Assembly (NCBI RefSeq): GCF_024707545.1
Contig: NZ_CP062229.1
Location: forward strand, 1,961,001-2,025,000
DNA: 64,000 nt
Direction: 5' to 3'
Source: Mesorhizobium onobrychidis
Lineage (GTDB): Bacteria > Pseudomonadota > Alphaproteobacteria > Rhizobiales > Rhizobiaceae
Shown: positions 1 to 64,000 of the stretch, piece after piece
Layout: every line of letters begins with the position of its first letter
How positions within the stretch are numbered: position 1 is the first letter of the stretch
Translations under genes and position numbers: made by a program
Notes under the pieces: model-generated
What the model was told of the DNA's origin: nothing
The model's database searches: none
What the model saw: the letters and a program-made list of their open reading frames with translations, nothing else

Positions 1-238
1 CGGGAACGTCCAGGCCGTCGTCCCGCCATTTGCGCAGCAATTCGTGGCCGCCCATGCCGGGCAGGCCGAGATCGAGCAGGATCAGGTCCGGCTTCTCCGT
101 CTCCATCAGTTCGATCGCCGTCTTGGCGTTTGGCGCCTCACTGATCGCATAGCCCTGGCTGCCAAGGCCGACGCGAAGCAGCTTGCGGATCGGCGGTTCG
201 TCATCGACGACCAATATCCTGACGTCCAGGATCGTCAT
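1..238 (-). CDS. kdpE: KdpE response regulator, N-terminal part (runs off the window)
   Basis: The N-terminal 79 residues of an OmpR/PhoB-type response regulator are visible; the gene continues past the left edge. The receiver domain shows ILVVDDEPPIRKLLR near the start (acidic pocket DDE) and LILLDLGLPGMGG with the phospho-acceptor Asp. The ATG overlaps the kdpD stop in an ATGA, so the two are translationally coupled. Known role: with KdpD it activates the kdp operon at low potassium or under osmotic stress. The C-terminal DNA-binding domain lies outside the window. Confidence 0.93.
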   Translation of the reverse strand, partial: MTILDVRILVVDDEPPIRKLLRVGLGSQGYAISEAPNAKTAIELMETEKPDLILLDLGLPGMGGHELLRKWRDDGLDVP

Positions 239-2952
239 GGCAAGTCATCCATGTCGGGATAGTCCACACGTTGGCCCGTCGGCACCGGCATCCTGATGGT
301 GAAAACCGCACCCGAGCGGTCGGTCCTGTTGGCCGCCGAAATCGTCCCGCCCATCGCCTCGATGAAGCCGCGGCAGATCGAGAGCCCGAGCCCGGTGCCG
401 GCACGGACCTGGTCGCCCTTGCGCACCCGGTGGAACGTGTCGAAAATGCGCTCCAGATCCGCTGGCGGAATGCCCGGTCCCTCATCCATGATCTGCAGGA
501 TGACGGAACCATTGTCGGCCCAGCCCTGCAGGCGGATCGTCGAACCTGGCGGCGCATATTTAGCGGCGTTGTCGAGGAGGTTGAACAGCGCTTGCTCGAA
601 CAGGACGGGGTCGAGCCTCAACATCGGCAGATCCGCGGGAATGTCCATTTCGGTCTTGTGTTCGCCGATGATTTTCCTGGCCCGATGCAAGGCGGTGCCG
701 ACAATGTCGCCGACATAGTGGAATGCGTAGTTCGGCTCCATCGCACCGGATTCGATCTTTGTCATGTCGAGCAGATTGGCGATGAAGCGGTTCAGTCGCT
801 CCGATTCGTCAAGCACGGTCGACAGCAGCTCCGCCCGATCCGCTTCGGGAAGCGCCGGCGCAAATTCCCGCAAGGTGCCGGCGGCGCCCATGATGGCGGC
901 AAGCGGTGTTTTCAGGTCATGGGAAATCGAGGTCAGCAGCGCCGAGCGCAGGCGGTCCGCCTCGGCCTCGAGCTTGGCCCGGTCGACGTCGGCAACAAGC
1001 TGGATGCGCTCGATGGCGACTGCCGCTTGATCGGCGAGCGCGTCGAGAAGGCGCTTCTGTTCTGGAGTCAGCAACGGGCCTTGCTTGTCGTTGTCGAGGC
1101 CGACGACGCCGACGGCGGTGCGCCCCGTCCGCAACGGCAGATAGAGGCGTCTTGCTCCGGGAAGCGTGTCGGCGCCGCGGCCCGCGGGGCGATCGTGCTC
1201 CCAGGCCCAACGGGCGGCCGCGATGTCGGCCTCAGCCAGCGTGTCGTCGGGAGGATAGCCGGCCTTGACGGTGATCGAGCCGTTTTCCGGCAGCAGCAGC
1301 ACCACGCGCAGCTTCAGCATCGAGGCAATCTGGAAGGCAGTTGCCCAGAGCACGTCGTCAAGCGTGCCAGCGCCGGCGAGCTTCTTCGAGAAGAGATAGA
1401 TATCTTCCGTGGCGCGTGCCCGCGAGCGGGCAGCGACCGCCTGTCGCTGCACGCGCACTGTCAGATTGCTGGCAATGACCGCAACAACCAGGAAGACAGC
1501 CAGCGCAACGATGCTCTCCGGATCCTGGATCGTCAGCGTGTAACGTGGTTCCAGGAAGAAATAGTTGAAGGCAATGGCGCTGATGAGGCAGGCATACAAA
1601 GCTGGCCAGAGACCGCCGGTCACCGCCGAAGTCAGAACCCCGATGAGAAAGATGATCGCCAGGTTGCGGACGTCGAGAAACTGGTGGAGAAGGACGGCGA
1701 AGGCGAGCGAGCCAACAACATAGGCCGTGGCCTTGAGATAGGGCCAGATCTCGAATTGCCACTGCTCGTCCGCAGCCTTGACGGTCCTCGACGTCGCCTC
1801 GGCGTTGCGTTCGTTTCCCGAAATGACATGGACGCTGATGTCGCCGGCATTGCGGATGAGATCATAAGTGAGCGAGCCTTCGATCAATTCCCGCCAGCGC
1901 GATCGGGTCGGCCTGCCGATCACGATATGGGTGAAGTTGTTCGCGGTCGCATGGCGAACGATGTCCTGCGCGACGTTCTGACCTGGAATGGTCGTTACCT
2001 CCGCGCCGAGCTGCTCGGCAAGGCGCAGCAGAGTCGCTAGCCGATCCTTGTCCTCCTCTGACATCCCGGCTGAACGAGGGGTATCGACATGAAGCGCCGT
2101 CCAGGGGGCGCGGAGCCGGTCGGCCAATCTCCGCGCATAGCGGACACGGGCCGCCCCGCCCGGACGCGCGTCGACGCAGACGAGAACCCTTTCCCCCGCC
2201 GCCCAGGGCCCGGGTATGGCGTGGGCCTGCATGTGGATCAGCAACTGCTCGTCGACGCGCTGGGCGGTGCGGCGGAGCGCCAGTTCCCTGAGCGCCGTCA
2301 GATTGCCCGGCGAGAAATAGTTCTCGATCGCGCGCTGGGCGGTGCTGGGGATATAGACCTTGCCTTCCTCGAGCCGCTTGATCAGGTCGTCGGGCGTGAG
2401 ATCGATGATCTCGATGTCGTCGGCCTGGTCGATGATGGAGTCTGGAACCGTCTCGCGCACCCTGACGCGCGTGATCTGCGCCACGACATCGTTCAGGCTC
2501 TCGACATGCTGGATGTTGAGCGTCGTGTAGACGTCGATACCGTGCGTCAGGATTTCCTGAACGTCGAGATAGCGCTTGGGATGGCGGCTGCCCGGCGCGT
2601 TGGTATGGGCAAGCTCGTCGACGAGGACCAGCGCCGGACGCCGGGCAAGGATGGCATCGAGGTCCATTTCCTCGAGGATGCGCCCCTTGTAGTCGACCTG
2701 GTGACGGGGAATCACCTCATAGCCATCGACCAGCACCTGGGTTTCCTTGCGGCCGTGCGTTTCGACGACGCCGATCACCACGTCCACCCCGTCGGCCAGT
2801 CTTGCACGGCCCGACATCAGCATTTCATAGGTCTTGCCGACACCGGGTGCTGCGCCCAGGAATATCCGCAGACGACCGCGCGCCTCCCGCTCCGCATGAT
2901 CAAGCAGCGCGTCGGGTGAGGGTCTGGTTTCGTTGCGGCTGTCGTCCGGCAT
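235..2952 (-). CDS. kdpD: KdpD potassium/turgor sensor histidine kinase
   Basis: 905 residues, the normal length for KdpD. The order is: N-terminal KdpD domain with a Walker A-like GAAPGVGKT near residue 35, a universal-stress-protein-like domain, four closely spaced membrane segments at about residues 400-500, a GAF-like region, then HisKA with SHDLKTPLAAI (phospho-accepting His about residue 678) and HATPase_c with N-box NLLDNAAKYAPPG and G-box DEGPGIPP. It sits 52 bp downstream of kdpC and overlaps kdpE by 4 bp, so it closes the structural operon. Membrane-bound; senses potassium or turgor and phosphorylates KdpE. Confidence 0.97.
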   Translation of the reverse strand: MPDDSRNETRPSPDALLDHAEREARGRLRIFLGAAPGVGKTYEMLMSGRARLADGVDVVIGVVETHGRKETQVLVDGYEVIPRHQVDYKGRILEEMDLDAILARRPALVLVDELAHTNAPGSRHPKRYLDVQEILTHGIDVYTTLNIQHVESLNDVVAQITRVRVRETVPDSIIDQADDIEIIDLTPDDLIKRLEEGKVYIPSTAQRAIENYFSPGNLTALRELALRRTAQRVDEQLLIHMQAHAIPGPWAAGERVLVCVDARPGGAARVRYARRLADRLRAPWTALHVDTPRSAGMSEEDKDRLATLLRLAEQLGAEVTTIPGQNVAQDIVRHATANNFTHIVIGRPTRSRWRELIEGSLTYDLIRNAGDISVHVISGNERNAEATSRTVKAADEQWQFEIWPYLKATAYVVGSLAFAVLLHQFLDVRNLAIIFLIGVLTSAVTGGLWPALYACLISAIAFNYFFLEPRYTLTIQDPESIVALAVFLVVAVIASNLTVRVQRQAVAARSRARATEDIYLFSKKLAGAGTLDDVLWATAFQIASMLKLRVVLLLPENGSITVKAGYPPDDTLAEADIAAARWAWEHDRPAGRGADTLPGARRLYLPLRTGRTAVGVVGLDNDKQGPLLTPEQKRLLDALADQAAVAIERIQLVADVDRAKLEAEADRLRSALLTSISHDLKTPLAAIMGAAGTLREFAPALPEADRAELLSTVLDESERLNRFIANLLDMTKIESGAMEPNYAFHYVGDIVGTALHRARKIIGEHKTEMDIPADLPMLRLDPVLFEQALFNLLDNAAKYAPPGSTIRLQGWADNGSVILQIMDEGPGIPPADLERIFDTFHRVRKGDQVRAGTGLGLSICRGFIEAMGGTISAANRTDRSGAVFTIRMPVPTGQRVDYPDMDDLP

Positions 2953-3004
2953 CAGAATCGATCATGAATGGCGCCGGGGATGGTGTCGATCCCCGCCCCA
3001 CCAT

Positions 3005-3574
3005 TCATTGCTTGGTGGCCTCGTCCAGCGCCAGATTGAGCGCCAGCACATTGACTACCGGCTCTCCCATGAAGCCGAGTTCGCGATCCTCGACATGGCT
3101 GTCGACAAGGGCTTTAACCCTGGCTTCGTCAACGCCCCTGGCCTTGGCCACCCTGGTAACCTGGAAATAGGCGGCCTCGGGGCTGATATGCGGATCGAGG
3201 CCGCTGCCTGAAGTCGTGACCAGATCCATCGGCACCGGCTGGTCCGGATTTTCCGCCTTCAGTCTGTCGGCATCGCCCTTGATGCGGTCGATCAGCTTGG
3301 GGTTGGTCGGCCCGAGATTCGAACCGCTCGAAGCTGCGGCGTTGTAGCCGTCGCCGGCAGCCGACGGCCGGCCATGGAAATAGCGCTCGCTGGCAAAAGC
3401 CTGGCCGATCAGTTCGGAGCCGACGATCTTGCCGTCCTTCTCGATCAGGCTGCCATTGGCCTGGTTGGGGAACAGGGCCTGGGCGATGCCGGTCATGCCG
3501 ATCGGATAGATCAGGCCGGTAAGGATGGTGAAGAAAACGATCATGGTGATCGCGGGTCTGATTTGCTTGAGCAT
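3005..3574 (-). CDS. kdpC: Potassium-transporting ATPase subunit C
   Basis: 189 residues. A single N-terminal membrane segment (about residues 8-30) is followed by a periplasmic domain with the KdpC hallmarks [20 protein letters not shown] and DPHISPEAA. KdpC stabilises the KdpFABC complex and affects ATP binding by KdpB. It lies 12 bp downstream of kdpB and is followed by kdpD. Confidence 0.97.
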
Positions 3575-3586
3575 GGACTTAATTCC

Positions 3587-5680
3587 TTATGCGAGGCCAA
3601 TCGCGGTGATGGCCATATCGATCGCCTTGATGCCGACGAAGGGGACAATGATGCCGCCGAGGCCGTAGACAAGAAGGTTGCGGCTGAGCAGCGCGCCCGC
3701 GCCGATCGCGCGATATCTGACGCCTCTCAGCGACAGCGGGATCAGCGCGATGATGATCAGTGCGTTGAAGATGATGGCCGAGAGAATGGCGCTCTGCGGC
3801 GTTGCCAGATGCATGATGTTGAGCGCCTGCAGCGGACCTGATGTCTGCCCCGGCGCGATGTAGAAGACGGCGAATATTGCCGGGATGATGGCAAAATACT
3901 TGGCCACGTCGTTGGCGATGGAGAAGGTCGTCAGCGAGCCGCGCGTCATCAGCAGCGCCTTGCCGATTTCCACGATCTCGATCAGCTTGGTCGGATCGCT
4001 GTCGAGGTCGACCATATTGCCGGCTTCGCGTGCGGCGACCGTGCCGGTGTTCATCGCAACGCCGACATCGGCCTGCGCAAGGGCGGGCGCATCATTGGTG
4101 CCGTCGCCGCACATGGCGACGAGCTTGCCCTTGGCCTGTTCGTCGCGGATGAGCTTCAGCTTGTCCTCGGGCGTCGCCTGGGCAAGAAAATCATCGACGC
4201 CGGCCTCCGCCGCGATCGCCGCCGCCGTCATCGGATTGTCGCCGGTGATCATCACCGTGCGGATCCCCATCTTGCGCAGTTCGGCGAAGCGTTCCCTGAT
4301 GCCGCCTTTGACGATGTCCTTGAGATGGACGACGCCGAGCAGGCGTCCGTCGCGCTCGACCGCCAGCGGCGTGCCGCCGGATTTGGCGATGTCGTCGGCG
4401 ATCGCCTGCAGGTCGCGGACGATGTCGCTGCTGGGGCGCGTACCATGCGTGGCGACGGTCGACTGATTGACGTGGGCGAGCACCGAATCGACCGCGCCCT
4501 TGCGAACCGACGAGCCGTCGATGTCGACGCCGCTCATGCGGGTTTGCGCGGTGAAGGGCACGAAAGCGGCATGCAGTGTTGCCATGTCGCGGGCACGGAT
4601 GGCGTATTTCTCCTTCGCCAGCACGACGATCGAGCGGCCTTCCGGCGTTTCATCGGCAAGCGAGGCCAACTGTGCAGCGTCGGCCAGCTCCTGCTCGGTG
4701 ACGCCCTTGACCGGGCGGAATGCCGTCGCCTGGCGATTGCCGAGCGTGATCGTGCCGGTCTTGTCGAGCAGCAGCGTGTCGACGTCGCCAGCCGCCTCTA
4801 CGGCGCGGCCCGACATCGCCAGCACGTTGAACCGTACCAGGCGATCCATGCCGGCGATGCCGATGGCCGAAAGCAGCGCCCCGATCGTCGTCGGGATCAA
4901 GGTGACGAACAGGGCGACCAGGACGGTCACCGAGATGTAGCCGCCCGAATAGGAGGCGAAACTCGGGATCGTCGCCGTCGCCAGCACGAAGATCAGCGTC
5001 ATGCCGACGAGCAGGATGTTGAGCGCGATCTCGTTGGGCGTCTTCTGGCGCTCGGCGCCTTCGACCAGCGAGATCATGCGGTCGAGGAACGTATGGCCGG
5101 AGGCCGCGGTGATGCGCACGCGGATCCAGTCGGACAATACCTGCGTGCCGCCGGTCACCGCCGAACGGTCGCCGCCGGATTCACGGATCACCGGAGCAGA
5201 TTCGCCGGTGATCGCCGCCTCGTTGACCGAAGCGACGCCTTCGATCACCTCGCCGTCCGATGGAATGATGTCGCCAGCCTCGACGAGCACCACGTCGCCG
5301 ACCTTCAGGCTGGTGCCGGGTACCCGCTTGAACTTGGTGCGGTCGTCGCCGCTCAACAGCTTGGCCTCGGCCTCGGTGCGCGCCTTGCGCAGCGAATCGG
5401 CCTGCGCCTTGCCTCGGCCTTCGGCGACCGCTTCGGCGAAGTTGGCGAAAAGCACGGTGAACCACAGCCAGATGATGATCTGCAGCGAGAAGCCGAGATC
5501 GCCGCCACCAGTGACAAGATCCTTGACGAACAGGACTGACGTGAGCGCCGAGACGACAGCGACGACGAACATCACCGGATTGCGCATCAAGGTGCGCGGG
5601 TTCAGTTTCCTGAAGGCCCCGTCGATGGCGGGCAGCAGGATGCGGGCATCCATGATAACAGCGGATTTGGACTGGCTCAT
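3587..5680 (-). CDS. kdpB: Potassium-transporting P-type ATPase subunit B
   Basis: 697 residues; the catalytic P-type ATPase subunit. TGES of the actuator domain is at residues 158-161, the phosphorylation motif DKTGT starts at Asp306, and the hinge motif [18 protein letters not shown] is present later. About seven membrane segments. It energises potassium import through KdpA. Its ATG overlaps the stop of the upstream 70-codon small membrane ORF (ATGA), which argues that the small ORF is translated. Confidence 0.98.
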
Positions 5681-5889
5681 TTAGTGGCTCCAGTATCGAT
5701 GTTGTTGGATGGCACCGATCGATCGTATGCCGAAAGAAGATGCGGAAGCCCGGAGGCCAGCAGCCAGATCACGATCATGACGGCCGCAATGCCGAAGAAC
5801 GTGGACATGGTCGGGAAAGGAGGCGGGGTTGCTCCCTTTTGATCGGCTCGATGTCGAATCTTGCGGCGTATGGTTTCGAACCAGGACAT
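5677..5889 (-). CDS. Small single-pass membrane protein between kdpA and kdpB
   Basis: 70-residue ORF filling the gap between kdpA and kdpB. It has a basic N-terminus ([15 protein letters not shown]), then one strong membrane segment ([19 protein letters not shown]), then a short polar tail. Its TGA overlaps the kdpB ATG in an ATGA, the same coupling as kdpD-kdpE. The start at 5889 is an inference; an in-frame ATG about 27 codons downstream would leave only the membrane segment and tail. It is not KdpF, which is separately present upstream of kdpA. I know of no assigned function; an accessory Kdp subunit is the natural hypothesis. Confidence 0.6.
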
Positions 5890-5914
5890 GACATTGATCC
5901 AAGGTGGGGCGGTT

Positions 5915-7618
5915 TCAGAACGTCTGCCCGTGGATGCCAGCCAGGTGCTCGACGATCGGTCCGACCGCCAGCGCCGGGAAGAAGGTGAGGCCACCGACGA
6001 TCAGAATGACGCCGACCAGAAGCCCGACGAACAGCGGCCCGTCGGTCGGGAAGGTGCCGGCGGAGGCGGGCAACGTCTTCTTGGCGACAAGCGAACCGGC
6101 GATCGCCAGAGCCGGGATGATGACCAGGAAGCGGCCCATCAACATGCCGATGCCGAGCGTGATGTTGTACCAGGGCGTGTTGCCGGTCAGGCCGCCAAAG
6201 GCCGAGCCGTTGTTGGCGGCAGCCGAGGTGTAGGCATAGAGAACCTCGGAGAAGCCGTGCGGGCCGGCATTGGCTATGGAAGCGACGCCTGTCGGCAGCA
6301 CCACCGCGATGGCGGTGAAGATCAGCATCGCCAGCGGCAGGCAGAGAATGGCGAGCATCGCCATCTTGATCTCCTTGGCTTCGATCTTCTTGCCGAGATA
6401 TTCGGGCGTGCGTCCGACCATCAGTCCGGCGACGAAGACGGCGATCACGATGTACATCAGGATGCCGTAGAGACCGGCGCCGACACCGCCGACAATGACC
6501 TCGCCGAGCTGCATGTTGATGATCGGGATCATGCCGCCAAGCGCAGTGAAGCTGTCATGCATGGCGTTGACGGCGCCGCAGGACGCGGCCGTGGTGATGA
6601 CCGCAAACAGCGCCGACAAAGCGATGCCGAAGCGCGTTTCCTTGCCTTCCATGTTGCCGCCGTCGATGCCCAGCGCATGAACCAGCGGATTGCCTGATGC
6701 TTCCGCCCAGTAGCAGACGGCGACGCCGGCGATGAAGAGGACGCCCATCGCGGTCAAGATCGCCCAACCCTGGCGCTGGTTGCCGTTCGTACGGCCGAAG
6801 ACGTTGGTCAGCGCCGCACCGATAGCGAAGATCGAAACCATCTGGATCAGGTTCGAGATCGCATCGGGATTTTCGAAAGGGTGCGCGGCATTGGCGTTGA
6901 AGAAGCCGCCGCCATTGGTGCCGAGCATCTTGATGGCGATCTGCGAGGCTGCTGGCCCGACCGCGATCGTCTGCCGCGCGCCCTCCAATGTTGTGGCGTC
7001 GATATAGGCGCTGAGCGTCTGCGGTATGCCGAGATAGACATAGACCAGCGTCAGCACGATGCAGAGCGGCAGCAGCAGGTAAAGGGTGCACCGGGTCATA
7101 TCGACCCAGAAATTGCCGATCGATTTGCCGGAGGCCTTGGTGAAGCCGCGGATCAGCGCGATTGCGATGGCGATACCGGTCGCCGCGGACAGGAAGTTCT
7201 GCACGGTGAGGCCGGCCACCTGCACGAGATAGGACATTGTGCTTTCGCCGCCGTAGTTCTGCCAGTTGGTGTTGGTCATGAAGCTGGCGGCGGTGTTGAA
7301 GGCGAGACCGGGTTCGACGGCGCTCATACCGGCCGGATTGTAAGGCAGGCTGCCTTGCAGCCGCTGTAGGAAGTAAAGCACCAGGAAACCGGCCAGGTTG
7401 AAGAACAGCAGGGCCGCCGCATAGGTGGTCCAGTGCTGCTCCTCACGCTCGCTGGTTCCCGAGATGCGATAAAGACTCCGCTCGACAGGGCCCAAAATTG
7501 GCGAGAGGAATGTGCGGTCGCCGCTGAAAACGCGATACATGTAGCCGCCGAGCGGCTTCACGAGCAAAACGACGATCCCGCAATAGACGAGGATCTGTAT
7601 CCATCCGTTGAAAGTCAT
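5915..7618 (-). CDS. kdpA: Potassium-transporting ATPase subunit A (channel-like subunit)
   Basis: 567 residues, polytopic. It has the KdpA signature [10 protein letters not shown] at residues 115-124 (first pore loop) and GTNGGGFFN at 233-241 (second selectivity-filter region). KdpA belongs to the superfamily of K+ transporters and forms the ion-conducting subunit of KdpFABC. It lies 33 bp downstream of kdpF and is followed by a small membrane ORF and kdpB. Confidence 0.98.
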
Positions 7619-7651
7619 TGAAATAGCTTTCCGTGCCTTCGCCAGTTGCCG

Positions 7652-7741
7652 TTAGAAACGTTCTGGGCGAACGAGGGCGTATGTCAGGTAGGCGAGAAGG
7701 AACAAGGTCACAGCGCCACCAAGGATGTAATCGACAAGCAT
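7652..7741 (-). CDS. kdpF: KdpF small stabilising subunit
   Basis: 29-codon ORF that starts MLVDYILGGAVTLFLLAYLT and ends ALVRPERF. The single membrane helix and the C-terminal xxRPERF tail are typical of KdpF, a lipid-like stabiliser of the KdpABC complex. Position directly upstream of kdpA is the classical one. It is easily missed because of its length. Confidence 0.92.
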   Translation of the reverse strand: MLVDYILGGAVTLFLLAYLTYALVRPERF

Positions 7742-7757
7742 GTTGTGATCCTTCCGC

Positions 7758-7838
7758 CTAAAGACTGTCGCAGGCTTTGATGAAGGCGAAGAACAGGGCG
7801 AAAAATAAAAACCCTATTCCGAGAACGATGATGTCCAT
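7758..7838 (-). CDS. Conserved-looking 26-residue membrane peptide upstream of kdpF
   Basis: 26-codon ORF starting MDIIVLGIGFLFFALFFAFI and ending KACDSL, i.e. one hydrophobic helix with a short K-A-C-D tail. A Shine-Dalgarno sequence (aaggagc) lies 8 nt before the ATG, and the ORF ends 16 bp before kdpF. From memory, similar tiny peptides ending in xRACDRL sit upstream of kdpF in other proteobacteria, so it is probably the first gene of the operon. No function is established to my knowledge. Confidence 0.72.
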   Translation of the reverse strand: MDIIVLGIGFLFFALFFAFIKACDSL

Positions 7839-8009
7839 CGGACTTGCTCCTTATTTTCGTTTTGCACTGCCTTGCCTGCAGCCGGCAGGTTTGAAGTCAT
7901 GTGAAGACACTCGGTCGCGACGGTAATGGCGACCAAGATAAGTCCTTCCCAACGGAATATGGATCAAAACCCCATAAAGGTTCGAGCCGGGGCAAAGAGG
8001 AAAGAAATA

Positions 8010-8028
8010 AAAATCCTATAGGGATTTT
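8010..8028. promoter_or_regulatory. AT-rich dyad between the kdp operon and the upstream gene
   Basis: AAAATCC-TATAG-GGATTTT, a perfect 7-bp inverted repeat in the 246-bp gap upstream of the kdp operon. It is about 170 bp from the first small kdp ORF and 57 bp past the stop of the upstream gene. It could be an operator or the end signal of the upstream transcript. It does not resemble the T-rich E. coli KdpE box closely. Confidence 0.3.
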
Positions 8029-8084
8029 GCGGTCACGATCTCAGCGCACGGCGTTTAAGACAATCGGCGCGAAGCTGCCGAAAA

Positions 8085-9584
8085 TCAAGGTTCGCGCGTG
8101 TAGATCACGGCGTAGTCGTCCGCATACGCCCGCTTCCAGCCCAGTTCGCCGAAGAATGGAATGCGGCTGTCGTCCGGCGTCAGCAAGGCCCAGTCTATCG
8201 CATGCTTCTCGAGCTGCGCTTCGAGGACAGGCTTTCCGCCGCTGCGTCCTGTCTCGGCATCTGTCTTCATAAAGCCGTTGAGAAAGAGCTGATCTGTCCG
8301 GCCGTCGATGAATGTCTTGATTCCATGGAAAATCAAGCTGCCGCCGAAGTTGTAGGAATTCAGGACATTGCCTGACAGATGATGGCTTTCGACGAATGCG
8401 AGCGCATCCTTGGCCGAAGTCTTCTGGCTCGGCGCGACCGGATAGGCGCTCGTCAGCATTGCGGTTGCCGCCAGCAGCAAAACGCCTGCCACGCCGCAGA
8501 TCCGGTAAAATCGCTCTGCGAAAAACCGTTCCAGCCCGTCGCGCCTGTCGGACATCCATTTCGCCAGGGAAAGTGCGGGATATTGCTCCGCAATCTCGGC
8601 CGCAAGCACGATCGGGACCAGCAGAAAGAACAGGTACATGAAGCGCAGATGGGTGAGATAGATATGCAAGGCAAAGACGATGAACAGCGCCTTCGCCCAG
8701 CCGATGCGAAGTTTCGACACAAGCAGCGCGAAAACGAACAGTAGGATCCCCACTTCCTGGAACCGTTGATCCGAGGCGTCGAACGGTTTCCATTCGATAA
8801 TCAAGGGAACCGCTTCATTGCCATAGGCTACGGTGAAAGTGGCAAGGATGGCCTTGATGCCATAGGGATTGATCAAGCTGACCACCGGGCAGAGCAGTCC
8901 GAAGGCAACCCATTTGCCAAGGAGTACGGGGTTGGACAGGCGGGTTCGCACTAGAACATCGAGGCCGGCGAAAGCCGCGATGACGAAGCCGATGGTAAAG
9001 GTCGCGTGGAGATTGGCCCATAGGACCAGCAAGGCAAGCAGCCACAGAGGCGGTCCCTGCTCATCGCGCGTTGCGCGAAAAAGCATTGCGGTCCAGATCA
9101 CGATGATGGGCAAGGTGAAGATGTGCGGACGCGCGGTGTAGATCGGGGAGATCAAGGCCGCCGCGAACAAGGCCAGTCCCACTGCCGCCGTCGGTCTCAA
9201 CCAGGTGCTGAGATACCATGACAGCAGCGCGCCCGTCAGGGCGATGGTTGAGATGATCAGTACCGCCACGCCGTTCCAGCCACTTGCCGTGTAGGCGAGC
9301 GCAAGGAGAACCTGTCCAAGCCATTCCTTGGCGATCCACGGGTGTCCGGCGAAGGTATGAGAATAGCTGTCGACAACCGGGAACGTACGATTTGCCAGCA
9401 GATCGAGCCCCACCTTGACCTGCCACCAACAGTCGGGGTCCTGCAGGATGGCTTGGGCGTGGGCGGAAAGCGCGAATGCCACGAGAGGTGCGACGAGCAG
9501 GCAGAACATCGCCCTGGCCCGCTGCGCGTCGTTGACCGACGACGCGGTCGCAACGGTCGCTACGGTCGCCTGAATCCCGTTCAT
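8085..9584 (-). CDS. Polytopic membrane protein of unknown function (GT-C-like)
   Basis: 499 residues with about ten hydrophobic segments, a large first loop after the first helix (LQDPDCWWQVKVGLDLL, then SYSHTFAGHPWIAKEWLGQV) and a soluble C-terminal domain of about 110 residues (from about TSAKDALAFVESHH). An acidic/aromatic first external loop followed by many helices is reminiscent of GT-C membrane glycosyltransferases, but I see no diagnostic catalytic motif. It is the last gene of a three-gene minus-strand cluster with a GT2 glycosyltransferase and a methyltransferase, which points to glycan or lipid-linked sugar modification at the membrane. Confidence 0.7.
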   Translation of the reverse strand: MNGIQATVATVATASSVNDAQRARAMFCLLVAPLVAFALSAHAQAILQDPDCWWQVKVGLDLLANRTFPVVDSYSHTFAGHPWIAKEWLGQVLLALAYTASGWNGVAVLIISTIALTGALLSWYLSTWLRPTAAVGLALFAAALISPIYTARPHIFTLPIIVIWTAMLFRATRDEQGPPLWLLALLVLWANLHATFTIGFVIAAFAGLDVLVRTRLSNPVLLGKWVAFGLLCPVVSLINPYGIKAILATFTVAYGNEAVPLIIEWKPFDASDQRFQEVGILLFVFALLVSKLRIGWAKALFIVFALHIYLTHLRFMYLFFLLVPIVLAAEIAEQYPALSLAKWMSDRRDGLERFFAERFYRICGVAGVLLLAATAMLTSAYPVAPSQKTSAKDALAFVESHHLSGNVLNSYNFGGSLIFHGIKTFIDGRTDQLFLNGFMKTDAETGRSGGKPVLEAQLEKHAIDWALLTPDDSRIPFFGELGWKRAYADDYAVIYTREP

Positions 9585-9661
9585 ATCATAGCTCCAGGCC
9601 GCTCTGCGGCAGATCGATTGGCGGTTTCAGCTTGTCGCTCATCCGAGGGCAGGGCGTCCGC

Positions 9662-10363
9662 TCAAACGGCAGGCTTGACCGCATGCACGAAATATTGGGC
9701 TCCCATAGGCATCCAGGTCAGGAAGCGCTCCAAGGGTCGCAATCTTGCGAGCATGCGTGGGAAAAAGATCCGGTAAACGACGTCGGATTTGGAGAAGCCG
9801 GCCGCAGCCATTCGCTTGCGCACGTCGCGGCTGTTGATCAGGATTGCGTTCTCGTCGAAAGCACAGTTTCGCACCACGTGCGTCGTCAGCGGATTCCAGG
9901 GATTGTGCTCGAACAAAAAGAAGCTGCCACCACCGGTCAGCACTCTCTCGATCTCCTTGATCAGGCCGACATGGAGATTTTCGGGGATGTGATGGAACAC
10001 GCAGGCGGCAAAGGCGAGGTCGAAACTTGCGTCGTCGTAAGGGATCGTTTCGCCGTCGAAGTGCCTGAAATCGGCCTGGCCGGGAAAGCGCTGGCGGGCG
10101 ATGTCGAGCGACTGCGACGAGGGGTCGAGCAAGGTGATTTCGCTGTCGGGAAATGCGGCGCGCATAGGTCCAAGCGAATTGCCGACACCCGCGCCGAAGT
10201 CGAGTATCCGCCGCGGCTTCACGCCTGAGCGGGCGAGCCTTGCCGCGACATCGTCGATCTTGTACTGCGCGAAGAAATCCGGGGTTTCGCCGCTCAGCCG
10301 GATACTTGCGGCATGCTGCTGCTGATACTCCAGCGCGAACTGGTCAAACTCGGCCTGAAGCAC
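9662..10363 (-). CDS. Class I SAM-dependent methyltransferase
   Basis: 233 residues, GTG start. Motif I is LDFGAGVGNSLGPMR (about residue 58), followed by the acidic end of strand beta-2 in SEITLLDPSSQSL and by motif-IV-like DLAFAACVFHHIPE, as in the Methyltransf_11/UbiE-type fold. The substrate is unknown. The start lies inside the 3' end of the upstream glycosyltransferase gene (20-bp overlap), so the two are probably translated together and act on the same glycan or lipid product. Confidence 0.85.
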   Translation of the reverse strand: MLQAEFDQFALEYQQQHAASIRLSGETPDFFAQYKIDDVAARLARSGVKPRRILDFGAGVGNSLGPMRAAFPDSEITLLDPSSQSLDIARQRFPGQADFRHFDGETIPYDDASFDLAFAACVFHHIPENLHVGLIKEIERVLTGGGSFFLFEHNPWNPLTTHVVRNCAFDENAILINSRDVRKRMAAAGFSKSDVVYRIFFPRMLARLRPLERFLTWMPMGAQYFVHAVKPAV

Positions 10364-11408
10364 GCGCGGCTCCCTTCGTCAGTTCATGGGCCATTTCCTG
10401 AAGGCGATGGACGGGCAGCTTCCCGGCGGCAGGATCATGGGCAGCGATCTCGTTTATGAGGTAGAGCGGCCGCCGCTTGGTCTCCATATACATGCGCCCG
10501 AGATATTCCCCGAAAATCCCCAGGACCAGAAGCTGGACGCTGCCGAGGATCAGGACGATTGCCGCCAGGCTGGTCCAGCCGGGCAACACGCTGCCGGCAA
10601 ACCATGAGAAGAGCGTGTAGCCGAGCGCAGCAAGCCCGAGAAAGCCGAAGATCAAGCCGAGATGCGAGGCGAACCGCAGGGGTACGATGGAGAAGCTCGT
10701 CATCGCATCCATTGCCAGAAGCACCATCTTCTTCAACGGGTAATGCGTTGTGCCTGCGAAGCGCTGGTGCCGCTCATAGGCAAAAGCCACCTGTTTCAGG
10801 CCGATCCAGCTCACCATGCCGCGAATGAAGCGGTAACGCTCGGGCATCGCATTGAGATGATCAAGCGCGCGGCGGCTCATCAGGCGAAAATCCCCGGAAT
10901 CGAGTGCCATGTCGACGTCGACCATCTTGCGCAGCAGACGGTAGAACAATGCGGCGGTTGCGCGCTTGAACCAGCCTTCGCCCTGGCGCTTCAGCCTCTG
11001 GCCATAGACGACGTCGAATCCCTCATCCATCTTTGCCATCATGGCTTTGAGCAATTCCGGCGGGTCCTGGAGGTCGGCATCGAGAATGAGAATGCGCTGG
11101 CCGCGGCAAAACTCCAGGCCGGCGCTGAGCGCAATCTGGTGGCCGTAATTTCGGGCGAGGTCTATGCCGACGACGTGGCTGTCCTGTTTGGCGAGTTCGA
11201 AAATGGCCTCGCGGGTGCCGTCGGTGGCTCCGTCGATGACCAGCACGATCTCGTAGGAATGCCCCGCTTGTTCACGGCAAACGGCTGTGACGCGCCGGTA
11301 AAGTTCGGCGACCCCGCCGATTTCATTGTAGCACGGCACGACAACCGACAGTGCGACGGCGCGTCGCGCAGCGATTTTCTCTGTTTGCGCCAAAAGCCCA
11401 GCTCCCAT
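10344..11408 (-). CDS. Family 2 glycosyltransferase with C-terminal membrane helices
   Basis: 354 residues. N-terminal GT-A domain with VVVPCYNEIGGVAELYRRV, the nucleotide/metal-binding LILDADLQDPPELL and the later DSGDFRLMSRRALDHL. Two membrane helices follow near residues 240-310, the architecture of DPM1/GtrB/ArnC-type polyprenyl-phosphate glycosyltransferases. It most likely transfers a sugar from a nucleotide donor to undecaprenyl phosphate. First gene of the cluster with a methyltransferase and a polytopic membrane protein. Confidence 0.9.
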   Translation of the reverse strand: MGAGLLAQTEKIAARRAVALSVVVPCYNEIGGVAELYRRVTAVCREQAGHSYEIVLVIDGATDGTREAIFELAKQDSHVVGIDLARNYGHQIALSAGLEFCRGQRILILDADLQDPPELLKAMMAKMDEGFDVVYGQRLKRQGEGWFKRATAALFYRLLRKMVDVDMALDSGDFRLMSRRALDHLNAMPERYRFIRGMVSWIGLKQVAFAYERHQRFAGTTHYPLKKMVLLAMDAMTSFSIVPLRFASHLGLIFGFLGLAALGYTLFSWFAGSVLPGWTSLAAIVLILGSVQLLVLGIFGEYLGRMYMETKRRPLYLINEIAAHDPAAGKLPVHRLQEMAHELTKGAARASGRV

Positions 11409-11566
11409 GGTTAGAACGGGAATAGGCCGAATTTGTTAGAAAATTGATAAACCGCTCAGGATTGCCGGCCCGCGACGCCAGATAAGCGAAGCGTACGGAT
11501 GGCCGGGCGCGTGCGACGGTGATGCGGGGGATACGGCGAGGGCAGACACTCCGCCAAACCGGCGGC

Positions 11567-11749
11567 TCAGCCTTCTGCCTTGAAGTTCTTCGCTTCCTTC
11601 TCGACCTTGGCGCGGTCCTTGCCGTGCTTGCGCATCAGATCCTTCGCCTGGTTGGGCGAAACGTCGGTGGTCTCGGCCAGGCGCAGGGCCTCCTTGTCGT
11701 CCGGTTCGCGTTTCTTCCGATCCGCCATTGTGGTCCGCTTGTCAGACAT
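11567..11749 (-). CDS. DUF3606 small protein (downstream copy of a tandem pair)
   Basis: 60 residues, highly charged, with the DUF3606 core (ALRLAETTDVSPNQAKDLM, then RKHGKDRAKVEKEAKNF). The ATG overlaps the stop of the preceding DUF3606 gene in TGATG. DUF3606 is a small helical Rhizobiales-rich family of unknown function. It is transcribed behind an EcfG-like promoter with its neighbour, which suggests a general-stress role. Confidence 0.85.
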   Translation of the reverse strand: MSDKRTTMADRKKREPDDKEALRLAETTDVSPNQAKDLMRKHGKDRAKVEKEAKNFKAEG

Positions 11750-11937
11750 CACGACGCCTTTATGCTCTCGGCGATTTCGTGCAGCACCTTGCGATCGGTG
11801 CCGTGGCGCTTGATCAAGGTGCGTGCCTGTTCGGGAGTAATGCCGGCTTCCTCGGCGAGATGCCTCACCTCATAGTCTTCGTCGCCGGCAACTTGTGAGC
11901 GATCGCGGTTGTCGGTCTTGGTCTTGTCGTCGGGCAT
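11749..11937 (-). CDS. DUF3606 small protein (upstream copy of a tandem pair)
   Basis: 62 residues: MPDDKTKTDNRDRSQVAGDE, then the DUF3606 core HLAEEAGITPEQARTLIKRH and GTDRKVLHEIAESI. First gene of a two-gene unit. It is closer in sequence to the third DUF3606 gene of the window (18032-18220) than to its immediate neighbour. An EcfG-type GGAAC-N16-CGTT promoter lies 31 bp upstream of its ATG. Confidence 0.9.
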   Translation of the reverse strand: MPDDKTKTDNRDRSQVAGDEDYEVRHLAEEAGITPEQARTLIKRHGTDRKVLHEIAESIKAS

Positions 11938-11967
11938 GGCAGTTCTCCTCGTTTCGACCTAGAGCAT

Positions 11968-11992
11968 AACGACGGAGATTTCGTGAAGTTCC
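11968..11992 (-). promoter_or_regulatory. EcfG/RpoE2-type general stress promoter of the DUF3606 pair
   Basis: On the minus strand GGAAC (11988-11992) and CGTT (11968-11971) are separated by 16 bp, matching the consensus GGAAC-N16/17-CGTT for the alphaproteobacterial general-stress sigma factor EcfG (RpoE2). It ends 30 bp before the start of the first DUF3606 gene. Seen directly in the sequence; sigma-factor assignment is by consensus only. Confidence 0.7.
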
Positions 11993-12093
11993 TTAATGCA
12001 TGTCGCCCAAAGTGCGCAGCGGCTTGGGACAACGACATGCATAAAACAAGAACTTAAAGAGCGTCGCATCGATCTCTTCAGACGTGAGGCGCT

Positions 12094-12354
12094 TCAATGG
12101 CGGCCTTCGCGAACAAACACATGGGCTTCCTTGGCGGCGGCCGTGAATGCCCGCCGCGCACTGCCAACCGCCCGCCGCTGCTCCATCGCGTCCATCATGG
12201 CTTTCAAGGCCGCGCGATATTTCGGCCCGCGCTTTTCGTCTGGCCATTTGTCGACCAGAAGCGAGGCCGCCTGGACCGTCCTCGTCACAGAGAGGGGGCG
12301 GCCGATCCGTTCGCTCTCGATCGTCACCGGAACGTCGAATTGTTCATCACGCAT
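12094..12354 (-). CDS. DUF982 domain protein
   Basis: 86 residues from the ATG at 12354: MRDEQFDVPVTIESERIGRP, then VTRTVQAASLLVDKWPDEKR, then a basic helical C-terminus. This is the pattern of DUF982, a small family expanded in Rhizobiales. The longer upstream reading has no SD and runs through the promoter, so the internal ATG is preferred. An EcfG-like promoter lies 29 bp upstream. Function unknown. Confidence 0.85.
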   Translation of the reverse strand: MRDEQFDVPVTIESERIGRPLSVTRTVQAASLLVDKWPDEKRGPKYRAALKAMMDAMEQRRAVGSARRAFTAAAKEAHVFVREGRH

Positions 12355-12383
12355 TACCGCCACTCCTTGACTCCAAGGACATG

Positions 12384-12409
12384 AACGGCGCAGCGGGACT
12401 ATTCGTTCC
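12384..12409 (-). promoter_or_regulatory. EcfG/RpoE2-type promoter of the DUF982 gene
   Basis: Minus strand GGAAC (12405-12409), 17 bp, CGTT (12384-12387). Exact match to both conserved boxes of the general-stress promoter consensus, placed directly ahead of the DUF982 gene. Confidence 0.7.
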
Positions 12410-12521
12410 GATGACGAATGGCGTGATCCATCCCGATCACAATTCATGGTTACTGAGTGGCTTACGTCGCCGCTCTAGTTCCGACAGTGCGCAAGCTAAT
12501 TGGGCGCAGGGCGACATATAT

Positions 12522-12752
12522 TTAGCGGGACCGATGGTCGAACACGACCCCCATGGTCCTACCAATTGCGGTCATCACGACAAGCTCGACCAGATGGTCG
12601 TCGCTGTCCTCAAAAGCCGGGGCGGCCCGGCGGATGGCGTCTATTGCGGCTCTGGTCGATATGGTGTCGCCGGCGCGAAATTTTGAAAGTGCAGATGAAA
12701 CAAGTTCCTGGGCCGTCAAGTCAACGACAGGCACGCTCGAAACGATGTTCAT
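12522..12752 (-). CDS. Small hypothetical protein
   Basis: 76 residues from the ATG at 12752, which has a strong SD (ggaggaggcc). It begins MNIVSSVPVVDLTAQELVSS and continues SKFRAGDTISTRAAIDAIRR. Predicted soluble and mostly helical. I do not recognise the family. It stands alone between the DUF982 and NYN genes, in a stretch of several unrelated small Rhizobiales-type genes. Confidence 0.6.
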   Translation of the reverse strand: MNIVSSVPVVDLTAQELVSSALSKFRAGDTISTRAAIDAIRRAAPAFEDSDDHLVELVVMTAIGRTMGVVFDHRSR

Positions 12753-12874
12753 TGGCCTCCTCCGCCGTGAACCCCCTCCCACAAGAATGATACGCCGAAT
12801 GGCGGTTTCCGCCAGCGAAATAGTGGTCCGACCAGAGGCCAATCGGACCGGGGACAGTTGCCTTTTTGCAGGGC

Positions 12875-13636
12875 TCAGCGCGACGCTGCCGACTTCGATT
12901 TCTCTTGGCTCCTCGCAGCTGGCTTGACCCTTATACGCATCGCTCCGCCCTCGGGATGATCGATCTCAAAGGCATTGGTCTTCCGCACGAGATCGCTCAG
13001 CTTGCGAAAGCCGAAGGTTCTCGGATCGAAGTCCGATGCCAGATTGGCGAGCTGATTGCCTACAATGCCGAGCGGCACCCAGCCGTCCTCGGTTCCCATC
13101 TGTGAAATGACCTTGGTGATGATCGGCGTCGCCGCGCTGGGCGGCTGCAAAGATTTCGTCGGTGCCGCATCCTGAGCGTTGGCTGGTGCGGTCGCAAGCA
13201 GGTTCTCGGTGTACACGAACCGGCGGCATGCCTGCCGGAAACTCTCCGGTGTCTTCTGCTCGCCAAACCCATACACGTCGATCCCGTGTTCCCTGATGCG
13301 AGCGGCAAGGCGGGTGAAATCGCTGTCGGACGACACCAGGCAGAAGCCTTCGAACCGCCCGCTGTGGAGAAGGTCCATCGCGTCGATGACGAGCGTGATG
13401 TCGGATGCGTTCTTGCCGGTGGTGTAGGCGAATTGCTGCTGCGGGATGATCGCATGCTTCGACAGCACATCGGCCCATGCCTTCGAACGGGTGCTGGAGA
13501 AGTCGCCATAGATGCGACGAACGCTTGCCTCGCCGATCTTTGCGATTTCCTCGAACAACCCGTCGGCAATCTTGGCCGAGGCATTGTCTGCGTCGATCAG
13601 CACTGCAAGCCGTGGAGAGCGTGGTTCGGTAGGCAA
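12875..13636 (-). CDS. NYN domain / OST-HTH (LOTUS) protein, probable RNase
   Basis: 253 residues, apparent TTG start behind AGGGG. The N-terminal NYN (LabA/PIN-like) domain shows AVLIDADNAS (Asp15, Asp17), DITLVIDAMDLL and LVSSDSDFTRLAARIREHG, the clustered acidic residues of this metal-dependent RNase fold. A linker rich in A/P/T/S is followed by a C-terminal OST-HTH/LOTUS-like RNA-binding segment (GWVPLGIVGNQLANLASDFD). It is likely cytoplasmic and RNA-directed; no substrate can be inferred. Stand-alone gene. Confidence 0.85.
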   Translation of the reverse strand: MPTEPRSPRLAVLIDADNASAKIADGLFEEIAKIGEASVRRIYGDFSSTRSKAWADVLSKHAIIPQQQFAYTTGKNASDITLVIDAMDLLHSGRFEGFCLVSSDSDFTRLAARIREHGIDVYGFGEQKTPESFRQACRRFVYTENLLATAPANAQDAAPTKSLQPPSAATPIITKVISQMGTEDGWVPLGIVGNQLANLASDFDPRTFGFRKLSDLVRKTNAFEIDHPEGGAMRIRVKPAARSQEKSKSAASR

Positions 13637-13717
13637 GGTGAGCCCCTATTTTTTGGCTTCGCACCAAATGACATATGGTGCAGCGGTAACGTTTTTGTCG
13701 AGATTCGACGAACGTCA

Positions 13718-13907
13718 CTACTTCTTGCGATACAAGATCATACCTGCGTGATGCAGCACGCCGTCAATGAACGTTCCGTCAGCGGTAAAGCCGGTGTCGT
13801 CCCAGTAGTCGATGTGATTTCCTCGGATCTCATAGCGCCCCTGATATGTGCTCGCACGGTTTCCGCGCGTTTCGTCATAGCGACCGTTTGGAAGCAAGTT
13901 GTGGCGG
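13718..13907 (-). pseudogene. Duplicated 3' fragment of the Atu4866 gene
   Basis: These 190 bp match 15103-15292 with no indels and only scattered substitutions. They encode the same C-terminus (for example FTADGTFIDGVLHHAGMILY) and stop codon as the intact gene, but there is no start, no signal peptide and no homology beyond the GTGGCGG at 13901-13907. A partial duplicate lying 1.2 kb from its parent with the porin gene between them. Confidence 0.8.
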
Positions 13908-13947
13908 TGCGGATGTTGAGGCGGTGATAGCTATTCGAGCCCAAACG

Positions 13948-13975
13948 AAAACCCCGGCCGCTAGGCCGGGGTTTT
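13948..13975. terminator. Perfect 12-bp hairpin terminator after the porin gene
   Basis: AAAACCCCGGCC-GCTA-GGCCGGGGTTTT, a perfect 12-bp stem with a T4 tail on both strands. It is 19 bp past the porin stop, so it would end the porin transcript and block read-through from the other side. Confidence 0.9.
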
Positions 13976-13993
13976 CCTTGCGTCCCCAAAGGA

Positions 13994-14698
13994 TCAGAAC
14001 TTGTAGCTGACGCCGACCCTCACCGCGTGGGTGGTTAGGTCAACCGGCATATCGACATCCGGGAATCCCGGAGCCAAGTTGCCTGAGGCTTCTCCGAAGT
14101 CTGTATACCGATACGCCAGTCGCGCGGTCCAATGTTCGTTGAAGGCCCACTCGCCGCCGGCACCGATTGTCCAGCCGTTGAGCGTATCCGAATAGTCCCC
14201 GCTGACAGGAAGCGGGAAGGGGCCGCCACCGAAGTCGAAATCGCCAATCGCCCAGCCGCCGGTAACGTAGAGAAGCGCCTTGTCGTATGCGTAGCCGAGC
14301 CTTGCGCGGATCGAGCCCTGCCAGTTCAATTCGCTGGTTCCAACAGATGTCGCTCCGGTTGGGTTTTCGAAGCTGCCATCCACGCTACCGCCTTCGAAAT
14401 CGCCCTCGACGCCGTAGACAAAAGAACCGGATTGCCAATTGTACCCGACATGGACGCCACCAATGAAGCCATCGGGATCGGAATCGTCACTTGGCGCACC
14501 GTTGGAGTAGCTGTGATCTGCCTGCCCCCAGAGATAGCCGCCCTGAACACCGATATAAAAACCGCTCCAGTCGTAGGCAACAGCCGTAGCCGGCGCGGGC
14601 TCGTAAACAACTGCGTCGGCCGCGAAGGCCGGAATCGCAAGCAGTGCCAAGGCCGCACCGCTGACAAGGAACGTAGTGGCAAACACGATTTTCTTCAT
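13994..14698 (-). CDS. Omp25/Omp31-like outer membrane beta-barrel protein
   Basis: 234 residues with a signal peptide (MKKIVFATTFLVSG, cleavage after AIPAFA). The mature part starts DAVVYEPAPATAVAYDWSGF and has the repeated amphipathic strands and terminal aromatic (VRVGVSYKF) of the Omp25/OmpA-like porin family of Rhizobiales (motif DWSGFYIGVQGGYLWGQ). Outer membrane. The start at MKKIVF is chosen because upstream codons carry no signal-peptide features. Followed by a strong terminator. Confidence 0.92.
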   Translation of the reverse strand: MKKIVFATTFLVSGAALALLAIPAFAADAVVYEPAPATAVAYDWSGFYIGVQGGYLWGQADHSYSNGAPSDDSDPDGFIGGVHVGYNWQSGSFVYGVEGDFEGGSVDGSFENPTGATSVGTSELNWQGSIRARLGYAYDKALLYVTGGWAIGDFDFGGGPFPLPVSGDYSDTLNGWTIGAGGEWAFNEHWTARLAYRYTDFGEASGNLAPGFPDVDMPVDLTTHAVRVGVSYKF

Positions 14699-15102
14699 TG
14701 ACCGATGCCTGTGTTGAAAGGAAGTGACCAGAACGGGACTACCACGAAAGCTTGTGGTTGAACTGTAACTGCGGCGCAACACATGGAAGCAAAATGCACC
14801 GTTCGGTTGTGGCGGTGATCCTGGTTCCTTTTTTGCGCGCGTGACTCTTGCCGACGTCTGCGCCGCCGAGGAGTCGCTGTACGTGAATTGCAGTAGCGCG
14901 CGTGCGAAGCGCGGCGGGAAGGGGGCAGGCGTTATCTGCACTCCAGGCGCGAGCAGTGCGGTGACAGGTGCGCCGGGAGACCGGCAAGGAGTAGGTGGTG
15001 GAAGTCCACTGCGATGAAGGATTAGCAACCCGCATCGGCCCCGAGCCGTGCGTTGTCGGTCGCGAGGCGGGAACGAAGCGTCGGCAGGGGAACGAGCGTC
15101 AC
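14699..15102. other. Intergenic region upstream of the porin gene
   Basis: About 400 bp without a convincing gene. It should hold the porin promoter and 5' leader; I see no unambiguous -35/-10 pair, repeat or RNA structure. Confidence 0.5.
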
Positions 15103-15456
15103 CTACTTCTCCCGATACAAGATCATACCGGCGTGATGCAGCACGCCGTCAATGAACGTTCCGTCAGCGGTAAAGCCGGTGTCGTCCCAATAGTCGATGT
15201 GATTTCCTCGGATCTCATAGCGCCCCTGGTACGCGCTCTCACGGTTTCCGCGCGCTTCGTCATAGCGACCGTTTGCAAGCAAGTCGTGGCGGATATGGCC
15301 ATCGGCCGTGACCCACATCCCGACATAGGGATGGCTTCCCGAAGGTTGGATAACTGTATTTTGCTCGGCATTCATCTGGGCGAGACCTTTCTGCAGGGGT
15401 AAGACGGCCGCGCCGGCAACAAGCACGGCAGCGGCAAGTATCGAAATCTGTTTCAT
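15103..15456 (-). CDS. Atu4866 family secreted protein
   Basis: 117 residues from the ATG at 15456 (SD gaggagc). Signal peptide MKQISILAAAVLVAGAAVLP, then the Atu4866 domain: SHPYVGMWVTADGHIRHDLL, GRYDEARGNRESAYQGRYEI, DYWDDTGFTADGTFIDGVLH. The family is a small lipocalin-like beta-rich fold of unknown function. It lies directly downstream of the frameshifted CMD-like gene, so a shared transcript with the SDR gene is likely. A decayed copy of its last 190 bp is present at 13718-13907. Confidence 0.87.
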   Translation of the reverse strand: MKQISILAAAVLVAGAAVLPLQKGLAQMNAEQNTVIQPSGSHPYVGMWVTADGHIRHDLLANGRYDEARGNRESAYQGRYEIRGNHIDYWDDTGFTADGTFIDGVLHHAGMILYREK

Positions 15457-15466
15457 GGACAGCTCC

Positions 15467-15938
15467 TCAGGGTTGTTTGCCGGGAGCGGCGCGACGCTCC
15501 GTGAACAGCTCGGAGAGCGCTTGCGATGCTGCGATCGCGCGGGGAAATCCGGCCGCAACCGTCACCATGCAGATGACTTCCTTCAGCTCTTCCTCGGACA
15601 CGCCGATATTCAGCGCATAACCGGCATGAATCGTCATGAAGGCAGTCCTGGCTGCGAATACCGCGACGGCGGCGAGTTGGCGTGTGCGGTTGTCGAGCCC
15701 CGGACGGGACCAGACGTCGCCGAGCGTATAGCCCTGGGTTGCTCCGGCCAGGAACGGAAACTCCTGTCTCATCCGTTCCAGCGCAGGCTGCGGAGCGCCA
15801 TTGTTCAGGCTCCTGACGACGGCATCGCCGCGTTGCAGTCGCTCTTCCATCGTCTGCGATTTGGCCGTTTGAGGGAACCGCGCCGAGCAGCAACGCGACG
15901 GCAATCGCGACGTACGATCTGTGAAAACGAAAATCCAT
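15467..15938 (-). pseudogene. Secreted carboxymuconolactone decarboxylase-like gene, apparent frameshift
   Basis: The start at 15938 has a strong SD (gggaggcaacaATG) and encodes a signal peptide (MDFRFHRSYVAIAVALLLGA). That frame does not continue into a recognisable protein. The +1 frame takes over near 15865-15885 and encodes a CMD/AhpD-like domain: MEERLQRGDAVVRSLNNGAP, VWSRPGLDNRTRQLAAVAVF, AGYALNIGVSEEELKEVICM. Joined, this is one secreted CMD-family protein. As read it is split by one base; alternatively a cytoplasmic form of 127 residues could start at the internal ATG (15850). Located between an SDR gene (10 bp upstream) and the Atu4866 gene. Confidence 0.7.
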
Positions 15939-15948
15939 TGTTGCCTCC

Positions 15949-16674
15949 CTACTTGCTGGCTGTCGGCCGGATGACGATCTCGTTCACGTCGACATCGTCG
16001 GGCTGTTCGAGGGCAAAGCGAACGGCACGGCCAATCGCGTCGGGCTGCAGCGCAATGGCGCGATAGGTCTTCATCGCTTCCACCGCGACCGGATCGGTGA
16101 TCGTGTCGGCGAGCTCGCTCTCGACCACGCCGGGATGGATGCACGTGACGCGGATGTTGTCGTGCTCTTGCCTCAAGCCATCGGAGATCGCGCGCACCGC
16201 GTATTTGGTTGCGCAATAGACAGCGGCTGTCGGCGACACCGACAGCGCGCCGATGGAGGCGATGTTGACGACATGGCCGGAGCCTCGGGCCGTCATCTCC
16301 GGCAGCACCGCGGCGATGCCGTAGAGCACGCCTTTGATGTTGACGTCGACCATCCAGTCCCATTCCTCGACCTTCATCGACGCCATCAGCGACAACGGCA
16401 TGACGCCTGCATTATTGACGATCGCGTCGACGCGTCCCCAGGCCCGGCGCGCCGCTTCGGCAAAGGCGGCGACATCGGCGCGGTCGGTCACGTCCAGGCG
16501 GCGTGTCATTGCCTCCCCGCCGTTTGCCCTGATCTCTTCTGCCAGTGTGTCCAGCCGATCGGTGCGGCGCGCACCGAGCATGACCTTTGCTCCGGCAGCA
16601 CCGAGCTCCCGGCCGATGGCGGCGCCAATGCCGCTCGAAGCCCCGGTGATGAGCACAACTTTGTTGAGGGACAT
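15949..16674 (-). CDS. Short-chain dehydrogenase/reductase
   Basis: 241 residues, classical SDR. Cofactor motif [12 protein letters not shown] (about residues 10-21), NNAGVMPLSL, catalytic Ser region IASIGALSVS and YCATK (Tyr-x3-Lys). The ARRTDR segment after beta-2 suggests NADPH preference. Transcribed away from the LysR gene at 16797 and probably controlled by it, together with the downstream CMD-like and Atu4866 genes. Confidence 0.93.
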   Translation of the reverse strand: MSLNKVVLITGASSGIGAAIGRELGAAGAKVMLGARRTDRLDTLAEEIRANGGEAMTRRLDVTDRADVAAFAEAARRAWGRVDAIVNNAGVMPLSLMASMKVEEWDWMVDVNIKGVLYGIAAVLPEMTARGSGHVVNIASIGALSVSPTAAVYCATKYAVRAISDGLRQEHDNIRVTCIHPGVVESELADTITDPVAVEAMKTYRAIALQPDAIGRAVRFALEQPDDVDVNEIVIRPTASK

Positions 16675-16796
16675 GTTTCGTCTCCGTCTGGTTGATGTTG
16701 CGAACCGCCATGCAGGCGGTTGCCACCAAGATGGATCTGTTCCACTGTTGCGATAAGATGCTCATTTGTTCGCAGCATGGAAAGAACAGCTAACCA

Positions 16797-17687
16797 ATGC
16801 AGCCGGATCTCAATGCACTTGCGGTGTTCGCCCTCGTCGCCGAAGAGCGGAGCTTTCGCGCGGCTGCGGACCGCATGGGCGTCACCCGCTCGGCGGTGAG
16901 CCAGACGATGAAGCGCCTGGAAGAGACGCTCGGTATCGCTCTTGTCCAGCGCACGACGCGAAGCGTCAGCCTGACCGAGGCTGGCGAACGCCTCTACGCC
17001 GAGATAGCGCCCGCCATTGCCGACATGCGCGCCGCGATGGAGACCACCGGGGACCTGCGCGGGCGTCCGCGCGGGCAGTTGCGGCTCGCCGTCTCGTCGA
17101 TCGCCGAGCGATTTCTTTCAGGGCCATTCCTGGCGACCTTTGCCGAAGCCCATCCGGAGGTTCAGATCGACATCACGGTGACGGACGAGGAATTCGATAT
17201 CGTCGCCGAGGGATACGATGCCGGCGTCAGGCTCGGCGAGGTGATCGAGCAGGACATGATCGCGCTGCCTGTCGGCGGTGACGAGCGGCAGCTGGCTGTC
17301 TGCGCGCCGGCCTATCGCGGTCGGTTCGGGGCCCCTTCGCATCCGAGGGAACTCGCCGGCCATCGCTGCATTGGCTGGCGCCGCGCACCTAAGGTCGCGC
17401 CCTATCGTTGGGAATTCGCCGAGAACGGCAAGGAGTTCAGCGTCGCCGTTGCTCCGGAGATCACGACCAACGACATGGCGTTGATGATAAAGCTGGCCAT
17501 CGCCGGCGCCGGCATCACCTTCGGCATGGAGGAGAGCTTTCGCCCGTGGATCGATCGGGGCGAACTGGTGCCAGTTCTCGAGGACTATTGCCCGCGCTTT
17601 GCCGGCTTCTACCTCTATTATCCGAGCCGTCGCAACGTCGCGCCGAAGCTGCGCGCCCTTGTCGATCACCTACGGCGTCATGGCTAG
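16797..17687 (+). CDS. LysR-family transcriptional regulator
   Basis: 296 residues. N-terminal winged HTH (LNALAVFALVAEERSFRAAA, then SAVSQTMKRLEETLGIALVQ, then RTTRSVSLTEAGERLY) followed by a LysR substrate-binding domain typical of the AaeR/DsdC-like group regulating oxidoreductases. Divergent from the SDR gene with a 122-bp shared intergenic region, the usual arrangement of a LysR regulator and its target. Confidence 0.93.
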   Translation: MQPDLNALAVFALVAEERSFRAAADRMGVTRSAVSQTMKRLEETLGIALVQRTTRSVSLTEAGERLYAEIAPAIADMRAAMETTGDLRGRPRGQLRLAVSSIAERFLSGPFLATFAEAHPEVQIDITVTDEEFDIVAEGYDAGVRLGEVIEQDMIALPVGGDERQLAVCAPAYRGRFGAPSHPRELAGHRCIGWRRAPKVAPYRWEFAENGKEFSVAVAPEITTNDMALMIKLAIAGAGITFGMEESFRPWIDRGELVPVLEDYCPRFAGFYLYYPSRRNVAPKLRALVDHLRRHG

Positions 17688-18031
17688 CGTCTTTCGCCAG
17701 TATGGCGACCATGTCGATGTTGCAATTACATTAGCGTGAGTGCATGTTTTCGTCAGCCGGCGCAAGCCGGTCAGGCCCGGTGGCTGGCCGGTCACCCCCA
17801 TAGGCTGCCGGGCCGCCAGCAACGGCTTGGGATGCTGCATGGAAATCCGGCCCTTGAGCCGATCGTCGCCACGGGATCAATGATCGTCGCTGTCAGCGTG
17901 CTTATCGTTGCCTTCGTGGTTTTCTCCGCCGAAACGGCGCGCTCAGTCTCAGGAATACCTGCGGTTCCACGCTAGACGGCATCGGGATGTGCTGAGCCAC
18001 CAAAAGGCTCGCGCCGCTGAGAGCTTGGTCA
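17688..18031. other. Intergenic region with one doubtful small membrane ORF
   Basis: 344 bp. A plus-strand reading frame from an ATG at 17832 to 17975 encodes 47 residues with one hydrophobic stretch (MIVAVSVLIVAFVVFSAETA). It has no clear SD, so I do not call it a gene. Otherwise nothing is recognisable. Confidence 0.3.
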
Positions 18032-18220
18032 TCATTGTGCCGGCAATGCCTTCGCGGCGTCGGTCAGGGTTGCCCGATCGTTGCCGTGCTTGCGGATCAG
18101 CTCGCGCACCTGCTCCGGCCTGATGTTGTTCTGCAGAGCGAAAAAGTTCACCTCGTAATCATCGTCCGCCGATATCTTGCTACGGTCACGGAAGTCGCGT
18201 TTGGTTTTGTCGTCTGCCAT
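18032..18220 (-). CDS. DUF3606 small protein
   Basis: 62 residues: MADDKTKRDFRDRSKISADD, then the DUF3606 core ALQNNIRPEQVRELIRKHGN. Third member of this family in 7 kb and similar at its N-terminus to the copy at 11749 (both M-x-DDKTK-x-x-RDRS). An EcfG-like promoter overlaps the start of the divergent ligase gene. Confidence 0.9.
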   Translation of the reverse strand: MADDKTKRDFRDRSKISADDDYEVNFFALQNNIRPEQVRELIRKHGNDRATLTDAAKALPAQ

Positions 18221-18265
18221 ATCGCACGTCCTTTTTGAATTTCGTTATGTTAACTCTGGCTAATA

Positions 18266-18291
18266 TACGCCGGTGACCTAGACTAGGTTCC
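18266..18291 (-). promoter_or_regulatory. EcfG/RpoE2-like promoter of the third DUF3606 gene
   Basis: Minus strand GGAAC (18287-18291), 17 bp, CGTA (18266-18269), one mismatch from GGAAC-N16/17-CGTT. The -35 element abuts the ATG of the divergent ligase gene, so the ligase must be transcribed from further inside this spacer. Confidence 0.5.
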
Positions 18292-19188
18292 ATGCGTAGG
18301 CGGGCAGGGGCCGGCACCGGCCGGCTAGAGTTCATCCCCCCAATGGAGCCCAAGCTGGTGGCCAAGCCGCCTGAAGGCGACGACTGGATTCACGAAATTA
18401 AGCTGGATGGCTACCGCGCCCAGATCATTATCAACAGCCCCGAGGATATCCGCGTCTATACCGAAACCGGTAAGGACTGGACGCGTAAATATCTGGGCAT
18501 CGTGGAAGCCGCGACGGAGCTTGAGGTCAAGAACGCCATCATCGACGGCGAGGCGGTCGTCACCGATAAGGCCGGTATGCCCGACTTCAACGCGCTCCAG
18601 AACGCCGTCCACAACAATCCCTATGGCATGTACCTCTGCGCATTCGACATTCTGCACCTGAACGGCCATGATCTGCGCGACATCGGCTGCAAGGCGCGCC
18701 GCGAGATTCTCTGCAGTTTCATCAAGCCGCACAGCCGGATCCAGTTCAGCGAGGCCATGCCTGGTGACGCGCAGTCGCTCTTCTATCTCGTCGAGCAGGT
18801 CGAGCTTGAGGGAATTGTCTCGAAGCGCGCCGACAGCAAATATCGCAGCGGCCCGACCTCGAACTGGCTGAAGACCAAGAGCTTCACGGTCGATGAATTC
18901 GAACTGCTGGGCGTCGAGCGCGAGCCCGGCGAGGCAGCCTTCGCCCTTTTGGCACAGCCCGGCACCGGGAAATATGTCGGTTCCGCCCTCATCAGCCTGG
19001 GCCGCGACATGAAGGAGCGGCTGTTGAAGCGGGTTCGGGAGCACGCCGGGCCGCCGCCAGAGGCCATGAAGAAACGGCCAGGGACACAATGGGTCAGGCC
19101 CGGGGTGAAGCTGCGCATCAAGCATCTTCGCGGCGACCACAGCCACATACGCAACGCATCGCTGCTGGGTTTCGGTGACGAGGGCTAG
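18292..19188 (+). CDS. Stand-alone ATP-dependent DNA ligase (LigD ligase domain)
   Basis: 298 residues. Nucleotidyltransferase motif I is EIKLDGYR (adenylated Lys37), then IIDGEAVV (motif III), AFDILHLNG (motif IV region), LEGIVSKRADSKYRSGPTSN (motif IV/V) and WLKTKSF; the C-terminal OB fold is included. This corresponds to the ligase module of LigD without its polymerase and phosphoesterase modules. Such proteins join DNA ends, often with Ku in NHEJ; no ku gene lies nearby. The first ATG is chosen because family members carry the preceding FIPPMEPKLV segment. Confidence 0.88.
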   Translation: MRRRAGAGTGRLEFIPPMEPKLVAKPPEGDDWIHEIKLDGYRAQIIINSPEDIRVYTETGKDWTRKYLGIVEAATELEVKNAIIDGEAVVTDKAGMPDFNALQNAVHNNPYGMYLCAFDILHLNGHDLRDIGCKARREILCSFIKPHSRIQFSEAMPGDAQSLFYLVEQVELEGIVSKRADSKYRSGPTSNWLKTKSFTVDEFELLGVEREPGEAAFALLAQPGTGKYVGSALISLGRDMKERLLKRVREHAGPPPEAMKKRPGTQWVRPGVKLRIKHLRGDHSHIRNASLLGFGDEG

Positions 19189-19326
19189 TGGTGAAAGTCT
19201 GACATTTGGTACCCCACGCGTGGAGCAGCTTAGGCTGAAAGAGGACGTTGCACGACAAATAAACCGCCTATCAGGCAACCACGGACCAGATGGAAGGTTA
19301 GCCCCGCAATCGCGCTCAGGGCGTCC

Positions 19327-20109
19327 TCAATACGCCCGAGTGAATCCGCCATCGTGTAGAATGTTCAAACCTGTCATGTGATCAGTAAGGGGCGACAACA
19401 ACCCCTCGACGACGACGGCTACTTCAGACGGCGTCCCATACTTTTTGAGTGGAATATTGTCGGTCTCGACCGCAATCCTTTCTTCAAACGTCACGCCTGC
19501 GTCCTGCGCTCGCCTGCCAATTGCATCCCGATACCAGGGCGACAGCGTGCCACCGAGTGAAAGAGTGTTCACATGAATACCCCTTTCGCCCAGAGCAAAG
19601 GCAAGCGTCTTCGCTTCTCCAAGCCAAGCGGTGCGGATGACGTTGGCGGTAGCGTAGTGGCTAAGAACCTGAGCCGAAGAAATGCCGGAAATGATTACGA
19701 CCTTGCAGCGACGGCCTGCTTCAGGGGCCGGTTCCATCCGAGAGATAGCCGACTTCAACAGGGACAACGGCCCAACGAAGCTTGTCTGAAACAGCGTTCG
19801 CCAGACCTCTGGCTCGGGCATAGGGTCAGCGGATGAATGCGGTTGGGGCGGCATAAGAACGACCCCATCGAGCTTGAGGCCCGACGTGGCGAGGTGTCGA
19901 TCAAACTCGCCCAACGCGACATCGGATGCCATATCAACCGGTATAGCTTCATGCGAACCGTCGGTTGGTGCAGGCAGGGTCGAAGCCAGCGACTCAAGCC
20001 GCACCTGATTGCGGGCCGCTACAATCAGACGAGCGCCACCGGCCGCAAGCCGTTCGCAAATTGCTTGCCCGATCCCACCCGTTGCCCCAGTCACAAGTAT
20101 GGTCGACAT
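19327..20109 (-). CDS. Short-chain dehydrogenase/reductase, atypical active site
   Basis: 260 residues from the ATG at 20109. Cofactor motif TGATGGIGQAIC at the N-terminus and a full-length Rossmann fold (SLGGTLSPWY, NILHDGGFTRAY at the C-terminus). The usual NNAG is replaced by VVLMPPQP, and the usual Y-x3-K reads SHYATANVIR, so the lysine is missing. It may bind a nucleotide without acting as a standard SDR. The MITE-like element at 20192 begins 83 bp upstream of its start. Confidence 0.82.
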   Translation of the reverse strand: MSTILVTGATGGIGQAICERLAAGGARLIVAARNQVRLESLASTLPAPTDGSHEAIPVDMASDVALGEFDRHLATSGLKLDGVVLMPPQPHSSADPMPEPEVWRTLFQTSFVGPLSLLKSAISRMEPAPEAGRRCKVVIISGISSAQVLSHYATANVIRTAWLGEAKTLAFALGERGIHVNTLSLGGTLSPWYRDAIGRRAQDAGVTFEERIAVETDNIPLKKYGTPSEVAVVVEGLLSPLTDHMTGLNILHDGGFTRAY

Positions 20110-20191
20110 CACACCACCCCGCCAGTTTCGAGCACTGTACCCTGGTATCTCTGGAAAGCCATTGGCACCCCCGGCTATGGGGCAGTTTCTT

Positions 20192-20406
20192 GAATTACGG
20201 TGACAGTGCGCCTTTTTTCCCCGCCTGCCGCGTTTTCCCGATTTAACGGCTTTTCCGGTTTGCTCGGCAATCCGGCCCAGAAGTGCTTCAATGCCCACTG
20301 GCCGCCCCGATGCCGACATCGGCGCGGCAATGCAAATCGAGCCATGCGTTCAACACGCGGCGACAGCCGAGCAAACATGGCAAAAAGTGCACTGTCACCG
20401 CAATTC
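20192..20406. mobile_element. 215-bp MITE-like element with imperfect terminal inverted repeats
   Basis: The ends are inverted copies: GAATTACGGTGACAGTGC (20192-20209) and, read on the other strand, GAATTGCGGTGACAGTGC (20406-20389), followed on both sides by a C/T-rich run; about 22 of the outer 26 bp match. The interior has no convincing gene. It lies between two minus-strand genes. Size, ends and lack of coding capacity fit a non-autonomous element; no target-site duplication was confirmed. Confidence 0.6.
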
Positions 20407-20449
20407 CTTGGCGACGCATCCCGGTCCAATATGGATCATCATCGCTTGC

Positions 20450-21115
20450 TCAAACTGGTCTAAGGAGGAGTTCTCTTGCCAAATGGACCACGCGGTTCCG
20501 CTCAGACGTGGGCCAGCCCTGAGGATGACGCGTCTCGATGGCGAGCGCTCCCTCGGACGTGGCAGTTAGCTTGGTGTGGCCGTCGCGAAATCCAAGTGTC
20601 CGACTCTTATAACCAAGGTCTTCCAGCAATGAAGCAATCGTTGCCCCGCAATACCCTGAAGTTGCGAAGAGGATGACGTGGGGGGCGAGGAATGCAACCT
20701 CCTCTTTCAATGCCTGTAGGTGAGGCTCCGCAATAGGTGGCCAACGATGCGCTGGCGGCGGCCTTGAACCGCCGACCTCATCCATTTTGCAAATGTTCGT
20801 CCAAGCGATGCGGCGGCGAGACGGATCGATGAGATCGACCATTTGCCAGAAGGCCGACTTATTTCTCTTTTCGACCATCCACTTGGTAGACGCGGCCCCG
20901 CTCGCAGTCTGGTTGGTGTTTGAACCTACGAGCGTGCCTAGTGGTCCCGCGCTCTTTCCGACGTAAAGCAATGCCAAATTGCTTGTCGGATCATATTCAG
21001 GGCCGACGCCGGTCGCAAACACTCCGGGCGATGCCCAGCCTTGCTTAACGGCCACACGGTTGCATTCAGTAAGCTGTTTCCAAGTTGCGTCACTGATAGG
21101 CAACTTCCTTGACAT
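20450..21115 (-). CDS. Hypothetical protein
   Basis: 221 residues, soluble. Segments that stand out are SNLALLYVGKSAGPLGTLVG, HVILFATSGYCGATIASLLE and ETRHPQGWPTSERNRV. The glycine-rich N-terminal loop and the late HPQ motif are loosely reminiscent of uracil-DNA-glycosylase-fold proteins, but the diagnostic motifs are not convincing. No partner gene nearby. Treated as unknown. Confidence 0.6.
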   Translation of the reverse strand: MSRKLPISDATWKQLTECNRVAVKQGWASPGVFATGVGPEYDPTSNLALLYVGKSAGPLGTLVGSNTNQTASGAASTKWMVEKRNKSAFWQMVDLIDPSRRRIAWTNICKMDEVGGSRPPPAHRWPPIAEPHLQALKEEVAFLAPHVILFATSGYCGATIASLLEDLGYKSRTLGFRDGHTKLTATSEGALAIETRHPQGWPTSERNRVVHLARELLLRPV

Positions 21116-21251
21116 GAGAAATCCCCCAGCGTTCCGCTATTAAGAGCGCTCCGCCTGAGAGGCAGTCAAGTAGCCGGAAGATTTGCTGCGGCCAGACGTT
21201 CTGTTTCAAAACTGGCGAGACGGCATTCGGGTACCCCATTGTGAAATTGGC

Positions 21252-21341
21252 TGGCGGAGAGAGCGGGATTCGAACCCGCGTTACGGTCTCCCGTAAACAC
21301 ACTTTCCAGGCGTGCGCCTTCAACCACTCGGCCACCTCTCC
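21252..21341 (-). tRNA. tRNA-Ser (anticodon GGA)
   Basis: 90 nt including encoded CCA. Acceptor stem GGAGAGG/TCTCTCC with G discriminator, anticodon loop CTGGAAA (GGA, reads UCC/UCU), long variable arm as expected for serine, and a T-loop of TTCGAAT. Normal, well-formed gene, in contrast to the tRNA array at the right end. Confidence 0.97.
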
Positions 21342-21762
21342 GTCTTGGCATTTCGCGTCGGCCGGTTTCGCCGCGCGGGTTGGGGAGATGCGTCTCCCTT
21401 GGGGATTGCGGTCCGGAACTCCGCACCGTGGGGGCCATCAACCAGCGGACACCCTTTTCCCCGCACCTGAACCGTCAAAGCAACAGGTGCGGGGCTCATC
21501 TAGTCGATCCGGTGCCGAATGCCAAGACATAACGGCACTCTATTCGCTTTGCCGGATAGGGATGCTCTGTCCATGCCACCAGCGCTGCCCTGGTAGCCGA
21601 TCGCCGCGATCGGCGGCCGCGTCTTTGCCGACTGGCGCCTCAGTGGCGCAAACTGGCGGCGTAGGTTCAACTTCGCGTGTCGCGATTGCGGATAAAGCGC
21701 GCAGACCCTATTTATCAGGCCGATACAGACATCTGATAAGCTTCCGGGGAGGTAAGGTCTGG
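21342..21762. other. Intergenic region between tRNA-Ser and the small membrane gene
   Basis: About 420 bp without a convincing gene. It contains a TATCAG-N14-CTGATA dyad at 21713-21738, 25 bp before the next start codon, which may be part of that gene's control region. Confidence 0.4.
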
Positions 21763-22080
21763 ATGTTCCGCTCCGTCTTCCGTCTCGCGGCGCTGGTTGC
21801 GCTTTCGGTTTCCGTCATCATGGCGGTGGTCGACGCGACGCGGTCGGTGGCGGCCTCCGCGCTGGTCATGACCCCGCTCAACACGAGCTGGCTCGCCGTC
21901 TCGCCGGATACGCGAAGCGCCTTCGAAGGCTTCGTCCGCGACAAGCTTGGCCCGCTGCTGTGGGACGGCGCCATCGCCTGGGTGCTCAACCAGCCAGGTT
22001 TCGCCGTGTTTGCGGTGGTTGCCTTCATTCTCTACTTGATCGGCTACAGGCGGGAGCGGCCGACCGGGCGGTTCGCCTAG
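21763..22080 (+). CDS. Small two-helix membrane protein
   Basis: 105 residues from the ATG at 21763, which has a good SD (ggggaggt). One hydrophobic segment near the N-terminus ([18 protein letters not shown]) and one near the C-terminus ([19 protein letters not shown]), with a polar loop between. I recognise the pattern as a conserved rhizobial membrane protein but know no function. It ends 82 bp before msrA. Confidence 0.75.
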
Positions 22081-22096
22081 ACTTGATGATTTGTTG

Positions 22097-22151
22097 TTGA
22101 TGACCTTCTGGCGTCCCCAAAACAAAGAGAAAGCCCCAAACAAAGAGAAAG
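22097..22151 (+). repeat. Tandem duplication ahead of the msrA ribosome-binding site
   Basis: The leader repeats a purine-rich unit twice in tandem (about CCCCAAACAAAGAGAAAG, 18-19 bp), ending immediately before the msrA SD (gggag). One of several short tandem duplications near start codons in this window. Confidence 0.6.
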
Positions 22152-22162
22152 GGAGACCGCAC

Positions 22163-22825
22163 ATGTTTCTCAGCGACATGCTGAACAAGAAACTCAATCT
22201 GCCGAAGCCTGCCGAGGCGCTGCCGGGCCGGGCCAAGCCTATCCCAACGGCATCCAAGCACTTCGTCTCGAAGCGGCCGCTCAAGGGGCCGTATCCCGAG
22301 GGGCTGGAGACGGCGATGTTCGGGCTGGGCTGCTTCTGGGGCGCCGAACGCCTGTTCTGGCAGGCCGAGGGTGTCTGGGTCACGGCCGTCGGCTATGCCG
22401 GCGGCGTCACCCCCAACCCGACTTACCAGGAAACTTGCACCGGCCTTACCGGCCATGCCGAAGTCGTGCTCGTCGTCTTCGACCCGAAGATCGTCTCCTA
22501 TGCACAGCTTCTGAAGCTGTTCTGGGAAAGCCACGACCCGACGCAAGGCATGCGCCAGGGCAACGATGTCGGCACCACCTACCGCTCGGCGATCTATACG
22601 TTCGGTGATGCGCAATACCAGGCGGCGATCGCCTCGCGCGACGCCTACGAGGCCTCGTTGCACGGCGCCGGCCGCGGCAAGATCACCACCGAGATCGCGC
22701 CGGCACCGGAATTCTATTTCGCCGAGGAAGACCACCAGCAATATCTGGCGAAGAATCCCTACGGTTATTGCAATCTGCAGGGCACCGGCGTCGCCTGCGC
22801 CATCTCGGCTGCCGTCTCCGCTTGA
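22163..22825 (+). CDS. msrA: Peptide-methionine (S)-S-oxide reductase
   Basis: 220 residues from the ATG at 22163. Active-site motif GCFWG with catalytic Cys57, then [20 protein letters not shown] and [12 protein letters not shown], all typical of MsrA. C-terminal [11 protein letters not shown] supplies candidate resolving cysteines. It reduces methionine-S-sulfoxide in proteins using thioredoxin. The N-terminal extension of about 50 residues is common in rhizobial MsrA. Cytoplasmic. Confidence 0.97.
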
Positions 22826-22849
22826 GGCCTTTGGCGAGACGATGATCGG

Positions 22850-22870
22850 TGGCGCCGGGATGCGGCGCCA
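22850..22870 (+). terminator. Likely msrA terminator
   Basis: TGGCGCC-gggatgc-GGCGCCA followed by cagcTTTTcc, 25 bp past the msrA stop. Short T-run, so moderate confidence. Confidence 0.55.
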
Positions 22871-22887
22871 CAGCTTTTCCAAGAGGT

Positions 22888-22908
22888 CAAAATTCCGCGT
22901 GAATTTTG
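22888..22908. promoter_or_regulatory. Dyad upstream of the nucleoside-binding protein gene
   Basis: CAAAATTC-CGCGT-GAATTTTG, a perfect 8-bp inverted repeat 128 bp before the BMP gene start. AT-rich symmetric sites of this kind are often operators; no matching regulator gene is in the window. Confidence 0.35.
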
Positions 22909-23035
22909 TTTCGGGCCGTGCCAGATTGGCCCGAAGCGGGAGGAAGACACTCCTGTCTGATGTCGCATGCCTGCCGGAGAACCGGGCAGGCAGGCGGTGC
23001 ATAACGGAAAAAATAACCGACAGGGTGTGGATCAC

Positions 23036-24025
23036 ATGAAACGTATCGTTCTCGGCCTCCTGGCCGCAACTGCGATGGTTCTTCCGGCCTTCGCCGCGGA
23101 CATTCAGCCAGCACTTCTCTACGATCTCGGCGGCAAGTTCGACAAGTCGTTCAACGAAGCGTCCTATAATGGCGCCGAAAAGTTCAAGGCCGAAACCGGC
23201 ATCGCCTATGTGGAATTCGAGGTCTCAAACGCGACCCAGCGCGAGCAGGCACTGCGCCGTTTCGCCGAGGACGGCCGCAATCCGATCGCCATGGCGGGCT
23301 TCTCCTGGGCAGATGCGCTGGAGAAGATCGCCGTCGAGTTTCCCGAGACCAAGTTCGCCATCATCGACATGGTCGTCGACAAACCCAATGTCCGCTCCGT
23401 CGTCTACAAGGAGCAGGAAGGCTCCTACCTCGTCGGGGTGATGGCGGCGATGGCCTCGAAGACCAAAAAGGTCGGCTTCATCGGCGGCATGGACATTCCG
23501 CTGATCCGCCGATTCGGCTGCGGTTATGTCGGTGGAGCCAAGGCGGCCGGCGCGACCGATGTCATCCAGAACATGACCGGCGACACGCCGGCAGCCTGGA
23601 ACGATCCGGCCAAAGGCGGCGAGATCGCCAAGACGCAGATCGACCAGGGCGCCGACGTGATCTACGCAGCGGCAGGCGGCACCGGTGTCGGCGTGTTGCA
23701 GGCAGCGGCCGACGGCGGCAAGCTCGGCATCGGCGTCGATTCCAACCAGAACGGCCTGCAGCCCGGCAAGGTGCTGACCTCGATGGTCAAGCGCGTCGAC
23801 GTTGCCGTCTACAACACCTTCATGGACGCCAAGAACGACAAGTTCACCGGCGGCATCAACGATCTCGGCCTCAAGGAGGGCGGTGTCGACTACGCCATGG
23901 ACGACAACAACAAGGCGCTTGTCGACGACGCGATGAAGGCGGCGGTCGAAAAGGCCAAGGCCGACATCATCGCCGGTACCATCAAGGTGCACGACTACAT
24001 GTCGGACAATGCCTGCCCGTATTGA
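23036..24025 (+). CDS. BMP-family ABC transporter substrate-binding protein (nucleoside)
   Basis: 329 residues with a signal peptide (MKRIVLGLLAATAMVLPAFA). Mature protein of the BMP/PnrA/TmpC family: LLYDLGGKFDKSFNEASYNG, KKVGFIGGMDIPLIRRFGCG, DVIYAAAGGTGVGVLQAAAD. These proteins bind purine nucleosides or related compounds in the periplasm. The ABC ATPase and permeases begin 600 bp downstream, with slyX on the opposite strand between; a terminator directly follows this gene, so it is probably expressed at a higher level as a separate unit. Confidence 0.95.
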   Translation: MKRIVLGLLAATAMVLPAFAADIQPALLYDLGGKFDKSFNEASYNGAEKFKAETGIAYVEFEVSNATQREQALRRFAEDGRNPIAMAGFSWADALEKIAVEFPETKFAIIDMVVDKPNVRSVVYKEQEGSYLVGVMAAMASKTKKVGFIGGMDIPLIRRFGCGYVGGAKAAGATDVIQNMTGDTPAAWNDPAKGGEIAKTQIDQGADVIYAAAGGTGVGVLQAAADGGKLGIGVDSNQNGLQPGKVLTSMVKRVDVAVYNTFMDAKNDKFTGGINDLGLKEGGVDYAMDDNNKALVDDAMKAAVEKAKADIIAGTIKVHDYMSDNACPY

Positions 24026-24050
24026 TCGCGAGATTGCCGATCTGATCGAA

Positions 24051-24084
24051 GCCGCCGGGTGAAAACCCGGCGGCTTTGCTTTCT
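24051..24084 (+). terminator. Intrinsic terminator after the binding-protein gene
   Basis: GCCGCCGGGT-GAAA-ACCCGGCGGC followed by tttgctttct: a perfect 10-bp stem with a GNRA tetraloop and T-rich tail, 26 bp past the stop. It separates the binding protein from the transporter genes and may also face slyX. Confidence 0.92.
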
Positions 24085-24092
24085 CCGTAGGC

Positions 24093-24302
24093 TCACCAAT
24101 GCGGCGGCTTGGTCACCGGTACGTCGGATGCAGCCTGCTCCTCCAGCGCCAGGAATCGGTCGGTCAGCGCATCGAGCTTGCGCTGCATGCGCTCGATCAC
24201 CTTCCACTGCTCGGCGATCTGGTCGGACAGTTCCTCGATGGTCTTCTCCTGCTCGGCGGCGCGGATTTCCAGCGTCGTCAGCCGGTCGGCGGGCATGGTC
24301 AT
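24093..24302 (-). CDS. slyX: SlyX family coiled-coil protein
   Basis: 69 residues from the ATG at 24302 (a second in-frame ATG is two codons downstream). A continuous coiled coil: RLTTLEIRAAEQEKTIEELS, DQIAEQWKVIERMQRKLDAL, with the typical C-terminal xxPPHW. SlyX is a widespread small cytoplasmic protein of unclear function. It lies antisense between the BMP gene and the ABC ATPase gene. Confidence 0.88.
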   Translation of the reverse strand: MTMPADRLTTLEIRAAEQEKTIEELSDQIAEQWKVIERMQRKLDALTDRFLALEEQAASDVPVTKPPHW

Positions 24303-24423
24303 CTGAAAAACCTCGGTTTCTTGCTGCGCGACTCTCAAGAGATGCGAATTTCGAGATTCGCCACATTAGAGCGACATGCGTCCAATCGGACGCCCCAACT
24401 ACCCTCTAACACTTACGATCTTC

Positions 24424-24467
24424 GCATCGTGCTTTCCGAAAATCGAATCCGGTTTTCGGGCCGGTGC
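24424..24467. repeat. 44-bp rhizobial palindromic repeat
   Basis: GCATCGTGCTTTCCGAAAA at the left pairs with TTTTCGGGCCGGTGC at the right; the inner CCGAAAA/TTTTCGG arms are perfect. Same family as the copies at 28263-28387 and 61413-61456 (GCATNRN...NYNATGC ends around a CCGAAAA...CCGGTTTTCGG core). Confidence 0.75.
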
Positions 24468-24620
24468 AATAGCGAATGTGAAGGTTGCGGCACGTTCGAA
24501 ATTGACAAGCGCGCGGGGATTTGTCGAGAGTGAACGCTGCTCCGGCCAATTGGCACAGACGGGGTGTCATGCTAGGCGTTTTGACCAAGCGATAAAAAAA
24601 TAAAAAGTGGGACAGGCTGC

Positions 24621-26153
24621 ATGGCGCAAGCCGCAATCGAGCTGATCGGCATTGACAAGAGTTTTGGCGCCGTGCGCGCCAATCGCGACATCAACCTGGA
24701 GATCGTGCGCGGCACCATCCACGGCATCGTCGGCGAGAACGGCGCCGGCAAGTCGACGCTGATGTCGATCCTCTACGGTTTCTACCAGGCCGACAGCGGC
24801 GAGATCCGCGTCGGTGGCCAGCCGGCGTCGATCAAGTCGCCAAACGACGCCATCGCGCTCGGCATCGGCATGGTGCATCAGCATTTCATGCTGGTCGACA
24901 ATTTCACGGTGCTGGAAAACGTCATTCTCGGCGCTGAAAGCGATGCGCTGCTGAAGAAGAGCATCGCCAAGGCGCGGTCGGAGCTGGAACGGCTCGAGCG
25001 CGAATACGGGCTGGAGGTCGATCCCGATGCGATCATCGAGGAATTGCCGGTCGGGCTGCAGCAGCGTGTCGAAATCCTCAAGGCGCTGTATCGCGGCGCC
25101 GAGATCCTGATCCTCGATGAGCCGACAGGCGTGCTCACCCCGGCTGAGGCCAACCATCTGTTCCGCATCCTCAAGCAGCTGAAGGAGCAGGGCAAAACGA
25201 TCGTGCTGATCACCCACAAGCTGCGCGAGATCATGGCGATCACCGACACGGTTTCGGTCATGCGCCAGGGCACGATGGTGGCGACTAGGGAGACCAGGAA
25301 GACCACCGTCGAGGAGCTGGCCGAGCTGATGGTCGGGCGGCGCGTGCTGCTCAGGGTCGAGAAGGGCGAGGCGGAAGCCGGCGGCGTCAAGCTCGCGGTC
25401 AAGAACCTGACGGTGAAGGATTCCCGCGGCGTCACCATGGTCGACGACATCTCCTTCGATGTGCGCGCCGGCGAGATCGTCGGCATCGCCGGCGTCGCCG
25501 GCAACGGGCAATCCGAAACGCTCGAGGCGATTTCCGGCATCAGGCGCGCCGTCTCGGGCTCCGTCATGCTCGACGGCAAGCCGATCGATCTAACCGGGGC
25601 CGCCGATCCCGGCGAACTGCGCGACCGCGGTCTCGCCCATGTGCCGGAAGACCGTCATCATGTCGGGCTGGTGCTGGCCTTCGAGGAGAACGAGAATTCG
25701 ATCCTCGGCTATCACGACGATCCCCGCTACCTGAAAGGGCCGTTCCTCAACATCGACGCCATCCGCGACGAGGCCAGGGACAAGATCACCAAATACGACA
25801 TCCGCCCGGCGGACTGCCGGCTCAAGACCGCGAATTTCTCCGGCGGCAACCAGCAGAAGATCGTGCTGGCGCGGGAAATGGAACAGGATCCGGGCGTGCT
25901 GATCGTCGGCCAGCCGACGCGCGGCGTCGACGTCGGCGCCATCGAATTCATCCACAAGCGGCTCATTGCCATGCGCGACCAGGGCAAGGCGGTGCTGGTG
26001 GTATCGGTCGAGCTCGACGAGATCCGCTCGCTCTCCGACCGCATCCTGGTGATGTTTGCCGGCCGCATCGTCGGCGAGCGCGGCCCGGAGGCGACCGAAG
26101 GCGAGCTTGGACTGCTGATGGCCGGCGTCGAGCACCGGGAGGCGGCTGAATGA
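24621..26153 (+). CDS. ABC transporter ATPase, two NBDs (nucleoside uptake)
   Basis: 510 residues, a fused double ATPase of the sugar/nucleoside (RbsA/NupA) type. First domain: Walker A GENGAGKST at residues 38-46, signature-like LPVGLQQRVEI, Walker B ILILDEPTGVLTPAE. Second domain keeps SGGNQQKIVLARE but has a degenerate Walker A (GVAGNGQSE), as usual in this family. It powers import through the two permeases downstream; the next gene overlaps it by 4 bp (ATGA). Confidence 0.96.
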   Translation: MAQAAIELIGIDKSFGAVRANRDINLEIVRGTIHGIVGENGAGKSTLMSILYGFYQADSGEIRVGGQPASIKSPNDAIALGIGMVHQHFMLVDNFTVLENVILGAESDALLKKSIAKARSELERLEREYGLEVDPDAIIEELPVGLQQRVEILKALYRGAEILILDEPTGVLTPAEANHLFRILKQLKEQGKTIVLITHKLREIMAITDTVSVMRQGTMVATRETRKTTVEELAELMVGRRVLLRVEKGEAEAGGVKLAVKNLTVKDSRGVTMVDDISFDVRAGEIVGIAGVAGNGQSETLEAISGIRRAVSGSVMLDGKPIDLTGAADPGELRDRGLAHVPEDRHHVGLVLAFEENENSILGYHDDPRYLKGPFLNIDAIRDEARDKITKYDIRPADCRLKTANFSGGNQQKIVLAREMEQDPGVLIVGQPTRGVDVGAIEFIHKRLIAMRDQGKAVLVVSVELDEIRSLSDRILVMFAGRIVGERGPEATEGELGLLMAGVEHREAAE

Positions 26154-27289
26154 GTACGCCTTATGCCAAGCTGCCGGCCTGGGCGGATTACGGGCTGATC
26201 CCGGTGATCAATCTCGCCGTTGCCTTCGTCGTCGCCGGCTTCGTCGTGCTACTGGTTGGCGAAAATCCGTTCCGCGCTGCCGCCGTTCTGGTCGAGGGCG
26301 CCTTCGGCCGTGGGCAAGGCATTGCGTTCACGCTTTTCTACGCCACCACCTTCATCTTCAGCGGGCTGTCGGTGGCGGTTGCGGCGCATTGCGGTCTGTT
26401 CAACATCGGTGGCGAGGGCCAGGGCTATATCGCCGGTCTCGGCATCGGCATCGTCTGCCTGGCCTTCGACAGCGTGCTGCCATGGTGGCTCACCTTCCCG
26501 CTGGCGATCATCGCCGCCGCGGCGATGGGGGCGCTGTGGGCGCTGATCCCGGCCTATCTGCAGGCCAAGCGCGGTTCGCACATCGTCATCACCACCATCA
26601 TGTTCAATTTCATCGCTGCCAGCGTCATGGTCTACGCACTGGTCGGATTCTTGAAGCCGCCCGGCTCCATGGCGCCGCAGACGCGTACCTTCCTAGAAGG
26701 CGCGCAACTGCCGAAGCTCAACTGGGTCATCGAGTTGTTCGGCGCCAAGATCCGTTCGGCGCCATTCAACATCAGCTTCCTGCTGGCGCTGGCCATGGCC
26801 TTTCTGGTCTGGGTGCTGATCTGGCGCACCAGGCTCGGCTACGAGATGCGCACCTACGGCCACAGCTCGAAAGCGGCGCGCTATGCCGGCATTTCGGAAA
26901 CCCGCATCATCATCGTGGCCATGATGATTTCGGGCGCGCTGGCCGGCATGATGGCGCTCAACCCGACGATGGGCGATCAGCACAATGTCGCGCTCGAATT
27001 CGTTTCGGGCGCCGGTTTCGTCGGCATCGCCGTGGCGCTGATGGGGCGCCTCCACCCGGTCGGCATCGTGCTCGCCGCAATATTGTTCGGCATGCTCTAC
27101 CAGGGCGGCGCCGAGCTCGCCTTCGAGATGCCGGCGATCAGCCGCGACATGATCGTCATCATCCAGGGCCTGGTCATCCTGTTCGCCGGCGCGCTCGAGC
27201 ACATGTTCCGGCCCTATGTCCAGGCGCTGTTCGCCTCGCTCAGCCCGAGATCTGTCGGCATGGAAGCGATCAAGGGGAAAGGTGCCTGA
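26150..27289 (+). CDS. ABC transporter permease (nucleoside), first subunit
   Basis: 379 residues, about ten membrane helices, BPD_transp_2 family. Conserved GLFNIGGEGQGYIAGLG near the N-terminus and ISETRIIIVAMMISGALAGM in the coupling-helix region. Pairs with the next gene to form the membrane channel for nucleosides. Confidence 0.95.
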   Translation: MSTPYAKLPAWADYGLIPVINLAVAFVVAGFVVLLVGENPFRAAAVLVEGAFGRGQGIAFTLFYATTFIFSGLSVAVAAHCGLFNIGGEGQGYIAGLGIGIVCLAFDSVLPWWLTFPLAIIAAAAMGALWALIPAYLQAKRGSHIVITTIMFNFIAASVMVYALVGFLKPPGSMAPQTRTFLEGAQLPKLNWVIELFGAKIRSAPFNISFLLALAMAFLVWVLIWRTRLGYEMRTYGHSSKAARYAGISETRIIIVAMMISGALAGMMALNPTMGDQHNVALEFVSGAGFVGIAVALMGRLHPVGIVLAAILFGMLYQGGAELAFEMPAISRDMIVIIQGLVILFAGALEHMFRPYVQALFASLSPRSVGMEAIKGKGA

Positions 27290-27290
27290 G

Positions 27291-28262
27291 ATGGATTTGT
27301 TCAACGCCGTCATCCAGGTTCTGGACTCGACCATCCGCCTGTCGGTGCCGTTGCTGCTCGCCTGCCTCGCCGGCCTCTATTCGGAGCGGGCCGGCATTTT
27401 CGACATCGGGCTCGAGGGCAAGATGCTGGTCGGCGCCTTCGCTGGCGCCGCCGCAGCCTCCGTCTTCCATTCCGCCTATCTCGGCCTCGGCATGGCCATT
27501 CTCATCTCGGTCGCTTTCGCGCTGGTCCACGGCTTCGCCTCGATCACCCATCGCGGCAATCAGATCGTCTCCGGCGTGGCGATCAACTTCATCGCCGCCG
27601 GATCGACGATCATGCTCGGCCAGGCTTGGTTCCAGCAAGGTGGACGTACGCCGGCTCTGGCCTCGGACGAGCGGTTCGGGGCGATCATCTGGCCCGGTGC
27701 GGACGCGCTCAGGAGCGTGCCGATCCTCGGCCCGATATATTCGGAACTCATCTCCGGCCATTCTGTGCTGGTCTATGTCGCGTTTCTCGCCGTGCCGTTC
27801 ACCCGGTGGGTGCTGTTCCGTACCCGCTTCGGCTTGCGTATGCGCGCGGTCGGCGAGAACCCGGCCGCGGTCGACACCGCCGGCATCTCGGTCGCCTGGC
27901 TGCGCTACCGGGCGCTGATCTGCACCGGCGTGCTTACTGGTATTGCCGGTGCCTATCTGTCGATGGTGCAGAATGGCGGCTTCGTGAAGGACATGACCGC
28001 CGGCAAGGGCTATATCGCCCTGGCCGCGCTGATCTTCGCCAAGTGGAAGCCGGTCAACGCCATGTTCGCCTGCCTGTTGTTCGGCTTCCTCGACGCGCTG
28101 TCGATCCGCCTGCAGGGCACGCCGCTGCCGCTGATCGGCAAGGTGCCGGTGCAGCTCATGCAGGCGCTGCCCTATATCCTCACCGTCATCCTGCTCGCCG
28201 GCTTCATCGGCAAGGCGATCCCGCCGCGCGCCGGCGGCGTGCCCTATGTCAAGGAACGCTAA
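27291..28262 (+). CDS. ABC transporter permease (nucleoside), second subunit
   Basis: 323 residues from the ATG one base after the previous stop. BPD_transp_2 family: GIFDIGLEGKMLVGAFAGAA, GNQIVSGVAINFIAAGSTIM and the coupling region ENPAAVDTAGISVAWLRYRA. Partner of the preceding permease. Following it, before cdd, are two degenerate palindromic repeats. Confidence 0.95.
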   Translation: MDLFNAVIQVLDSTIRLSVPLLLACLAGLYSERAGIFDIGLEGKMLVGAFAGAAAASVFHSAYLGLGMAILISVAFALVHGFASITHRGNQIVSGVAINFIAAGSTIMLGQAWFQQGGRTPALASDERFGAIIWPGADALRSVPILGPIYSELISGHSVLVYVAFLAVPFTRWVLFRTRFGLRMRAVGENPAAVDTAGISVAWLRYRALICTGVLTGIAGAYLSMVQNGGFVKDMTAGKGYIALAALIFAKWKPVNAMFACLLFGFLDALSIRLQGTPLPLIGKVPVQLMQALPYILTVILLAGFIGKAIPPRAGGVPYVKER

Positions 28263-28387
28263 GCATGATTTCGAACCGCAGGTCCGCGTCAGCGAAAAGT
28301 GGAACCCGGTTTCGTACAAGATCATGCGAGGGAAAAATATGAGCATGATCCCGAAAAGTGGAAGCCGGTTTTCGGACAGGATCATGC
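28263..28387. repeat. Two tandem copies of a palindromic repeat in the cdd leader
   Basis: Copy 2 (28343-28387) has ends GCATGATCC and GGATCATGC around a CCGAAAA...GCCGGTTTTCGG core. Copy 1 (28263-28327) is longer and degenerate but keeps GCATGAT/ATCATGC ends and the AGCGAAAAGTGGAACCCGGT core. Each copy is followed by GCGAGGGAAAAA-N-ATG, so the cdd SD region is duplicated as well. Confidence 0.85.
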
Positions 28388-28399
28388 GAGGGAAAAACA

Positions 28400-28792
28400 A
28401 TGTCGCATGATCTGTTCGAAGCGGCCAAGGCCGCCATGGCCAAGGCCTATGCGCCCTATTCGAAGTTTCCTGTCGGGGCGGCACTGCGCACCGAGGACGG
28501 CCGCGTCTTTGCCGGGGCCAACATCGAGGTCGCTTCCTATCCGGAAGGCTGGTGCGCCGAAACCACCGCGCTCGGCCACTACATCATGGGCGGCGGCGGC
28601 AGGATCACGGAGATCGCGGTGATCGCCGAGCGGATGGCGAAATGCTCGCCCTGTGGCGGCTGCCGGCAGCGGCTGGCCGAATTCTGCCGGCCGGAAACCA
28701 AACTCTATCTCTGCGACAATGCCGGCGTGGTCGAGACCGTGACCATGGGCGAGATGCTGCCCTACGGCTTTCAGGGCGACATGTTGAAATGA
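28400..28792 (+). CDS. cdd: Cytidine deaminase
   Basis: 130 residues, the small tetrameric type. Zinc-binding and catalytic motifs WCAETTAL (Cys ligand, Glu proton shuttle) and SPCGGCRQRLAEF (two Cys ligands), plus the substrate-binding YAPYSKFPVGAAL near the start. Deaminates cytidine and deoxycytidine to uridine and deoxyuridine after import. The SD (gagggaaa) belongs to the second palindromic repeat. Confidence 0.97.
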   Translation: MSHDLFEAAKAAMAKAYAPYSKFPVGAALRTEDGRVFAGANIEVASYPEGWCAETTALGHYIMGGGGRITEIAVIAERMAKCSPCGGCRQRLAEFCRPETKLYLCDNAGVVETVTMGEMLPYGFQGDMLK

Positions 28793-28845
28793 AGAGCTGG
28801 TTGAAATGAAGAGCTGGTTGAAATGAAGAGCTGGTTGAAATGAAG
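28784..28845 (+). repeat. 17-bp tandem repeat forming a chain of three minicistrons
   Basis: Three copies of TTGAAATGAAGAGCTGG (28784, 28801, 28818) plus a partial fourth. Because 17 is not a multiple of three, each copy creates ATG-AAG-AGC-TGG-TTG-AAA-TGA (six codons, MKSWLK) whose TGA overlaps the next ATG. ATGs lie at 28789, 28806 and 28823; the fourth ATG (28840) is the start of the phosphorylase gene. The first overlaps the cdd stop. Confidence 0.95.
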
Positions 28846-29658
28846 GAAGCGCTTGATCGTCTCGTCGAAAGGCTGGACGGGCTGGCGCCCGCCACCGCGC
28901 TTGTGCTGGGTTCGGGTCTTGGCGGGCTTGTCGACCAGGTCGAGGACGCTGTCCGCATTTCCTATGCCGAATTGCCGGGCTTTCCCAGAAGCGGCGTCAC
29001 AGGCCATGCCGGCGAGGTGGTGGCGGGACGTTTTGCCGGCACGCCAGTGCTGATGCTGTCCGGCCGCGCTCACTACTACGAGCACGGCAACGCGGCTGCG
29101 ATGCGGCCGGCGCTGGAGGTGCTCGCCGGCCTCGGCATCTCGAAACTGATCCTCACCAATGCTGCCGGCTCGGTTGATCCGGACATGGGGCCGGGCTCGG
29201 TGATGCTGATCACCGACCACATCAATTTCTCGGGCTCCAATCCGCTGATCGGCGAGCCGAGCGATCGCCGCTTCGTCGGCTTGACCGAGGCTTATGATGC
29301 CGGCCTTCGCTCGGCGATCGAGACGGCGGCGAAGGCGACGGCTACCGCGCTGCACAAGGGCGTCTATATGTGGTTTTCCGGGCCGTGCTTCGAGACGCCC
29401 GCCGAGATCCGCATGGCGCGCGTCATGGGTGCTAACGCCGTCGGCATGTCGACCGTGCCGGAGGTCATTCTCGCCCGTTTCCTCGGCCTGCGCGTCGCCG
29501 CCTGCTCGGTCATCACCAACCTTGCCGCAGGGATGACCGGGGCGGAGCTTTCGCACCAGGAGACCAAGGACATGGCGCCGGTCGGCGGCGCGCGGCTGGC
29601 GACGATCCTCCAGCGTGTGTTCCAGGACGGATTGCCGGAGCGCAAGGTCCCGGCCTGA
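28840..29658 (+). CDS. punA: Purine nucleoside phosphorylase
   Basis: 272 residues, trimeric PNP/MTAP family: GSGLGGLVDQVEDAVRISYA, GRAHYYEHGNAAAMRP, ITDHINFSGSNPLIG, AEIRMARVMGANAVGMSTVP. Cleaves purine (2'-deoxy)nucleosides with phosphate to the base and (deoxy)ribose-1-phosphate. Reached through three coupled minicistrons from cdd and overlapping deoA by one base (TGATG). Confidence 0.94.
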   Translation: MKEALDRLVERLDGLAPATALVLGSGLGGLVDQVEDAVRISYAELPGFPRSGVTGHAGEVVAGRFAGTPVLMLSGRAHYYEHGNAAAMRPALEVLAGLGISKLILTNAAGSVDPDMGPGSVMLITDHINFSGSNPLIGEPSDRRFVGLTEAYDAGLRSAIETAAKATATALHKGVYMWFSGPCFETPAEIRMARVMGANAVGMSTVPEVILARFLGLRVAACSVITNLAAGMTGAELSHQETKDMAPVGGARLATILQRVFQDGLPERKVPA

Positions 29659-30977
29659 TGCTTCCCCAGGAAATCATTCGCAGCAAGCGCGACGGCCACA
29701 AGCTGTCGACGCAGGAGATCGCCAGCTTCATCGAAGGCGTGACCGCCGGCACTGTCTTGGACGGGCAGGTCGGGGCGTTCGCCATGGCGGTGTTCTTCAA
29801 CGGCATGAGCCGCGACGAGGCGGTGGCGCTGACGCTGGCCATGCGCGATTCCGGCGACGTGCTCGATTGGTCGGACCTGCCGGGCCCGGTCACCGACAAG
29901 CATTCGACAGGCGGCGTCGGCGACAATGTCTCGCTGTTGGTGGCGCCGATCGTCGCCGCCTGCGGCGCTTATGTGCCGATGATTTCCGGCCGCGGCCTCG
30001 GCCATACCGGCGGCACGCTGGACAAGATGGATGCCATCCCCGGCTATATCAGCCAGCCGGATGTGGCGGGCTTCCGCAAGGCAGTGCTTGAAGCCGGCTG
30101 CGCCATCATCGGCCAAACCGCCGATCTCGCGCCCGCCGACCGCAGGCTCTATGCGATCCGCGACGTGACGGGAACCGTCGAATCGGTGCCGCTGATCACC
30201 GCCTCGATCCTCTCGAAGAAGCTGGCCGCCGGCCTGCAGTCGCTGGTGCTCGACGTAAAGGTCGGCAACGGCGCCTTCATGGAAAAGTCGCGCGACGCAA
30301 CGACACTGGCGAACAGCCTGGTCGAAGTCGCCAATGGCGCCGGCCTGAAGACCTCGGCGCTGGTCACCGGCATGAACGAGCCGCTGGCGTCGGCAGCCGG
30401 CAACGCGGTCGAGGTGCGCAATGCCGTCGATTTCCTCACCGGCCGCTTCCGCGACCGGCGACTGGAGGATGTGACGCTGGCACTGGCCGCAGACATGCTG
30501 CAGTCGGCTGGGCTGGTGTCGTCCAACCAGGACGGCATGCGGCGCGCCGCCGAGACGCTAGCCGGCGGCGGTGCCGCCGCCGTCTTCGCGCGCATGGTGG
30601 CGGCGCTCGGCGGTCCGGCCGACTTCGTCGAGAACCCGGAAAAATACCTGCCGAAGGCGGCGACGGAGTTTGCGGTCAAGGCCGCCGAAGACGGCTTCGT
30701 CACCGGCATCGCCACCCGCGACATCGGACTTGCCGTCGTCGGGCTTGGCGGCGGGCGCATACGGCCGGACGACAGGATCGACCATGCGGTCGGCATCACC
30801 CGGCTGTTGCCGGTCGGCGCGGAGGTGCGCGCCGGCGAGGCGCTGGCGCTGGTCCATGCACGCAATGCCGGAGATGCCGAAGCGGCCGCGGCCGCCGTGC
30901 TTTCGGCCTATGCGATCGGCGCTTCGAAGCCGCCTGCGGATAAAACCGTGATCCGGCGGATCCTGCCGCGCGGTTGA
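29658..30977 (+). CDS. deoA: Thymidine phosphorylase
   Basis: 439 residues. Family signature KHSTGGVGDNVSL (phosphate/pyrimidine loop) and SGRGLGHTGGTLDKMDAIPG, followed by the alpha/beta domain and the C-terminal pyrimidine-phosphorylase domain (AVGITRLLPVGAEVRAGEAL). Converts thymidine and deoxyuridine to base plus deoxyribose-1-phosphate. Last gene of the plus-strand salvage operon; its stop directly abuts the convergent aspartic protease gene. Confidence 0.96.
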   Translation: MLPQEIIRSKRDGHKLSTQEIASFIEGVTAGTVLDGQVGAFAMAVFFNGMSRDEAVALTLAMRDSGDVLDWSDLPGPVTDKHSTGGVGDNVSLLVAPIVAACGAYVPMISGRGLGHTGGTLDKMDAIPGYISQPDVAGFRKAVLEAGCAIIGQTADLAPADRRLYAIRDVTGTVESVPLITASILSKKLAAGLQSLVLDVKVGNGAFMEKSRDATTLANSLVEVANGAGLKTSALVTGMNEPLASAAGNAVEVRNAVDFLTGRFRDRRLEDVTLALAADMLQSAGLVSSNQDGMRRAAETLAGGGAAAVFARMVAALGGPADFVENPEKYLPKAATEFAVKAAEDGFVTGIATRDIGLAVVGLGGGRIRPDDRIDHAVGITRLLPVGAEVRAGEALALVHARNAGDAEAAAAAVLSAYAIGASKPPADKTVIRRILPRG

Positions 30978-31541
30978 TCACTGGACGAGCAGCAGCGCGC
31001 CGTTTTCGACCTGGTACTTTTCAAGCCGCTGGAGAAAACTCAGGCCGATCAAATTGGTGCGCAGCGCCTTGTCGTCGAGCACCACCGCCTGAACGCCGTC
31101 GACCGTGATCTTGCCGATCTGCAGCCGATCGACGGTCACCAGGGCAGCCTTGATGGCGCCGTTGGCGGTGTTGACCTGGTGTTTGAAGTCCGACGCGTTC
31201 AGCGAAATTCCGATCCTGCGTGCCGTCGAACTGTTGATGGCGACCAGCGTTGCGCCGGTGTCGATCATGCCGTCGACCGTTCGACCGTTGAGCTTGAACG
31301 CCGACGTGAAATGCCCGCGCGCGTCGGCGGTGACCACGACCTTGCGGCCGAGCGGCTGCGGCGTCGCCGGTCTGTCGGGAACCGCAGCCAGGTTCAGGTC
31401 CGTTTGCGTTTCGACCTCCGGCCTGGCCCCGACCGCCGATTTCAGCAGGCCATCGAACATCTGCGGATTCGACTGATAGAGCATCGGGAACGACGCCGAT
31501 GTTACGGCGAGCACGCCGAGGATGAGAAGATTGCGCAGCAT
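30978..31541 (-). CDS. Membrane-anchored retropepsin-like aspartic protease
   Basis: 187 residues from the ATG at 31541. N-terminal membrane anchor (LLILGVLAVTSASFPMLYQS), then a clan AA single-domain aspartic protease: GMIDTGATLVAINSSTARRI with the D-T-G-A catalytic motif, and VVLDDKALRTNLIGLSFLQR. The TIGR02281-type family is common in alphaproteobacteria. It would act as a periplasmic homodimer; substrate unknown. Zero-base gap to deoA on the other strand. Confidence 0.9.
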   Translation of the reverse strand: MLRNLLILGVLAVTSASFPMLYQSNPQMFDGLLKSAVGARPEVETQTDLNLAAVPDRPATPQPLGRKVVVTADARGHFTSAFKLNGRTVDGMIDTGATLVAINSSTARRIGISLNASDFKHQVNTANGAIKAALVTVDRLQIGKITVDGVQAVVLDDKALRTNLIGLSFLQRLEKYQVENGALLLVQ

Positions 31542-31648
31542 GGACCGGCCTTCGTGAAGGCCCATGCTTATCGCGACATGGTGTTTGCGGCTTTAACAGA
31601 TGCGGAAAGCGGCCGTTTGCGTAAACGATCGGTAAACGAGCCGCACGG

Positions 31649-32278
31649 TCATTTGGTCCCGTACAGACGATCGCCGGCGTCGCCGAGACCGGGCATGATG
31701 TAGCCCTTCTCGTTAAGCTGGCGGTCGATGGAAGCGGTGAAGACCGGGACATCGGGATGCGCCTTGGTGAAGCGCTCGAGGCCCTCTGGCGCCGCCAGCA
31801 GACAGAGGAAGCGGATGTTGGTGGCGCCGCGCCCTTTCAGCTTATCGATCGCCGCGATCGCCGAATTGGCGGTCGCCAGCATCGGGTCGACGACGATCAC
31901 CAGCCGATCGGCGAGATCGCTCGGCGCCTTGAAGAAATACTCGACGGCTTCCAGCGTCTCATGATCGCGGTAGAGACCGATATGGGCGACGCGCGCCGCC
32001 GGCACCAGGTCGAGCAAGCCTTCGAGCAAGCCGTTGCCGGCGCGCAGCACCGAGGCGAAGACCAGCTTCTTGCCCTCCAGTGTCGGCGCTTCCATCGTCT
32101 CGATCGGCGTTTCGATCGTCGTCGTCGTCAGTTCGAGGTTGCGGGTGACCTCGTAGCCGAGCAGCAGCGAGATCTCGCGCAGCAGCCGCCGGAAGCCGGC
32201 CGTCGAGGTTTCCTTCTTGCGCATGATGGTCAGCTTGTGCTGGACAAGCGGGTGGTCGACGACGGTGACGCCCTGCAT
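31649..32278 (-). CDS. upp: Uracil phosphoribosyltransferase
   Basis: 209 residues. [20 protein letters not shown], the PRPP-binding [20 protein letters not shown], and the uracil-binding [17 protein letters not shown] at the C-terminus. Converts uracil and PRPP to UMP, taking the product of cytidine deamination and phosphorolysis. The leader carries seven tandem heptamers. Confidence 0.97.
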
Positions 32279-32295
32279 GGTGTTCTCCTAGCTGC

Positions 32296-32429
32296 GCAGG
32301 TGAATAGTGAATGGTGAATGGTGAATGGTGAATAGTGAATAGTGAATAGGTTTGCGAGTCCTTGGTTCAGCGGAAAAACTCGCGGTTGACGGACCGAAGC
32401 GCCGGGTGAACCATTCACCATTCACCTGC
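32296..32429. repeat. Inverted repeat bracketing the upp-add spacer
   Basis: GCAGGTGAATAGTGAATGG (32296-32314) is the reverse complement, with one mismatch, of CCATTCACCATTCACCTGC (32411-32429). The right arm overlaps the last bases of add. The structure could fold in RNA from either strand, or mark a small repeat element. Confidence 0.7.
32300..32348. repeat. Seven tandem GTGAATR heptamers upstream of upp
   Basis: Seven 7-bp units (three GTGAATG, four GTGAATA) without a break, ending 22 bp upstream of the upp start. A related inverted stretch lies at 32411-32429. Confidence 0.9.
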
Positions 32430-33396
32430 CCTTGACGTCGAGCCGGCCCAGCAGCATTGCCTTGGTCTTCCTGTCGACGAAGGCGGCCTCGACGGCGGTT
32501 CTGGTGACGGCGGCGAGCGCCTTGTCGTTCATCGAAAAATGCTCGGCGGCAATGTCGTATTCGCGCTTCAGCGACGTCCAGAAATAGGGCGGATCATCGG
32601 AATTTAGCGTCACCTTGCAGCCAGCCGCCTGCAGTGCCGGAAAAGGGTGATCGGCGAAACTGTCGAAGACCTTCAGCGCGATATTGGAGCTGGGACAGCA
32701 TTCGAGCACGACGCCTTCGTCGGCGATGCGACGGACAAGGTCGGGGTTTTCGATGGCGCGCACGCCATGGCCGATGCGGGCGGGGCGGATGTGATCGAGT
32801 GCGGCCTCGACGCTCTCCCAGCCCATCAGTTCGCCGGCATGGACGGTGATGCCGAGGCCGGCCTCGCGCGCGATTTCGAAGGCCCTGACATAATCCTCCA
32901 GATCGCCCATCCGCTCGTCGCCGGCGACGCCGAAGCCGGTGACCAGCGGATGCCCGCAGCGGGCGGCGAAGCGCGCCGCCTGCTCGATCGATTCGACGCC
33001 GGCGTTGCGCACGCCGGTGACAATCATGCGGCCCTCGATGCCGGTCTTGGCCTTGGCGCGCGCCATGCCTTCGCCAAGCGCGTCCGTATAGGCCTTGGCC
33101 GACAGGCCGGCGTTGCCGGCGTGGTCCGGCGAGGTGAAGATCTCGGAATAGATGGCGCCGTCGCGGGCGAGGCTGGTCAGGTAATGATCGGCCAGCCGCG
33201 CATAGTCCTCTTCCGTGCGGAACAGGTCGGAGGAGAAGTCATAGGCGGCGAGGAAGGAGGTGAAATCGTGCCAGACGAAAGAGCCGTCCTGAATGTAGGG
33301 CGAGGTGTCCTTGCCGTATTTCTGCGCCTGGCGGATGACGAGCTCGGGCGCCGCTGCCCCTTCGATATGGCAGTGCAGTTCCGCTTTCAAAGGCAT
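32422..33396 (-). CDS. add: Adenosine deaminase
   Basis: 324 residues, metal-dependent amidohydrolase fold. Zinc ligands in [10 protein letters not shown] (His8, His10), then [13 protein letters not shown] (His, Glu), [11 protein letters not shown] and [10 protein letters not shown] (catalytic Asp). Deaminates adenosine to inosine, the substrate of the phosphorylase encoded on the other strand. Upstream of upp in the same orientation; the two probably share a transcript across the repeat-rich spacer. Confidence 0.95.
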
Positions 33397-33544
33397 GCAG
33401 TCATCCCGTCAGGTCAGTCCAGGTCGCGCACCCATAAGCATGATTCCACGACCGGGAAGCGCGGCCGAACACCGCGCCTTAAACAATAGCGTCGGCACCA
33501 TCGATCGGCTATGGTCCCGCCGGTTTTATGGCGGATCAAAAATA

Positions 33545-34321
33545 ATGTCGGTAGAGAGAACCACGGCAGTTGGCGGCATGGAAACCTCCTATGGTTTCAA
33601 GCGTGTACGGGCAGGCGAGAAGCAGTCCCTGGTCAATGACGTTTTCCACAAGGTCGCGAACCGCTACGATCTGATGAACGACCTGATGTCGGCCGGGCTG
33701 CACCGGCTGTGGAAGGACGCCATGGTCACATGGCTCAATCCACCGAAACGACCGGGCTGGAGCGTTCTTGACGTTGCCGGCGGCACCGGCGACATCGCCT
33801 TCCGCATCGTCGAGGCGAGCGGCAGGAACGCACATGCCACGGTTCTCGACATCAACGGCTCGATGCTCGCGGTCGGCCGCGACCGGGCCGAAAAAAAGGG
33901 CCTGACGGCAAATACCGATTTCGTCGAAGCCAATGCCGAGGAGCTGCCTTTCACTGAGGCCACATTCGATGCCTACACGATCGCTTTTGGCATTCGCAAC
34001 GTGCCGCGCATCGATGTGGCGCTTGCGGAAGCCTATCGCGTGCTGAAGCCCGGCGGGCGCTTCCTTTGCCTCGAATTTTCCGAGGTCGACATGCCCCTGC
34101 TCGACAAGGTCTATGAGGCGTGGTCGTTCAATGCCATCCCCAGGATCGGCAAGGCGGTGACCGGCGACGGCGAGCCCTATTCCTACTTGGTCGAGTCGAT
34201 CCGCAAATTTCCCAATCAGCAGAATTTCGCGGCGATGATTTCCCGCGCCGGTTTCGAGCGCGCTTCTTTTCGCAATTATTCCGGCGGCATAGCTGCGCTT
34301 CATTCGGGCTGGAAGCTTTGA
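33545..34321 (+). CDS. ubiE: Demethylmenaquinone/2-polyprenyl-benzoquinol C-methyltransferase
   Basis: 258 residues from the ATG at 33545. SAM motif [19 protein letters not shown], UbiE signatures [20 protein letters not shown] and [20 protein letters not shown], and the C-terminal [15 protein letters not shown]-methylation step of ubiquinone synthesis. Followed 13 bp later by ubiB, the conserved rhizobial order. Confidence 0.97.
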
Positions 34322-34334
34322 GGCTGGCGCAGTC

Positions 34335-35909
34335 ATGAGCAGTGTCGGCGCTGGTTTCAGGCTGGTGCGGGCCGGCTGGGTGCTGGTCCGCGAAGGCGTC
34401 GTCGCGGCGCTGCCGGGCGACGAGCTCTTCGGTCTGCCGAAACTCGGCTGGCGGATGGCGCGGCTGTTCACCCGCCGCCGCGCGCTTGCCTATGAGCGTG
34501 GCGACCGGCTGGCCAAGGCCGTCGTCCGGCTCGGCCCGTCCTATGTCAAGCTCGGCCAGTTCCTGGCGACCCGGCCCGATGTCGTCGGCAACGACATAGC
34601 GCTCGATCTCGCCATGCTGCAGGACAAGATGCAGACCTTTCCGCAGGCCGAGGCTATTGCGGCGATAGAAGCTTCGCTCGGGCGCAAGGTCGGCGAACTC
34701 TACGCCAGTTTCGGCGAGGCCGTTGCCGCGGCTTCGATCGCTCAGGTCCATTTCGCGGAAACCCTGGCGAACGGCGTCGGTTCGCGGGTGGCGGTGAAGG
34801 TCATCCGGCCGGGCGTGCGGCGCCGCTTCTTTCGCGATCTCGAAAGCTATTTCCTCGCCGCTCGTCTCCAGGAAAAATACATCCCGTCGTCGCGCCGGCT
34901 GCGGCCGGTCGAAGTGACCGAGACGCTGGCGCAGACCACCAAGATCGAAATGGATCTGAGGCTCGAGGCGGCAGCGCTTTCGGAGCTCGGCGAGAACACC
35001 AAGGACGATCCCGGCTTTCGCGTGCCGTCCGTCGATTGGGAACGCACCGGCCGCGACGTGCTGACCATGGAATGGGTCGACGGCATCAAGATGAACGACA
35101 TTGCCGGCCTCGCTGCCGCCGGCCACGATCTGAAGGCGATCGCCGCCAATCTGGTCCAGTCGTTCCTGCGCCATACGCTGCGCGACGGTTTCTTCCACGC
35201 CGACATGCATCCGGGAAACCTGTTCGTCGAGCCCAATGGCACGATCGTCGCTGTCGATCTCGGCATAGCCGGCCGGCTCGGCAAGAAGGAGCGCCGTTTT
35301 CTCGCCGAGATCCTCTACGGCTTCATCACCCGTGACTATCTGCGCGTCGCCGAAGTGCATTTCGAGGCCGGCTACGTGCCGCGCCGGCATAATGTCGCTG
35401 CGTTCGCCCAGGCGATCCGGGCGATCGGCGAACCGATCCACGGCCAGCCGGCCGAGACCATCTCGATGGCCAAGCTCTTGGCGCTTCTGTTCGAGGTGAC
35501 CGACCTCTTCGATATGGCGACGCGGTCCGAACTGGTGCTGCTGCAGAAGACCATGGTGGTGGTCGAGGGCGTCGCCCGCACCCTCGACCCGGCCTTCAAT
35601 ATGTGGAAGACGTCCGAACCGGTGGTCGGAGGCTGGATATCAGGCAATCTCGGCCCGCGTGCTCTGCTGGCCGACGCACGTGACGGCACCAACGCGCTGC
35701 TGGCGCTGGCCCGCCAGGCGCCGGACCTCGCCGCCCGCACCGAGCGGCTGTCGCGCGAGATCGATCTGATGGCCGAACACGGGCTGCGTTTCGATGACAG
35801 GACGGCGCACGCCATCGGCAAGGCCGAGGCGCGCTATAGCAGATCCGGCCGGCTGGCGCTGTGGGTGATCGCGCTGGCGCTGGTCTATATCGCCTGGAAG
35901 CTGCTCTGA
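34335..35909 (+). CDS. ubiB: UbiB family atypical kinase/ATPase of ubiquinone biosynthesis
   Basis: 524 residues. The ABC1/ADCK signature is clear: SYVKLGQFLATRPDVVGND (KxGQ motif), AVAAASIAQVHFAETLANG (alanine-rich loop), catalytic loop HADMHPGNLFVEPNG and VDLGIAGRL. C-terminal membrane helix (LALWVIALALVYIAWKLL). Needed for ubiquinone biosynthesis as an ATPase that assists lipid intermediate handling. In many rhizobia coaBC follows directly; here a toxin-antitoxin module intervenes. Confidence 0.97.
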   Translation: MSSVGAGFRLVRAGWVLVREGVVAALPGDELFGLPKLGWRMARLFTRRRALAYERGDRLAKAVVRLGPSYVKLGQFLATRPDVVGNDIALDLAMLQDKMQTFPQAEAIAAIEASLGRKVGELYASFGEAVAAASIAQVHFAETLANGVGSRVAVKVIRPGVRRRFFRDLESYFLAARLQEKYIPSSRRLRPVEVTETLAQTTKIEMDLRLEAAALSELGENTKDDPGFRVPSVDWERTGRDVLTMEWVDGIKMNDIAGLAAAGHDLKAIAANLVQSFLRHTLRDGFFHADMHPGNLFVEPNGTIVAVDLGIAGRLGKKERRFLAEILYGFITRDYLRVAEVHFEAGYVPRRHNVAAFAQAIRAIGEPIHGQPAETISMAKLLALLFEVTDLFDMATRSELVLLQKTMVVVEGVARTLDPAFNMWKTSEPVVGGWISGNLGPRALLADARDGTNALLALARQAPDLAARTERLSREIDLMAEHGLRFDDRTAHAIGKAEARYSRSGRLALWVIALALVYIAWKLL

Positions 35910-35915
35910 CTGCAA

Positions 35916-35940
35916 GCAATGACAGCAGTGCTGTCATTGC
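35916..35940. promoter_or_regulatory. 25-bp perfect dyad overlapping the -35 of the TA promoter
   Basis: GCAATGACAGCA-G-TGCTGTCATTGC, 12-bp arms with a one-base centre, 7 bp after the ubiB stop. Its right end overlaps TTGCAG (35937-35942), which is 17 bp from TATATT (35960-35965). The lack of a T-tract argues against a simple terminator; an autoregulatory operator for the antitoxin is the better reading. Confidence 0.65.
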
Positions 35941-35965
35941 AGTCATGCTCCGGTGTCGCTATATT
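35937..35965 (+). promoter_or_regulatory. Sigma-70-like promoter of the toxin-antitoxin module
   Basis: TTGCAG-N17-TATATT with an extended CTATAT -10, as in alphaproteobacterial housekeeping promoters, 20 bp ahead of the first antitoxin ATG. Overlaps the 25-bp dyad at its -35. Confidence 0.5.
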
Positions 35966-35984
35966 AGGTCGCGGGAGCGCGATC

Positions 35985-36194
35985 ATGGCCCGGATTACTG
36001 TCCGCAATGTGGATGAGAGTGTCATGCGGCGACTGCGTGAGCGCGGCGCCGCGCGTGGCGTTTCCATGGAGCAGGAGGCGCGGGACGTGCTCGCCGCATC
36101 CGTTGGGCTTCCGACCACCAAAGGTTTCGACTCGTCGGGCATTGCAGCCGAGGACGAAGCCAAGTTCAGACCGACGACACGGGGGCAAGGGTAG
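35985..36194 (+). CDS. FitA/VapB-like ribbon-helix-helix antitoxin, first copy
   Basis: 69 residues from the ATG at 35985 (SD gcgggagc). RHH fold: MARITVRNVDESVMRRLRER, then GVSMEQEARDVLAASVG. The tail after the DNA-binding domain differs from the second copy and has no obvious toxin-neutralising helix. No toxin gene follows it directly; another antitoxin gene does, 2 bp later. Confidence 0.88.
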   Translation: MARITVRNVDESVMRRLRERGAARGVSMEQEARDVLAASVGLPTTKGFDSSGIAAEDEAKFRPTTRGQG

Positions 36195-36196
36195 TT

Positions 36197-36451
36197 ATGG
36201 GCACCCTGACCATTCGCAATCTCGACGACGATCTGAAGCAAAAGCTGCGCGAGCGGGCTGCCAGACATGGCCTGTCAATGGAGCAGGAGGCAAGAAATCT
36301 GTTGCTGAAGGATGTGGCAGCCACCAAAGAACGTGACGGGGATTTCGTCACGGCGGAGGAAATCCTCGAATTCGGCCGACGACTGCAACAAGCGGACTTC
36401 GATCAGAAGAAATTCACTGATGACCTCTGGTCCTTCATCGAGGAGGAATGA
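36197..36451 (+). CDS. FitA/VapB-like ribbon-helix-helix antitoxin, second copy
   Basis: 84 residues: MGTLTIRNLDDDLKQKLRER, GLSMEQEARNLLLKD, then a distinct acidic C-terminal helix (LEFGRRLQQADFDQKKFTDD) ending WSFIEEE that would bind the toxin. Its stop overlaps the toxin ATG (ATGA), the standard coupling in VapBC/FitAB modules. About half its N-terminal residues match the first copy. Confidence 0.92.
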   Translation: MGTLTIRNLDDDLKQKLRERAARHGLSMEQEARNLLLKDVAATKERDGDFVTAEEILEFGRRLQQADFDQKKFTDDLWSFIEEE

Positions 36452-36855
36452 CCGTGGTGGTCGACACCTCAGCGATCGTGGCGATCCTGAAGCAGGAGCC
36501 CGATGCTCCGGCGATCGCCCAGCGCCTCGCAGGAAATCAGCAGATATTGATGAGCGCCGCGACTCTGATGGAATGCGGCACAGTAATTGTCCGACGCTAT
36601 GGCGCGGCCGGCACGGCCGAGTTGACAGGCCTTCTTGCTAGACTCAAAGTCACGATCGTCGCTCTCTCCGCTGAACATGCGCAAGCCGGAATTGAAGCCT
36701 ATGCATTCTATGGCCGAGGTACTGGCCATCGCGCCAATCTCAACATGGGCGACTGTTTCGCCTACGCTCTGGCCAAGACCCGAAACCTGCCACTGCTTTT
36801 CAAGGGCGACGATTTCATCCATACCGACATCGAACCGGCGCTGAGGCCGGCATGA
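36448..36855 (+). CDS. VapC/FitB-type PIN-domain toxin
   Basis: 135 residues. PIN nuclease residues: VVVDTSAIVAIL (Asp6), LMECGTV (Glu) and HRANLNMGDCFAYALAKTRN (Asp), then GDDFIHTDIEPAL. VapC-type toxins are metal-dependent RNases that cleave tRNA or rRNA. Coupled to the second antitoxin. coaBC begins 25 bp downstream. Confidence 0.93.
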   Translation: MTVVVDTSAIVAILKQEPDAPAIAQRLAGNQQILMSAATLMECGTVIVRRYGAAGTAELTGLLARLKVTIVALSAEHAQAGIEAYAFYGRGTGHRANLNMGDCFAYALAKTRNLPLLFKGDDFIHTDIEPALRPA

Positions 36856-36880
36856 CACTGGACAGGAACTGGCCTCGGGC

Positions 36881-38098
36881 ATGACCCTTTCCGGCAAGCG
36901 CATCCTGCTGATCATCGGCGGTGGTATCGCCGCCTACAAGGCGCTGGATCTGATCCGCCGGCTGCGCGAGCGCGGTGCCACCGTGCGTGTGGTGATGACC
37001 GCCGCGGCGCAGGAGTTCGTGACCACGCTGTCGGCCGGGGCGCTCTCCGCCGACCACGTCTTCACCGATCTGTTCGACCGCAATGACGAGCACGATGTCG
37101 GCCATATCCGCCTGTCGCGCGAGGCCGACCTTGTCGTCGTGGCGCCGGCCACCGCCGATCTGATGGCGAAGCTTGCCAACGGCCACGCCAACGATCTTGC
37201 CTCCACCGTGCTCATCGCCACCGACAAGCCGGTCTTGATGGCGCCCGCCATGAACCCGAAAATGTGGTCGCATCCGGCGACCCGGCGCAACCGGGCGACA
37301 TTGCAGAAGGACGGCGTCGCATTCGTCGGCCCGGCAAAGGGCGAGATGGCCGAGAGCAACGAGGCGGGCGAGGGCCGCATGGCCGAGCCGCTGGAGATCG
37401 TCGCTGCGATCGAGGCGCTGCTCGATATCAGGCCGAAGCCGCTGGCAGGCAGAAAGATCATCGTCACCTCAGGGCCGACGCATGAGCCGATCGACCCGGT
37501 GCGCTACATCGCCAACCGTTCGTCCGGCAAGCAGGGCCATGCCATCGCCGCGGCGCTGGCACGGCTGGGTGCCGATGTCCACCTCGTCTCCGGTCCGGTC
37601 GGCATTGCCGATCCGGCTGAGGTCACCACGCTGCATGTCGAAACCGCGAACGAGATGAAGGACGCTGTCGAACAGCTGCTGCCGGCGGACGCGGCGGTGT
37701 TCGTCGCGGCGGTTGCCGACTGGCGCAGCGAGACCTCGGCCGGCGAGAAGATCAAGAAGGTGGCGGGCGAGGGGCCGCCGGCGCTGCAGATGATCGAAAA
37801 CCCTGATATTCTTGCCGGTGTCGGTCATCACAAGAAGCGGCCCAGCCTGCTCGTCGGCTTCGCCGCCGAAACGCAGGATCTGGTCAGGAACGCCGAGGCC
37901 AAGCTTGCGAAGAAGGGCGCCGATTTCATCGTCGCCAACGACGTGTCCCACGAAGGCGGGGTGATGGGCGGCGATCGCAACCGGGTGCGGATCGTCTCGA
38001 AGGCCGGTGTCGAGGAATGGCCCGAGATGAGCAAGGACGAGGTGGCGACGCGGCTTGCAGCACTGATCGCCGAGCGGCTTAAGACGATTACTGTCTAG
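36881..38098 (+). CDS. coaBC: Bifunctional phosphopantothenoylcysteine decarboxylase / phosphopantothenate-cysteine ligase
   Basis: 405 residues. N-terminal CoaC flavoprotein domain (IGGGIAAYKALDLIRRL, DVGHIRLSREADLVVVAPAT, MAPAMNPKMW) and C-terminal CoaB ligase domain (TSGPTHEPIDPVRYIANRSS, ENPDILAGVG). Two steps of coenzyme A synthesis. In the substrate-recognition flap the E. coli-type ACGD is AESNE, so the usual active-site Cys is not where expected. Its stop shares CTAG with the convergent MFS gene. Confidence 0.96.
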   Translation: MTLSGKRILLIIGGGIAAYKALDLIRRLRERGATVRVVMTAAAQEFVTTLSAGALSADHVFTDLFDRNDEHDVGHIRLSREADLVVVAPATADLMAKLANGHANDLASTVLIATDKPVLMAPAMNPKMWSHPATRRNRATLQKDGVAFVGPAKGEMAESNEAGEGRMAEPLEIVAAIEALLDIRPKPLAGRKIIVTSGPTHEPIDPVRYIANRSSGKQGHAIAAALARLGADVHLVSGPVGIADPAEVTTLHVETANEMKDAVEQLLPADAAVFVAAVADWRSETSAGEKIKKVAGEGPPALQMIENPDILAGVGHHKKRPSLLVGFAAETQDLVRNAEAKLAKKGADFIVANDVSHEGGVMGGDRNRVRIVSKAGVEEWPEMSKDEVATRLAALIAERLKTITV

Positions 38099-39531
38099 CC
38101 CGTCGCTTCCTGTGGCCGGGCTGCCGGCCCCGAGATCCTGAGCGCTGCAAGGCATCCCAGAATCCCGAGTGGCACGAAGGCGAGGAACAGCCAGGTGGCG
38201 ACATTTGCCGCCGCCTCTCGGTTCAGGCCCTCGGAGAAACCGCTGGCGTTGGCTACGATGCCGGTCAACGCGGCACCGACCGCATAGCCGATGCGCTGCA
38301 TCGTCGGTACGGCGGCGGAAGCGATCGTTTGTTCGCCGTCCCTGGCCGATGCCACGATCACGCGTGTAACGAAGGGCCAGGCAATGCCGAAGCCGCCGCC
38401 TTGCAGCAAGGCGCAAAACAGGATCAGCGGAATCGAACCCGCCGGCACGGCATAGGCGAAACCGGCGACGCCGGCCGCGATCATCAGCGCGCCGCCGGTG
38501 ATGATCAGCCTCTCGCGTTCCGGCGGCGCATTGGCGACGAGGATCGACAGGATCGACCAGGCGATCGATTCGGCGGCGATGATATAGCCGGTGGTCAGGA
38601 TCGGAATGCCGTGCAGGCTGGTCAGAAGCAGCGGACCGTAGACGGCGAAGGAACAGGTCGCCACCGAAAAGGCAGCGACCATGGTCATGCCTGCGCCGAC
38701 CGGCGAGCGCCAGGAGAACAGCCGCGACGGAAACAGCCGCGAGCCCGGCTTCAGCGCGTCGATGCGGATGAACAGTGCAAGCCCGATCAGGCCGAGCGTA
38801 AGCAGCAGGGACGAGCGCAGCAGGGCAATGTCGACACCGGCCGTGGCGATCAGCACGACGCTGACGGCCAGGCAGCCGAGCGCGGCAAAGGGGAACGGCG
38901 GCGCCGTTCCAGTGATCGCCTGCGGCCTGGTTGCCTCAGGCGTGTCGAGCACGATGAAGCTCGCCAGCGCCATGACCGCGCCGCCGACCGTGAAGATACC
39001 GAAAGCCCAGCGCCAGGAGAGCAACTCGGTCATCAACGCACCGAGCACCGGCCCGCTGAAGGCGGCGACGCCCCAAATCGCCGACATGACACCGAAAAGC
39101 TGCGGCCAGATGGCGCGTGGAAACAGCCGCTCGACCGAGACGAAGGCCAGCGAAACTAACGCGCCGCCGCCAAAACCCTCGATCAGGCGCCCGGTCAGGA
39201 ACAGCGGCATGGAGGGCGCGATGGCGCAGACCAGGGCGCCGGTGGCATAGAGCAGGGCGGCGACCACCATATTGGTGCGCAGCGCGACATAGCTCACCAG
39301 CCGTCCGGCGGCGGCGCCTGCGATGATGGCGCCGAGCTCGTAGATCGCCAGCGACCAGCCGACAAGCTGAACGCCGGCGAGTTCGCCGACCATGGCCGGC
39401 ATCACCGTTGCCACCATGGTTTCGTTGGTGGCGTGCAGCAGGATGCCGAGGCTGATGAAGCAGAAGCGCGCCAGATCGCCGCTCGCCCACAGCGCGCGCC
39501 AATCGACCCTGTTTGTGCTGGTTTCGGTCAC
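38095..39531 (-). CDS. MFS transporter
   Basis: 478 residues, GTG start, about 14 hydrophobic segments. MFS features: ETMVATVMPAMVGELAGVQL, AGRLVSYVALRTNMVVAA, RLIEGFGGGALVSLAFVSVE (motif region after TM4). Likely a drug or metabolite exporter of the DHA2 type; substrate unknown. Convergent with coaBC, sharing the palindromic CTAG as overlapping stop codons. Confidence 0.88.
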   Translation of the reverse strand: MTETSTNRVDWRALWASGDLARFCFISLGILLHATNETMVATVMPAMVGELAGVQLVGWSLAIYELGAIIAGAAAGRLVSYVALRTNMVVAALLYATGALVCAIAPSMPLFLTGRLIEGFGGGALVSLAFVSVERLFPRAIWPQLFGVMSAIWGVAAFSGPVLGALMTELLSWRWAFGIFTVGGAVMALASFIVLDTPEATRPQAITGTAPPFPFAALGCLAVSVVLIATAGVDIALLRSSLLLTLGLIGLALFIRIDALKPGSRLFPSRLFSWRSPVGAGMTMVAAFSVATCSFAVYGPLLLTSLHGIPILTTGYIIAAESIAWSILSILVANAPPERERLIITGGALMIAAGVAGFAYAVPAGSIPLILFCALLQGGGFGIAWPFVTRVIVASARDGEQTIASAAVPTMQRIGYAVGAALTGIVANASGFSEGLNREAAANVATWLFLAFVPLGILGCLAALRISGPAARPQEATG

Positions 39532-39631
39532 CCCGCCCTCCTAAACTTTCTTATACGCCGATTCAAAAATGGTGGAGCGCTCTTCGTCTCCAACGGGCAC
39601 GCGGCGCTTCGGGGACGGGTTGTAGAACCTC

Positions 39632-39659
39632 AACCGCAGTTGAGCTCAAGCGGTTTTTT
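39632..39659 (+). terminator. Orphan intrinsic terminator on the plus strand
   Basis: AACCGC-ag-TTGAG/CTCAA-GCGGTTTTTT: an 11-bp stem with an AG bulge and a T6 tail on the plus strand. The nearest upstream plus-strand gene ends 1.5 kb away, and the MFS gene starts on the other strand at 39531. A short untranslated RNA from about 39560 to 39659 would explain it. Confidence 0.7.
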
Positions 39660-39756
39660 GCGGGTGCGCTGAGATGCTGATGAACGCGGGAAGTCAGGGT
39701 GATCGAAGATTGGCGATCATGGTCTCAGCGAAGAACGTCCTTAGCACGGGAGTTCC

Positions 39757-39801
39757 CAAAAATCAGGCGGCGCGGAACAGTCCAATCCTGTCCCGCGCCG
39801 C
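39757..39801 (-). terminator. Intrinsic terminator of the DUF992 gene
   Basis: On the minus strand a 14-bp stem (GCGGCGCGGGACAG / CTGTTCCGCGCCGC, one G-U pair, 7-nt loop) is followed by CTGATTTTT. It lies 22 bp past the DUF992 stop. Confidence 0.85.
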
Positions 39802-39823
39802 ATGCAGAGTTACGCTATGGCGC

Positions 39824-40297
39824 TTATTTGAAGGAGTGGATCAGCTCCAGTGAGGTGACGGCGACTGCCAGGTTGACGCCGGTCTGCGCCTGTACGTTGA
39901 GAGGCTGCAGCGAGAAGGCGCTGTTCAGTCCGCCGACCAGAAGGTTGGCGCCGCCGCCGGTCACCAGGCTGGCCTCGGCATTGACGCCATAATAGCTGCC
40001 GGCAAGATCGCCGGAACCACGATCGCGGGTGGCCGCCAGAACCGCCCATATCAATTCGCCCTGGTACGTCCTGCCGACGTCGACGCCGAGCTTGGAAATG
40101 ACCCCGGTATAGGCTTCGGGGGGACCGCCATGATGGGGGCGAAAGGTGCAGGCCACGCCTTTGTTGGATGTGACGATGTAGCCGGTGCCGCCGTCGATGG
40201 TGCAGTCGAGCACGCCGAGCTCCAGCCTGCCCGCGCTGGCAGGGGCAGCGAGCACCGTGGCGGCGAGGGCGGCGGCACAGGCGAGTTTCTTGGTCAT
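39824..40297 (-). CDS. DUF992 secreted protein
   Basis: 157 residues from the ATG at 40297. Signal peptide (LACAAALAATVLAAPASA), then the DUF992 domain: GRLELGVLDCTIDGGTGYIV, ACTFRPHHGGPPEAYTGVI, YYGVNAEASLVTGGGANLLV. Small periplasmic beta-rich protein of unknown function found across Rhizobiales. Monocistronic, with its own terminator. Confidence 0.9.
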   Translation of the reverse strand: MTKKLACAAALAATVLAAPASAGRLELGVLDCTIDGGTGYIVTSNKGVACTFRPHHGGPPEAYTGVISKLGVDVGRTYQGELIWAVLAATRDRGSGDLAGSYYGVNAEASLVTGGGANLLVGGLNSAFSLQPLNVQAQTGVNLAVAVTSLELIHSFK

Positions 40298-40461
40298 GGG
40301 AGGGGTCCTTTCGCGAATTGCCATGAACAACGGCTAAGCGTCCCGAGCGTTCCGCCGAAAACTTGGCGCGATCAAGGCGAGCGTCAATGCACAGTCATTG
40401 AAGGTTTCGAAGGCATGCCAAACGGCAGGCCTGCCATATCAGGCCGAAACTCCGCCGTCGG

Positions 40462-41307
40462 TCAGCCGGTGCTGGTGCGCGCCAGGCCGTCCCTGGCCGG
40501 CTGGTAGGTGGGGTTGAGGCGCACTGCCTCGCGGTAGGATTTTGCCGCCTTGGCCTTGTCGCCGCGCCGCTCGTAGATCAGCGCCTGGTTGGACCAGGCC
40601 TCGGCATTCTTGCCGTCGAGCTTGATCGCCATGTTGATGTCGGCGAAGGCATTGTCCTCATCGTTCATGGCGAGGTAGGAGAGGCCGCGGCCATTGTAGG
40701 GTTCGGCGGCGTCCGGCGCCAGCGAGATGGCGGTCGAGAAATCCTCGATGGCGAAAGCGTGCTGGCCCTGGCTCTGATAGATCAGGCCGCGATTGTGATA
40801 GGCGCGCGCATCCGTCGTGTCGAGCTGGATCGCCTTCTGGAAATCGTTGAACGCTTCCTGGATGCGGCCGGCTTTTCGGTAGAGATTGCCGCGGCCGATA
40901 TAGGCGGCGTCATAGTCGGGATTGATCTGGATCGAGCGGTTGTAGTCGGCAAGCGCGGCCGCCTGGTCGCCGAGGAAGCGCTGGATGAGAGCGCGGTTCG
41001 AATAGGCCTGGTAGAAATTCGGATTGAGCTGGATGGCGGTGTTGAAGTCCTTGAGCGCCGCCTGATACTGGCCGCCGCGGCCATAGGCCGAGCCGCGCAC
41101 ATTGTAGCCTTCCGGATCCTGGGGGCTGCGCTGGATAACGGCCGACAGCGAGGAGATGTTTTCGGCCGACCCTTGTGCCTTGTCGATGTTGGTGAATTCG
41201 CCGGTCGGGGCTGTCTGGCAGCCGGCGAGCGCCAAGCCGGAAAGCAGGGCTGCCGTCAGGGCGAAGCCGCGCATTGCGGTTCTGCGCTCCACGCTTGTTG
41301 CGTTCAT
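40462..41307 (-). CDS. TPR-repeat lipoprotein
   Basis: 281 residues from the ATG at 41307. Lipobox LSGLALAGC near residue 28, then at least five TPR units (for example YNVRGSAYGRGGQYQAALKD, YSNRALIQRFLGDQAAALAD, YHNRGLIYQSQGQHAFAIED). Anchored in a periplasm-facing membrane leaflet; resembles NlpI-like TPR scaffold lipoproteins. 139 bp downstream of rpsU in the same orientation. Confidence 0.9.
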   Translation of the reverse strand: MNATSVERRTAMRGFALTAALLSGLALAGCQTAPTGEFTNIDKAQGSAENISSLSAVIQRSPQDPEGYNVRGSAYGRGGQYQAALKDFNTAIQLNPNFYQAYSNRALIQRFLGDQAAALADYNRSIQINPDYDAAYIGRGNLYRKAGRIQEAFNDFQKAIQLDTTDARAYHNRGLIYQSQGQHAFAIEDFSTAISLAPDAAEPYNGRGLSYLAMNDEDNAFADINMAIKLDGKNAEAWSNQALIYERRGDKAKAAKSYREAVRLNPTYQPARDGLARTSTG

Positions 41308-41446
41308 ATCTGCTCTGTCCTCACTGCCCGCCGCGCCGTCAGGTCTGTTCCGGCCCTCTCCGAACTGGTCGAATTCAACAAAAAGGTGGCGGCGATTACG
41401 CATCGCGCCACCCTGGGTATCCTTCGAAAAGGACGAAAAATTGGCG

Positions 41447-41713
41447 TCAGAACCGCGGCGGACGCGGAGCACCGGCAGCACCAGCCGCCACCGGGCGCGG
41501 CGTCATCGGCAGCAGGCCTTCGCGCTGGGCCCGCTTGCGGGCCAGCTTGCGGGCGCGGCGAACGGCTTCCGCCTTTTCGCGGGCGCGCTTCTCGGAAGGC
41601 TTCTCGTAATGTCCGCGCATCTTCATTTCGCGGAAGATGCCTTCGCGCTGCATCTTTTTCTTGAGCGCGCGAAGCGCCTGATCAACATTGTTGTCGCGGA
41701 CTAGTACCTGCAC
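41447..41713 (-). CDS. rpsU: 30S ribosomal protein bS21
   Basis: 88 residues from a GTG at 41713 (SD acagga at 7 nt), giving [20 protein letters not shown], the standard bS21 start; a TTG two codons earlier is possible but less well spaced. C-terminal basic tail [20 protein letters not shown] and the rhizobial [17 protein letters not shown] extension. Part of the small subunit near the anti-SD. A terminator-like hairpin precedes it by about 125 bp. Confidence 0.96.
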
Positions 41714-41842
41714 GGGCAATCCTGTCTTTCGGGTTTGTTAACAACAGGCAAGTGGCCATAGTCGCTTGCCTCCGCGGCGGTCTACACCACGAATTGTGGC
41801 GGCTGATAGCAGAATCATGCCGCTCTGTCCACTGCCGAAACG

Positions 41843-41865
41843 AAAAACCCGCCTCGGCGGCGGGT
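41843..41865 (-). terminator. Terminator-like hairpin in the rpsU leader
   Basis: Minus strand CCCGCC-GCCGA-GGCGGGTTTTT, between a candidate promoter (41895-41923) and rpsU. It could be a leader attenuator, or end a very short upstream RNA. Confidence 0.55.
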
Positions 41866-42063
41866 CGTCGGCGCAAATCAGCACGATGGGCAAATCAATA
41901 GCATAACTGCCGTCAGAAAGCAAGGAATTACGACCTCTGGTAGCATATTCGCCTGCTCGGGGGGCTCTCCGCACCGTGAGCGATCGTTGGCGGTTTCTTC
42001 GCCACCGATAAAATTCTGGCTGCCTCAATCCGGCAGAACGCTCCGCCCGGCTCTATCAACGAA

Positions 42064-42089
42064 GGAACCAACCTCGTTCCCCAATGGTT
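42064..42089 (+). promoter_or_regulatory. EcfG/RpoE2-like promoter of the DUF892 operon
   Basis: GGAAC (42064-42068), 17 bp, GGTT (42086-42089), close to GGAAC-N16/17-CGTT. It lies 31 bp before the ATG of a ferritin-like stress gene. Confidence 0.5.
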
Positions 42090-42120
42090 GTTGCGGCGAA
42101 ACAAGCACAGGGGAAAGCCG

Positions 42121-42630
42121 ATGTCAGGCACCCGTGAATGGCTCGTCCAATGGCTCAAGGACGCGCATGCGATGGAGGAGCAGGCCGAAACCATGCTGAA
42201 CGGCCAGCTCAATCGGCTGGAGAGTTATCCCGAGCTCAGCGAGCGCATCAGGCTGCACCTCGATGAGACGAAGGGACACGCCGCGCGCCTCGGAACCTGC
42301 CTGGAAAGACTGGGCGAAGATACATCCGCGCTGAAGGACGCCGGCGGCAAGCTGCTGGCGATGGCGCAGTCCCTGAGCGGCGTCTTCGCCGACGACGAGG
42401 TGATGAAAGGCTCACTGGCGAGCTACACCTTCGAGCATATGGAGATCGCCTCCTACACGATCCTCATCGCAACCGCCGAGTCCCTCGGCGAAACGGAGAT
42501 CGCCCGGGCCTGCGAACAAAATCTGCGTGAAGAGGAGGCGATGGCCGAGTGGCTGAAAAACAAGCTGCCCGCGACTACGGGGCAGTTCCTGGCTCGCTCG
42601 GCATCGGACAGCGACAATGCCAAGCGGTGA
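42121..42630 (+). CDS. DUF892 (YciE/YciF-like) ferritin-like protein
   Basis: 169 residues from the ATG at 42121 (SD ggggaaag). Four-helix ferritin-like bundle with KDAHAMEEQAETMLNGQLNR, LHLDETKGHAARLGTCLERL, SLASYTFEHMEIASYTILI and REEEAMAEWLKNKL carrying the E/H metal ligands. Family members are induced by stress. Overlaps the next gene by 14 bp. Confidence 0.9.
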   Translation: MSGTREWLVQWLKDAHAMEEQAETMLNGQLNRLESYPELSERIRLHLDETKGHAARLGTCLERLGEDTSALKDAGGKLLAMAQSLSGVFADDEVMKGSLASYTFEHMEIASYTILIATAESLGETEIARACEQNLREEEAMAEWLKNKLPATTGQFLARSASDSDNAKR

Positions 42631-43060
42631 CGACAGCAGGCCGGCGAGCAACGTGAAGCGACCTTCGGTGTGGCGGGCTTACAGCTATGCCTGGATTACC
42701 CTCGGCTTCTTCATCATCTCGCTTGTCGGCCACTGGGTTTTCGGCTGGTTCGCCTATCTCGACGAGCAGCGAGCGCTTGGCCAACCGCCCGAGTTCGGCG
42801 GCTATCTGATCGAGATGAGCCGCGACACGCTCGAGAACTGGCAGTCGGAATTCCTGCAGCTGCTCTGGCAGGTCGGTGGCCTGGCGTTCCTGCTCTTCGT
42901 CGGATCGCCGCAATCGAAGGAGAGTACCGACCGGATGGAGGCCAAGATCGACGCGCTTCTCAGGCTTGTCGATCCGACGAAAGGCCAGGAGGCGATTCGC
43001 GAGCTGGACCTGCAGTATGACGGCCGCCACACCGACGAGCCGCATTCTCACCGGAACTAA
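42617..43060 (+). CDS. DUF6766-like small membrane protein
   Basis: 147 residues with two membrane helices (YSYAWITLGFFIISLVGHWV and FLQLLWQVGGLAFLLFVGS) separated by EFGGYLIEMSRDTLENWQSE, then a charged C-terminus with HTDEPHSHRN. This matches the pattern of a family often found with stress genes in Rhizobiales (DUF6766, from memory). Start inside the DUF892 gene suggests coupling. Confidence 0.75.
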   Translation: MPSGDDSRPASNVKRPSVWRAYSYAWITLGFFIISLVGHWVFGWFAYLDEQRALGQPPEFGGYLIEMSRDTLENWQSEFLQLLWQVGGLAFLLFVGSPQSKESTDRMEAKIDALLRLVDPTKGQEAIRELDLQYDGRHTDEPHSHRN

Positions 43061-43077
43061 GCTGGGGCTGGATACGT

Positions 43078-43105
43078 GGCACGGAGCTGGTCACCGCTCC
43101 GTGCC
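43078..43105 (+). terminator. Terminator of the DUF892 operon
   Basis: GGCACGGAGC-tggtcacc-GCTCCGTGCC, a perfect 10-bp stem, 17 bp past the stop, followed by gtttgatt. Sits between convergent genes and can serve both. Confidence 0.75.
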
Positions 43106-43145
43106 GTTTGATTCGCAACAGAGCAATTGGCGACAGGCTCTCCCT

Positions 43146-43532
43146 CTATGCCGTGGCCAGATGAAGCCGCTCGAAATCCTCGAAGAACTCGCCGTAATCG
43201 CAGGTTATTTCTTCGCCCGCCGCTATGTCGCGGATGGCGGTTGCCCCGCCATACTGCGAAAAATCCGTGTTCGGCCTTTCGGAATGGTTCATGAAGCGGC
43301 CGTTGTCGACTTCATAGACCATGAATCCGGGCCGGTCGGGGCTCGGATAGGCATATCTGTCGAGCAATTCCTTGAGGTGCGGCGGCGCGGCCTTATATTT
43401 TTCCAGCGGGATCAGCCGATCGAAATCCGGATCGAGCCGCCAGATCGACGCTCCCTTTCTGATCGGCTCGGCGGCGAACACGCCGACGCCCTCGATTGCG
43501 CTACCAGCGATGTAGGTCCTGATCAGCAGCAT
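43146..43532 (-). CDS. SET-domain protein (putative lysine methyltransferase)
   Basis: 128 residues, nearly all SET domain: GSAIEGVGVFAAEPIRKGAS, NGRFMNHSERPNTDFSQYGG (the NHSxxPN cofactor motif) and GEEITCDYGEFFEDF (catalytic Tyr region). Bacterial single-domain SET proteins are widespread; substrates are unknown. No obvious partner gene. Confidence 0.9.
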   Translation of the reverse strand: MLLIRTYIAGSAIEGVGVFAAEPIRKGASIWRLDPDFDRLIPLEKYKAAPPHLKELLDRYAYPSPDRPGFMVYEVDNGRFMNHSERPNTDFSQYGGATAIRDIAAGEEITCDYGEFFEDFERLHLATA

Positions 43533-43641
43533 GTTTTAGGCCCGTCTTCGAACAGAACTGTCCGAAGAAATCGCCAAATCGCGCTGGAAAGCAAGACCGC
43601 TTTTGCGACATTGCCGCTTGTTCGCCCATGCGGGAAAGGCC

Positions 43642-44400
43642 TCAGGTCCGATTGATCGAAACGCCGCCATCGGCAAACAGCGCGGTTCCGGTGGTGAAGC
43701 TCGACGCATCCGACGCCAGGTAGAGCGCCGAGCGGGCGATCTCTTCCGGCTGCGCCATCCGCTTCAGGGCGTGGATGCCTTCGACGAAAGCCCGGGCTTC
43801 GGGCGTGGTCGTCGTCGCGCCCGGCGTGTCGGTGCCGCCGGGCAGCAGTGCGTTGACGCGCAACCCTTGTGCCCCGTATTCGGCCGCCAGAACCAGCGTC
43901 AAACCGATCAGCCCGGCCTTGGCCGCAGCGTAAGCGGCCATGCCCGGCATGCCGGCGGTGCGACCGACGAAGCTGGAGGTGAAGATCAGCGAACCGCCGC
44001 TGCGCTCCAGCAGCGCCGGCACCTGGTATTTTGCACCGATAAAGGCGCCGGTCAGATTGATGTCGATGGTCTCGTGCCACGTCTTCAGCGACATGTCGGG
44101 AACCGGTCCCATCTGGCCGACGGAGCCAGCATTGTTGAAGGCGATGTCGAGACCGCCGAACCTGCCCACCGCAAGATCGACAAGGGCCTTGGCATAGGCC
44201 TCGTCGCGGACGTCGCCGGCAAGAGCAATGGCCGTGCCGTCGGCCTCCTCGATTTCCGTGACGAGCGCGTCCAGCTCTGCCTGGCGACGGGCAGCGACGA
44301 CCACCTTGGCGCCTTCCTCGGCAAAGAGTTTTGCCGTGGCGTGGCCGATGCCGGAACTGGCGCCAGTGACGATGGCGACCTTGTTGGCGAGTGCGAGCAT
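43642..44400 (-). CDS. Short-chain dehydrogenase/reductase
   Basis: 252 residues from the ATG at 44400. Classical [28 protein letters not shown], catalytic [20 protein letters not shown] with Y-A-A-A-K, and the C-terminal [21 protein letters not shown] after beta-2 suggests NADP(H). Divergent from soxB. Confidence 0.93.
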
Positions 44401-44663
44401 TTTTGCATCCTTTTTCTTCGTGCCAGTTTTGCCGGCAATCGGATGCTTGGTCGCAGATCGAGGTGGGGCGAGCCACCCGATACCTGCGAAGGCGCCCGGA
44501 TGCGTCGTTGGCCCGCCGCTTCGCACGGGTCTTTTTTGTCGCGGCGCAAAACGGCAAGCGCCGTCGCAAACAGCGCAAGGGTGGCAGCGCGGTTTCGCTA
44601 GTGATACACCTCGCGCGCCGGCGCTCGATTGGATGCCCGGCCGCTGTCTGCGAGGCCAGAACG

Positions 44664-45917
44664 TTGAAAAAGTATTCGGTATTCGCCATCGCCCGCGAGG
44701 CCATGCGCGGCCATAAGGGCTGGGAGGAGCAGTGGTCTTCGCCCGAGCCAAAGAAGGAGTACGACGTCATCATCGTCGGCGCCGGCGGCCATGGCCTGGC
44801 CACCGCCTACTATCTCGCCACGGTGCACGGCATCACCAATGTCGCGGTGCTGGAAAAAGGCTGGCTCGGCGGCGGCAATACCGGCCGCAACACCACCATC
44901 ATCCGCTCCAACTACCTCTATGACGAAAGCGCCGGCATCTACGACCATGCACTGAAGCTGTGGGACGGGCTCAGCCAAGAGCTCAACTACAACGTCATGT
45001 ACTCGCCGCGCGGCGTCATGATGCTGGCGCACAATGTGCACGACATCCAGGTGCTGAAACGCCACGTCCATGCCAACCGTCTGAACGGCATCGACAATGA
45101 ATGGCTGACGCCGGAAGCGGCGAAGGAATTCTGCCCGCCGCTCAACATTTCGCGCGATGCCCGCTATCCGGTGATGGGCGCCACCCTGCAGCGTCGCGGC
45201 GGCACCGCGCGGCACGATGCGGTCGCCTGGGGCTATGCGCGCGGCGCCTCGGCGCGCGGCGTCCACATCATCCAGAACTGCGAAGTCACCGGCGTCAAAC
45301 GGGCGCCGAACGGCGCGGTCACCGGCGTCGAGACGACGCGCGGCTTCATCGGCGCCAGGAAGGTCGGCGTGGTGGCGGCCGGTCATTCGTCCGTCATCAT
45401 GAACATGGCCGGGGTGCGCATGCCGCTGGAAAGCTATCCGCTGCAGGCGTTGGTGTCGGAGCCGGTCAAGCCGGTCTTCCCTTGCGTGGTGATGTCGAAC
45501 ACCGTGCACGCCTATATCTCGCAGTCCGACAAGGGCGAACTGGTCATCGGCGCCGGCACCGACCAATATATCTCCTATTCGCAGACCGGCGGCCTGCACA
45601 TCCTCCAGCACACGCTCGACGCCATCTGCGAGATGTTCCCGATGTTCACGCGCATGAAGATGCTGCGCTCGTGGGGCGGCATCGTCGACGTGACGCCCGA
45701 CCGCTCGCCGATCCTAGCCAAGACGCCGGTGCCCGGCCTCTACGTCAATTGCGGCTGGGGCACGGGCGGCTTCAAGGCGACGCCGGGCTCGGGCCATGTC
45801 TTTGCCCACACCATCGCCAGGGACGATCCGCACCCGATCAACGCGCCGTTCACCATCGAGCGCTTCCGCACCGGCCGTCTGATCGACGAGGCGGCGGCGG
45901 CGGCGGTGGCGCACTGA
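44664..45917 (+). CDS. soxB: Sarcosine oxidase beta subunit
   Basis: 417 residues from a TTG start ([20 protein letters not shown] follows), the canonical SoxB length and N-terminus; the first in-frame ATG further in would truncate it. Dinucleotide fold [19 protein letters not shown], and [14 protein letters not shown] whose His184 corresponds to the covalent FMN site. Flavin subunit of heterotetrameric sarcosine oxidase, oxidising sarcosine to glycine with transfer of the methyl group to tetrahydrofolate. First gene of soxBDAG. Confidence 0.95.
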
Positions 45918-46005
45918 TGATGGCTCCCTTCGTGACGTTGGGTCAGCGGCTTTGCGATCAACCGGCCGGCGCCCGCGTCGGCCACGGCGAATTGTAGGAA
46001 CAACC

Positions 46006-46302
46006 ATGCTTCTCATCCGCTGCCCCTATTGCGAGGAAGAGCGTCCGGAACTCGAATTCCGCAACGCCGGCGAGGCGCATATCGCGCGTTCGGCAGATAT
46101 GGCCGGCGAGAGCGACGATGATTTCGAAAAGTTCTTCTTCATCCGCTCGAACCCCAAAGGCATCATCTATGAGCGCTGGCGGCATATGCATGGCTGCGCG
46201 CGGTTCTTCAATGCCGTGCGCGACACCGTCAGCGACAGGTTCCTGATGACCTACAAGGCCGGCGAACCCAAGCCGGCGAACCTGCCGGGAGCCGCCAAAT
46301 GA
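46006..46302 (+). CDS. soxD: Sarcosine oxidase delta subunit
   Basis: 98 residues from the ATG at 46006. Zinc-binding pattern in MLLIRCPYCEEERPELEFRN (C-x2-C) with YERWRHMHGCARFFNAVRDT (H, C). Small structural subunit of the heterotetramer. Its stop overlaps the soxA ATG by 4 bp. Confidence 0.96.
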   Translation: MLLIRCPYCEEERPELEFRNAGEAHIARSADMAGESDDDFEKFFFIRSNPKGIIYERWRHMHGCARFFNAVRDTVSDRFLMTYKAGEPKPANLPGAAK

Positions 46303-49292
46303 TCGCAGCGTTCCGCACTCCCGGCGCCGGGCGCCTCAAGCAGGCAGAGACGACCCGCTTCAGCTTCGACGGCCAGTCCTATGCCGGTGTCGAGGGCGAT
46401 ACGCTGGCCTCGGCGCTGCTCGCCAACGGCGTCCATCTGGTCGGCCGCTCGTTCAAATACCACCGACCGCGCGGCTTCCTGTCCGCTGGGGCGGAAGAGC
46501 CCAATGCGCTGGTCGAGATCAAGCGCGACTCCGCCAGGAAGACACCAAATGTCCGCGCCACCGTGCAGGAGCTCTATGACGGGCTGACGGCACAGTCACA
46601 GAACCGCTGGCCGTCGCTTTCCTTCGACGTCAGTGCGGTCGGCGACATCGCCTCGCCGCTGCTATCGGCCGGCTTCTACTACAAGACGTTCATGTGGCCG
46701 AAGTCCGCCTGGAAAAATCTCTACGAGCCCAAGATCCGTGCCGCCGCCGGCCTCGGCGTCGCCCCCGACCAGCCGGATCCCGACCATTATTCGGCGCGCT
46801 TTGCCCATTGCGACGTGCTGGTGCTGGGCGGTGGTGCTGCCGGCATCGCCGCCGCACTTGCCGCGGCCGAAACCGGCGTGCGCGTGATCCTTGCCGACGA
46901 GCAGGCGGATTTCGGCGGCAGCCTGCATTTCGAGAGCGGTGCCAGCATCGACGGCCAGGACGGTTTTGCCTGGGCGCAAGGTGCAGTCGCCAAGCTCAAG
47001 GCGATGGACAATGTCCGCGTGCTGGCCCGCACCACGGCCTTCGGCTATTACGCGCAGAATTTCGTCGGGCTGGTCGAGCGCGTCAGCGATCATCTGCAGA
47101 ACCCCGGCCGCGACCTGCCGCGCGAGCGGCTGTGGCAGGTTCGCGCCAAACGCGTGGTGCTGGCGACCGGCGCCATCGAGCGGCACATGGTGTTTGCCGA
47201 CAACGACCGGCCCGGCATCATGCTGGCGTCAGCGGCGCGCACCTATCTCAACCATTACGGCGTCGCGGTCGGCAGGAATGTCGGCGTCTATACGGCCAAT
47301 GATTCCGCCTATGCGGCGGCGATCGACCTGAAGAAGGCGGGCGTCGGCGTGGCGGCGATAGTCGACCTGCGCGACAACCCGACCGGGTCGGTGATCGACG
47401 AGGCGAGGGCGCTCGGCATCGAGGTCAATTTCGGCCGCGCGGTGATCCGCGCCGGCGGCAAATTGCGCGTCTCATCGATGACCGTGCAGCCGAAGAATGG
47501 CGGCGGCGAACGCACCGTCCCGGTCGACGCCATCCTGATGTCGGCCGGCTGGACTCCGTCGGTGCATCTGTTCTCGCAATCGCGCGGCAAGGTTGCCTTC
47601 AACGACGAGACCAAGCGCTTCGTGCCCGGCGCCTATGCGCAAGATTGCGTGTCGGTCGGCGCCTGCAACGGCACGGACGGGCTGTCGGCGACGATCGACG
47701 AGGCCTATGCGGCGGGCGCCAAAGCGGCAAAAGATGCCAGCGCCAACACCGTCAAGGGAACCAAGCCGAAGGTCGACGCCAGCGAGAGCTGGTCGCGCGG
47801 CATGCTGGGTGCGGCGCCCGGCGCCGGGCCGGATACGACAGTCAAGGCCTTTGTCGATTTCCAGAACGATGTCACCGCCAAGGACATCCGCCAGGCGGTG
47901 CATGAAGGCATGCGCTCGATTGAGCACGTCAAGCGCTTCACCACAAACGGCATGGCGACCGACCAGGGCAAGACCTCCAACATGCACGGTCTGGCTATTG
48001 CTGCCGAGACGCTGGGCAAGCCGATCCCGCAGGTCGGCCTGACGACGTTCCGGGCGCCCTACACGCCGGTCACCTTCGGCGCGATCGTCGGCCATGCGCG
48101 CGGAAAATTGTTCGACCCGACCCGCAAGACGGCGATCCATCCGTGGGCCGAGGCCCAAGGTGCGGTGTTCGAGGATGTCGGCCAATGGAAGCGCGCCTGG
48201 TATTTTCCGAAGGCGGGCGAGGACATGCACGCCGCCGTCGATCGTGAGTGTGTCACGGTGCGCAAGACGGCCGGCCTGTTCGACGCCTCGACGCTGGGCA
48301 AGATCGAGGTGGTCGGGCCGGATGCGGCGAAGTTCATGGAACTGCTCTACACCAATCCGTGGGAGAAACTGGAGCCCGGCCGCTGCCGCTACGGCATCAT
48401 GCTGCGTGAAGACGGCTTCATCTATGACGACGGCGTGGTTGGAAGACTGGCGCCGGACCGCTTCCATGTGACGACGACGACGGGCGGTGCGCCGCGCGTC
48501 ATGAACCATATGGAGGATTACCTCCAGACCGAGTTCCCGCATCTGAATGTCTGGCTGACCTCGACCACCGAGCAGTGGGCGGTGATTGCCGTGCAGGGAC
48601 CGAAGTCGCGAGACATCATCGCGCCACTGGTCGAAGGCATCGACATGTCGGACGGGGCGCTGCCGCATATGTCGGTGCGCGAGGGCAGGATTTGCGGCGT
48701 GCCGACAAGGCTGTTCCGCATGTCGTTCACCGGCGAGCGCGGCTTCGAGGTCAACGTGCCGGCCGACTACGGCCAGGCCGTCTGGGAAGCGCTGTGGGCC
48801 GAGGGCCAGAAGCATGGCGCCGGCGCCTACGGCACCGAGGCGATGCACGTGCTGCGTGCCGAAAAGGGCTACATCATCGTCGGCCAGGACACCGACGGCA
48901 CGGTGACGCCTGGTGATGCCGGGCTCGACTGGGCGGTCGGCAAGAAGAAGACCGATTTCGTCGGCATTCGCGGCATGGCGCGGCCGGATCTTGTCGCCAA
49001 GGGCCGCAAGCAGCTGGTCGGCCTGAAGACCAAAGACCCTAAGGTGGTGCTGGAAGAAGGCGCGCAGATCGTCGGCGATCCGGAGCAGGCGATCCCGATG
49101 ACCATGATCGGCCATGTCACCTCGAGCTACTGGTCGGAAAATTGCGGTCGCTCGATCGCGCTGGCCCTGGTTGCCGGCGGCCGCGACCGGATGGGTGAGA
49201 CGCTTTACGTGCCGATGCCCAACGGGACGATCGAGGTGGAGGTCACCGGCATGGTGTTCTTCGACGAGAAGGGGGAGCGCCTCAATGGCTAA
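46299..49292 (+). CDS. soxA: Sarcosine oxidase alpha subunit
   Basis: 997 residues. N-terminal region with KYHRPRGFLSAGAEEPNALV, NAD-binding fold VLVLGGGAAGIAAALAAAET, then the aminomethyltransferase (GcvT-like) C-terminal half that binds tetrahydrofolate (ESWSRGMLGAAPGAGPDT region onward; RCRYGIMLREDGFIYDDGVV). It passes the methyl group from sarcosine to folate. Confidence 0.97.
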   Translation: MIAAFRTPGAGRLKQAETTRFSFDGQSYAGVEGDTLASALLANGVHLVGRSFKYHRPRGFLSAGAEEPNALVEIKRDSARKTPNVRATVQELYDGLTAQSQNRWPSLSFDVSAVGDIASPLLSAGFYYKTFMWPKSAWKNLYEPKIRAAAGLGVAPDQPDPDHYSARFAHCDVLVLGGGAAGIAAALAAAETGVRVILADEQADFGGSLHFESGASIDGQDGFAWAQGAVAKLKAMDNVRVLARTTAFGYYAQNFVGLVERVSDHLQNPGRDLPRERLWQVRAKRVVLATGAIERHMVFADNDRPGIMLASAARTYLNHYGVAVGRNVGVYTANDSAYAAAIDLKKAGVGVAAIVDLRDNPTGSVIDEARALGIEVNFGRAVIRAGGKLRVSSMTVQPKNGGGERTVPVDAILMSAGWTPSVHLFSQSRGKVAFNDETKRFVPGAYAQDCVSVGACNGTDGLSATIDEAYAAGAKAAKDASANTVKGTKPKVDASESWSRGMLGAAPGAGPDTTVKAFVDFQNDVTAKDIRQAVHEGMRSIEHVKRFTTNGMATDQGKTSNMHGLAIAAETLGKPIPQVGLTTFRAPYTPVTFGAIVGHARGKLFDPTRKTAIHPWAEAQGAVFEDVGQWKRAWYFPKAGEDMHAAVDRECVTVRKTAGLFDASTLGKIEVVGPDAAKFMELLYTNPWEKLEPGRCRYGIMLREDGFIYDDGVVGRLAPDRFHVTTTTGGAPRVMNHMEDYLQTEFPHLNVWLTSTTEQWAVIAVQGPKSRDIIAPLVEGIDMSDGALPHMSVREGRICGVPTRLFRMSFTGERGFEVNVPADYGQAVWEALWAEGQKHGAGAYGTEAMHVLRAEKGYIIVGQDTDGTVTPGDAGLDWAVGKKKTDFVGIRGMARPDLVAKGRKQLVGLKTKDPKVVLEEGAQIVGDPEQAIPMTMIGHVTSSYWSENCGRSIALALVAGGRDRMGETLYVPMPNGTIEVEVTGMVFFDEKGERLNG

Positions 49293-49866
49293 GGCTGCCG
49301 CGAAGAAATCTGCAGCCGCTGCGCCGTCGGTCGAACGCCGGCCGGTTCTCGCCGGTCAGGAGCTTTCCGCAACCGGCGTCGCACTTGCTGTGCTGCCACC
49401 GGCGGAGCGCATTTCGCTGCGCGCGCCGGACGCCTCAGTCGCGGCGCTTTCGAAGTCGCTCGGCGTGAGCCTGCCGCGAAAGCCCAAAACTTCGGCGGCG
49501 AAGGCCGGGCGCACGGCGTTGTGGCTTGGGCCAGACGAATGGCTGGTCATCGATGAGGTGGGAAGAGACCCGCTCGCCGACTGCGCCGAGGTGACAGTGC
49601 TGCATTCTGCGGTCGGCATCTCGCATCGCAACGTCGCCATATCGGTCACCGGCCCGGCAGCGGCGGTGACGATCAATTCAGGCTGTCCGCAGGATCTGTC
49701 GCTCGACGCCTTTCCGGTAGGCGCGGCGTCGCGCACCATTCTGGGCAAGGTCGAAATCGTGCTGCTGCGCACCGCGACCGACGCCTTCCGCGTTGAATGC
49801 TGGCGTTCCTTTTCCGATTATGTCTTTACTTTCCTGTCGGAGGCGGCAGGCGACGCAGCGGCTTAG
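49285..49866 (+). CDS. soxG: Sarcosine oxidase gamma subunit
   Basis: 193 residues from the ATG at 49285, which overlaps the end of soxA (ATGGCTAA). LSATGVALAVLPPAERISLR, GRTALWLGPDEWLVIDE and GKVEIVLLRTATDAFRVECW are typical SoxG segments (GcvT-like fold). Completes the soxBDAG set. Confidence 0.95.
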   Translation: MAKAAAKKSAAAAPSVERRPVLAGQELSATGVALAVLPPAERISLRAPDASVAALSKSLGVSLPRKPKTSAAKAGRTALWLGPDEWLVIDEVGRDPLADCAEVTVLHSAVGISHRNVAISVTGPAAAVTINSGCPQDLSLDAFPVGAASRTILGKVEIVLLRTATDAFRVECWRSFSDYVFTFLSEAAGDAAA

Positions 49867-50166
<300 letters not shown>

Positions 50167-50212
50167 CATCCGTCAGGCTCCGGCTGAACCGGGCTGAAAT
50201 GGCCGCGAAAAC

Positions 50213-50240
50213 GGGCGGTCAGGTTTCCTCCCGCCCTTTT
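50213..50240 (+). terminator. Intrinsic terminator after the small acidic gene
   Basis: GGGCGG-N12-CCGCCC with a TTTTGTTTT tail on the plus strand and AAAA before the stem; also faces the convergent 50252 gene. Confidence 0.8.
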
Positions 50241-50251
50241 GTTTTCGAACC

Positions 50252-50497
50252 TCAGAACGTGCTGGGCACGATCCAGGGATCGATGTCGATGCCGAGCCTC
50301 GGGTCCTTGTTTTCAGTCGAGCCATTGCGAGTGGCTGAGCCTGACTTTTCGACCGATCCGGTCGCGCCGCAATCGAGCTTGACGTTGGTGTCGGCGCAGG
50401 CTGCGGCCGGCACCTGCTTGCCGAGCTGGCTCTCGCTGGCGAAGGCCGCGCCCGAGAATGCCAGGACGGCCGCGAGGGCGAAGATCGTCTTTTTCAT
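50252..50497 (-). CDS. Small secreted protein
   Basis: 81 residues from the ATG at 50497. Signal peptide MKKTIFALAAVLAFSGAAFA, then a short mature part with two Cys (QVPAAACADTNVKLDCGATG) and a charged C-terminus. Family not recognised. Its promoter is framed by three copies of a CGTACATGTACG-type operator next to a tetR gene, so it is likely part of a regulated unit. Confidence 0.8.
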   Translation of the reverse strand: MKKTIFALAAVLAFSGAAFASESQLGKQVPAAACADTNVKLDCGATGSVEKSGSATRNGSTENKDPRLGIDIDPWIVPSTF

Positions 50498-50530
50498 TGT
50501 TTGGCTCCGGTTCAACCGCTGATTCTTTTC

Positions 50531-50542
50531 CGTACATGTACG
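50531..50542. promoter_or_regulatory. Operator O1, CGTACATGTACG
   Basis: Perfect 12-bp palindrome downstream of the predicted -10 of the 50252 gene, around the transcription start and leader. Confidence 0.7.
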
Positions 50543-50548
50543 ATACGT

Positions 50549-50560
50549 CGTACATATACG
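50549..50560. promoter_or_regulatory. Operator O2, CGTACATATACG, overlapping the -10
   Basis: One mismatch from O1/O3; it covers the predicted -10 element TATATG (minus strand, 50553-50558). Confidence 0.7.
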
Positions 50561-50581
50561 CCAGACCATCGCGGGGTTCAA
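50553..50581 (-). promoter_or_regulatory. Promoter of the small secreted protein gene
   Basis: Minus strand TTGAAC (50576-50581), 17 bp, TATATG (50553-50558), 56 bp upstream of the ATG. Good sigma-70 spacing and composition, with the -10 inside operator O2. Confidence 0.7.
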
Positions 50582-50590
50582 GTCAGAAGT

Positions 50591-50602
50591 CGTACATGTA
50601 CG
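50591..50602. promoter_or_regulatory. Operator O3, CGTACATGTACG
   Basis: Second perfect copy, 9 bp upstream of the -35 element. Confidence 0.7.
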
Positions 50603-50716
50603 AACAATTTTATTTGAATTTGGGAATCGCATCGCCAGCACGCGACGAGATGCGCACGCGGCGCCGTTCACCCGTGCCTTACAAGATCTTCAGCTATCCG
50701 AAACCGAAGGAACCCT

Positions 50717-51361
50717 TCAGCAGTTGACCGGCGTCTCGGTCAGCGGCGGCACGTCCTGCGTGGCCAGCGCGGCAAGCGTGAAGTCGCACATCCGCTTCAC
50801 GAACGCCTGCTGGTCGCCGAACGGATAGAAAGGAAAGGTGATCAGCAGCGAGATCGTGCCGTGGCCGACCGCCCACAGCATGGTGGCGATGGCGCGCGGA
50901 TCGCCCTTGAGCCTGCCGGCGGCAACGCAGGCCTCCACCCTATTGATCAGCACTTTCATCAACGGGTTGCCCTCCTGCATTTCGGCGAAGGTCCTGCCTT
51001 CCGGGGGCTTGACCTTTTCGGTCATGAATATCGTGCGATATTCGTTGGGGTTGCCAAGGCCGAAGGCCGCGTATTCGGTCATCACCACCTGCAGCGCCTC
51101 GATCGGATCGTCGGCCGGGTGATCCTCGATGCGCTTGGCCAGAGTCTCGAACGCATCCTCCGCCAGCGCGAACAAGATGTCCTGCTTGTCGGCAAAATAG
51201 GAATAGACCGACATCGGTGCATAGCCGACGCGCTTCGCCAGCTTGCGGATGGTGAGGCCCTCATAGCCTTCCTCCTGCACGAGCTTGTGCGCCGCATCGA
51301 CAAGTTCGGAGCGCAGTTCGGCCTTTTGTTTCTCGCGGCGTGTCTGGACGCTGAGCGGCAA
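50717..51361 (-). CDS. TetR-family transcriptional regulator
   Basis: 214 residues from a TTG start. N-terminal HTH with LVDAAHKLVQEEGYEGLTIR and KLAKRVGYAPMSVYSYFADK, then a helical ligand domain (EALQVVMTEYAAFGLGNPNE). Upstream of the operator-bearing promoter of 50252 in the same orientation; its own upstream region carries a CGTACA half-site near 51415. It is the likely binder of these operators. Confidence 0.92.
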   Translation of the reverse strand: MPLSVQTRREKQKAELRSELVDAAHKLVQEEGYEGLTIRKLAKRVGYAPMSVYSYFADKQDILFALAEDAFETLAKRIEDHPADDPIEALQVVMTEYAAFGLGNPNEYRTIFMTEKVKPPEGRTFAEMQEGNPLMKVLINRVEACVAAGRLKGDPRAIATMLWAVGHGTISLLITFPFYPFGDQQAFVKRMCDFTLAALATQDVPPLTETPVNC

Positions 51362-51621
51362 TTTTCGCCTGCCTTCTGTTAGTCGCTGTTAGTGGCTGGC
51401 TAATTTATATACGCTGTACGGAATCGGACAAGGCGATGTCAAAATCGGCGTTGCCAAAATCGGCTTCGCAGCACTCCGATTGGCTATACCGCTTCTGAGC
51501 CATTTTCGCCCGAACATCGATACAAGTGTTACCCGGGCAGAAATGACGCGACATCGGACTGTTACAACCAGAGGTTGGCTGGCGGCTCTGCAAGAAATTT
51601 TCTTTCTGGGCCGATACGATC

Positions 51622-52304
51622 ATGACCGAGCTTTCGTGCAGTGCGCTAAACGCGGAACCACTTTCTGATGATGCCAGACTGGCACTCAGGCGGGTGGTCA
51701 TGGTTGCATGGCTCGCGATCGCGCTCGGCTTTGCCATGGAAGCCCTTATTCTGGCTGGCAGATTTGCAGCGGGCTCTCACCCGTCCTGATCGAATTGGTC
51801 CAAGGCGTGACGTGGGCGTTCTTCGTCTGCGCCGGTCTCAGCCTCGGCACGGCGATCGCCAAGGTGCGAGCCTCGCTCGGCGGCCTGATCGCCGCAATCT
51901 CGGCACCACTGGCGATGGCCATCGCCAAGGGGTCGCAAAAGGTCATGGTAAGTGCTCTTGATGCGGCCACAAAACCGGCCACCCTCTCTCTCACCACGCT
52001 GGGCGTGCTGCGGGCGATCGAATACGGCCTGCTCGGCTGGATACTGGCCTCGCTGGCGTCGAAGGAAAGGCCCAGTCCGCTCCATTTCGCGCTAGCAGGC
52101 GCCTCGACAGGCGCGGTGTTCGGCGGCGGAATCACGGTGCTGACGATTGAGACGGCCGCGGCGAACGGCGTTGCCCTTGAATTGCCGCGGGCGATCACAA
52201 CCGGCCTCAACGAGATCGTGTTCCCGATCGGTTGCGCACTGGTCGTCTACATCGCCCTGCAGGTCGGCCGGCACATGAAGATCATCTCTGCCGAGGCTCG
52301 CTGA
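51622..52304 (+). pseudogene. Polytopic membrane protein gene, apparent frameshift
   Basis: From the ATG at 51622 the frame encodes MTELSCSALNAEPLSDDARL and a hydrophobic stretch (VVMVAWLAIALGFAMEALIL), then stops at 51789. Another frame continues from about 51765 with VLIELVQGVTWAFFVCAGLS, GLIAAISAPLAMAIAKGSQK and GLNEIVFPIGCALVVYIALQ to 52304. Joined they form one membrane protein of about 225 residues. As read, a single-base change splits it; a reading error is possible. Function unknown. Confidence 0.65.
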
Positions 52305-52309
52305 GCCGT

Positions 52310-52834
52310 TCAAGCCGCTTCTGGCTGGCGTTCGATCAATGTCAGCGTCAGCCAGCGCGCAGTCAGCGCCGGTTTTTTCGAACCCTCGATCTCGATGGTC
52401 ACATCATGCGCCGTCTGCACCCAGCCCGACGGCCTGACCTTGACGTCGGCCAGCACGAAACGGGTGCGGATGCGCGCGCCGGTCTTCACCGGCGCCAGGA
52501 AGCGCAGCGAATCGAAGCCATGATTGACGCCCATCTTGCTGTTTTCGAGCGGCGGCATGGTCTCGAAGGTCATCGCCGATAAAAGCGAAAGCGACAGGAA
52601 GCCATGCGCGATGGTGCCGCCGAACGGCGTCTCGCGCTTGGCGCGCTCCGGATCGCAATGGATGAACTGGTGGTCGTCGGTGGCATCGGCGAACTGGTCG
52701 ATCATGCGCTGTGAGACGACCCGCCACGGCGACACGCCGACCTCTTTGCCGACGCTGGCCAGAAGCACATCGAGATTGATCGGTTCCACGCTGATGTCCT
52801 CCATTTCAACCGTCCGGAACGCGAGCGGCTTCAT
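52310..52834 (-). CDS. MaoC-like hot-dog dehydratase
   Basis: 174 residues from the ATG at 52834. MaoC/NodN signature FADATDDHQFIHCDPERAKR (catalytic D-x4-H) and GGTIAHGFLSLSLLSAMTFE. Hydrates enoyl-CoA-like thioesters. Its ATG overlaps the stop of the upstream SDR gene, and the pair looks like an acyl-CoA dehydrogenase/hydratase unit. Confidence 0.92.
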   Translation of the reverse strand: MKPLAFRTVEMEDISVEPINLDVLLASVGKEVGVSPWRVVSQRMIDQFADATDDHQFIHCDPERAKRETPFGGTIAHGFLSLSLLSAMTFETMPPLENSKMGVNHGFDSLRFLAPVKTGARIRTRFVLADVKVRPSGWVQTAHDVTIEIEGSKKPALTARWLTLTLIERQPEAA

Positions 52835-53646
52835 TCCTTGAACAGTGTCAGCCCATGCTGCACCGACTGCCCGCCATCGATCGGCAGGATGGCGCCGGTG
52901 ATATAGCTGCCGGCACGGCTGCACAAATAGAGCGTTGCGCCGGCAATGTCATCCGGCGCGCCGATGCGGCCGATCGGAACATGGCCGCCGACATGCTTGG
53001 CCTGGTCCTCGGTCGCGGTGGCGAAGGCGGTCATCCGGCTCTGGAAGGGGCCGGGCGCGAACGCGTTGACGGTGATGCGGCGGGCGGCGAACTCGATCGC
53101 CAAGGTGCGCGTCAGATGGTGAACAGCAGCCTTCGAGGCAGAGTAGGAGTAGGCGTCGTCGGCTAGCGGCTGCGTGCCCATCACCGAACCCAGATTGATC
53201 ACCCGGGCCGGATCGGCATCGCTGGCGGCGGCGTCGAGCAGCGGCAGAAGCTCGCGCGTCAGATGGAAGACGGCGGTGACGTTGACACCGAACACCTTGG
53301 CCCAGGCATGGTAGGGGAAGCTTTCCAGCGGCGCGCCCCAGGAAACGCCGGCATTGTTGACCAAGATGTTCAGCCGCTCCGTCCGCGCCTTGACCTCGGC
53401 AACCAGCGCCGCGATGCCCGCCTCGCTGGAGACGTCGCCGGCAAAGCCCTCGGCCCGGCCGGAGCTGCCGAGGCTGTTCAGTTCGCCGGCGACCTTGATG
53501 CAATCCTCGCCCTTGCGCGAGGCGATCATCACGGTGGCGCCGGCCCTGACCAAAGCGGTCGCCGCCATGCGGCCGATGCCTGTCGCAGCCCCCGTCACCA
53601 GCGCGGTCTTGCCGGCTACCGAAAACAGCTCGTCCAGATAGCTCAT
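52831..53646 (-). CDS. Short-chain dehydrogenase/reductase
   Basis: 271 residues from the ATG at 53646. TGAATGIGRMAA, NNAGVSWGAPLES, GSVMGTQPLADDAYSYSASK (catalytic Tyr and Lys) and the C-terminal PIDGGQSVQHGLTLFKE. Coupled to the MaoC gene by an ATGA overlap; together they resemble a fatty acid or ketoacyl-CoA pathway pair. Confidence 0.93.
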   Translation of the reverse strand: MSYLDELFSVAGKTALVTGAATGIGRMAATALVRAGATVMIASRKGEDCIKVAGELNSLGSSGRAEGFAGDVSSEAGIAALVAEVKARTERLNILVNNAGVSWGAPLESFPYHAWAKVFGVNVTAVFHLTRELLPLLDAAASDADPARVINLGSVMGTQPLADDAYSYSASKAAVHHLTRTLAIEFAARRITVNAFAPGPFQSRMTAFATATEDQAKHVGGHVPIGRIGAPDDIAGATLYLCSRAGSYITGAILPIDGGQSVQHGLTLFKE

Positions 53647-54128
53647 TGCAACTTCTCCGCGCGTCCTTGCCTCGTGGTTCAAGGGGACGACTTAACGCTG
53701 ACAAGGATATCCGAATTACGATCATCCTTGCCGGGGGTAAAGTGCCGGAGCCGCTGCTACTGATGGGTACACGAAGAACCGCGGGCGACAACGCCCTGGA
53801 GGCGATGGGGGCCATGGTGCGGCGTTCCCTTCTGCCGTTGGCCATGGGGAGAAGGTGACCCGAAGATCGGTTCGATCTCGACGCCTTCGGCCTGCCAGTC
53901 ACGCCACGCCAGCACGCTATCAAAGGCTGGAATGATCCCTGGGGATGCGTTGAGCAGTTGCTGGTCGTCGAGGATCGGCGTTCCATATTAGCTCGACGCC
54001 AGCTTGTTGCTGGGGGTTCCCATGCGGGACACGAGATTCGTCAGGCTGTCGCGCATTATCGATATGAGGTTTGTCATCTCGGCCTTCACAGCTGACGAGC
54101 GGGAGAAATGCGCAGAACGGAGGTAACA
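53647..54128. other. Intergenic region with a possible gene remnant
   Basis: About 480 bp. On the minus strand near 53860-53990 a reading frame without start encodes LNASPGIIPAFDSVLAWRDW and similar protein-like text, which may be a decayed gene. Nothing else is recognisable. Confidence 0.35.
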
Positions 54129-54557
54129 ATGACATCTGCTGAAACACAGATCAGGGCCTTGTTGGACAGTCGATCAGCCGCCATGGGCGACAAGGACATC
54201 GAGTGGGTCATGTCCCTCTATTCTCCAGACATCGTCTATTTCGACCTCGTACCACCGCTCCAGTACGCAGGCTCATCCGCCCTTCGGGAGCGGTTTTCGG
54301 ATTGGTTCGGCCGCTGGACGGGCCCTATTGGCCAGGAACTTGGCGACCTGAAAGTAATAGCCGGCGATACCGTCGCGGCTGCATGGATGCTCATCCGAGC
54401 AAGTGGCACACTGAGGACGGGCCAGGACGTTGACTACTGGGTACGCGTGAGTAACGGCTTTCAGCGCTCCGGTGACAGGTGGTTCATCACGCACGAGCAC
54501 GTCTCCCTGCCCGTTAACATGCAGACCAGGACAGCCGTCATGGACCTCGCGCCCTAG
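54129..54557 (+). CDS. SnoaL-like (NTF2 fold) protein
   Basis: 142 residues from the ATG at 54129. ALLDSRSAAMGDKDIEWVMS, YSPDIVYFDLVPPLQYAGSS, ERFSDWFGRWTGPIG and ITHEHVSLPVNMQ match the SnoaL/ketosteroid-isomerase-like fold of small ligand-binding or isomerase proteins. Stand-alone. Confidence 0.87.
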   Translation: MTSAETQIRALLDSRSAAMGDKDIEWVMSLYSPDIVYFDLVPPLQYAGSSALRERFSDWFGRWTGPIGQELGDLKVIAGDTVAAAWMLIRASGTLRTGQDVDYWVRVSNGFQRSGDRWFITHEHVSLPVNMQTRTAVMDLAP

Positions 54558-54650
54558 AGCGCCTTGCGTTTTGGTAGACCAAAACCGCGCTCCAGGTCTT
54601 TGTTTGACGCATTTCGTCGGACGCCAAACGAAGACGTTTGGCTGCAAAAT
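54557..54650. repeat. Rhizobial intergenic repeat with hairpin
   Basis: Begins at the stop of the SnoaL gene with a hairpin (GAGC...GTTTTGG-TAGA-CCAAAAC...GCTC, 54557-54592) and continues with TGTTTGACGCATTTCGTCGG, text I recognise from intergenic repeats of Rhizobiales genomes. May also terminate transcription. Confidence 0.6.
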
Positions 54651-54814
54651 GCTTAGGTCGTCGATCAGCCATTCTCAAGCGTGAAGGTCGATCCCAGGGC
54701 CAGCTCGTTCAGAGCATCAGCGAAGGCGCCGAGGGCCGGATGAGGCAGCACCCATCATTCGCAGGGTTTGCTCCTGCCCCTCACTTGCCTGCCGGCATCC
54801 TCTGGCGAGGAGAG

Positions 54815-57800
54815 CTACTCCGCCGGCTCGATGTTGGCGTAGGCGGCTTCCTCGAGTTCGCGCTTCAGCCGGCCCTCTTCTTCCATCTTCGGCGTGACGA
54901 AGCGGCCGAGCAGGAGATAGGCGACCGGGGTGAGGAACAGCGTCGAGACGGTGGCCAGGCCCAGCCCGCCGACGATCACCCAGCCTAGCGCGATGCGCGC
55001 CTCGGCGCCGGCGCCGCTCGCCAGCACCAGCGGCACGCCGCCGAGCACGGTGCAGATCATCGTCATCATCACCGGCCGCAGCCGGATGATGGAGGCCTGC
55101 TCGATCGCCTCGCGCACGCCGAGCCCACGGTCGCGCAGTTGGTTGGCGAACTCGACGATCAGAATGCCGTTCTTGGCCATGACGCCGACAAGCAGCACCA
55201 GGCCGATCTGGCTGTAGGCGTTGAGGCTGGTGCCGCTGAGCAAAAGCGCGAAGATCGCGCAGGCAAGGCCGAGCGGCACCGTGGCCATGATGATGATGGC
55301 GCTGACGAAGCTCTCGAACTGGGCGGCGAGCACGAGCAGAATGATGACCAGCGCAAAGCCGAAGATGGTGATCATGGCGCTGTTGGTCTCGCCGAGCGTC
55401 GCGGCCTCTGCCAGCGGCAGAATGCGGCTGCCCGGCGGCAGAAGCGGCGTGGCGATTTCCTCGGCGCGGGTGAGCGCTGAGCCAAGCGCGAAATCGCTAC
55501 TGAGATTAGAGGTGATGGCCACCGACGGCTGCTGCTGCTCGCGGGTCAGCGAGGGCGGCACGGCGCGCTCGGTCAAGGTGGCGATGGTCGACATCGGCAC
55601 GAAGCGGCCATCACCCGTTTTCAGGAAGACATTCTCCAGATCGGTCGGATCGTTGATCGGGTTGGTGGTCGAGACGAGCTTCACCCCGTAGCTGCGGTCG
55701 GCGATGTAGACGTCGACCACATCATTGCCGTCGAGCATGGCCTGCGAGGTATCGGCAAGCCCGGTGATGTCGATGCCGAGGTCGGAGGCGTGCTCGCGGT
55801 CGATGGCCACGGAAAGCTGGGGCTGCGTCGGATCGACGGAGAGCCGCGGCGACTGGAAGCGCGGGTCCTTCTGCATCTCGGCGATGATCTTGACAGCAGC
55901 GTCGCCGAGCGCCTTGCGGTCGTTGCCGACCAGCGCGAACTGCAGGCCGTTGCCGGCGCCGCGGATGCCGAGGCTGTTGGGCTGCACCGGGAAGACACGG
56001 ATGCTCGGCACCTGCCTGGTGAGCCGGCTGATCTCGGCCATGATCTGCTGCTGGCTGCGCGTGCGCTCGTCCCATGGTGCCAGCGTCATCACCATGAAGC
56101 CGCTGTTGTAGGCGCCGTTCTGGCCGGCATTCCCGAAGGTGCTGCGGATCTCGCCGGAATCGCGCAGCGGCTGGATCAGTTTTTCGATCTTCTGCATCTG
56201 CTCGGTCGTGTAGTCGAGGCTGACACCTTGCGGTGCGTTGATGCGCAAGAGCACGACGGCGCGATCCTCGGTCGGCGTCAATTCCTGGCGGATCGTGCCG
56301 AACAGTGTGAAGGCGGTGGCGGCGAACAGCACCGCGACCAGAAGCACGATCCACGGCGCGTCGAGGCAGGCGTGCAGGCAGCGCCGATAGAGCGCATTGA
56401 GCGCGCCGCCGATGCGGGCGCCAACGCCGCTGCTAGCCTCGTGGTGAAGCGGCGCGCTCGACAGCATACGCGAGGCGAGCATCGGGCAGAGGGTCAGCGC
56501 CACCACGCAGGACAGCAGCACCGACATGGCGAGCACGAAGCCGAATTCGCGGAACAGGCCACCGGTCTGGCCAGGCAGGAAGGAGATCGGCACGAAGACG
56601 GCGACCAGCGTCAGCGTCGTGGCGATCACGGCGAAAAACACTTCCTGGGCGCCGAGCACCGCGGCGGCGCGCGGGCCCATGCCTTCATTGCGTCGTCGCA
56701 CGATGTTTTCCAGAACGACGATGGCGTCGTCGACGACCAGGCCCGTCGCCAGCACCAGAGCGAGCAGCGTCAATATGTTGACCGAGAAGCCGGCGAGATA
56801 GATCGCGGCGATCGTCCCGATCATGGCGACCGGCATCGCGAGCCCGGGAATGAGCGTCGCGCGCCAGTCGAGCAGAAAGACGTAGATGACGATCAGCACG
56901 ATGGAGACGGACAGGCCGAGCGCGATCTCGACTTCATGCACCGCGCCGTTGACGAAGACCGCGTCGTCGCTGGTGACCTTGATCGCCATACCCTCGGGCA
57001 GGTTCGGCTGCAGCGCGGCGACGGCGGCCCTTACGCCGGTCGAAATATCCAGCGTGTTCGATTCCGCCTGGCGGATGATGCCGAGGCCGATGCCGGTCTT
57101 GCCGTCCGAACGCAATGTGGTCTGGCCGATGTCGGGGCCGAGCGTGACGGTGGCGACGTCGCGGATGCGCGTCGTGCCGCCGATGATGATGTTCTCGAAC
57201 TCTTCCGGCGTCGTCACGTCCGCCGTCGTGCGCACGATCAGGTCCTGGTTGGTCGTGGTGATCGAGCCGGCCGGCGAATCGAAGGCGACCGAGGCAAGCG
57301 CTGCCCGCAGATCAGCGACGGTGAAGCCCTGGCTGGCCAGCTTGTGCTGGTTGACGTCGATGCGGAAGATCTTGTCGCGGTCGCCGGAGACCTGGACGTC
57401 GGCAACACCGGGGACGGCGGCAAGCTCGTCCTCGATCTGGTCCTGGACCACCACCGTCATGTCCTGCACCGACATGGTGTCGGAGGTGACGGCCAGCCGC
57501 ATCACGGGCTCGGAATTGGCATCGGCCTTGACGATGCGGGGCGGATCCGCGGTGTCCGGCATCTGGTTGGCGACACGGCCGACGGCGTCGCGCACATCGG
57601 AGGCGGCGACGTCGAGGTTGACCCCGTCGTTGAATTCGATCGTGACGCGGCTCGTGCCGAAGGACGAGGTGGACGAGATCGACTTTACGCCGGAGACGCG
57701 GCCGACCGCGCCCTCGATCACGTCGGTCAGTTCGCGGTCGACGGTTTCGGATGCGGCGCCTTCAAAGGTCGTGTTAACGGTGATGACGGGGCGGTCGACA

Positions 57801-57946
57801 TCCGGCAGTTCGCGGATCTCGACGCCGTAGAAGGCGGCAAGGCCGGCAACCGCGATCAATGTGTTCAGCACGAAGGCCATCACCGGCCTGCGGATGAACA
57901 GCGCAGTGAAGCCATTTTCGCTGGCGCCGTTGTTGGTCCCGGTCAT
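54815..57946 (-). CDS. RND efflux transporter, HAE1 type
   Basis: 1043 residues from the ATG at 57946, twelve membrane helices in the 1+5, 1+5 pattern with two large periplasmic loops. N-terminus FTALFIRRPVMAFVLNTLIA, TM4 proton-relay region LATGLVVDDAIVVLENIVRR, and GVMAKNGILIVEFANQLRDR at TM10. Inner-membrane pump of a tripartite system. Its ATG overlaps the stop of the adaptor gene. Confidence 0.95.
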   Translation of the reverse strand: MTGTNNGASENGFTALFIRRPVMAFVLNTLIAVAGLAAFYGVEIRELPDVDRPVITVNTTFEGAASETVDRELTDVIEGAVGRVSGVKSISSTSSFGTSRVTIEFNDGVNLDVAASDVRDAVGRVANQMPDTADPPRIVKADANSEPVMRLAVTSDTMSVQDMTVVVQDQIEDELAAVPGVADVQVSGDRDKIFRIDVNQHKLASQGFTVADLRAALASVAFDSPAGSITTTNQDLIVRTTADVTTPEEFENIIIGGTTRIRDVATVTLGPDIGQTTLRSDGKTGIGLGIIRQAESNTLDISTGVRAAVAALQPNLPEGMAIKVTSDDAVFVNGAVHEVEIALGLSVSIVLIVIYVFLLDWRATLIPGLAMPVAMIGTIAAIYLAGFSVNILTLLALVLATGLVVDDAIVVLENIVRRRNEGMGPRAAAVLGAQEVFFAVIATTLTLVAVFVPISFLPGQTGGLFREFGFVLAMSVLLSCVVALTLCPMLASRMLSSAPLHHEASSGVGARIGGALNALYRRCLHACLDAPWIVLLVAVLFAATAFTLFGTIRQELTPTEDRAVVLLRINAPQGVSLDYTTEQMQKIEKLIQPLRDSGEIRSTFGNAGQNGAYNSGFMVMTLAPWDERTRSQQQIMAEISRLTRQVPSIRVFPVQPNSLGIRGAGNGLQFALVGNDRKALGDAAVKIIAEMQKDPRFQSPRLSVDPTQPQLSVAIDREHASDLGIDITGLADTSQAMLDGNDVVDVYIADRSYGVKLVSTTNPINDPTDLENVFLKTGDGRFVPMSTIATLTERAVPPSLTREQQQPSVAITSNLSSDFALGSALTRAEEIATPLLPPGSRILPLAEAATLGETNSAMITIFGFALVIILLVLAAQFESFVSAIIIMATVPLGLACAIFALLLSGTSLNAYSQIGLVLLVGVMAKNGILIVEFANQLRDRGLGVREAIEQASIIRLRPVMMTMICTVLGGVPLVLASGAGAEARIALGWVIVGGLGLATVSTLFLTPVAYLLLGRFVTPKMEEEGRLKRELEEAAYANIEPAE

Positions 57947-59106
57947 AAGCCGTCGGCCTCGGCGGCGCGCTGTTCTTCGCCGGCGATGCGGACCTCGCCG
58001 CCGTCGCTGACGTTCTGGGTGCCCTCGGTCACCACCATGTCGCCGCTGACGATCGGGGCGTCGATCAGCACGGTCTCGGTGTTGCGCTGGATGATGCGCA
58101 CGGCAACGCGCTTGGCCTTGCCGTCCTCGACCGCCCAGACATAGGCGCCGTCCGAGCCCCACTGGACCGCCAGCGGGCTGACCGCGGGATAGCTGTCGCC
58201 GGGGAATTTCATGGTGATCTGGAAGGACATGCCGGCACGCAGCGAATCGGCCGGATTGGCGATCGTCGCCTTGACCAGGAGGGTGCGGCTGGTCTCGTCG
58301 ATATGGTTGTCGATTGCCGAGACCGTGCCGGTATAGGCCTTGTTGGGATTGGCGATCGGTGTCGCCGACAATTGCGCGCCGACCTTGACGGCGGCGGCGA
58401 AGCGCTCGGGCACCCAGAAATCGACGAGTATGCTGGAGCGGTCATCAAGGGTGGCGATTGCCGACTGGCTGGTCACATAATTGCCGGCCGATATCGGCAG
58501 GATGCCGACTATGCCCGATATCGGCGCGACGATCGAACGGCGCTGCAAGGCCAATTCCGCATCGCTGAGCGCCAGTTTGGCATTGGCCAGCACCACCTCG
58601 GCATCGGCGACGGCGACGGCTGTCGCGGCATTGGAAGCCCTGAGCGACTTGACCCGATTGAGCTTGGCCTGCGCGTCCTGCAAAGCAAGCTTGGCGCGGT
58701 TCTGGGCGATCACCTCGGTGTCGGAATCGAGGGTGGCGATGATCTCACCCTTCTCGATATGGGCGCCGGACTTGACCAGGAATTCGACGAGGCGGCCGGA
58801 ACTGTAGGGATTGACCGTCACCGACGCGTTGGCGCGGCCCGTGCCGATCGCCTGCAGGCGGTCGTTGATGATGGCCGCGGCCGCCGGCAATGCGACGATC
58901 GTCACCCGCTGGCCGGCGCCGTTGCGGCCGCCTGCCTGTGTGGCACTGGTGGCGGCGCTCGTCTCGGCCGGGGGCGTTACGGCATAAGCCCAGTCGATGC
59001 CCCAGCGCGCCAGCACATCCGGCGCGCCTGGAAAAAAGCGAACCCAGGCGGCCGCAGCCGCGACGAGGATCACAAGTGCAAAAACGATCTGTTTCCAGGT
59101 GGCCAT
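57943..59106 (-). CDS. RND membrane-fusion (adaptor) protein
   Basis: 387 residues from the ATG at 59106 (SD accggag). N-terminal anchor WKQIVFALVILVAAAAAWV, lipoyl half-motifs VEFLVKSGAHIEKGEIIATL and RRSIVAPISGIVGILPISAG, alpha-hairpin between them, and beta-barrel ISSRTLLVKATI-like segment. Links the RND pump to an outer-membrane channel, which is not encoded in the window. Confidence 0.94.
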   Translation of the reverse strand: MATWKQIVFALVILVAAAAAWVRFFPGAPDVLARWGIDWAYAVTPPAETSAATSATQAGGRNGAGQRVTIVALPAAAAIINDRLQAIGTGRANASVTVNPYSSGRLVEFLVKSGAHIEKGEIIATLDSDTEVIAQNRAKLALQDAQAKLNRVKSLRASNAATAVAVADAEVVLANAKLALSDAELALQRRSIVAPISGIVGILPISAGNYVTSQSAIATLDDRSSILVDFWVPERFAAAVKVGAQLSATPIANPNKAYTGTVSAIDNHIDETSRTLLVKATIANPADSLRAGMSFQITMKFPGDSYPAVSPLAVQWGSDGAYVWAVEDGKAKRVAVRIIQRNTETVLIDAPIVSGDMVVTEGTQNVSDGGEVRIAGEEQRAAEADGL

Positions 59107-59365
59107 CGGCGCTCCGGTTGGCAAATATACCGCCTACGGTTCCCAAGGTGAAGTAGACGCGACGGCACACTCCGACACGCAGGATGGTTCGTCGATATCA
59201 AAGCTTTATGGCAATTCTCCCGCTCGCTTGCACATTAAATCGGCGTAACGTTGATAAGGGCTAGCTCGGGTCAAACTGCATCAGCCGGCTACTGCCAAAG
59301 GGGTAGTGGGTCAGTTTAACGCCCGGCGATGCGGCGGAAGAAGCGCTTGGTGCGCAGGATCGGCT

Positions 59366-60295
59366 TCAGATGTGGCTCCCTTTGCTATCAATCCTCTTCA
59401 AGTCGAGCCGCGGAATGAGAAAGTCCAAGAATGCTTTGACCTTGGGAGGCTGAACGCGCCCTCCTGGCCGGATCGCATAGAGGGTCGGTTCAGGCCCTGC
59501 CCACTCGGGCAGGACACGAACCAGTCTTCCAGCCGCAACGTCCGACTTGACGCGCACATGGTTGGTCATGAACAGGCCAACTCCCTCCAGCAGGAACCCG
59601 TGAAGAGCCTCTGGATCGCTGGCGACGGCCACTGCTCGTACTTTGAACTGGGACTGCTCGCCGCCGCTCGACAGGGGCCATTCTACAGCCGAACGATTGA
59701 AATAGAATTCTGTCAACAGACAGGCATGTTCCGCCAGCTCCGAAGGATGCTGTGGCATTCCCGCACGTTCCAGGTAGGTCGGGGCTCCATAGATGCCCAT
59801 CGGCAATGCGACGAGCCGCCGAGCCGTGAGCGTGGAATCGGGCAGGGTGCCTTCCTGGAGCCGGAAAGCGACGTCGATGCCCTTGGTGACAAGATCGACG
59901 ACTTCGTGCCCAAGAAGCAATTGCGGGAACACCTCTGGATAGAAGCGGCGAAACTCGGTGAGCAGCGGCGCGAGGACGCGAGTTGCCAGCCAATACGGGG
60001 CTGTAATCCGAAGCCACCCGCGCGGATGTTGCTGCAACTCCGCCACCGCGTTCTCCGCATCCTCCAGATTCTTCACCACTCGCTCGCAGTGCTGGAAATA
60101 AACCGCTCCCGCTTCAGTCAGCTTCAGGCTGCGCGTTGTCCGATTCAACAGTTGTGTCTGCAGTCTGGATTCCAGCTCCTGCACCTTCCGGCTGATCCGT
60201 GTCTTCGGCACCTTGAGCACGCGCGCCGCCGCTGTGAAGCTCCCTTCCTGCACCACCTTTACGAAAGCGACCGTATCGCTGAAGTCGCGCAGCAT
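59366..60295 (-). CDS. LysR-family transcriptional regulator
   Basis: 309 residues. HTH: FSDTVAFVKVVQEGSFTAAA, RVLKVPKTRISRKVQELESR; effector domain ending DSKGSHI. Divergent from the secreted hydrolase gene with a 135-bp spacer that contains a TCTCATTTTGAGA dyad close to its own start, a plausible LysR site. Confidence 0.93.
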   Translation of the reverse strand: MLRDFSDTVAFVKVVQEGSFTAAARVLKVPKTRISRKVQELESRLQTQLLNRTTRSLKLTEAGAVYFQHCERVVKNLEDAENAVAELQQHPRGWLRITAPYWLATRVLAPLLTEFRRFYPEVFPQLLLGHEVVDLVTKGIDVAFRLQEGTLPDSTLTARRLVALPMGIYGAPTYLERAGMPQHPSELAEHACLLTEFYFNRSAVEWPLSSGGEQSQFKVRAVAVASDPEALHGFLLEGVGLFMTNHVRVKSDVAAGRLVRVLPEWAGPEPTLYAIRPGGRVQPPKVKAFLDFLIPRLDLKRIDSKGSHI

Positions 60296-60430
60296 TTGAG
60301 TCCTCCAGCGAATTCGGATTGTCTCTCATTTTGAGACATTGATGTCCGAATCCGCTCGATAATCAAGTCAGACCCTTCAGAGTAGATCATGATTGTCCTA
60401 TCAACAGCAAAATCCAACTGGAGAATTACT

Positions 60431-61210
60431 ATGATCAAATCCCTAGCGATCGCCGTCGGTGCGCTGACGCTTTCGGCAACTGCTGCCGACGCACAGAGCG
60501 CGCCGCTCCGCAATATCGTTCTCGTCCACGGCGCCTTTGCCGACGGAGCTGGATGGCGAGGCGTCTACGACCAACTGACAAGTCGTGGCTACAAAGTCTC
60601 GATCGTCCAGAATCCGCTCACGTCGTTCGAAGACGATGTCGCCGCAACGCGTCGCGTGCTCGCCCGGCAGGATGGGCCAGCCATTCTCGTCGGCCATTCC
60701 TACGGTGGCACGGTAATTACAGAAGCCGGCGACGCTGCCAATGTTGCGGGCCTCGTCTATGTCGCTGCCTTCGCTCCAGATGTCGGTCAGTCCACGCTGG
60801 ACCAATATGCCGAGGTTCCTCCGCCGCCGAACTTTCAGCCTGACGTGCAGCCCGATGGCTTCGCGTTCCTGAAGACTGAGACGTTTAAGGCCGGCTTTGC
60901 CGGGGATACCGACAATGCCGACGCCGCATTCCTGCGCGACTCCCAGGTGCCGATCGCTATGAAGGCGCTTGAGGCCAAGGTGACGACGGCGGCGTGGAAG
61001 ACCAAGCCAAGCTGGTACGTTGTCGCGACTGAGGACGGCGCTATTGCGCCCGAACTGCTTCGGAGCACCGCCGATCGTATTGGAGCGGTCACCACCGAGG
61101 TCAAAGGCAGCCATGTGGTGTTCCTTACCCAGCCAGAGGCTGTAGCCGACGTGATCGAACAGGCTGCCAAGGGTGTGGTGCTGGGCGATACCGAGGTGGC
61201 ACCGAACTGA
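60431..61210 (+). CDS. Secreted alpha/beta hydrolase
   Basis: 259 residues from the ATG at 60431. Signal peptide MIKSLAIAVGALTLSATAAD, then IVLVHGAFADGAGWRGVYDQ (oxyanion region), nucleophile elbow VGHSYGGTVITEAG and a C-terminal GSHVVFLTQPEAVADVIEQA with the catalytic His. Periplasmic esterase-like enzyme; substrate unknown. Likely target of the divergent LysR. Confidence 0.93.
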   Translation: MIKSLAIAVGALTLSATAADAQSAPLRNIVLVHGAFADGAGWRGVYDQLTSRGYKVSIVQNPLTSFEDDVAATRRVLARQDGPAILVGHSYGGTVITEAGDAANVAGLVYVAAFAPDVGQSTLDQYAEVPPPPNFQPDVQPDGFAFLKTETFKAGFAGDTDNADAAFLRDSQVPIAMKALEAKVTTAAWKTKPSWYVVATEDGAIAPELLRSTADRIGAVTTEVKGSHVVFLTQPEAVADVIEQAAKGVVLGDTEVAPN

Positions 61211-61412
61211 CATCGCCCAACCGTAGCTCTGAGCCACGGCCAAGAGCGCAAGCGGAACTAGTGCAGCCCGGGGGCGTCATCGACGCTCCCGGCATATGGC
61301 AGGGAAGGTCTGGCTAGGGCTCGGTCGAGCCGTCGCTTTGGGCTCTTTGAGACGCGACAACGCTAGAGGCCATTTCAAACCGACTCGTGCCGCCGCTCCT
61401 CTTTTTGGCTGA

Positions 61413-61456
61413 GCATCGGATTTCCCCACACCGGTACCCACTTTGGGGTCCGATGC
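61413..61456. repeat. 44-bp rhizobial palindromic repeat
   Basis: GCATCGGA (61413-61420) and TCCGATGC (61449-61456) ends around CCCCA...TTGGGG. Same family and length as 24424-24467, with different but still complementary arms. Confidence 0.75.
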
Positions 61457-61505
61457 TAGTGCGGGCCGCTGAACTCAGTCCGATCTCGCCTGCCGGGCAG
61501 AGCGC

Positions 61506-61934
61506 TTACGTCGCGTGTGCGCCGCCGGGTACGACCACGCCGGACATCGCGATTCCGACGGTTGCCGGATCTTCCTTCAGCGCCGCGTCCGCGAGCGAGA
61601 CCACACCCACCAGGCGCTTGTCGCGATTGAGGACGGGCAACCGCCTGACCTGGATATCGCCCATGTTCTGGACGACGTGCTCGATATCTTCGTCCTCGAA
61701 GCAGTATTTGACATCCTCGGTCATCACGTCGCGGACTGTCGCGTTGCCGTTCTTGCCTTCGGCGACGGCACGTACGACGATGTCACGGTCAGTGATCGTT
61801 CCGACGAGTCGGTCGTTTTCTCCGACGGGCAGGAATCCGACATCGTCAACCGCCATTCGTTTCGCGATCTTCTGCAGCGACTCGCCAGGACTGGCGAGAT
61901 GGACGTTGGGGGTCATTATCTCAGCGACTTTCAT
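61506..61934 (-). CDS. CBS-pair domain protein
   Basis: 142 residues from the ATG at 61934, two CBS motifs: MKVAEIMTPNVHLASPGESL and VRDVMTEDVKYCFEDEDIEH, with LPVGENDRLVGTITDRDIVV and LPVLNRDKRLVGVVSLADAA. A regulatory adenine-nucleotide-binding module without a catalytic partner. Last protein gene before the RNA cluster. Confidence 0.92.
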   Translation of the reverse strand: MKVAEIMTPNVHLASPGESLQKIAKRMAVDDVGFLPVGENDRLVGTITDRDIVVRAVAEGKNGNATVRDVMTEDVKYCFEDEDIEHVVQNMGDIQVRRLPVLNRDKRLVGVVSLADAALKEDPATVGIAMSGVVVPGGAHAT

Positions 61935-62253
61935 GGTCAATCTCCCTGTTCGCGCCCAGAACGGCAACAGCGCCTGCGGTCGTCGAGCGATATTGGCTGA
62001 AGGACTTTGTTGAGGGCCTCAGGTCAGTCGCGTTGCGACGCTCGCTCGGCGGTCCCGTTCTTCGCTGATGGAACTAACAACCGGGCCGAATGGTTCCCGG
62101 CGTGATCCTTGAAGTTTCCCGCTTTGTTCCCATATAAGCTGACAAGACCGGAGACGGTTCCGCCGCACGGGGTCGGTTAGCGCCTGGCTTGTGCGGCTCA
62201 AGTTTTCATGGTGGGAACCGTCGGATCGTGACGATCCAGCCGGTCCACCAGGA
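61935..62253. other. Region upstream of the RNase P-like gene
   Basis: About 320 bp with no gene. Contains a candidate plus-strand promoter (62109-62138) and a GGATCG-TGA-CGATCC hairpin (62223-62237), 16 bp before P1 of the RNase P-like RNA. Confidence 0.5.
62109..62138 (+). promoter_or_regulatory. Candidate promoter of the rnpB-like/tRNA array transcript
   Basis: TTGAAG (62109-62114), 18 bp, TATAAG (62133-62138). The predicted start would give a leader of about 110 nt before the RNase P-like RNA. Confidence 0.4.
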
Positions 62254-62554
62254 GAGATCAGATCTCCGGGCTGCCGCGCATTGAGCGACGAACGTCGCGG
62301 AGCGAGGAAAGTCCGGGCTTCCCGACACACCCCAGCAGGTAATGCCTGTCCGCCGCAAGGCGAGCCACGGCAACAGAGACGAGCCGTCCAGTCGGACGGG
62401 TGAAACGGGCGACAGGGTGGGGGAAGCAACCGCAAGAAGTGCCCTGTGACCTGTGTCGGGGAGGGCCGTGGTGGCGGGCAAGGAGGCGCCTGGCGACAGG
62501 CGTCCAAGAGGAATGGCAGTCCTCGACAGAACCCGGAACAGGGGATCTGGTCTC
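62254..62554 (+). ncRNA. Compact RNase P RNA-like gene
   Basis: 301 nt. P1 GAGATCAGATC (62254-62264) pairs with GATCTGGTCTC (62544-62554). P2 GGGCTGCC pairs with GGCAGTCC (62515-62522). CR-I GAGGAAAGTCCGGGCT at 62304-62319 and CR-V ACAGAACCCGG at 62526-62536 form P4. CCCGACACA (62321-62329) pairs with TGTGTCGGG (62452-62460). CAGG-TAATG-CCTG (P8), CGCC-GCAA-GGCG (P9), CAACAGAGA, a short P12 (CCGTCC/GGACGG) and P18 with a GCGA loop are present. P13/P14 and P16/P17 cannot be found; type A RNAs are usually near 400 nt. Whether it replaces or adds to a standard rnpB elsewhere cannot be seen here. Confidence 0.85.
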
Positions 62555-62587
62555 AAGCATCTCGTGGCGAGAACCGGCAGACGCGCA

Positions 62588-62673
62588 GCGGACGTGGCGG
62601 AATCGGTAGACGCAGCCGGCCTAAACCCGGCCGGGCATTCCCGTTGCGAGTTCGAATCTCGCCGTCCGCACCA
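62588..62673 (+). tRNA. tRNA-Leu (anticodon UAA), atypical C33
   Basis: 86 nt with encoded CCA. Acceptor GCGGACG/CGTCCGC, A discriminator, D-arm GCGGAATCGGTAGACGC, anticodon stem GCCGG/CCGGC with loop CCTAAAC (UAA), long variable arm (CGGG/CCCG), T-arm GCGAG-TTCGAAT-CTCGC. Position 33 is C instead of the near-invariant U. 33 nt after the RNase P-like RNA. Confidence 0.93.
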
Positions 62674-62698
62674 AATCGGGCCGCACTAAATCGAATAT

Positions 62699-62790
62699 GG
62701 AGGGGTGGCAGAGCCCGGTTGAATGCGCCCGCCTCGAAAGCGGGTAGGCCTGCAAGGGCCTCGGGGGTTCAAATCCCTCCCCCTCCGCCA
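62699..62790 (+). tRNA. tRNA-Ser (anticodon CGA)
   Basis: 92 nt with encoded CCA. Acceptor GGAGGGG, anticodon stem CCCGC/GCGGG with loop CTCGAAA (CGA), long variable arm, T-loop TTCAAAT. 25 nt after tRNA-Leu. Confidence 0.95.
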
Positions 62791-62812
62791 GCGGACAGAC
62801 CCTTGGATATTC

Positions 62813-62897
62813 GGAGGGGTGGCCGAGCGGTTAATGGCAGCAGTCTGTAAAACTGCCCTCTTAGAGTTCGTAGGTTCGAATCCTACTCCCTCCACCA
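62813..62897 (+). tRNA. tRNA-Tyr (anticodon GUA)
   Basis: 85 nt with encoded CCA. Acceptor GGAGGGG/TCCCTCC, anticodon stem GCAGT/ACTGC with loop CTGTAAA (GUA), variable arm of the class II type, T-loop TTCGAAT. 22 nt after tRNA-Ser(CGA). Confidence 0.95.
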
Positions 62898-62951
62898 GTC
62901 ATTGTCCGTCAAGCACTGCAAGACGTGGCGTCCCTAGAAGTGAAGCGTGAC

Positions 62952-63024
62952 GGCGCATGGGAGAACGGCTATCCAGCGGACTGCAACTCCGTATATGTCG
63001 GTTCGAGTCCGGCTGGCGCCTCCA
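62952..63024 (+). tRNA. tRNA-Cys (anticodon GCA), weakened acceptor stem
   Basis: 73 nt with encoded CCA. Anticodon stem GCGGA/TCCGT with loop CTGCAAC (GCA), T-arm GTCGG-TTCGAGT-CCGGC, U73 as required for cysteine. The acceptor GGCGCAT faces TGGCGCC, so the two inner pairs (A-G, U-U) are mismatched. Confidence 0.85.
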
Positions 63025-63057
63025 AATTATCCACAACTGATCAACAGCTGACAAAAT

Positions 63058-63140
63058 GGAAGAGTGGCTGAAGGCGGCGGCTTGCTAAGCCGTTATGCGG
63101 GGACATCCGCATCGAGGTTCGAATCCCTCCTCTTCCGCCA
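63058..63140 (+). tRNA. tRNA-Ser (anticodon GCU)
   Basis: 83 nt with encoded CCA. Acceptor GGAAGAG/CTCTTCC, anticodon stem GCGGC/GCCGT with loop TTGCTAA (GCU), variable arm TATGCGGGGACATCCGCATC, T-loop TTCGAAT. Last gene of the array. Confidence 0.93.
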
Positions 63141-63678
63141 GCGGCATGAGGCTGTGGATTAACCGGAAACGAGCATTGCTGTCGTAACCCGATCCCTGCA
63201 GCCAACATGGCTCGATCTGGTTGAAACCCGGGAACGCGGCACGATGCCAAGCCGGCAATGGAATTAGCAGGTTCTTTCACCAAAAGGTGCTTGACACGAA
63301 ACCGATGCTTCCCATATACGCCTCACCAACGAGGGCGGTGCGCCGCTGGCGACGAAGCGGTTCGCTTCTAGATCTGCCCTCTGCGAAATTCAAGAGAGCC
63401 GCGTGAGCGACACTCGAACGGCCCCGAAGCCAAAAGCGTACGGGCCACGACATCGCGTCTGCGATGTCTGTTCTTTGACAATTGAATATTGAAGAAAGAG
63501 AAACGTGGGCGGCAGAGTCCTGCTGAACCTTTCATTCCGCCAGGGATGGGAGGTTCGAACGAGACTTTGGCGGACACGTTTTGAGAGAATAAGTCTACCA
63601 GGGCACGCGAGTGTCCAGGTGTGAATGTTCTCGTCAATTCAAAGCGTGACCAGATAAAGCCAAATCAAAGTCTTACTA
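63141..63678. other. rrn operon leader region
   Basis: About 540 bp between the tRNA array and 16S. Contains the promoter at 63291 and a long transcribed leader with a boxA-like TGTTCTTTGAC (about 63469) followed by GAATATTGAAGAAAGAGAAA, as in rhizobial rrn leaders. No gene is seen. Confidence 0.7.
63291..63320 (+). promoter_or_regulatory. Strong rrn promoter
   Basis: TTGACA (63291-63296) and CATATACG (63313-63320), 16-18 bp apart depending on the -10 register. Perfect -35; about 350 bp of leader to the mature 16S. Confidence 0.8.
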
Positions 63679-64000
63679 AACTTGAGAGTTTGATCCTGGC
63701 TCAGAACGAACGCTGGCGGCAGGCTTAACACATGCAAGTCGAGCGCCCCGCAAGGGGAGCGGCAGACGGGTGAGTAACGCGTGGGAATCTACCCATCTCT
63801 ACGGAACAACTCCGGGAAACTGGAGCTAATACCGTATACGTCCTTTTGGAGAAAGATTTATCGGAGATGGATGAGCCCGCGTTGGATTAGCTAGTTGGTG
63901 GGGTAATGGCCTACCAAGGCGACGATCCATAGCTGGTCTGAGAGGATGATCAGCCACATTGGGACTGAGACACGGCCCAAACTCCTACGGGAGGCAGCAG
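63679..64000 (+). rRNA. rrs: 16S ribosomal RNA, 5' part (runs off the window)
   Basis: Begins near AACTTGAGAGTTTGATCCTG and runs through CTACGGGAGGCAGCAG at the right edge (first about 320 nt). The short V1-V2 with GCGCCCCGCAAGGGGAGCGG matches Mesorhizobium-type 16S. The mature 5' end is placed by family consensus. Confidence 0.97.

Follow-up and report, generated by a model that had tools for sequence, protein, structure and literature searches.

A compact RNase P RNA gene of phage type, here named rnpB2, lies with five tRNA genes directly upstream of the rRNA genes (rrn) of Mesorhizobium onobrychidis, and it is damaged. It is likely that rnpB2 and its tRNA genes form a phage-type RNase P RNA-tRNA unit that was captured once, kept for a time and is now decaying. 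RNase P RNA normally comes from one essential gene that is inherited vertically. The window referred to below is the whole 64,000-nucleotide stretch that was analysed (contig NZ_CP062229.1, positions 1,961,001 to 2,025,000), with coordinates counted from its first letter. Its genome is G000, and other genomes and contigs are given by their G and L numbers.

Identity and structure of the compact RNA

A covariance search gave an end-to-end match of the window RNA to RF00010 at 62258-62554 (+), with 132.3 bits and an E-value of 2.5e-40, which is above the gathering score of 100 bits and bears out the RNase P RNA core recognised in the initial annotation. The gene was placed at 62254..62554 (+) from this match together with the tree and the lesions described below. 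Helices P1-P12, P15, P16 and P18 could be placed on the RNase P fold, with only five pairs in P10/P11, and the CR-I, CR-II and CR-III patterns are all present in the window copy. A pattern check found an intact CR-I, including the 5' strand of P4 (GAGGAAAGTCCGGGCT), at 62304..62319 (+), and the species alignment shows an intact GGT motif at 62470..62472 (+), preceding the 3' strand of P15. P13 and P14 of typical class A RNAs are absent, CR-III continuing directly into the P11 strand, and P17 is absent as well. The initial annotation was thus right to report P13, P14 and P17 as lacking but mistaken in adding P16, which is present (GCCCU/AGGGC). The loop of P16 is able to pair with J5/7 to give an extended P6 pseudoknot of 8 bp, CCGACACA/UGUGUCGG, whose 5' strand (CCGACACA) lies at 62322..62329 (+) and whose 3' strand (TGTGTCGG), inside the P16 loop, lies at 62452..62459 (+), both placed by the sub-domain fold and helix placement. 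At least seven P6 pairs were obtained in 67 of 20,000 shuffles of both strands.

The structure is based on RNase P homology and on the sub-domain fold, since free-energy folding misfolds the whole RNA; the sub-domain fold itself ranks fourth among the suboptimal structures and lies 1.0 kcal/mol above the best one. Pairing is kept in 98.4% of 797 cells over nine species, compared with 34-47% in slid controls, a comparison that favours the structure because the structure was drawn on one of the sequences compared. Changes on both sides of a pair were found at just two of 91 pairs, which was equalled in 22 of 500 shuffles. With covariation so scarce and the control leaning towards the structure, the helices of rnpB2 rest mainly on homology.

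The tRNA array and its surroundings

The initial annotation had described five same-strand tRNA genes close behind the RNA, and ARAGORN confirmed their order and spacing, all on the + strand: tRNA-Leu (TAA) at 62588..62673 (54.2 bits), tRNA-Ser (CGA) at 62699..62790 (53.9 bits), tRNA-Tyr (GTA) at 62813..62897 (56.6 bits), tRNA-Cys (GCA) at 62952..63024 and tRNA-Ser (GCT) at 63058..63140. The last two are damaged: the Cys gene scores 42.9 bits where G016 and G061 reach 53.7 and 53.9, and the Ser-GCT gene, with its shortened D-arm, scores 33.8 bits where these two genomes reach 58.9 and 56.9. The first tRNA gene follows rnpB2 after 33 nt and the gaps between the tRNA genes are 25, 22, 54 and 33 nt. 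A common transcript for rnpB2 and the tRNAs is plausible. A candidate promoter, TTGAAG-17 nt-ATATAA, may be present at 62109..62137 (+) in the nine-species alignment; the surrounding region 62106-62141 diverges by 0.125, no slower than the flanks, and the candidate is absent from the output of a consensus promoter scan.

An array of eight tRNA genes, Pro-TGG, Leu-TAA, Ser-CGA, Ser-GGA, Tyr, Leu-CAA, Cys and Ser-GCT, is found in G016, G061 and M. wenxiniae. Three tRNA genes precede the contig end in the carrier stretches L034, L035 and L184 and six in L187 (M. temperatum), while G127 has Cys and Ser-GCT alone after the compact RNA. At least two tRNA genes are linked to the compact RNA in all nine carriers. 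The array of the window genome is without Pro, Ser-GGA and Leu-CAA. Of 53 tRNA matches in this genome five are within the array, and the remainder covers each of the eight array anticodons, so that the array shows two traits of mobile tRNA arrays, tight spacing and redundancy with the host's own tRNA genes. When the array tRNAs of M. wenxiniae were compared with the nearest tRNA of G000, seven of the eight were only 72-80% identical, the exception being Pro at 92%. The best of the phage tRNAs compared was no closer than the host tRNA for most, with the exceptions of Leu-CAA (Phosso, 78%) and Ser-CGA (CcrSC, 79%). Since the best host tRNA is usually equal to or closer than the phage tRNAs compared, the array tRNAs indicate no source.

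Downstream, the rrn leader (63314..63677, +) marks where homology to non-carrier Mesorhizobium starts in the locus comparison, and it is followed by the start of the 16S rRNA gene (63678..64000, +; RF00177), which leaves the window and is context outside the unit. The unit should therefore end upstream of about 63314, a boundary based on few genomes as a match was obtained in only six of 21 and parts of rrn read N. In the non-carriers G065 and G029 an opposite-strand open frame lies upstream of the rrn leader, and no tRNA was seen upstream of rrn in the four non-carrier loci examined. The unit is upstream of rRNA genes in G000, which has one rrn match, and in G016; the contigs of the other carriers stop at or soon after the array.

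The upstream neighbour, at 61506..61967 (-), encodes a CBS-domain protein (Pfam PF00571; genus DNA search) whose membership of the unit is not shown. Among the 81 genus genomes, 26 of which gave any match, this gene has at least 89% DNA identity only in the same six that carry the compact RNA. An insertion of more than 250 nt between the CBS gene and rnpB2 (about window position 62098) is present in G061, M. wenxiniae and M. temperatum and absent from the other six carriers. The five neighbouring window proteins that were scanned are a CBS protein, a hydrolase, a LysR, an HlyD and an RND transporter, and no mobile-element or phage gene is among them; they lend nothing to the mobile-element origin suggested in the initial annotation. 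Elsewhere in the window, 15001-15125 (+) matches the domains D1D4-6 of a group II intron (RF02005, 77.6 bits).

Distribution of the compact form

The initial annotation proposed looking for a second, standard rnpB, and one was found: a search of the 7.55 Mb genome (two contigs) with RF00010 gave a 398-nt gene of 307 bits on the same contig, 1.38 Mb away. The window RNA is therefore an extra, reduced copy. In searches with stricter filters, by which weak matches are lost, an RF00010 match was found in 118 of 121 relatives and two matches in eight of the 121, and 363 of 385 genomes of Alphaproteobacteria gave a match, only G000 having two among the matches listed. Five of the eight two-match genomes belong to the genus (G000, G016, G020, G052 and G061), their second match being 297-303 nt long and scoring 125-153 bits. 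The remaining cases are two standard-sized matches in G095, a genome of another family with 6% contamination, two weak pieces in G107 and a split copy in G120.

A DNA search of the genus gave matches in ten of 81 genomes: G000 itself, five others in which most of the RNA aligns at 91-94% identity, and four in which the match is confined to 25-55 nt. In a family draw of 297 genomes the only match at an E-value of 1e-8 was G000 itself. A scan of GTDB r220 contigs with a 20-base motif gave ten stretches, seven of which are the compact RNA in Mesorhizobium, from M. wenxiniae, M. ventifaucium, M. temperatum, M. prunaredense, M. escarrei and two MAGs. The three hits outside Mesorhizobium aligned over 23 nt, over 29 nt and, for the third, not at all, and were judged to be chance. 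The compact form is thus present in six of 81 Mesorhizobium genomes and in three further species, giving nine carrier genomes in all. The initial annotation had allowed that all Mesorhizobium rnpB genes might have the short form and this location, which fails as only these six of the 81 carry the short form. By 3 kb of core DNA beside the standard rnpB the six carriers are also the six nearest genomes, G000 and five others at 93-96%, the next match of more than 2 kb being at 82% and one partial match of 1 kb at 84%. Inheritance within one Mesorhizobium clade after a single entry is the best reading of these comparisons.

Past constraint and probable decay

The mean pairwise divergence of rnpB2 is 0.052 (95% interval 0.039-0.066), compared with 0.120 (0.098-0.142) for non-coding flanks and 0.122 (0.094-0.154) for third positions of the CBS gene. 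As rnpB2 diverges less than half as much as its flanks, the unit was formerly constrained by purifying selection. Among the five tRNAs the divergence is lowest for Tyr (0.014) and highest for Ser-GCT (0.090); the spacers lie between 0.062 and 0.178.

The initial annotation counted CR-V/P4 in the recognisable core, but P4 is not intact in the window copy. Alignment with relatives shows that CR-V with the 3' strand of P4, at 62526..62539 (+), is broken, the CTT of CCCGGCTT being missing. CR-V reads ACAGAACCCGG-AAC here, ACAGAACCCGGCTTA in seven of eight relatives and GGCCTA in G127. With CTT (CUU in the RNA) gone from the 3' strand, three pairs of P4 are lost. P4 is the active-site helix in known RNase P, and given that it lacks three pairs the window RNA is probably catalytically dead. 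CR-I and the P4 sequence CCCGGCTTA are retained in all 14 standard Mesorhizobium rnpB genes examined, with differences just outside that sequence in two.

Both strands of P4 are intact in G016, G020, G052, G061, M. wenxiniae and M. temperatum. Other lesions are the loss of the P1 3' strand in G016, changes to CR-I, CR-III and CR-V in G127, an altered P4 5' strand in M. ventifaucium, an altered first base of the GGU in M. ventifaucium and in M. temperatum, a 3-nt insertion and one missing P12 base in M. wenxiniae, and the loss of a base after the P15 strand with a CR-IV change in G020. The elements examined are free of lesions in G052 and G061, which also have the top RF00010 scores, 152.7 and 150.7 bits. 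The best reading of this pattern is that the unit is decaying separately in several lineages. The working, self-contained tRNA supply unit imagined in the initial annotation is not supported for the window genome, where P4 is broken, two of the five tRNA genes are damaged, three of the eight are lost and there is a host gene for all eight anticodons.

Viral relatives

The only general scan of viral contigs was made in IMG/VR with a single 16-base CR-I pattern and gave 54 stretches, some of them near-copies of one another (e.g. L051/L085 and L063/L072). The pattern also catches suspected bacterial flanks (e.g. L056, L058 and near-copies), which were retained in the counts and, exact duplicates aside, in the tree described below. 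At least five tRNA genes are present in 18 of the 54 stretches. RF00010 scored above cut-off in 19 of 23 stretches put to Rfam (11 of 15 and eight of eight), the exceptions being L060, L065, L068 and L098.

The best full-length match of rnpB2 is viral, L059, at 70% identity over 259 nt and 129 bits, followed by a second viral contig, L094, at 81 bits. The best of 31 alphaproteobacterial rnpB genes gave 44 bits. Cores were cut from 43 of the 54 stretches, and a tree was made with 74 non-identical cores (83 before removal of exact duplicates), comprising 31 host, 34 viral and nine compact sequences. The compact clade has support of 98/97 and groups with L059, L060 and L094 at 87/87, inside a wider viral group at 89/100, whereas the host cluster, supported at 100/98, also takes in three viral rows. 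Thus rnpB2 has the clustering of the phage-type group, with viral RNAs and not with host rnpB, in a tree whose long branches are flagged, whose bootstrap had not settled and whose host rnpB genes are all alphaproteobacterial. Five of eight flanking proteins of L059 and L094 match a named PHROG, namely MazG, DNA polymerase, head morphogenesis, tail sheath and an RNA-binding protein. The guess of a phage origin made in the initial annotation therefore gains from the L059 match, the viral tree group and the phage genes beside L059 and L094.

Other viral RNAs differ in size and setting. Full-size RNase P RNAs of 277-300 bits (L069:800-1149, L093:8153-8517 and L099:6330-6684) lie in viral tRNA arrays as if in one precursor, ending 0-2 nt from a flanking tRNA. 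Only 183-223 nt separate CR-I from CR-V in L065 (CR-I at 467), L068 (1450), L098 (1248), L060 (4551-4566, -) and L087 (8597); the short RNAs of L065, L068 and L098 are inside long, closely packed phage tRNA arrays, and these three and that of L060 are below the RF00010 cut-off. Next to other viral RNase P RNAs ten proteins were examined; they included a portal in L098, L065 and L051 (with a terminase too in L098), a ligase and a Ro-like protein in L070, ribonucleotide reductase in L087 and glycosyltransferase in L060, with weak or unnamed matches in L072 and L093. Ro-like proteins (phrog_850, RNA-binding) are encoded near viral RNase P RNAs at L094:6732-8390 and L070:389-1867.

Scanning viral contigs for exact motifs of the Mesorhizobium form gave nothing, and with motifs common to L059 the scans gave L059 only. 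The RNA and array searched against phage records gave 23 records, matching in tRNA stretches only. At the protein level Sinorhizobium phage Phosso and Agrobacterium phage Atu_ph07, both with rhizobial hosts, come closest among isolate phages; a profile search of the first 390 kb of Phosso found nothing, and none of eight isolate jumbo phages gave an RF00010 match under the stricter filters. An RNase P-like match in Microcystis phage MaAM05 (L223, MW495066.1, 115323-115668) lies amid fliM, fabI, mtgA and glyS and was set aside as these annotated neighbours look bacterial, suggesting bacterial DNA in the record.

Origin and fate of the unit

Could rnpB2 simply be a duplicated and trimmed copy of the host rnpB? 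The two are in the same genome and belong to the same RNA family, but BLAST to the host copy gives only short pieces, the best being 35 nt at 83%, L059 is closer, the host gene clusters with alphaproteobacterial genes well away from rnpB2, and the low identity of seven of the eight array tRNAs to host tRNAs also speaks against copying within the genome. A host duplication is thus disfavoured and highly improbable. A source in another bacterium, a plasmid or an integrative element with a tRNA array, the viral likeness then coming from an unsampled common bacterial source, is unlikely but deserves more weight. Reduced RNase P RNAs without P13, P14, P16 and P17 are described for CPR bacteria (PMC8172020), and a horizontal origin has been suggested for additional homologues of RNase P RNA in two mycobacteria (PMC9569102); the restriction of the tree to alphaproteobacterial host genes and the lack of a match in the eight jumbo phages point the same way. 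Against such a source, full-length similarity is to phage contigs, all seven GTDB motif hits that align over the RNA are Mesorhizobium, no plasmid record matches the L059 RNA and the compact RNA has only 41-nt matches, in six plasmid records. The RNA and array together gave 72 plasmid records, the best 40 of the 72 matching tRNA stretches only.

As to its present state, rnpB2 might still be working throughout the clade, the window strain included, as a domesticated second RNase P with a special task, either its own array or tRNAs with a long variable arm. The low divergence relative to the flanks, the retention in all six clade members sampled, the conserved pairing over nine species and the lesion-free, highest-scoring copies of G052 and G061 would suit such a task. 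Yet there are lesions in G000, G016, G127, M. ventifaucium and M. temperatum while all 14 standard genes keep both strands of P4, and the array is eroded in G000 and G127, which makes a working second RNase P improbable.

We therefore prefer capture followed by decay. Several observations weigh against this reading: the lone tRNA genes near L059 and L094, the lack of a match in the eight jumbo phages and in the searched part of Phosso, the lack of phage genes among the five scanned neighbours, array tRNAs that indicate no source, and the 87/87 support and other limits of the tree. A phage-type RNase P RNA with its tRNA array would have been acquired a single time, by the ancestor of one Mesorhizobium clade, and settled directly upstream of rrn, the direction of transfer, from phage to Mesorhizobium, being inferred. 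In a phage, a cassette of this kind would ensure that tRNAs mature while the infection runs. While the unit still worked, the RNase P RNA most likely shared a single transcript with some eight tRNA precursors, and the RNA, presumably with the host RnpA as its protein partner and acting as the catalyst, would trim the 5' leaders of the array tRNAs. Purifying selection would have acted for a time, followed by separate decay in several lineages. In the window genome rnpB2 is probably dead with its P4 broken, so the host's ordinary RNase P would process whatever array tRNAs survive and are transcribed. A wider proposal, which we put forward tentatively and with rather less than even confidence, is that some phages encode a minimal RNase P RNA inside tRNA arrays, freeing pre-tRNA maturation from the host RNase P RNA, and that one Mesorhizobium lineage captured such a cassette of ribozyme plus substrates at its rRNA operon, used it as a second RNase P and then lost it.

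The finding of a phage-type second copy linked to its substrates, alongside RNase P RNAs within phage tRNA arrays, suggests that phages are carriers of RNase P RNA too and that the ribozyme can move into chromosomes. The lesion-free RNAs of G052 and G061, and the shorter ones in phage arrays, are naturally reduced forms with which the minimal size of the ribozyme can be probed.

Comparison with known systems

Among the matches listed for open-access full text, a scope mostly outside subscription journals and bioRxiv, no paper on phage-carried RNase P RNA was recognised. A term search of the main text of the huge-phage paper PMC7162821 found no mention of RNase P or rnpB, and PMC11143913, in its passages on phages, mentions phage tRNAs as RNase P substrates only.

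The likeness of rnpB2 to class A of RF00010 lies in the full-length match above the gathering score, in P1-P12, P15, P16 and P18, in CR-I to CR-III and in the GGU. It differs in its length of about 300 nt, against 398 nt for the rnpB of the same genome, in having no P13, P14 or P17, in the extended P6 and in the broken P4. Since the 3' strand of P4 lacks CTT, the window copy is classed as a damaged homologue and not as a working member of class A. Typical bacterial RNase P RNAs are of 340-420 nt according to PMC4919922. P13 and P14 are also lost from the CPR forms (PMC8172020) and from archaeal type A RNAs (PMC4919922); the CPR forms differ in being the sole rnpB of their genomes as described, and the archaeal RNAs are also without P18, which rnpB2 has.

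The nearest prior report found is PMC9569102, which describes additional homologues of RNase P RNA in Mycobacterium austroafricanum and M. sp. YC-RL4. These resemble rnpB2 as extra copies beside a standard rnpB with an odd specificity domain and a suggested horizontal origin, and differ in belonging to another phylum and in that the section concerned describes no linkage to a tRNA array.

The trn operon of Anabaena, on a megaplasmid, and the tRNA-Ser cluster of Caulobacter phage CcrSC likewise consist of tightly spaced tRNA genes that are redundant with those of the host. The CcrSC cluster holds Ser-CGA, Ser-GGA and Ser-GCT, and CcrSC gave no RF00010 match. We know of no RNase P RNA in mobile or phage tRNA arrays such as these.

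Among the sequences compared, the closest relatives remain those on the IMG/VR phage contigs L059 and L094, with L061, L072, L070 and others as more distant viral RNase P RNAs. L059 and L094 share with rnpB2 the junction without P13/P14 and the tree group, and L059 also has matching P6 strands and the similarity over most of the RNA. The two differ from rnpB2 in setting: rnpB2 is chromosomal and not in a phage genome, lying upstream of rrn with five to eight tRNA genes behind it, whereas each of theirs has one nearby tRNA gene, before the RNA, this being the only one in the 15 kb around the L059 RNA and in the 8.5 kb of L094.
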